From contig NZFT01000003.1 in assembly GCA_002690755.1 (NCBI GenBank), positions 1 through 21,232 on the forward strand: DNA of 21,232 nt, in the 5' to 3' direction. The notes beneath the pieces were generated by a model. The model was given only the letters and a program-made list of their open reading frames with translations, made no database searches and had not been told where the DNA came from. This document shows positions 1 to 21,232 of this stretch, piece by piece. The number at the start of each line of letters is the position of its first letter. Position 1 is the stretch's first letter. A program made the position numbers and the translations under genes. Source of the DNA: Phycisphaerae bacterium (GTDB lineage Bacteria > Planctomycetota > Phycisphaerae > Phycisphaerales > SM1A02).

Positions 1-91
1 CCTTGGGATCTGCCACAAAGCGGGCCTTCAGAGCCTCGTCCTTCCAGCAGGCGGCAAAGAGGTCGGCGAGTTGTTTTCGTTGTACCGCCAT
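1..91 (-). CDS. NHLP leader-peptide family precursor, second copy, partial (cut by window edge)
   Basis: The minus strand starts with ATG at 91 and reads MAVQRKQLADLFAACWKDEA, then ALKARFVADPK, before leaving the window. These 30 residues match the N terminus of the complete copy at 186-470 except for Ala2 in place of Thr2. The DNA match continues through the ribosome-binding region upstream. This is the second of two tandem precursor genes, 94 bases downstream of the first. By family knowledge such leaders are exported or modified RiPP precursors. The C-terminal core of this copy is not visible, so it may differ from that of the first. The extent to the left is unknown. Confidence 0.75.
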   Translation of the reverse strand, partial: MAVQRKQLADLFAACWKDEALKARFVADPK

Positions 92-145
92 GGGTCGTGG
101 CTCCAAGTGGCTCTAGGGGGCAGCGTTCAAGTCATCAGTCAGCAC
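1..145. repeat. Direct repeat, copy A (NHLP gene 5' end and upstream region)
   Basis: Bases 1-145 match 380-523 almost perfectly. I count one substitution (88 against 467) and one extra A in copy A near 116. The repeat covers the first 30 codons and the 54 bases upstream. It stops abruptly after the shared AGCAC. The left end lies outside the window. Confidence 0.9.
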
Positions 146-185
146 GGTATCTGTACGCAGGCGGCATGCCGTAAACACAAGAACG

Positions 186-470
186 TCAACCAGGTATGCC
201 CTGCCAAAATTCGGCGCTAATATCACCAGCACCCGCGGCGTTGCTCAGCTCCTCATGTGAAAGGTCCATGTGACCGCTGGGCGGCGCAGGTATTGTGATG
301 TGTACGCAACTATCACCGTTTTCGACGACCTTCAACGCGACGCCCTCCGGCACATCCATGCCGTATTCGGCAAACACCGCCTTGGGATCTGCCACAAAGC
401 GGGCCTTCAGAGCCTCGTCCTTCCAGCAGGCGGCAAAGAGGTCGGCGAGTTGTTTTCGTTGTACCGTCAT
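186..470 (-). CDS. NHLP leader-peptide family precursor (putative RiPP or exported peptide)
   Basis: 94 residues from ATG at 470. GGAG at 480-483 lies 9 bases upstream and decides this start over the upstream TTG. The protein has the pattern of nitrile hydratase-like leader peptides (NHLP/proteusin type): a helical N-terminal part with LADLFAACWKDEALKARFV, the block DPKAVFAEYGMDVPEGV, a beta part KVVENGDSCVHITIPAPP, and an end LSHEELSNAAGAG. In the family the last block normally ends in a Gly-Gly-type site cut by a C39 peptidase. The sequence after AGAG is only about 12 residues (DISAEFWQGIPG), with no Cys and one Ser. This is a small core for a modified peptide. No maturation enzyme lies inside the window; any would be to the left. 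Family assignment is firm, function as a natural-product precursor is inferred. Confidence 0.8.
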   Translation of the reverse strand: MTVQRKQLADLFAACWKDEALKARFVADPKAVFAEYGMDVPEGVALKVVENGDSCVHITIPAPPSGHMDLSHEELSNAAGAGDISAEFWQGIPG

Positions 471-523
471 GGGTCGTGGCTCCAAGTGGCTCTGGGGGCA
501 GCGTTCAAGTCATCAGTCAGCAC
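380..523. repeat. Direct repeat, copy B (NHLP gene 5' end and upstream region)
   Basis: Partner of 1-145, with a repeat period of 379 bases. It includes the ribosome-binding site and presumably the 5' untranslated region, so both precursor copies keep the same translation signals. The near identity suggests recent tandem duplication or gene conversion. Confidence 0.9.
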
Positions 524-532
524 AGGGGGGTT

Positions 533-555
533 TGGGAGGCTGAGTCTGCCTCCCA
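533..555. other. Perfect 8-bp hairpin upstream of the NHLP gene
   Basis: TGGGAGGC (533-540), a 7-base loop, then GCCTCCCA (548-555). It lies just outside the duplicated block and about 60 bases upstream of the precursor start. No minus-strand gene ends here, so it may be a leader-RNA structure of the precursor or chance. There is no clear T-run. Confidence 0.4.
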
Positions 556-929
556 GTTTACCCTCCCTCGACCGGCACCGTTGACGATGACAAACCGCCC
601 GGAACACGCCCGAATCGAGTCGTCCAACCACGGTACCGAGTAACGACCATGGGGCGTACCTGGCACCGGGTCCCGGAACGCCCAGCGGGGTCGGTGTGTT
701 CGAACGTTCCCGACGTGACTGCCGACCGTTCGAATCGCCTCGCCCGACGGCGGCACGATCCGGCGACGGACCAGGCAACCCCACGCCCGGACCTCCTGAA
801 TCACCATGCGACCGAGGAATCGAATTTTCGGCTTTTGAAAGCCGCTCGTCTCCGCCCGGGATTAGACTGTCGACCCGTAAAGGTCCTGCCTCCTGCAGGC
901 CCCTGAACGGTGAGATCACGGAGACCGCC
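556..929. other. Non-coding stretch upstream of the lipoprotein gene
   Basis: No convincing gene. Frames open here lack family-like sequence and the codon pattern of the neighbours. A short inverted repeat, CGGCTT-TTGA-AAGCCG, lies near 829-844. A TTGAAA at 835-840 could be a -35 box, but no -10 at the right spacing is visible. Confidence 0.5.
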
Positions 930-1403
930 ATGTCGATGCTCAAGATGATGAAGCCGGCCCTCGTTCCCCCGGTCACGCTCTGTGGTGCGGTCGTGCTGCC
1001 GCTGGTGCTTGGCGGATGCCAGCACACCCATTCACCCGAAGATCTCAACGGCATCTGGAAGGGAACCGGACACACGATCAATTCATCCGGCCGCAGCCAC
1101 ACCAACAAGTACCTCGTGCTCGAAGTGGATGAGAACGGACTGGTCGACGGTACTTCCGGCTGGCGACTGCGGGAAGGGCCCGGAGGCCACAGCGGCGATA
1201 CCAAGGTGAATCAGAGCGAGGAACGGCTCGTCGGCACCTTCGTCGCCGAGACCGGCGAAGTTCATCTGGTGGAAACCGAGGAGAACGGTTACCTCCACGG
1301 GACGCTGCTCGACCCGCAGCGGCTTCGGATGGTGCTCGTCCAGCCGGGCGAGAAGCCCGTGGCCTCGAGCTACATCCTCGTGAAGGTGGAAGAGGAAGAC
1401 TGA
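930..1403 (+). CDS. Small putative lipoprotein
   Basis: 157 residues from ATG at 930, with GGAGA at 920-924 five bases upstream. The N terminus has positive residues (Lys5, Lys8), a hydrophobic stretch and a lipobox LGGC with Cys30, so it is probably lipidated and membrane-anchored. The mature part begins QHTHSPEDLNGIWKGTGHTI and looks like a compact beta-rich domain. It has repeated short strands (GLVDGTSGWRL, ERLVGTFVAETGEVHLVE, GYLHGTLLDPQRLRMVLV), the kind of 'GxWxGxG ... GxxxGT' pattern seen in small beta-barrel lipoproteins. I do not recognise a specific family. It stands alone; the following DNA is a gene remnant in the same frame after the stop. Confidence 0.75.
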   Translation: MSMLKMMKPALVPPVTLCGAVVLPLVLGGCQHTHSPEDLNGIWKGTGHTINSSGRSHTNKYLVLEVDENGLVDGTSGWRLREGPGGHSGDTKVNQSEERLVGTFVAETGEVHLVETEENGYLHGTLLDPQRLRMVLVQPGEKPVASSYILVKVEEED

Positions 1404-1744
1404 CCCGAACCGACGGGCGTCGTCGAACACGCCGAAGGCGTGAAGATCGGTCTCACTCCGGGCGACGACCTGATCGTCGATCGGGTGCTGCTCGCGACCG
1501 GTTTTCCTCGCGAAGACCGGGCGGCTCGCTCGTCGACGATCTCGTCACCTCCGCGACGCTGCCTTGCGCGAGTTGCGGGTACCCGATCGTCGACACGGCC
1601 CTTCGCTGGCATCCTCGAGTCTACGTCTCGGGACCGCTCGCGGAACTCGAGCTGGGCCCGGTATCGCGGAACATCGCCGGTGCCAGGAGAGCCGGCGAGC
1701 GGATCGTGGACGCTGCACGCACCGTCGGTCCGCGCTCCCTCTGA
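1404..1744 (+). pseudogene. Frameshifted C-terminal remnant of an FAD/NAD(P)-binding oxidoreductase
   Basis: Two frames together give a recognisable C-terminal part of a flavin-dependent pyridine nucleotide-type oxidoreductase. The first segment (about 1404-1510) reads GVKIGLTPGDDLIVDRVLLA then TGF, with the ATG-F motif typical before the FAD domain. The second (about 1511-1744, one base out of phase) reads GGSLVDDLVTSATLPCASCG, YPIVDTALRWHPRVYVSGPL and AELELGPVSRNIAGARRAGE, ending at TGA 1742-1744. The 'VYVSGP-AELELGPVSRNIAGAR' block is a conserved FAD-contacting end in this group. There is no N-terminal Rossmann domain upstream; the lipoprotein stop directly precedes it. Family assignment is from memory of such sequences. 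A sequencing indel could explain the frameshift but not the missing N terminus. Confidence 0.65.
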
Positions 1745-1938
1745 ACACTCGCCCTCCTCGAATTCCTTCGACCTCGAAAATTGCCGGGGATTCTGGATCG
1801 GCCGCCGACGACTGCTAAGCTTCTATGGGCGACTTCGCGACCCGTCGCGTGAGGCGAAACGGACAACGATCGTTTGCCCGGCGGTGACACCGGCGTGAGA
1901 AATTCGACGACCAAACCACACTCCGCACGGAGCGACCC

Positions 1939-3318
1939 ATGCACCGATCGATCCACCGAATCCTCACGTCGCTCGCCCCTGTTTTGATCGCATGGGCGAT
2001 GCCTGCGTCGAACGCGGACGGCGGACAGTCACCCCCGGCCGTGGATTGGTTCACCTCCCACCAGGGTTCGCGCGAGGAATCGCATGGTCACTACATCCTT
2101 GAATGCGAGGACGGTGGGTTTCTTCAGGTCGGCGAAACGGGATTCGTGGGCTCGGACGCGCGGATCCTCGTGGTGAAGACGGATTCCGCCGGCGTCCTGG
2201 TGTGGAAGAAGGAGTTCGGCACCGGCAGCCGCAACATGGGCAATTCGGCGCTCGAAGTCGCGGATGGATACCTCGTGTGCGGAATGCTGTCGCGCAACAG
2301 CGCGATTCTCAAACTCGCCAAGGACGACGGGGCCACGATCTTCCAGCGGACCCACGACAACGGTGGGGCCGATGCCTTCGAGCATCTCGCCTCCACCGCG
2401 AACGGCGTGCTGGCGGTGGGATACCGACAGGCAGAGGATCCGAACAGCACCTTCTTCGCGTACGGCCGAGGCCAGATCACCTTCCTCGACTCGGACGGCG
2501 AGTTCCTCGCCGGACGAAGCGTCGACGCACACCTCTCGCAGGCCTACCGGGTGCAGCCCACCGGTGACGACTTCATCATCGCCGGCGGCACGGACGATGC
2601 CCTTGAGTACGGCGTCATCAAGGTCGACGCACTCGGAAAGACGCTGTGGAGCAGGACGTTCGGCGGTTCCGAGGAGGATCACTGCTTCGGTATGGATCTC
2701 GGCGCCGACGGCTCGATCTTTCTCGCCGGCCACACCCTCTCCGGGACCGCGAACTGGGACACCTACACCATGAAGCTGAATGCGGACGGCGAGCAGCGCT
2801 GGGAGCGGAAGCAGGGCAACCCCAGAGGATTCAACCCGAACTACATCCACGACGAGACCTGGGGAATCAAGGCCACGCCGGACGGCGGGTGCGTCATCGC
2901 GGCCGGGACCGGCGACGAGTACTCGTACTCGGAATGCACCGCGGGCGTCTGTTCCGACCAGTGGGAGGCGTATCTCGTGAAGTTCGACGCGGTCGGAAGC
3001 GTCGACTGGGAAGCGACCTACCGAAACCAGAATGGCGGCGACTGGGCGGCGGAAGACCTCGACCTGACCAGCGACGGCGGGGCGATCGTCGCGGTCGACG
3101 ACTCGTCGTTCGGATTTCTGAAGCTCGCACCGTTCCTCGATCCGTCGGATCCGGTCGATCCCGCGGATCTCAACGGCGACGGATGCGTCGATGCCGCCGA
3201 CGTGGGCCTGCTGCTCGTGGCCTGGAACGCTCCGGGCGGTGACATCAACGGTGACGGCAACACGGATGCCGCCGACCTCGGGCTGCTCGTCGCCGCGTGG
3301 TCGCCCTGCAAGGGATGA
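1939..3318 (+). CDS. Secreted beta-propeller-like protein with C-terminal dockerin-like repeats
   Basis: 459 residues. GGAG at 1929-1932 lies six bases before ATG 1939. Residues 1-27 form a signal peptide. The body repeats a motif of the form 'V-K-x-D-x-x-G-x-x-x-W-x-x-x-F/Y': VVKTDSAGVLVWKKEFG, VIKVDALGKTLWSRTFGGS, TMKLNADGEQRWERKQGN and LVKFDAVGSVDWEATYRN. Between these lie 'DGGxxxAG' strands, which is typical of PQQ-like or delta-60-type beta-propeller blades. The last 45 residues hold two Ca-binding loops, DLNGDGCVDAADVGLLL and DINGDGNTDAADLGLLV, like type I dockerin repeats. In planctomycetes these are widespread on secreted proteins without a classical cellulosome. An extracellular role is likely; the ligand is unknown. 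Confidence 0.85.
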   Translation: MHRSIHRILTSLAPVLIAWAMPASNADGGQSPPAVDWFTSHQGSREESHGHYILECEDGGFLQVGETGFVGSDARILVVKTDSAGVLVWKKEFGTGSRNMGNSALEVADGYLVCGMLSRNSAILKLAKDDGATIFQRTHDNGGADAFEHLASTANGVLAVGYRQAEDPNSTFFAYGRGQITFLDSDGEFLAGRSVDAHLSQAYRVQPTGDDFIIAGGTDDALEYGVIKVDALGKTLWSRTFGGSEEDHCFGMDLGADGSIFLAGHTLSGTANWDTYTMKLNADGEQRWERKQGNPRGFNPNYIHDETWGIKATPDGGCVIAAGTGDEYSYSECTAGVCSDQWEAYLVKFDAVGSVDWEATYRNQNGGDWAAEDLDLTSDGGAIVAVDDSSFGFLKLAPFLDPSDPVDPADLNGDGCVDAADVGLLLVAWNAPGGDINGDGNTDAADLGLLVAAWSPCKG

Positions 3319-3424
3319 CGACCTGCTTCCGTTCGGTGACCGGCCCCACGTTCGTTCTCCGCGTCCGGTGACGGGGTTCCGATGAACCAGGGACCGCGAA
3401 AGGCGATTCGACCCCTCGGATCGA

Positions 3425-4783
3425 TCACCCGCTCGATGGCACGGCCGGACGCGCGATCCGACGTGAATCCCGCCCCTTCAGATCCTGTTTGGTGATCAGC
3501 TCGTTCACGCCATCCTGCACGATGTACGCCCAGACCCAGGCCGCCATCGCCATCAGGCGACTCCTGAAATTGACCAGGAACCAGATGTGGACGATGGCCC
3601 AGACGATCCAGCCGAGGAATCCCGAAAGGTGGATCCGGCCGACGTCCATCACTGCCTGGCCTCGTCCGATGGTCGCGAGCGAACCCTTGTCGCGATAGCG
3701 GAATGCGGCCGCAGGCACCTCCCGTCCCTGACAGATCCGCCTGATCGCCTTGCCGACGTAGGTCCCCATCTGGATGGCACCCTGCGCGACGCCGGGCACC
3801 TGCGTCCCGTCATCCTGCTCGACGTAGGCGATGTCACCGACGACCCACACGTCGTCCCGCCCCGCGACCCTCAGGTCCCCCCGGACCGGAATCGTTCCAC
3901 CGGCCGCGCACTCCACGCCCAGCCCCTCCGAGATCGCCCCGGCCAACGGACTGGCGGTGACGCCGGCGGCCCAGATCACGGTGCGGGCGGCGACGAAGTC
4001 CGCGCCGTCCTCCCCCGACAGATGCACCCCGCCGTAACCGACGTCCATGACCCTGGTGTTGGTGCGAATCTCGACGCCGTACCGATCGAGAGTCGCCGCG
4101 GCGGACGCGGAGGATCGATCGGACATCGTCGGCAGCACCCGATCACCGCCTTCCACCAGAATCACACGGGCCGCGGACACCTTCAACTCGTGGAACTCCC
4201 CCGCGAGCCGATCGACCGCGAGCTGCTTGATCGCCCCTGACACCTCGACCCCCGTCGCACCGGCACCGGCCACCACGAAGGTGAGCCATTCAGGGACGAG
4301 ATCGCTTTCGCCCCGGACCCGCGAAACCTCCGCCTGCTCGAACGCGTCGAGCACCCTCGCCCGGACGATGTGGGCGTCCTCGAGGGTCTTCAGGCCGGGG
4401 GCCATCGCTTCCCAGTCGTTTCCGTAGTAGTTGGTGCGGACACCGGCCGCGACCACGAGGTGGTCCCAGGGGATCTCAAGGTCATCCGTCAGGACGACGC
4501 GACGGTCGAAGTCGAAACCCTCGACTTCCGATTTCACCACCGTCACGTTCCGCTGATGGCCGAAGACCCGCCGCAGCGGCGCCGCGATCGAGCTGTCGTC
4601 GAGGACCCCGGTCGCGACCTGATAGAGCAGCGGCTGGAAGAGCGTGTGGTTGCTCCGGTCCACCAGGACCACCTCCACGTCCATGCGGGCGAGCATCCGG
4701 ACGCACGACACGCCGCCGAACCCACCTCCCACGACGACGACTCGAGGCTTCCGCTTCCGACTGGTGGGTGGTTGCTGTTTCAC
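3425..4783 (-). CDS. ndh: Type II NADH dehydrogenase (NADH:quinone oxidoreductase)
   Basis: A single-subunit FAD enzyme that transfers electrons from NADH to membrane quinone without pumping protons. From GTG at 4783 it is 452 residues, the usual length. The FAD-binding Rossmann motif VVVGGGFGG starts about residue 16. The active region NHTLFQPLLYQVATG follows. The NAD-binding motif FVVAGAGATGVEVSG is in the middle. WVVGDIAYVEQDDG contacts FAD, and AQGAIQMG matches the quinone-site AQxAxQ signature. The C terminus has hydrophobic segments (SGFLGWIVWAIVHIWFLVNF) that anchor it to the membrane. The frame stays open upstream to ATG 5053, adding 90 residues of Ser/Gly/Pro/Arg-rich sequence without domain character. 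I prefer GTG 4783, although no strong ribosome-binding site is visible. Transcription is convergent with the gene ending at 3318. Confidence 0.88.
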   Translation of the reverse strand: MKQQPPTSRKRKPRVVVVGGGFGGVSCVRMLARMDVEVVLVDRSNHTLFQPLLYQVATGVLDDSSIAAPLRRVFGHQRNVTVVKSEVEGFDFDRRVVLTDDLEIPWDHLVVAAGVRTNYYGNDWEAMAPGLKTLEDAHIVRARVLDAFEQAEVSRVRGESDLVPEWLTFVVAGAGATGVEVSGAIKQLAVDRLAGEFHELKVSAARVILVEGGDRVLPTMSDRSSASAAATLDRYGVEIRTNTRVMDVGYGGVHLSGEDGADFVAARTVIWAAGVTASPLAGAISEGLGVECAAGGTIPVRGDLRVAGRDDVWVVGDIAYVEQDDGTQVPGVAQGAIQMGTYVGKAIRRICQGREVPAAAFRYRDKGSLATIGRGQAVMDVGRIHLSGFLGWIVWAIVHIWFLVNFRSRLMAMAAWVWAYIVQDGVNELITKQDLKGRDSRRIARPAVPSSG

Positions 4784-5478
4784 GTGATGCTCGGGGTTGC
4801 TGGGCCAGGGGCTTCCGGTCGCTCGACCAGTAAGGATGCTTCGATGCGATGTCGCCGACGGATTCGGCGTCGCCGGTGGTCCGGATCGAGCCCCACCGCA
4901 TCCCGGTCCGAAGAACCGGCCGTTCGGGAACATCGTGGAATTCGAGCCCGCACCCGGGATCGACGGGTCGCGGGCGTTCCGCCCGGCGGCGAACCGCACG
5001 GACGCTGCCCCGGACATGCACCGTCCTCCACGTCGGTCGATCTTCATGTTCATCTTTCATCGACCGACCGGCTCAACCTTCCCCACAACCCGTCCCCGCC
5101 TCGATGTGCGACTGGGGTCGGCGAGCGCGTCGACGGGGTCTTGAATTCCGAAATGCCGTCAAACGAAGGTTGACCGGATCGAGGTCGATGCGGCCTTCTC
5201 GCTCGATGTGAATCGGGGACCGAACCTCCGACATCACCACGTTCGGTCACCGCATCCGGCGGTCGCTCGGGACCCGACGAGGCTACCTGCTCCGTAACGC
5301 CCATGACCGCGGAAGCGGGACGTCGTGACCTCGGATCATCCACCGAGCGTTGACTCGTTCCCACCGGCGACCGATCCGAGGCTCGGGATCGATGTCGTCC
5401 TGAAAACCCTCGATTTCCACTTGGACGCGCGTTTTCGGAATAACCTGATCGTGTTCCGACGACATTCTGGAGTCACCG
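4784..5478. other. Long intergenic region between divergent genes
   Basis: About 695 bases between the dehydrogenase and the membrane protein. I see no convincing gene. The dehydrogenase frame stays open to 5053 and leaves room for a longer start. A weak inverted repeat GTCAA-N7-TTGAC lies near 5159-5175. A TTGGAC at 5421-5426, 17 bases before CCTGAT at 5444-5449, is a poor promoter candidate for the gene at 5479. Confidence 0.5.
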
Positions 5479-6363
5479 ATGGATCAATCCGGCACCACGG
5501 CGCGAAGGTACGAACTCCTCCTGGGCGACCGCGCCGACTCGGTGTTCAAGCGAATCACCCTGTGGCTCGCGATGGTGGGATTCGGAGTCCACCTGCTCGC
5601 GTGGCTCGTGGTGTACCTCGGGGCGTTCGAGCCGCCGGCGAATCTCACGCCGCTCCTCGCCTCGCCACTCCTCGCCCTCTACACCCCGTTCTCGATCCTG
5701 CTGGTGTACGAGGTCTATCAACTGATCCAGGCCATTCCTCGATCCTTCTCCGCCGCGATGGCCAAGCAGTACGAGGTGATCGCTCTGATCGTGGTGCGGG
5801 ATGCGTTGGCGTTTCTCGCGACGACCCAGACTTCGGATCCCGAGGACAGCGACTGGTTCCTGCTGCTCGGGGCGAAGTGCCTGGCGTTCCTGACGCTGCT
5901 CGCGGTGATCGTGGGCTTCAACCGGATCGACGCCCGGTCCCGCCCCTCGACGGAGATCAGTGTTCGACTCGATCAATACGTCCGGACCAAGCAGATCATC
6001 TCGATCCTGCTCTTCGGGGCGTTCGTCGCGACCGTCTTGACCTCGCTGGCATCGTGGATCTTCGCGACGGCGGAGGGCGAGGAGATCCACCTGCACGCCG
6101 GAATCTTCTTCTCAGACCTCTTCACGTTCCTGATCATCGCGGACATCACGATCCTCCTGATCTCCTACCGTTTCACCAGTGATTTCGGAAGCCTCGCGCG
6201 GAACACCGGCTTCGTTCTCTCGACGGTGCTAATGCGGATCGCGATCGACACCCCGGGCATCGGCGCTCCGATCCTCTTCACGATGTCGGGGGTCATGGGG
6301 CTCGGCGTGCTCTGGATCACCGGAAGGTTCACCGTCATCGATCCGCCGAAGAAGATGAACTGA
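5479..6363 (+). CDS. Uncharacterised multi-pass membrane protein
   Basis: 294 residues from ATG 5479, with GGAG at 5469-5472 six bases upstream. Hydrophobic segments lie at about residues 27-50, 58-84, 97-114, 125-146, 172-195, 207-231 and 243-282, so six to eight membrane spans. Charged loops include QAIPRSFSAAMAKQYEVIAL and FNRIDARSRPSTEISVRLDQ. There is no signal peptide, nucleotide-binding or transporter motif that I recognise. The segment 'VYEVYxLIxxIPxS...AKQYEVIALIVVRDAL' looks conserved-like, but I cannot name the family. The antiporter gene follows 319 bases later on the same strand. The spacing is too long to assume an operon. Confidence 0.75.
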   Translation: MDQSGTTARRYELLLGDRADSVFKRITLWLAMVGFGVHLLAWLVVYLGAFEPPANLTPLLASPLLALYTPFSILLVYEVYQLIQAIPRSFSAAMAKQYEVIALIVVRDALAFLATTQTSDPEDSDWFLLLGAKCLAFLTLLAVIVGFNRIDARSRPSTEISVRLDQYVRTKQIISILLFGAFVATVLTSLASWIFATAEGEEIHLHAGIFFSDLFTFLIIADITILLISYRFTSDFGSLARNTGFVLSTVLMRIAIDTPGIGAPILFTMSGVMGLGVLWITGRFTVIDPPKKMN

Positions 6364-6682
6364 CCGATCGTTCGTGAAGCGGTCGCTGCTTCGGCCGAGC
6401 ATCCTCGACCGTTCCAGTTTCGGTCATGCTGCGCCTCCGATTCCGACCTCCGGACACCGCCGGTCGACCGGTGGAGGCAGGACGCTGCATGCTGCCTGTG
6501 AGGATGGCCCCCCATCACCACGCGGTGCTCGTCCTCCGCCCCGAAGACGCGGTGTCCGATGACCGGGAGGAACCTCCGTCCGCCCCTGGTTCGGGTACTT
6601 TGAGTTCCCGAACGATCGAACCGCCCCGGGATCGACCCGGACACGAATCGCTCACCGGCGACCCTCCCGACGGATCCGAATC
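6364..6682. other. Intergenic stretch before the antiporter gene
   Basis: 319 bases with no supported gene. Frames on both strands here are extensions of neighbouring shadows. A short inverted repeat GAAGC-N7-GCTTC lies just after the stop at 6363, too weak to call a terminator. Confidence 0.4.
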
Positions 6683-7897
6683 ATGGATTACTCCGACCTC
6701 GCCATCATCGCCGCGTTCGCCTTCCTCTACTCGATCATCGCTTCGCGGCTCGGAAAGACTCGATTCAACGGGGCGTTGGTGTACGTGATCGCCGGATTCC
6801 TCTGTGGCGGACAGGCGTTCGGATGGATCGATGTGCAGATCGGCGGCGAGGGCCTGAAGATCCTCGCGGAGCTGACGCTCGCCCTGGTCCTGTTCACCGA
6901 CTCGGCGAACACGAATCTGGCGACCCTTCGTCGCATCGAGACGATCCCGATGCGGCTCCTCTTCATCGGGCTGCCGCTCACCCTCGTCTTCGGCTTCGCG
7001 GCGGGGTGGCTCTTCTTCGACGAACTCGGCCTGTTCGAGATCGCGCTCCTCGCCACCATGCTCGCACCGACCGATGCCGCACTCGGCAAGGCGGTGGTCA
7101 CCAATCCAGCGGTCCCGGAATCCGTCCGGGAGAGCCTCAACGTCGAAAGCGGCCTGAACGACGGCATCTGCGTGCCGGTGCTGTTGTTCTTCCTCGCCCT
7201 GGCCGTCGGGGATGCGGAATCGGGCCACGCCGCCGGATTGATGGCGCAGCTGACGTTGCAGGCGATCGGCATCGGCGTGCTCGTCGGCGGGGTGGCCGGG
7301 CTCGTCGGTGGCCGGCTGATTCGACATTGCTCCACGCGGGGATGGGTGGCGGGTTCGTGGATCCAGATCCCCGTGATCGCCCTCGCCCTGACCTGCTTCG
7401 CCACCGCCCAGTGGCTGGAAGGCAGCGGTTTCATCGCCTGCTTCGTCGCCGGCATGATCTTCGGCACCACCGAGAAGGGAAACCAGGGACGTTTCCTCGA
7501 GGCCGCGGAAGGCGTCGGCGATTCGATGGCGCTGGTCACCTGGTTCATGTTCGGGGCCGTCGCGGTTGGAATCACCTGGCAGTATCTCGACTGGCGGGTC
7601 ATCGCATACGCCCTCACGAGTCTGACCGTCATCCGGATCGTTCCGGTGTTCCTCGCGACCCTCGGTCTCAAGCTTCGCTGGGACACCCGGCTGTTCATGG
7701 GGTGGTTCGGACCGAGGGGACTCGCGAGCATCGTGTTCGTGGTGCTCGTGACGGACGAAACGCTCCCGGGATCGGAGGTTCTCGCCACCACCGTGACGTG
7801 GACCATCCTGCTCAGCGTCCTGCTCCACGGCCTGTCCGCCAACGCGCTGTCGAAGGCGTACGGCGCGAGGATCGCCGCGAGCGGCGGTGGCGTCTGA
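6683..7897 (+). CDS. Na+/H+ antiporter, CPA1 (NhaP/NHE-like) family
   Basis: 404 residues, almost entirely membrane-embedded, with about 12 hydrophobic segments. Family signatures are clear: LAPTDAALGKAVV at about residues 127-139 and NVESGLNDGICVP at about 153-165. The ESGLND box carries the ion-binding Asp160. GWFGPRGLASIVF near the C terminus corresponds to the conserved G-x-R/G-P-R-G-L block. Such proteins exchange external protons for cytoplasmic Na+ or K+ for pH and salt homeostasis, as expected in a marine organism. There is no long cytoplasmic tail or TrkA domain. The ribosome-binding site is weak. The beta-flower gene follows 76 bases downstream and may be co-transcribed. Confidence 0.9.
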   Translation: MDYSDLAIIAAFAFLYSIIASRLGKTRFNGALVYVIAGFLCGGQAFGWIDVQIGGEGLKILAELTLALVLFTDSANTNLATLRRIETIPMRLLFIGLPLTLVFGFAAGWLFFDELGLFEIALLATMLAPTDAALGKAVVTNPAVPESVRESLNVESGLNDGICVPVLLFFLALAVGDAESGHAAGLMAQLTLQAIGIGVLVGGVAGLVGGRLIRHCSTRGWVAGSWIQIPVIALALTCFATAQWLEGSGFIACFVAGMIFGTTEKGNQGRFLEAAEGVGDSMALVTWFMFGAVAVGITWQYLDWRVIAYALTSLTVIRIVPVFLATLGLKLRWDTRLFMGWFGPRGLASIVFVVLVTDETLPGSEVLATTVTWTILLSVLLHGLSANALSKAYGARIAASGGGV

Positions 7898-7973
7898 AGC
7901 GGCGACGCAGCGCACCCTTCAATCGAAGCATCCTCGAAGTACCGCAACGATCCCCCGGATTCCGGAGAACTCC

Positions 7974-8264
7974 ATGGCCCGATTCAAGATCGATGGCGAC
8001 CGGCTCAAACTCGGATCCAAGGTGATCGCGAACATCCACGGTGATCGCGTCCGCGAGGGGACCGGATCAGGGACCCTCTGCAACATCCACGGGGACCGGG
8101 TTCGAGAAGGCACCGGCTCGAAGGTCCTCTTCAACCTTCATCGCGACGAGCTTCGCCTGGGCACCTCGTCCTCGAAGATCGCGACCATGGCCGACGTCCA
8201 CGCGGCGATCGACGGACCGGGCGGGATCACCAAGGCGGCGATGTGGTTCTGGTTCGTCCGGTAG
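7974..8264 (+). CDS. Small repeat protein, 5-fold beta-flower type
   Basis: 96 residues from ATG 7974, with GGAG at 7964-7967 six bases upstream. It is built of about five near-identical repeats of about 18 residues: DGDRLKLGSKVIANIH, GDRVREGTGSGTLCNIH, GDRVREGTGSKVLFNLH and RDELRLGTSSSKIATMADVH. The tail is AAIDGPGGITKAAMWFWFVR. This layout, including the 'DGPGGxTKAAxWxxFVR' end, matches what I recall of proteins named 5-fold beta-flower protein. Each repeat would form one petal. It has no signal peptide and is probably cytoplasmic. The biological role of the family is not known to me. It may form a transcription unit with the antiporter. Confidence 0.75.
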   Translation: MARFKIDGDRLKLGSKVIANIHGDRVREGTGSGTLCNIHGDRVREGTGSKVLFNLHRDELRLGTSSSKIATMADVHAAIDGPGGITKAAMWFWFVR

Positions 8265-8605
8265 CGGCCGGGAAACGAGACGGCCATCGACTGGAAGCGG
8301 TCCGGAACGGGATCGCGGCGTTCTTCAGGAAGAGGTGATCACGGGTGCCCCGCGTTTCGACGCTTCAGCCCGGGTTGCCGAGGCTACAGGCCGAAGTCGC
8401 GATCGTGGGCGTGCATCACCCGAAGCTCGACATCCAGAAGCTCGAATCGTTCCTCCACCGGCCGCCCCAGGAAATCCCGGGGATCGCGACGGACCCGGAT
8501 GCACGGACTCCGGACCACTTCACATCCACAAGATGACACCGCCGCCCGAAACTCCGGACGGCGGTGGTGAATACTCAGGAAATGAATGATCGAGCGGAAT
8601 TCGAA
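8265..8605. other. Intergenic region between convergent genes
   Basis: 341 bases between the beta-flower gene and the PEP-CTERM gene. An open frame at 8345-8536 (+) has no recognisable features and no good ribosome-binding site, so I do not call it. The only clear element is the hairpin at 8537-8566. Confidence 0.5.
8537..8566 (-). terminator. Hairpin terminator downstream of the PEP-CTERM gene
   Basis: CACCGCCG (8537-8544) pairs with CGGCGGTG (8559-8566), with an inner CCG/CGG pairing around a short loop. On the minus strand it lies 40 bases after the stop of the gene at 8606-9316 and is followed by TCATCTTGTGG, a modest T content. Confidence 0.6.
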
Positions 8606-9316
8606 TCAACGACGGCGGCGGCGACCGAGCACGCCGAATCCGGCGATCGCCGCCACGCCACCCGCGCCGGGGACCACCGAGGAACCCGCGGTCTCCACGT
8701 TCATCTGCCAGGCGTAGTCGAAGTCGCTGAGGGTGCTGTAGCTCGAACCGGAGTTTGTCGTGCGCTGGATCCCGTTCACCGAGAAGCCGCTCGATCCGGT
8801 TTCGTACGAGTGGCTCTGGCCGGTCCTGGTCCAGCTCAGGGTGTTGCCCGCGTTCGACTTGAAGAGAAGACCGTAGGTCATTCCCGCTCCCATGGTGTAG
8901 GAAGCGAGGGATCCGCCGGTCGTGAAGTCGTAGTAGTCCACGTTGGAACTCGGGGCGTCGATCGCTCGGGACTGCGTGTCCGTCGCCAGCGCGGTACCCG
9001 AGGGATCGTCGTCCGATGAACTCAACGCGTAAAGCTCCCAGGTCAGGTCGTAGGACCCCGCGTTCTCCGGGGACGCGAACAGCGCCATCTTCATCGAGGA
9101 GATCGTCGCGTCGCTCGATCCCACCGTGAAGGAGATGAAGCTCCAGTTCGACGCGGTGAGCGACTTCCACTGCTGCGACGGGTTGTTGGTTCCGTCCGCG
9201 GTGTTGTCGATGGCGGAGATGACCCCGGCCGTGGCCGATCCCGCGAGCGTGCACGCGACGAAAGCGACCGTCAGAACGTGGATCTCCGGGCGACGTCTCA
9301 TCATGCTCTTCTTCAT
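8606..9316 (-). CDS. Secreted PEP-CTERM-like protein (choice-of-anchor R-like)
   Basis: 236 residues from ATG 9316. AGGAG at 9323-9327 sits well for this start; the longer frame to 9370 lacks one. Residues 1-29 are a signal peptide ending ATA or STATA-like (LAGSATAG). The body is Ser/Thr-rich and beta-like (SNWSFISFTVGSSDATISSM, GSYDLTWELYALSSS, AGMTYGLLFKSNAG). This is the layout of choice-of-anchor R-type extracellular domains (assignment from memory). The last 22 residues start with VPGAGG, run through a hydrophobic stretch, and end in GRRRRR: a PEP-CTERM-like sorting tail recognised by an exosortase, with VPGAG in place of VPEP. It is monocistronic, with its own terminator hairpin. Confidence 0.8.
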   Translation of the reverse strand: MKKSMMRRRPEIHVLTVAFVACTLAGSATAGVISAIDNTADGTNNPSQQWKSLTASNWSFISFTVGSSDATISSMKMALFASPENAGSYDLTWELYALSSSDDDPSGTALATDTQSRAIDAPSSNVDYYDFTTGGSLASYTMGAGMTYGLLFKSNAGNTLSWTRTGQSHSYETGSSGFSVNGIQRTTNSGSSYSTLSDFDYAWQMNVETAGSSVVPGAGGVAAIAGFGVLGRRRRR

Positions 9317-9820
9317 CTTTCTCTCCTGCAAAACGACTGTATTTCTCGGGACAAATCGCTTATCGGTCAATTGACCTTACGCCGATTCGACCCGACGTTC
9401 AAGGCGCGGTGGGCTCGTTGTGGATTTCCTGCCGGTGCGCGGCCGCTGCGGCATCGCAGCTCGTGCGACGAGCCCCGTACCCCGATCTGGACTCGTCTCG
9501 ACCCCCCGAATCGAAGAATCGCTGCTGTCGGGGTCCCGACGTCGCCCGGCGGGGCTTTCCCGGCCGCAGGCCCGGAAGCCCCTGAATCGGAGCAAAGGTC
9601 GAGAATCGACTTCGAATCCCAGTGGCCGGAAGCAATGCGCAAGCATGCGGTCCTTCCGAGGCTCGGGAAAATCCGAAGATTTCGATCGCTCCACACGGGG
9701 CCGCCGACCTCCGCATCGACGGTGACGCGATGGTGATCGCGTTGGTTCGGATCGATTGGAATCGATTCGATCTTCGCAGACCCGCGGCCGAACGTTCGAA
9801 CGGGCGAGTACCTTGGGACC
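9317..9820. other. Divergent intergenic region
   Basis: 504 bases between the PEP-CTERM gene and the saccharopine dehydrogenase-like gene. I find no supported coding frame. It contains the palindrome at 9365-9376 close to the minus gene, and an ATCGAT-TGGA-ATCGAT repeat at 9751-9766 close to the plus gene. The latter may be chance, since ATCGA-type words are frequent here. Confidence 0.5.
9365..9376. promoter_or_regulatory. 12-bp perfect palindrome, possible operator
   Basis: GGTCAATTGACC reads the same on both strands and lies about 50 bases upstream of the PEP-CTERM gene start. On the minus strand it supplies a TTGACC that could be a -35 box, though the -10 region 17 bases on (GAGAAA) is weak. 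Confidence 0.4.
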
Positions 9821-11053
9821 ATGGATCCGACGTCGACGAACTCCCTTCGAACCCACGACCTCGTGATCTGGGGCGCCACCGGCTACACCGGCCGCCTCGT
9901 CGCGGTGGCGGCCGCGGAACACGCCGGCGATCGCCGCTGGGCGATCGCCGGGCGGTCACGCGATCGACTGGAGAAGATCCGGGACGAGATCGCGGCGACC
10001 GGCGTCGCCCCGCCCGACGTCGTGGTGGCGGATCTTGGGGACGCCGAGTCGATGCGGGCGATGACCGGTTGCACCCGCGTGGTGCTGACCACCGCCGGAC
10101 CGTACGACCTCGTCGGTGAACCGTTGATCGAAGCGTGCATCGCAACCGGCACCCACGTCGCCGACATCACCGGCGAGGTGCCGTGGGTGCGACGGATGCG
10201 GGCGCAGTACGAGTCGGCAGCCCGGGACGCCGGGGTCCGGATCGTCTCGATGTGCGGATACGACTCGGTTCCAAGCGAGCTTGGGGTTCGCCTCCTGCAG
10301 GCGGCGGCGATCGAGGCGCATGGTCGGCCCGCCTCCGAGATCGAGATGACGGTCGGCCCGATTCGGGGCGGCGTGAGCGGCGGGACCATCGCCAGCGCGT
10401 CGAACATGATCGTCCGCGCCGGCGAACCGGAGATCCGGAACGGCCCGCGCGGGGCCGCCGCCTTGTGCGTCGCGCCGCCAACGCCGCCGATCCGATCGGG
10501 CGAGCAATGGGGGGTTCGGCGATCGCCCACGTTGGGAATCTGGACGGCGCCGTTCTTCATGGCCGGCATCAACGTCGCCGTGGTGCACCGCACCCACGAG
10601 CTGCTCGGCCGCCCCTGGGGCCGGGACTTCCGATACCGCGAATGCGCCGCCGGCGACCGGGGCCTTTCCGGATTCCTGAAGGCGTCCCTGCTCACGGCGG
10701 GCACCATCGGCATGGTCGTGGGCCTGATCGTCTCCCCGCTTCGCTGGATCGCCCGTCGCTGGTTCCTCCCCGCACCGGGAGAGGGCCCCGAACCCGCTCG
10801 GTTACGCGACGGATTCGTCCGGCACCGGACCGTTTCCGTCGATCCGCCGGCCACGGTCGAATTCGAAGTGGACATGGACCCCGGGTACGCCGCCACCGCG
10901 CGGATGCTGCTCGCCTGCGGCATGGCGCTGCTCGACGACGATCTCGAGCGGTCGATCGACGATGCCTTCTGCACGCCCGGGGCGTTGTTCGGGCCCCGGC
11001 TGACCCCCCGGCTGGCGGCGATGGGGTTCCGGATTCGAACCCGAACGACCTGA
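9821..11053 (+). CDS. Saccharopine dehydrogenase-like protein (trans-acting enoyl reductase family)
   Basis: 410 residues. The N terminus has a Rossmann NAD(P)-binding motif VIWGATGYTGRLVA (residues 15-28, G18-x-x-G21-x-x-G24). Downstream are blocks typical of the family that includes the mycobacterial trans-acting enoyl reductase and eukaryotic SCCPDH: GPYDLVGEPLIEACIATGTH at about 93-112, then VADITGE, and CGYDSVPSELG at about 145-155. A hydrophobic segment at about 290-311 may attach it to the membrane. The real substrate is unknown; mycobacterial relatives reduce polyketide-derived lipids. True saccharopine dehydrogenase activity is unlikely. No lipid-synthesis genes are adjacent. The next gene on the same strand begins about 70 bases downstream. 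Confidence 0.82.
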   Translation: MDPTSTNSLRTHDLVIWGATGYTGRLVAVAAAEHAGDRRWAIAGRSRDRLEKIRDEIAATGVAPPDVVVADLGDAESMRAMTGCTRVVLTTAGPYDLVGEPLIEACIATGTHVADITGEVPWVRRMRAQYESAARDAGVRIVSMCGYDSVPSELGVRLLQAAAIEAHGRPASEIEMTVGPIRGGVSGGTIASASNMIVRAGEPEIRNGPRGAAALCVAPPTPPIRSGEQWGVRRSPTLGIWTAPFFMAGINVAVVHRTHELLGRPWGRDFRYRECAAGDRGLSGFLKASLLTAGTIGMVVGLIVSPLRWIARRWFLPAPGEGPEPARLRDGFVRHRTVSVDPPATVEFEVDMDPGYAATARMLLACGMALLDDDLERSIDDAFCTPGALFGPRLTPRLAAMGFRIRTRTT

Positions 11054-11121
11054 CGAGTCGAAGGTCACCCCCGTTCAATTGTCCCCGACGCCACTGCACC
11101 GGCGCAAGCCTTCATCGATTC

Positions 11122-11631
11122 GTGCGATGTTGTAGATTTCTTTCCGATCTCATCGGAAACCATGGCGAGCATCTCCTGCACGAAGAACCGCTCATCCCCG
11201 AACCCTGCATCTGTGGCTATGACCGTCGCGGGCTGTCCAAGCTCGCGGCCTGTCCGGAATGCGGTGAGTTCGACGAGCCTCGTGACCCCCCGGCGCTCTG
11301 GTCGATGGCCATCGGATTCACCTGGCTTGCAATCGTCCTCGCGAGCCTCGATTCGGTGCTCGCCATCTGCATCCTCGTCCTGAACCTGCAGCGACCGGAG
11401 GGTACCGACGAGTTCGCCACACTGGTTCCCATCGGGTGCTGGTTCTACGCGGTGCTTCCGATCGCGGGACTCGCCCTCCTGCTGGTCATCGCGAGCGTGA
11501 TGTGGAAGAAGATCGGGGCGAAGGACGCCGTCTTCATGAAGACGCTCAGCATGGCGTGCACCGCCATGTTCGGCCCGCCGCTCTTCTTCTTCCTGCTCGT
11601 CCTGCTCTGGGCGTCGCTCGGATTCCGATGA
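11122..11631 (+). CDS. Zinc-ribbon membrane protein
   Basis: About 169 residues if GTG at 11122 is the start. No ATG fits this frame and no good ribosome-binding site is visible, so the start is uncertain by some 20 codons. The N-terminal part has C-x-C-G-Y-D-x-x-G-L-x7-C-P-E-C-G (CICGYDRRGL then CPECGE), a four-cysteine zinc ribbon common in Phycisphaerae membrane proteins. Three hydrophobic spans follow: SMAIGFTWLAIVLASLDSVL, GCWFYAVLPIAGLALLLVIA and FGPPLFFFLLVLLWASLGF. The function is unknown. The zinc ribbon faces the cytoplasm in the simplest topology. It may be transcribed with the upstream saccharopine dehydrogenase-like gene. Confidence 0.65.
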   Translation: MRCCRFLSDLIGNHGEHLLHEEPLIPEPCICGYDRRGLSKLAACPECGEFDEPRDPPALWSMAIGFTWLAIVLASLDSVLAICILVLNLQRPEGTDEFATLVPIGCWFYAVLPIAGLALLLVIASVMWKKIGAKDAVFMKTLSMACTAMFGPPLFFFLLVLLWASLGFR

Positions 11632-11690
11632 ACGGACTCGAATCCGAATCTGCGGGCGGATCTTGCGAGACACGGGATCGAAGACGACGA

Positions 11691-11716
11691 ACCGCCGGCC
11701 CCGAAGGGCCGGCGGT
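11691..11716. terminator. Perfect 11-bp hairpin between convergent genes
   Basis: ACCGCCGGCCC (11691-11701), a CGAA tetraloop, then GGGCCGGCGGT (11706-11716). It lies between the stops of the plus gene (11631) and the minus gene (11764), so it could end both transcripts. It lacks a long T-run on either side. Confidence 0.65.
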
Positions 11717-11763
11717 CGCGTCGCTGTGAATCATCACCGGCGGAACCGGCGTCCCCCGGAAAT

Positions 11764-13206
11764 TCACATGTTCTGACCCACCGGGTCACCCAGCACCACC
11801 ATGCTCTGGAAGTACTCGATCACTCCGGAATCCGAGACGTCCAGGGCCGGCCACTGCGGCCAGTCGAACGTGTCGTTCATGAAGGGCTGCATCTGATCCC
11901 AGCTCAGCACCGTGAGGTGATTGACGTCGTGGTTGATCGCCACGCCTTCGATCGACCGGAACCCGTGGCATCGACCGTGCATCCACCCGCCGTAGTGCGG
12001 TTCCATCTTGAGGGTGTTGATGAAGGTCTGGACCATGCCGTTCGCCTCGAGGTGCTCGGCGTATCCCTCGATGCCGAACTCACGGACCATGTCCATGACC
12101 AGCGCCTCCATCTCGATCGGATTGCAGACGGTTCGGGCCGTGCGCTGGATGTCCGCGAGGATCTGCGGGTCGTACGCCTCGTCGGTGATCCAACCGACCT
12201 TGGCGCCCTGCATGGCGTAATAGAGACCGACACCCTTGAGGTCCTCACCCCACCACTGATCGTTGTTGGTCAGTTCCTCGCCGAAGGCCCAGTATCCGAC
12301 GTCCTCGATTTCGAGGGCCGGCAGTCCGATGAAGCCGCGGAGGTCGTTGTAGGCCAGCATGGCCTCGGTGGTGATGACGGTCCGACCACCGACCATGTGT
12401 TCATGGTCTGAGTTGTTGTTCGAACCGTGGAAATCGCCCCAGCACGTGATGTCGATGAACTCGCCCATGCACGGCATGTGGTCCTCGTTTGAACCACCAC
12501 CGTGGGGATCGCACGAACCCCATCGACCGAGCAGCTGAGCCAGATCCGCACCATCCACGAGTCCGGACTGGTCGAGGTCGGACATCGCGTCGGAGCTGTT
12601 CCAGGCGGCGAGCAGGGTTGCGAGGTCGCCGCCGTTCACCATCCGGTCGCCGTCGAGATCGCCGAAGCAGCATCCACCCGAGTCGCCCCCGTCGTGGCCG
12701 CCATCGTCCTGACCACCATCGTCGTCACCGCCATCTCCGCCATCTCCGCCATCTCCGCCATCGCCGCCATCGCCGCCATCGCCGCCATCGCCGCCATCGC
12801 CGCCATCGCCATCGATCGTCACGTCGACGAGCATGCCGTTGATCCGGACGTCCATCGGTGACGGTGGCCACGACCCGATCCCCGTGAATCCCAGCGTCAC
12901 GGACTCACCCGGCTGGATGTTCTCGTTGTAGTAGACGTGCCCGAGCACGGTCCGGTCACCGTCCATGGAGAAGACGCAGTTCCAGGCGCCCTCGACTTCG
13001 GGATTCCCGAGCCAGGAGAGATCCCAACCGTTCAATCCCGGTCCGTTCTGACCCACCTCAAGCACGATGTCGGCGTTGTAGCCGCCCTGCCATTCCGCCG
13101 TGACTTGGAAATCGACTGACTGCTGTCCGTGGAGCACGCTCGAACAGAACAAAGGCACGGCCACGCATCCAGCCAACGACATCTTTCGATTCAATCCTAT
13201 TCTCAT
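11764..13206 (-). CDS. Secreted CBM2-like, Asp-Gly-Gly linker, dockerin and unknown His-rich domain protein
   Basis: 480 residues from ATG 13206, with AAGGA at 13214-13218 upstream; the frame to 13290 is not preferred. A signal peptide covers about residues 1-27. Residues 31-122 resemble a family 2 carbohydrate-binding module: VDFQVTAEWQGGYNADIVLE, GLNGWDLSWLG, WNCVFSM and YYNENIQPGESVTLGFTG, with conserved-type Trp61, Trp75 and YN. Residues 134-160 are nine Asp-Gly-Gly triplets, followed by more Asp/Gly. Residues 182-231 are two dockerin-like Ca loops (GDLDGDRMVNGGDLATLL and SDLDQSGLVDGADLAQLL). Residues 248-475 form one long domain with a histidine cluster (EPHYGGWMHGRCHGF, AINHDVNH; His404, 410, 414, 426, 430). 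It also has an aromatic-rich segment, NDTFDWPQWPALDV. I do not recognise its fold or activity. A carbohydrate-directed extracellular role is inferred from the binding module. Confidence 0.82.
   Translation of the reverse strand: MRIGLNRKMSLAGCVAVPLFCSSVLHGQQSVDFQVTAEWQGGYNADIVLEVGQNGPGLNGWDLSWLGNPEVEGAWNCVFSMDGDRTVLGHVYYNENIQPGESVTLGFTGIGSWPPSPMDVRINGMLVDVTIDGDGGDGGDGGDGGDGGDGGDGGDGGDGGDDDGGQDDGGHDGGDSGGCCFGDLDGDRMVNGGDLATLLAAWNSSDAMSDLDQSGLVDGADLAQLLGRWGSCDPHGGGSNEDHMPCMGEFIDITCWGDFHGSNNNSDHEHMVGGRTVITTEAMLAYNDLRGFIGLPALEIEDVGYWAFGEELTNNDQWWGEDLKGVGLYYAMQGAKVGWITDEAYDPQILADIQRTARTVCNPIEMEALVMDMVREFGIEGYAEHLEANGMVQTFINTLKMEPHYGGWMHGRCHGFRSIEGVAINHDVNHLTVLSWDQMQPFMNDTFDWPQWPALDVSDSGVIEYFQSMVVLGDPVGQNM
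12728..12808. repeat. Nine-copy 9-bp tandem repeat encoding Asp-Gly-Gly
   Basis: Plus-strand units are CCGCCATCT (three) then CCGCCATCG (six), without other change. In the minus-strand gene they encode nine DGG triplets between the CBM2-like domain and the dockerin-like repeats. Confidence 0.95.
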
Positions 13207-13728
13207 CCTGACTTCCTTCCGATGCCCCTTCTTCGAGTATCTAACGAAGCACGGTACGCACCAAGGATCCAACGGTTCCTCCAGCTGCACGACACCACGG
13301 AGAAAATGTCACGAGGTCGTGTTCAACAACGCTAAACGAAGATCGATTTCGAGTATCGCCACGGTGTTCGTTGCGCATGATTCATTTTCACGCAGCGCCG
13401 CGATGGAACGTTTCGAACGTTTCGGCCGTTTCGATCGCCATCCTCCGCCACCACCGGTACCAGCCGTGCTCGCGGATGCATCGACCCCCGCGTGCAACGT
13501 GAACTCGATCGCGTGTCGATGACGCACGGCGTCGGCGACAAGGAACGACGACGATTCCCGAAGTCAACGCCGGCCCGACGTTTGATCCGATGGCCACCGC
13601 GATTCCCGAAATGGCGGCGGCGCGATGCCGAACGCACGAACAACGAGAATGCTTCACTGATCAACTCGGCACTCCACGCGTTCGAGCGTCCACGAATCGC
13701 TCCGCGGACGCATCGGAGAAAAAGCGTT
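13207..13728. other. Intergenic region upstream of the CBM2-like gene
   Basis: 522 bases with no supported gene; open frames here are low-complexity shadows. It probably holds the promoter of the minus gene at 13206. The distinct element is the triple CGTTTCG repeat at 13409-13435. Confidence 0.5.
13409..13435. repeat. Three 9-bp direct repeats CGTTTCGnn
   Basis: CGTTTCGAA, CGTTTCGGC and CGTTTCGAT lie head to tail about 200 bases upstream of the CBM2-like gene. The 9-base period is not that of B-form DNA turns, so a protein-binding array is possible but not certain. Confidence 0.5.
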
Positions 13729-14856
13729 TCAGAAGCCGGGCAGCTTCTTGACGTCCTCTTCGGGACTCACGTCCATCGGTCGTCTTCGATAGCACTTTCC
13801 GGAGGTGAAGTCGATGTCCTTCAGGTCGACCTCACGGATCCGGCGATTGTTCATGGTGTGGAACTGAATCGTGAGATTCCGGGTGTCGTAGGCGACGGTC
13901 CACTGCGTGCCACTCCGCAGTTCGGAACCGCCGTCGCCTTTCGCACCCGCGGTCACGGCCTCGACCGGAACGTTGAAGTTGTCGAGGATTCGGAACGCCT
14001 CGTACATCGTCTCGGGCCCGGTCTTCGTGGGGCGGGCGCTCGCCGAGAACGCCGCGGCCCGCACGAACCGGGACGGCGGCGTCATGTCGCCGGGCAGTCC
14101 GATCGCCCCGGTACCGTGGCCGAGTGGTGCAAGGTCCGCCCCTCGAACGTCGATCGAAGACCGCTCCGTCGCCGAGAAACCCAGATAGTTTCGCAGGTTG
14201 GTCATGTGCCAGTCGTAGGTCGGTGCATTCGTGAGGACCCCGAGCGGCGCGTCGAAGATCCGGATCCTCCGTTCGAAGAACTCGACCACGATCGCCTTGC
14301 CACTCGGCTCGGTGATCAGGAAGTGCAAGGGCGGCTGGATGCCACCGAGCGCCTTCATCGGCGTCGCGACGACCGAGACCGCGTTGATCGCGTCCCGGGA
14401 CTCCTCGGTCGATGCACACGTCGCCAGCAGATAGAGGGGAACGTCGGTGACTTCGATGCTCGAGGCGACCTGCGCCGGGTCGAGCGTCGGATAGGAGGCG
14501 TAACCGGGATGGTAGAGGCCGTTGACCACGAGCCCCTGCTCGTTCATGCCGTCGATCAGGTTCTCACGATCGAGGTAGTCGAAGCCCACGACGCCGTGGG
14601 TGGTCTTCCAGGAGACCCCCGATCGCCCCCCCTCGAGCTCACTGGTGAACTCACAGTCCCGAGGAATCACCACGACCTTCGAATCGACGTCGAAGGCCGC
14701 CCACTCCATCGTGCGTCCCACCACCACCGCACCGTCACTCGCTTCGAGCGTGATGCAGGTGCAGGCCTCCGCGTCGCGGACGCTGGAGATCGTTGCAGTC
14801 GCGACGAAGAGGGCCAGCGCAAGGGTGAGATGCGAGCTGCCGGTCGGGGTTTTCAT
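13729..14856 (-). CDS. Exported choloylglycine hydrolase-family (linear amide C-N hydrolase) protein
   Basis: 375 residues from ATG 14856, preceded by AGGAAA. A signal peptide ends in DAEA, directly before Cys32 of CTCITLEASDG. In this Ntn-hydrolase family (bile salt hydrolase, penicillin V acylase) the N-terminal Cys freed by cleavage is the nucleophile. Arg48 in VVVGRTMEW is 16 residues after Cys32, as expected for the conserved active-site Arg. GMNEQGLVVNGLYH, HFLITEPSGKAIVVEF and GVLTNAPTYDWHMTNLRNYL (the Asn of the oxyanion site) complete the signature. It should cleave linear amides in the periplasm or outside. The substrate is unknown; relatives cut bile salts, penicillin V or acyl-homoserine lactones. 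It appears monocistronic. Confidence 0.88.
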   Translation of the reverse strand: MKTPTGSSHLTLALALFVATATISSVRDAEACTCITLEASDGAVVVGRTMEWAAFDVDSKVVVIPRDCEFTSELEGGRSGVSWKTTHGVVGFDYLDRENLIDGMNEQGLVVNGLYHPGYASYPTLDPAQVASSIEVTDVPLYLLATCASTEESRDAINAVSVVATPMKALGGIQPPLHFLITEPSGKAIVVEFFERRIRIFDAPLGVLTNAPTYDWHMTNLRNYLGFSATERSSIDVRGADLAPLGHGTGAIGLPGDMTPPSRFVRAAAFSASARPTKTGPETMYEAFRILDNFNVPVEAVTAGAKGDGGSELRSGTQWTVAYDTRNLTIQFHTMNNRRIREVDLKDIDFTSGKCYRRRPMDVSPEEDVKKLPGF

Positions 14857-14948
14857 CGGTGTTTTCCTGATCGTCGGGAATGATGGACGAGGGTAGTCGG
14901 AAGATCACCACGCGGCAATCGTCGATCGTTCGATTCCCTCCCGAACGT

Positions 14949-14981
14949 CAGGACACCCCGGCGGCGTACCGGGGTGTCCTG
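14949..14981 (-). terminator. Perfect 13-bp hairpin terminator
   Basis: CAGGACACCCCGG (14949-14961), a 7-base loop, then CCGGGGTGTCCTG (14969-14981). It lies about 55 bases after the stop of the minus gene at 15036-16076. Confidence 0.7.
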
Positions 14982-15035
14982 TGATGCGATCGTCGGATCG
15001 GCCGGTCGGCGGCGTTCGCGCCACCGACCCGGCGC

Positions 15036-16076
15036 TCAATCGACCCGGTCGACGGTCTGGGCGCCTTCGCTCCAGCTCATCGGATGCCGGACACCATCGA
15101 GCGACATGTTCTGGAAGGTGGTGGTGAGGGTCTTCGGCGTGATGACCTGGGTCGCGTGGGTGCTCATGGTCAGTCCGCCGAACCGGCTGCCCTCGTGGGT
15201 CGCGACGATGGTCACGGCGTCACCGTTGCGGGTGATCGAATCGACCTTGCCGTGGATCACCGTTCCGTGGGCGTCGAGATAGAGCGTCGCGACGTGGTCG
15301 TACGCCGGGTCCCAGTACCAGACGAAGAGACTCTCACTCTTCCAGTCGCCGCCCGGTGACTTCGCGGATCGCTCGTACTTGAGCACGTGGTCGTCGGCGA
15401 CCCAGGAGACCACCTCGCGAGCGATGGTCCCGTCGGGACGCGTGGTCTCCCAGGTACCGGGCAGGCCGGCCTCCGCAAGCGTCGCCTTGCAGGGATTCGC
15501 CCGCGTGGATTCGCTGGTCCAGGCGTTACCGTCGGCCCCCTTCACCTTCACCGCATTCGTCCTGGTGTTCAGGCCGGTGTAGGTGACGACGTTCTCATAG
15601 ACCGTGGTCTTGCCCTGTGAGTGCTCGGTGTACTCCCACGTCAGGGTGTCGGCGGTCATGCCGACCAGCACCGAATTGCCGTGGTACGGCTTGCCCATGT
15701 CGAACCCGGAGCCCGCCGAAACGACCGCCTTTCGATCCGCATCCCAGGTCATCACGTTCGACCCCGTGGAGATGACGCGTCCATCCTCGGCCTCCATGTG
15801 ATGACTGTTGTAGAGCTCGCCGGTCGGAACGTCGTACCAGGTCTTCTGCGTGTTCGTGACTTCGAGGCCCGCGGGAATGCCGACCCACATCGCCTCCGTG
15901 ACGCCGACGTCGCTCCAGGTTCCGCAGGCGCCGCGATCCAGGTTCCAGTGAACGAACTCGTCCATGGACGCGGGCGTCGAGCCTTGGTCCGCGACGACGG
16001 TGCCGGTGAACGCCAATGAGGCGGTGATGATGATTCCAGAGGTCAGGTGCTTCAAGATCTGCAATCTCCTGTTCAT
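15036..16076 (-). CDS. Exported protein of unknown function with an internal duplication
   Basis: 346 residues if ATG 16076 is used. This start gives a clean signal peptide (MNRRLQILKHLTSGIIITAS, cleaved after VVA). The frame runs up to 16229, but the added part has no exported-protein character. No strong ribosome-binding site is visible. The mature protein seems to contain two related beta-rich halves. The first includes TWDADRKAVVSAGSGFDMGK and LVGMTADTLTWEYTEHSQGK. The second includes WYWDPAYDHVATLYLDAHGT and DSITRNGDAVTIVATHEGS. The 'W-D ... G ... GxVxxxTxDTLTW' pattern resembles DUF1579-like calycin domains, but I am not sure. It has a single transcription unit with a strong hairpin after it. 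Confidence 0.7.
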   Translation of the reverse strand: MNRRLQILKHLTSGIIITASLAFTGTVVADQGSTPASMDEFVHWNLDRGACGTWSDVGVTEAMWVGIPAGLEVTNTQKTWYDVPTGELYNSHHMEAEDGRVISTGSNVMTWDADRKAVVSAGSGFDMGKPYHGNSVLVGMTADTLTWEYTEHSQGKTTVYENVVTYTGLNTRTNAVKVKGADGNAWTSESTRANPCKATLAEAGLPGTWETTRPDGTIAREVVSWVADDHVLKYERSAKSPGGDWKSESLFVWYWDPAYDHVATLYLDAHGTVIHGKVDSITRNGDAVTIVATHEGSRFGGLTMSTHATQVITPKTLTTTFQNMSLDGVRHPMSWSEGAQTVDRVD

Positions 16077-16172
16077 GGGATGAGGTGGGCGAAAGAACGA
16101 GGCGTTGCCGACGGAACGCTCGGGAACAAGATAGTCGCCGAACCGAGCCAGTGCGTACTTCGGAATGACTGA

Positions 16173-16182
16173 CAAACGTTTG
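16173..16182. promoter_or_regulatory. 10-bp palindrome upstream of the exported protein gene
   Basis: CAAACGTTTG is a perfect palindrome about 100 bases before ATG 16076 on the minus strand. It may be an operator or chance. Confidence 0.25.
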
Positions 16183-16312
16183 GGGCGCATCGAAGATCGG
16201 ATGCGTCGCCCCACCATCGACCACCACACCCATGTCGATTCACATGAGGCCGATCACCCTCCCGTGGGCAGTTTCGGAGCATCCACCGGCGGCGGCTTCC
16301 GGCCGACGAAAC

Positions 16313-16345
16313 GAGGCGGATGTGGAACGTGTCCACATCCGCCTC
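16313..16345 (-). terminator. Perfect 13-bp hairpin terminator of the Fur-divergent gene cluster
   Basis: GAGGCGGATGTGG (16313-16325), a 7-base loop, then CCACATCCGCCTC (16333-16345). It lies 31 bases after the stop of the gene at 16376-17077, at the end of the three-gene minus-strand cluster, and marks its likely 3' end. Confidence 0.75.
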
Positions 16346-16375
16346 ATTGAAGATCAGACCAGGTCGAGGGTTCGT

Positions 16376-17077
16376 TCAGGCCCGACGACGACGGGAGGCG
16401 AGGCCGGCCATCGCGAGCAGGCCGATGGCACCCGGTGCCGGCACGAGGTTGCCCTCGACCCACTCGACGGAGGCTTCGAAGTCCTCGTCGTCCAGGCCGA
16501 AGTTGAACGCGATCCAGAACGAATCACTGGTCGCGAAGCCGTCCATCGCGACGTTGAATTCGAGCAGGTAGGAGCCGGCGATGGAGTTCGGATCGATCGA
16601 GTAGATCGGATGCAGGTCGTAGTCTTCGGAGATCAGGAAATCGATCGAGCCACCGGTCAGCGAATCGATCGACTCCGGTCCGTAGTCGATGAACATCGAG
16701 GTGGCGTTGTCGGCATCGAAGCCGTTGCCGTTCCAGATTCGGAGGCCTGAAGCCAGGTTCAGGTTGAGAGTCGCCCCGATCGGAAGTCCGAGCTCGGCGG
16801 CGACGCCGCCGATCCCGGGTTCGTCGATGGCGAAGGGAAAGTCGGGATCCTCGCCGAAGTGTCCTTCGAAGACCCGCAGACCAGCGACTTCGAGCGTCTC
16901 GGTGTCGTGATCCCATCCACCGGTGCGAAGAACACCGTTGTCGTTCCAGACGCCGATGTCATAGTGCTCCTCACCCTCTTCGTCGGCGATCGCCGCGGAT
17001 GAAATGAGGACGGGAAGCGAGGCCACCACGGCGAGCCGGGCGAGACGAGCAGTCGAACTGAAGGACGTAAACATCAT
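16376..17077 (-). CDS. Secreted PEP-CTERM-like protein, paralogue of the preceding gene
   Basis: 233 residues from ATG 17077 (a second ATG follows at 17074). The frame open to 17482 is a shadow of the previous gene. A signal peptide ends at about residue 31 (SSAAIA). The mature part starts DEEGEEHYDIGVWNDNGVLR and continues with LRVFEGHFGEDPDFPFAIDE, PGIGG, LASGLRIWNGNGFD, DLHPIYSIDP and SDSFWIAFNFGLDDEDFEAS. These blocks line up in order with the 264-residue upstream neighbour. The tail starts VPAPGA, runs through a hydrophobic stretch and ends in SRRRRA: a PEP-CTERM-like exosortase signal. It is acidic, with several His that could bind metal. I recall a family of Zur-repressed PEP-CTERM proteins in cyanobacteria; membership here is an untested suggestion. 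It is the last gene of the cluster, 79 bases after its paralogue. Confidence 0.8.
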   Translation of the reverse strand: MMFTSFSSTARLARLAVVASLPVLISSAAIADEEGEEHYDIGVWNDNGVLRTGGWDHDTETLEVAGLRVFEGHFGEDPDFPFAIDEPGIGGVAAELGLPIGATLNLNLASGLRIWNGNGFDADNATSMFIDYGPESIDSLTGGSIDFLISEDYDLHPIYSIDPNSIAGSYLLEFNVAMDGFATSDSFWIAFNFGLDDEDFEASVEWVEGNLVPAPGAIGLLAMAGLASRRRRA

Positions 17078-17156
17078 TTGAAAACTTTCACTCGGAAGGG
17101 AGTGGATGAGAAGCAGGATTTGGAGACCGAAGCCGCAGAGGGACTGGTCGGAAGGA

Positions 17157-17951
17157 TCAGGGACAGATTCCCCAGGAGCCAAGCAGCAGGCCGACATCGG
17201 CGCCCCCGACGGTTCCATCGCCATCGAGGTCGAGCTCGGGATCTTCGGTTCCGAACGCGCCGAGCATCGAACCGAAGTCCGCGCCGTCGACGACCCCGTT
17301 GCCATCAAAGTCGCCGGGGCATGGGGGTGAGTCGTCGAAGGAGCCGATCGCGGCATCGACTTCGGCGTTGGACGCGTCGTAGTTGAAGAGGATGACGAAC
17401 GGGTCGCTGTCGGCGATCCCCATGGTCGAGTAGAGGGACAGGTCGAGCCTGTAGACACCGGGACGCCGTTCTCCCGAGGCATCGCCGAGAATCTCGAAGT
17501 CGAGGTGCCGATGCCAGCCGCCGTTGGGCTGGACGGCGAGATCGAATCCGCTCATCGGCTCGTCTTCGACCACGCGTTCGAGTGTGATGAAGGAGATGCT
17601 CATCCGCTCGGGAACCGAGGTCGGCGTTTCCCAGTCACCGAGCTTCATGTCCCAGCGGCGCAGACCGGCGAGCACGTTGAAGCCGATCCGTCCCGGAGCG
17701 AACGTCCCTGGGAAGGCGTCGAATCCGGGATTCGACGTGTAGCCGGGGAAACCGGTGTCGCCGAACACCCCGTAGAAGATACCGTTCGCGTCCTCTGCCC
17801 CGATCGGGCCATCGACCTTCAGGCGACCGTCCGCGACTCCGAGCCCGATGTCCCCGGGGTGCTGCGCCATCGCATCGCCGGCGAACAGAAGCAACGGAAG
17901 CAGGAGGATCCGGAGGAGGGCGATTGAGTGTCGTTTCGGATCGTGGTTCAT
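17157..17951 (-). CDS. Secreted protein with dockerin-like repeats, paralogue of the next gene
   Basis: 264 residues from ATG 17951, with AAGGA about 9 bases upstream. A signal peptide ends AMA before QHPGDIG. The domain of about 180 residues carries DIGLGVADGRLKVDG, GIFYGVFGDTGFPGYTSNPG, FAPGRIGFNVLAGLRRWD, GWHRHLDFEIL, GVYRLDLSLYSTMG and SDPFVILFNYDAS. The same blocks are seen in the PEP-CTERM paralogue. The C terminus has two Ca loops, GDFDGNGVVDGADFGSML and LDLDGDGTVGGADVGLLL, of the dockerin-like type. It begins 46 bases after the stop of the prepilin-leader gene, so the two are probably co-transcribed. Its function is unknown; a metal-related extracellular role is inferred only from the divergent Fur-family gene. 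Confidence 0.82.
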   Translation of the reverse strand: MNHDPKRHSIALLRILLLPLLLFAGDAMAQHPGDIGLGVADGRLKVDGPIGAEDANGIFYGVFGDTGFPGYTSNPGFDAFPGTFAPGRIGFNVLAGLRRWDMKLGDWETPTSVPERMSISFITLERVVEDEPMSGFDLAVQPNGGWHRHLDFEILGDASGERRPGVYRLDLSLYSTMGIADSDPFVILFNYDASNAEVDAAIGSFDDSPPCPGDFDGNGVVDGADFGSMLGAFGTEDPELDLDGDGTVGGADVGLLLGSWGICP

Positions 17952-17997
17952 TCGTGGGTGTCCTTGCTGGCGACCTGCAGGTCGATCGACCATCGGC

Positions 17998-18804
17998 TCA
18001 TCCGCCCGTTCTCGGAAGCTCGACCGTGGGATCGAAGGCATTGCGATCCGCCGATTCATAGAGATCGCCGAACTCGATCGTGGCGGTCGAGCCGTCGAGC
18101 ATGCCGTAGTTCGAGGTCGCGAGTTCATCCACGACCTCTTCGCCCTCCGCCGCCGAGATCGCGACCTGGCGGCTTGCAAGTTCCCAGGGCTCGTTCCCCG
18201 CGTCCCATGATTCGACATGGGGGTGGTCACTCACCGCGAAATCGCCCTTCCGGGTCATGTGCAGGAAGCACACGATTCGCTCCGGACGTCGCACCTTCGT
18301 GAACCGATCGGCGGCGTGCCCCGGGCCGTACAACGCGACCATCGGGGAGTAGTTCCTCGAGAGGTAGTTGTTCATGCCGTAGCTGGTCCGACGCAGCGGC
18401 CCCGCCCCGCCGTCCTCGACGCCGATTCCGTCACCCCCGACATCCGAGGGCCAGTGCCGACTCGTGTCCAGCGGCGACTTCATCACGATGTCGTCCGTGT
18501 ATCGCGCGAGGACCTCCGCGAAACTCTGGGCCTCGTCCCCGTAACCACCATGAGGCAGCCCGACGTCCACGAAGTGGTCGGTATTCGTCGCCTGGTACGC
18601 GAGATGCGCAACCCCGAGCTGCCGGAGCTGCGAGAGGTCCATGGTGTTCAAGGAGGCCAGCCGCGCTCCGCGAAGCATCGGAACCGTGATTCCGACGAGG
18701 AGCGTGATGACACCGAGCACGACGAGAATCTCGATGAGCGTGAAGCCGTTTCGTTCTCGCGCTAGCACGCGGCCGAGACCGGGATTTCGTCGCGGTGGAA
18801 TCAT
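17998..18804 (-). CDS. Prepilin-type N-terminal cleavage/methylation domain protein
   Basis: 268 residues from ATG 18804, with GGAG seven bases upstream; the longer frame to 18873 overlaps the promoter and is unlikely. The class III signal RNGFTLIEILVVLGVITLLV has the prepilin peptidase site after Gly20 and the conserved Glu25 (position 5 of the mature form). The rest is a globular domain of the kind found in large planctomycete pseudopilin families (DUF1559-like). It includes TDHFVDVGLPHGGYGDEA, RTSYGMNNYLSRNYSPMVAL, RRPERIVCFLHMTRKGDFAV, SDHPHVESWD and a 'YGMLDGSTATIEFGDLY' end, where many relatives have an ADGH motif. It is first in the cluster behind the Fur-type operators and is rich in surface His/Asp. 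It may be an assembly or surface component, but its role is unknown. Confidence 0.82.
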   Translation of the reverse strand: MIPPRRNPGLGRVLARERNGFTLIEILVVLGVITLLVGITVPMLRGARLASLNTMDLSQLRQLGVAHLAYQATNTDHFVDVGLPHGGYGDEAQSFAEVLARYTDDIVMKSPLDTSRHWPSDVGGDGIGVEDGGAGPLRRTSYGMNNYLSRNYSPMVALYGPGHAADRFTKVRRPERIVCFLHMTRKGDFAVSDHPHVESWDAGNEPWELASRQVAISAAEGEEVVDELATSNYGMLDGSTATIEFGDLYESADRNAFDPTVELPRTGG

Positions 18805-18844
18805 CTGGTCGCTCCAAAAGCGGACATCCGCCTGAATCACCCCT

Positions 18845-18873
18845 ATGATTCCTTGATGGCAATTCAGTGTCAA
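18845..18873 (-). promoter_or_regulatory. Promoter of the prepilin/paralogue cluster
   Basis: On the minus strand TTGACA (18873-18868) is a perfect -35 box. After a 17-base spacer comes AATCAT (18850-18845), which matches the -10 consensus in four of six bases. The predicted start of transcription lies about 35 bases upstream of ATG 18804. Confidence 0.6.
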
Positions 18874-18881
18874 CTTCTATT
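18853..18881 (+). promoter_or_regulatory. Possible promoter of the Fur-family regulator
   Basis: On the plus strand TTGATG (18853-18858) lies 17 bases before TCTATT (18876-18881). Each matches the sigma-70 consensus in four of six bases. Box 2 would overlap the -10 box and the transcription start, allowing autoregulation. Confidence 0.35.
18857..18872. promoter_or_regulatory. Candidate Fur/Zur-type operator, box 1
   Basis: TGGCA, a 6-base spacer, then TGTCA. This inverted repeat has one mismatch and overlaps the -35 box and part of the spacer of the minus-strand promoter. It is well placed for repression. It resembles box 2 in half-site and spacing. Confidence 0.5.
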
Positions 18882-18896
18882 GGCAATAAACTGCCA
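18881..18896. promoter_or_regulatory. Candidate Fur/Zur-type operator, box 2
   Basis: TGGCA, six bases (ATAAAC), then TGCCA: a perfect 5-bp inverted repeat, extended imperfectly outward (ATTGGCA against AATGGCA). Its centre is 24 bases from the centre of box 1. It lies between the two divergent promoters. Confidence 0.55.
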
Positions 18897-18955
18897 TTTT
18901 CACCCCGCTGACGACCCGAATCGACCTGAGCCGTCGAAAATGGGAGAATCTCGGC

Positions 18956-19336
18956 ATGACGAGCCGCAGGAACACGAAGCAGCTTGAGGCGATCCGGACG
19001 GCGATCATGGAGGCCGGCAGGCCACTCTCCATCGAAGAGATCCATGCCGCCGCCAGCGATGCCGTCCCTTCCCTGGGCATCCGCACGGTCTATCGGACGA
19101 TTCGGCGACTGCAGGAGGACGAGGAAGTCGCGAACGTTCCGGTTCCCGGATCGGCAGACCGCTACGAACCCGCGGCAGTCGCGTCGCACCATCACCACCA
19201 CTTCCATTGTCGGATCTGTGATCGTTTCTACGACATCGAGGGCTGCCCGGGTGGCCTGAGCAAGATGCTCCCGAACGGGTTCCAGCTCGAGTCACACGAA
19301 CTCACGCTCTCCGGTCGCTGCGCCGCCTGCGCCTGA
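18956..19336 (+). CDS. Fur-family metalloregulator (Zur/Fur-like)
   Basis: 126 residues from ATG 18956, with GGGAGA eight bases upstream. The N-terminal winged helix (about 6-75) includes the recognition segment SLGIRTVYRTIRRLQEDEEV and the strand ADRYEPA. The C-terminal dimerisation part has a His run (78-82), His84, the pair C85-x-x-C88, Cys97, His114 and the pair C122-x-x-C125. The two C-x-x-C pairs form the structural Zn site of Fur proteins. The regulatory metal cannot be read from the sequence. Zur is my preference because of the divergent His-containing surface proteins. It is shorter than typical Fur (about 140-150 residues). It is divergent from the three-gene cluster, with two inverted repeats between them. 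Confidence 0.88.
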   Translation: MTSRRNTKQLEAIRTAIMEAGRPLSIEEIHAAASDAVPSLGIRTVYRTIRRLQEDEEVANVPVPGSADRYEPAAVASHHHHHFHCRICDRFYDIEGCPGGLSKMLPNGFQLESHELTLSGRCAACA

Positions 19337-19372
19337 TCCCTCCGGGCCGAAGCCGCCCCAGCGCGGCGAAGC

Positions 19373-19837
19373 TCAGATCCGCCGGGTCATGCAGACGCTG
19401 TCCGGACAGTGGCGGTACTCGCCGAACGGCGGGCAGATCTTGAAACCTCCACGTTCATACAGCCGACGCGCGGGCGCGAAGCCCTTGCCGGTTCCGGTCT
19501 CGAGGCTCACGCGGCCGGCGCCCTGCTCGTAGGCCGTCGACACCAGACGCTCGAGCATCGCCCAGCCGATCCCACGTCCGCGGGCCGCTTCAAGCGTGTG
19601 CATCGACTTGATCTCGACGTGATTTTCCTCGAATGGACTCACAGCGCCGATCGCGAGCAGCCGTCCTCCCCCTCGAGCGGCGAAGAACTGCACACCCTCC
19701 GCCGCGAGCGTCTTCGCGTCGAGCACGTTGACGTTCTCCGGCAAGGACCACTCCTGAGCGAAGTCGAGATGGGCCTGCAGCGCGAGCGCGACGTCGGCGG
19801 CCGTCGGATCGTCGAGCGCGATTTCGAGATCGGTCAT
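19373..19837 (-). CDS. GNAT-family N-acetyltransferase
   Basis: 154 residues from ATG 19837. The acetyl-CoA-binding motif A, KSMHTLEAARGRGIGWAMLE, contains R-G-R-G-I-G. It is preceded by the strand FFAARGGGRLLAIGAVSPFE and followed by GRVSLETGTGKGFAPARRLY with the RLYERGGF helix (motif B), all standard for the fold. It transfers acetyl from acetyl-CoA to an amine; the substrate is unknown, and I recall similar small members annotated only as GNAT. It starts 46 bases after the AIM24-family gene stops, so the two probably form an operon. It is convergent with the Fur-family gene. Confidence 0.88.
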   Translation of the reverse strand: MTDLEIALDDPTAADVALALQAHLDFAQEWSLPENVNVLDAKTLAAEGVQFFAARGGGRLLAIGAVSPFEENHVEIKSMHTLEAARGRGIGWAMLERLVSTAYEQGAGRVSLETGTGKGFAPARRLYERGGFKICPPFGEYRHCPDSVCMTRRI

Positions 19838-19883
19838 CGAAGCCGTCCCTTCCCCTGAACCCGTGAAACCGACGCCGAGCCCG

Positions 19884-20588
19884 CTACTTGCTGGGACATT
19901 GCGCGACGATGTGGCTGACCACGCGACCCCAGGGCAGGCTCTGCATGATCACCTTGCCCGAACCCCGGATCGTCGCGAGGAAGACACCGTCGCCGCCGAA
20001 CACCATGGTCTTGAGATTTCCGGCCCGCTCGATCGAGAAGTCGAGCCCCTGATCGAACGCCACCACCGCACCGGGCTCGCACCGCAGCACCTCGTCGTCG
20101 AGCGTGCGTTCGATCACCGAACCGCAGCAGTGCAGGAACGCCGTGCCGTCACCTTCCAGCTGCTGGAGGAAGAAGCCCGCGCCGCCGAACACGCCCGCCC
20201 GGATCCGGTTGGCCCGTTTCGCGTTGATGTGCGTGCCCTTGGTCGCGCACAGGAAGCCGCTGTGCTCGACCTTGATCGCGTTGCCCCAGTCGGGAAGATG
20301 GACCGGCACGATGCGACCCGGACTGTTCGCGGCGAACGAGACCTTCGCAGGCCCGCTTCCACCGTTCTCGAAGTGGGTCAGGAACACGCCCGCGCCGGTG
20401 ACCGCCCGCCCCAACGCCCCCATCAGCCCTCCGCTCTTGCCGGAGCCGTCGCCGACCCTTGCCTCGAAGGTGATGCCCTCGTCCATCGCCAGCAGGGTCG
20501 ACGCCTCCGCGACGAGCTCCTGGCCCGGCTGCAGCGTGACCTCGACCGCCTGCATGTCGTTTCCGAGAATGGTGTGTTCGATCAGCAT
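19884..20588 (-). CDS. AIM24 / TIGR00266 family protein
   Basis: 234 residues from ATG 20588. The sequence shows the family pattern from start to end: MLIEHTILGNDMQAVEVTLQ, PGQELVAEASTLLAMDEGIT, GAGVFLTHFENGG, GRIVPVHLP, GGAGFFLQQLEGDGTAFLHC, EPGAVVAFDQGLDFSIER and GGDGVFLATIRGSGKVIMQS. The fold is a beta-sandwich 'tryptophan RNA-binding attenuator-like' barrel. Bacterial members are of unknown function; the yeast relative AIM24 acts in mitochondrial membrane organisation. The length is normal for the family. It is first of a two-gene unit with the GNAT gene. Confidence 0.9.
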   Translation of the reverse strand: MLIEHTILGNDMQAVEVTLQPGQELVAEASTLLAMDEGITFEARVGDGSGKSGGLMGALGRAVTGAGVFLTHFENGGSGPAKVSFAANSPGRIVPVHLPDWGNAIKVEHSGFLCATKGTHINAKRANRIRAGVFGGAGFFLQQLEGDGTAFLHCCGSVIERTLDDEVLRCEPGAVVAFDQGLDFSIERAGNLKTMVFGGDGVFLATIRGSGKVIMQSLPWGRVVSHIVAQCPSK

Positions 20589-20776
20589 GGGCGGGCTCTT
20601 TCTTCGGGTTGGGGTTTCGCGAATTCGCCGGACGAAAGTCTATCGATCTTGAATCACGAGTACCTCCGTCATCCCGGCATCGGGCCGGTGAAAATCACCC
20701 GTCCGGACGTCATCGTGTTTCCACCCACCATCGGCATCGTCGAATCCACGCCGGGACCGGTCACGAAACGGATCGG

Positions 20777-21232
20777 ATGCCACGCGCCGTCGTCTGGTTC
20801 AAACGCGACCTGCGGGTCGCGGATCACGCACCCCTCGTCGAAGCCGCCGAGCACGGTCCGGTGGTCGGCCTCTACACCCACGAGCCCGAGGTGCTGGCGT
20901 CCCCGGAATGGTCGCCGCGGCATCTCGCCTTCATCGAGGACTGTCTCGGGGAACTCCGGGACCGACTCGCATCGCTCGGTTCGGTCCTGCTGGTGCGACA
21001 CGGCGCCATGCCGGAGACGCTCGACCGCCTCCATGATCAATGGCGATTCGAGGAACTTCGGAGTCACGAGGAGACCGGACTCGCGATCACCTACGCCCGG
21101 GATCGTCGGGTCGCGGCGTGGTGTCGACGCCGGAACGTCCGCTGGATCGAGCGACCGCAGCACGGCGTGGTCCGACCGCTCGCCTCCCGCGACGGCTGGG
21201 CCGGTCGGTGGCGACGAAGAATGGCCACCCCG
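20777..21232 (+). CDS. Cryptochrome/photolyase family protein, 5' part
   Basis: Open from ATG 20777 to the window end without a stop (152 codons), so the gene continues to the right. The N terminus MPRAVVWFKRDLRVADHAPL is the classic photolyase start (VVWFKRDLR-x-x-D). The antenna domain continues with GPVVGLYTHEPEVLASPEWS, RHLAFIEDCLGELRDRL and LVRHGAMPETLDRL. The segment EETGLAITYARDRRVAAWCR, then PQHGVVRPLASRDGW and RRRMATP, resembles deoxyribodipyrimidine photolyases and related cryptochromes. These use FAD and blue light to repair UV-induced pyrimidine dimers or to sense light. The FAD domain lies outside the window, so the type (CPD, DASH or other) cannot be decided. Confidence 0.88.
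   Translation, partial: MPRAVVWFKRDLRVADHAPLVEAAEHGPVVGLYTHEPEVLASPEWSPRHLAFIEDCLGELRDRLASLGSVLLVRHGAMPETLDRLHDQWRFEELRSHEETGLAITYARDRRVAAWCRRRNVRWIERPQHGVVRPLASRDGWAGRWRRRMATP

Follow-up and report, generated by a model that had tools for sequence, protein, structure and literature searches.

A candidate Zur-controlled module pairing a prepilin with two exported beta-sandwich proteins in Phycisphaerae

Zur regulons include ZIP and Znu genes. Little is known, in our judgement, about how zinc is gathered by bacteria extracellularly; ZepA is one described case of a zinc exoprotein. ZepA is All3515, a Zur-repressed exoprotein of Anabaena, and a 2024 paper on exoproteins of this kind, linked to Zur, counts Planctomycetota as hosts too (PMC10957091). 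That paper describes ZepA domain A as a beta-sandwich and reports an H-X2-9-H-F/Y-H motif for all ZepA homologs. Zur regulons with COG0523 members have likewise been described (PMC2770081).

The locus reported here resembles ZepA systems in several respects. Like ZepA as portrayed in PMC10957091, it has putatively exported proteins, a tail of PEP-CTERM-like appearance, palindromes over the promoter and a probable role in zinc acquisition; in some genomes a FUR-family gene and genes for zinc handling also lie close by. Unlike ZepA, it comprises two paralogous proteins, one of which carries a dockerin where PEP-CTERM would be expected, and its prepilin partner is constant; no word in the main text of PMC10957091 begins with "pilin" or "pseudopilin". 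ZepA is thus a near precedent rather than a description of this locus, because the proteins here lack the published ZepA motif. An earlier note on this DNA knew of no description in this group, a statement that does not stand as worded, given the Planctomycetota hosts in the ZepA paper. Among titles and opening abstract lines on Planctomycetota and Zur, only that paper concerns such a system, and we claim no absence from print. The locus would add a second protein family, with the same apparent control and a constant prepilin partner, and would connect export machinery of the pilin type with the acquisition of metal in a concrete, testable way.

We analysed a window of 21,232 nucleotides, the whole stretch of DNA, from a Phycisphaerae bacterium. 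Its relevant features are as follows.

18956..19336, plus strand: FUR-family regulator gene, 126 aa
18881..18896, no strand: operator-like palindrome 2, 16 bp at 24 bp from palindrome 1, ending some 60 bp before the start codon (ATG) of the regulator gene
18857..18872, no strand: operator-like palindrome 1, 16 bp, overlapping the -35 box of the prepilin promoter
18845..18873, minus strand: sigma-70-type promoter TTGACA-N17-AATCAT, 10/12 matches
17998..18804, minus strand: prepilin gene, type IV pilin/pseudopilin-like, 268 aa
17157..17951, minus strand: exported protein of 264 aa, a beta-sandwich followed at the C-terminus by a GC-type dockerin
16376..17077, minus strand: exported beta-sandwich paralog with PEP-CTERM-like tail (gene 3), 233 aa
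16310..16348, minus strand: hairpin after the last gene, a possible terminator by folding energy, with a weak U tract

The divergent layout described in the earlier note is real: the FUR-family gene faces away from the prepilin, dockerin-tailed and PEP-CTERM-like genes, two palindromes lie between, and one of them does sit on the -35 box. The hairpin folds at -38 kcal/mol (z -6.6; none of 200 shuffles equally good) and is not among the calls of a terminator scan of the window. Across the window's genome the palindrome pattern marks only the regulator/prepilin locus, plus two matches on contig C15 that both fall within open reading frames and were rejected as operators. The end of contig C97 matches window positions 11764-21232 at 99.5% over 9,470 columns; we rejected a duplication and read C97 as an unmerged or strain-variant contig.

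We favour, with a probability of about 0.64, reading the cluster as a Zur-repressed module that acquires zinc outside the cytoplasm, at the cell surface. Four things visible in sequence comparison prompt this reading: a putative operator, the fact that it recurs ahead of genes of zinc type, the pairing with a prepilin and a set of invariant histidines. From these we infer zinc binding, repression, an export route and a hand-off. When zinc is sufficient, the regulator would bind both palindromes, cover the -35 box and shut off its own gene and the prepilin-dockerin-PEP-CTERM operon; falling zinc would let the operon be expressed. The two beta-sandwich proteins would then be exported and either stay at the cell surface or be shed from it; there they would use their conserved histidines to bind zinc and pass it along, probably towards a ZIP-type importer. 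The prepilin would be their dedicated partner, either a pseudopilin for export or display or itself a zinc-binding surface subunit.

The palindrome recurs before zinc-type genes in relatives. There it has the form TGGCAAT-NN-ATTGCCA, a candidate Zur operator for Planctomycetota, and precedes MerC, COG0523/CobW and MerC-ZIP genes elsewhere in the genome. Of 20 genomes, 4 have MerC above its Pfam cut-off, and of 11 genomes, 3 have strong CobW (at least 190 bits); these genes form six transcription units, four of which follow a clear site: a MerC unit in genome G009 (20.4 bits), an ORF-plus-CobW unit in G020 (17.8 bits), a CobW unit in G014 (16.1 bits) and a MerC-ZIP unit in G013 (15.6 bits). A MerC-CobW unit in G004 has a partly masked site (11.8 bits, five bases N), and a MerC unit in G029 has none. 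The G009 and G014 sites were first found by motif search, the remaining ones through the gene families; Pfam confirmed ZIP in G013, MerC in G009 and CobW in G014. In three named genomes (L218, L219, L220) a Pfam-identified ZIP gene, its frame in pieces in L218, lies directly upstream of the cluster on the same strand with the palindrome between. By comparison, these recurrences support the earlier proposal of a metal-controlled exported or surface system.

The recurrence also shows in site scores. A site matrix trained on eight prepilin-promoter sites and applied to 244 upstream regions from 18 loci gave 16 regions scoring at least 17 (0.15 expected) and 22 scoring at least 10 (4.55 expected), counts over regions that are not independent, since a site between divergent genes is counted for both and two of the loci overlap. 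Eleven of the 16 contain or share a training site; the other five, with three distinct sites, do not. With up to two mismatches, the pattern matched 54 times in 13 genomes versus 11 for a reversed control: 18 matches at the cluster or regulator (four of which are one pair of sites counted on each of two overlapping contigs), two before MerC or CobW and 34 elsewhere. Nine of these 34 were inspected. Five lie inside open reading frames; the other four are intergenic with no evident tie to zinc, one of them a strong site before an HNH gene. Pattern matches rejected as zinc operators were those in L093-L096 and L101, which fall within called genes, and those in L098-L100, which are intergenic and likewise show no evident tie to zinc.

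Several candidate zinc genes lack the site. None was found upstream of a second COG0523 type (94-106 bits; L105, L113, L114), of the ZIP gene at C97:3386-4168 in the window's genome or of the ZIP genes of G003, G004 and G009. A first scan of ABC-3 importers gave no site at two or fewer mismatches in 25 loci; it missed operon promoters, so we rescored 12 upstream stretches from 11 genomes, where the best site before these ZnuB-type importers reached 8.3 bits. In 9 of the 12 stretches the neighbourhood includes a gene resembling MntR, whose identity was confirmed in G000 and G020. The importers tested look like manganese importers, and the missing sites weigh less against Zur because the adjoining MntR suggests manganese. 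The locus resembles the Zur regulons with COG0523 (PMC2770081) in having a FUR-family regulator and a palindrome common to CobW/COG0523 and MerC-ZIP units. It departs from described Zur regulons in its operator sequence, which also precedes MerC and the prepilin module, with none seen before ABC-3.

The regulator belongs to the FUR family and is best read as Zur. PF01475 matches at 55.6 bits against a cut-off of 23.1, and the closest solved relatives are 3mwm (E 4.5e-11) and 7vo0 (E 8.8e-11), labelled "putative metal uptake regulation protein", both of which we take to be Streptomyces coelicolor Zur. The structural zinc site CxxC...CxxC is present as CRIC and CAAC, and both pairs are retained in 10 of 11 aligned regulators, the eleventh (L049) being degenerate. 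Metal specificity cannot be read from the regulator sequence because the cysteine that precedes HHHH in the solved Streptomyces Zur is replaced; a conserved glutamate, E71, lies nearby. The Zur reading draws on the palindromes before zinc-type genes in relatives and from the ZIP-adjacent clusters, and membership of a Zur regulon in the window's genome rests on orthology, because the palindrome there marks only its own locus. In G005, G006 and G007 paired sites at the same 24-bp spacing precede the regulator, which there faces a histidine-rich protein. Among the seven further genomes of this genus, G001 and G006 lack a full-length homolog of the dockerin protein; G006 keeps the regulator and paired sites, which shows that the regulator can occur without the module.

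An iron (Fur) or peroxide (PerR) sensor controlling an iron- or oxidative-stress surface system is quite unlikely. The replaced Zur cysteine would fit such a sensor, as would the regulator's NCBIfam matches, which are to models for Fur, PerR and Irr and fall well short of cut-off in every case. Against it stand the solved Zur relatives and the operator, which recurs before MerC, CobW and MerC-ZIP units and was seen before no iron or peroxide genes in searches short of a gene-by-gene genome scan. The window's genome also holds two further FUR-family proteins, one adjoining a catalase-peroxidase and the other, on C34, being the strongest general FUR match; its ABC-3 importer adjoins an MntR above cut-off. 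The genome's other metal regulators therefore look accounted for. Where the earlier note left the metal as zinc or iron, recurrence before zinc-type genes speaks for zinc rather than iron.

That the exported proteins are simply ZepA family members is very unlikely. The family's exported, PEP-CTERM-tailed proteins beside FUR and zinc genes, with palindromes over the promoter and a beta-sandwich domain A (PMC10957091), make the idea attractive, and the window has the FUR gene and sites, with zinc genes nearby only in relatives. The published motif is nevertheless missing from all 52 and all 18 homologous ORFs of two sets (70 in total), the conserved HxH lies at about mature residues 117-119 and not 53-55, and NCBIfam scans of the homologs returned no ZepA-type model. 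It is by ZepA's published motif and description that we set the proteins here apart. A general adhesion or pilus-biogenesis module, a prepilin with adhesin-like proteins under metal control in one clade and handling no metal, is also unlikely.

Zinc binding is suggested by invariant histidines, three each in the prepilin and the dockerin protein; such residues could also be structural. The paralogy of the two exported proteins, claimed in the earlier note, holds: hhalign of the gene 3 alignment (A2) against A1 gave 99.5%. Invariant histidines are H31, H147 and H149 in the dockerin-tailed protein and H38, H57 and H156 in gene 3 (A2, 62 sequences); the HxH pair is absent from gene 3 and from L278. 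The C-terminus of the dockerin-tailed protein is of the GC-type dockerin kind (dockerin fold/NF041540). Gene 3, whose structure AlphaFold2 predicts at pLDDT 85.0, has a tail that is PEP-CTERM-like in appearance and matches no model, TIGR02595 (PEP-CTERM) being passed by distant relatives L052, L070, L073 and L282; signal peptides were judged by eye. Leaving aside the dockerin, fold searches turned up weak similarities to pilus adhesins or Ig-like sandwiches and no clear whole-domain match, which does not in itself make a new fold, and a search for a distant homolog on plasmids found none.

Judged by gene neighbourhood, the prepilin is the constant partner of the exported proteins. One set of 33 loci, the window among them, has it next to them in 31 cases, and an overlapping set of 53 named loci has it there in 51. 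In a phylum sample of 392 genomes, 23 have a prepilin above 200 bits, and in all 23 a member of the exported family adjoins the best copy. No other family was as constant across the 33 loci, the runner-up occurring in 5 genera versus 18 for the prepilin. Its GFTLIE-type leader with N-methylation motif (TIGR02532 and PF07963, above cut-off) is that of type II secretion and type IV pilus minor pseudopilins; unlike these, the prepilin is tied to the exported proteins and carries an invariant D-H-x-H-x-E-x-W block plus H85. Invariant in 18 aligned homologs are H85, D113, D193, H194, H196, E198, W200 and D237, positions conserved at 98-100% in an alignment of 77 sequences, where each is numbered one lower. 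A tentative and somewhat doubtful extension makes the prepilin a zinc-binding pilus subunit of a zinc-scavenging pseudopilus or surface filament; just as tentatively, this histidine-bearing minor pilin might carry or extrude the paralogous zinc-binding beta-sandwich proteins. If true, Phycisphaerae, together with certain other Planctomycetota, would possess a machine for zinc acquisition that is coupled to a pilus.

The earlier note held that homologous loci in relatives lacking the regulator or the repeats would count against its reading, and this objection applies in part. Of 53 named loci, 39, all at 46% identity or less, have neither a prepilin site of at least 14 bits nor a window-type Fur in the stretch, which for at least one of them (L239) is cut there; the operator is thus shown for one clade only. 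In lineages without the Fur, a search for an alternative palindrome before the prepilin gave nothing consistent. Among twelve further loci, three genera of a distant family have a window-type Fur close to the cluster and a fourth has MerC (by Pfam) adjoining it, and these neighbours suggest a link there as well.

The observation of an earlier note is confirmed: all four genes that it had read at this locus, a regulator and three minus-strand genes, are present. The regulator carries a FUR domain; among solved structures its best relatives are 3mwm and 7vo0, which we take to be Streptomyces coelicolor Zur. The first minus-strand gene encodes a prepilin; the second encodes a dockerin-tailed exported beta-sandwich, whose sole clear match to a solved structure is in the dockerin part; and the third encodes a sandwich paralogous to the second, with a PEP-CTERM-like tail. 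Invariant residues are H31, H147 and H149 in the dockerin protein (53 homologs), H38, H57 and H156 in the PEP-CTERM-like protein (62 sequences), and H85, D113, D193, H194, H196, E198, W200 and D237 in the prepilin (18 aligned). In a 77-sequence prepilin alignment, the corresponding positions, numbered one lower, are 98–100% conserved. These residues are of the zinc-binding kind, suggesting that the prepilin and exported proteins may bind zinc.

A recurring operator marks the control region. Two palindromes spaced 24 bp apart separate regulator and prepilin, one of them overlapping the −35 box of a promoter that matches at 10/12 positions. Sites of the TGGCAAT-NN-ATTGCCA type precede the prepilin in the compared genomes G003, G004, G005, G007, G009, G014 and G029, relatives that share the window's regulator subtype. 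A pattern scan of 13 genomes with up to two mismatches returned 54 matches versus 11 with a reversed control: 18 at the cluster or regulator, 2 upstream of MerC/CobW and 34 elsewhere. A site matrix trained on eight prepilin sites was also applied to 244 upstream regions from 18 loci, with expected counts taken from first-order Markov simulations. Scores of at least 10 occurred in 22 regions (4.55 expected) and of at least 17 in 16 (0.15 expected); 11 of these 16 hold or share a training site, and five regions, representing three sites, do not. Of the three non-training sites, one is common to the regulator and the histidine-rich gene in G005, one belongs to the PEP-CTERM gene in G029, and one, in G020, serves a short ORF ahead of CobW together with the ORF divergent from it. 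The short ORF itself has only a sub-threshold zinc-ribbon match. Another strong operator-like site in G020 (L092:7378-7393, 22.4 bits) lies 66 bp upstream of an HNH endonuclease gene, whose link to zinc is not obvious.

The 18 matches at the cluster or regulator include site pairs, again spaced 24 bp apart, in G005, G006 and G007, where the regulator is divergent from a histidine-rich protein. PF13557 is barely above cut-off for this protein in G007, and no Pfam family matches it in G005; it is possibly a zinc outer-membrane protein.

Histidine-rich proteins divergent from the regulator, with paired operators (locus and coordinates)
L082:306-1280, histidine-rich protein
L090:214-1188, histidine-rich protein
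L046:10684-11649, histidine-rich protein

Among these three, PF13557 (outer-membrane type) is found only in L082.

The genes sharing the operator strengthen the earlier suggestion of metal control, perhaps for zinc. MerC exceeds its cut-off in 4 of 20 genomes, and 3 of 11 have strong CobW matches. Together they form six units: a clear site accompanies four of them (20.4, 17.8, 16.1 and 15.6 bits), that of G004 has a partly masked one (11.8 bits), and matrix scoring gave none for that of G029. COG0523 proteins are described as established members of Zur regulons (PMC2770081). A ZIP gene follows the MerC gene in G013. An independent scan of named genomes gave 53 loci, and in three of them, L218 (where its frame is fragmented), L219 and L220, ZIP lies directly upstream of the prepilin on the same strand, with the palindrome in between. 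No operator site was found at the ZIP genes of G000 (the window's own genome), G003, G004 and G009, or at ABC-3 importers (best 8.3 bits; 12 upstream stretches, 11 genomes). The ABC-3 importers of G000 and G020 are probably manganese importers, because each adjoins MntR above the NCBIfam cut-off; in the window's genome the importer is that at L291:1056-2741, and the closest model for its substrate-binding protein is AztC (zinc), below cut-off. Another FUR protein of this genome adjoins a catalase-peroxidase gene. The regulator is best read as zinc-preferring from its regulon in relatives rather than from its own residues.

Most likely, a Zur-type regulator represses the cluster when zinc is plentiful. 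Under zinc limitation the two histidine-bearing sandwich proteins would be exported, assisted or accompanied by the dedicated prepilin, and could capture zinc outside the cell before passing it to an importer. Similar logic is known from ZepA of Anabaena, described as an exported PEP-CTERM zinc protein under Zur repression, with homologs in several phyla, the PVC group among them, and a FUR gene near the non-cyanobacterial ones (PMC10957091). Unlike ZepA, compared here by its published description, all 70 homologous ORFs lack the ZepA histidine motif. A prepilin partners the exported proteins of this locus, whereas the main text on ZepA (PMC10957091) does not mention pilins.

This prepilin pairing is the new element, though we do not claim it is unpublished. 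The prepilin adjoins exported proteins in 31 of 33 loci, window counted, and in 51 of the 53 named ones, some of which are records identical to ones in the other set; of the two exceptions among the named loci, one is truncated where its contig begins and the other, L218, has prepilin and dockerin protein read as one ORF. Across 392 evenly sampled Planctomycetota genomes, with at most seven candidates scored per genome in each scan, 23 have a prepilin above 200 bits, and all 23 have an exported-protein family member beside the best copy. Among the neighbours listed, none belongs to that family for a second copy in G045, one of the 23 (200.1 bits), or for weaker matches in G049, G115 and G376. 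Elsewhere in the phylum, the prepilin is partnered by a protein very rich in histidine that ends in a PEP-CTERM-like tail (L280:7540-8307, L281:7018-7770).

The operator is confined to one clade. The earlier expectation that the repeats would stand upstream of the same families in relatives holds there: of the 53 named loci, 14 are at 54% identity or above, and 10 of these carry a palindrome ahead of the prepilin, two are truncated on the upstream side and two have no palindrome. It fails in the remaining 39, which have neither palindrome before the prepilin nor window-type Fur in the stretch. The module itself is not universal: 33 of 61 genomes searched, window's own counted, have a match that we judged full or near full length, and two of seven other genomes in the genus (G001, G006) have dockerin matches only. 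Among 12 further loci, three genera of another family have window-type Fur close by, and a fourth genus has MerC alongside; we estimate that this Fur proximity exceeds chance, given about three FUR genes per genome. Named relatives are labelled mainly Phycisphaera sp., Phycisphaerae, Phycisphaerales and other Planctomycetota MAGs.

The window is contig C129 in full, from an assembly of 3.47 Mb that is 88.8% complete. The end of contig C97 of this assembly matches window 11764-21232 at 99.5%, with an identical regulator and nine base differences in the prepilin, six silent; we treat it as an unmerged or strain-variant contig. Similar-looking membrane-type ORFs of 50–55 aa with CxxC (L050:8831-8983, L129:269-436; no Pfam match) lie beside the module or upstream of ZIP. 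A secreted delta-60-repeat/dockerin-like protein at window 1939-3318 has look-alikes at L128:7854-9233 and L129:569-1939, and in G004 and G020 such look-alikes fall within ~20 kb of zinc-type genes. Window 186-470 encodes an NHLP leader-peptide RiPP precursor (TIGR03793, 58.7 bits; cut-off 50.9).
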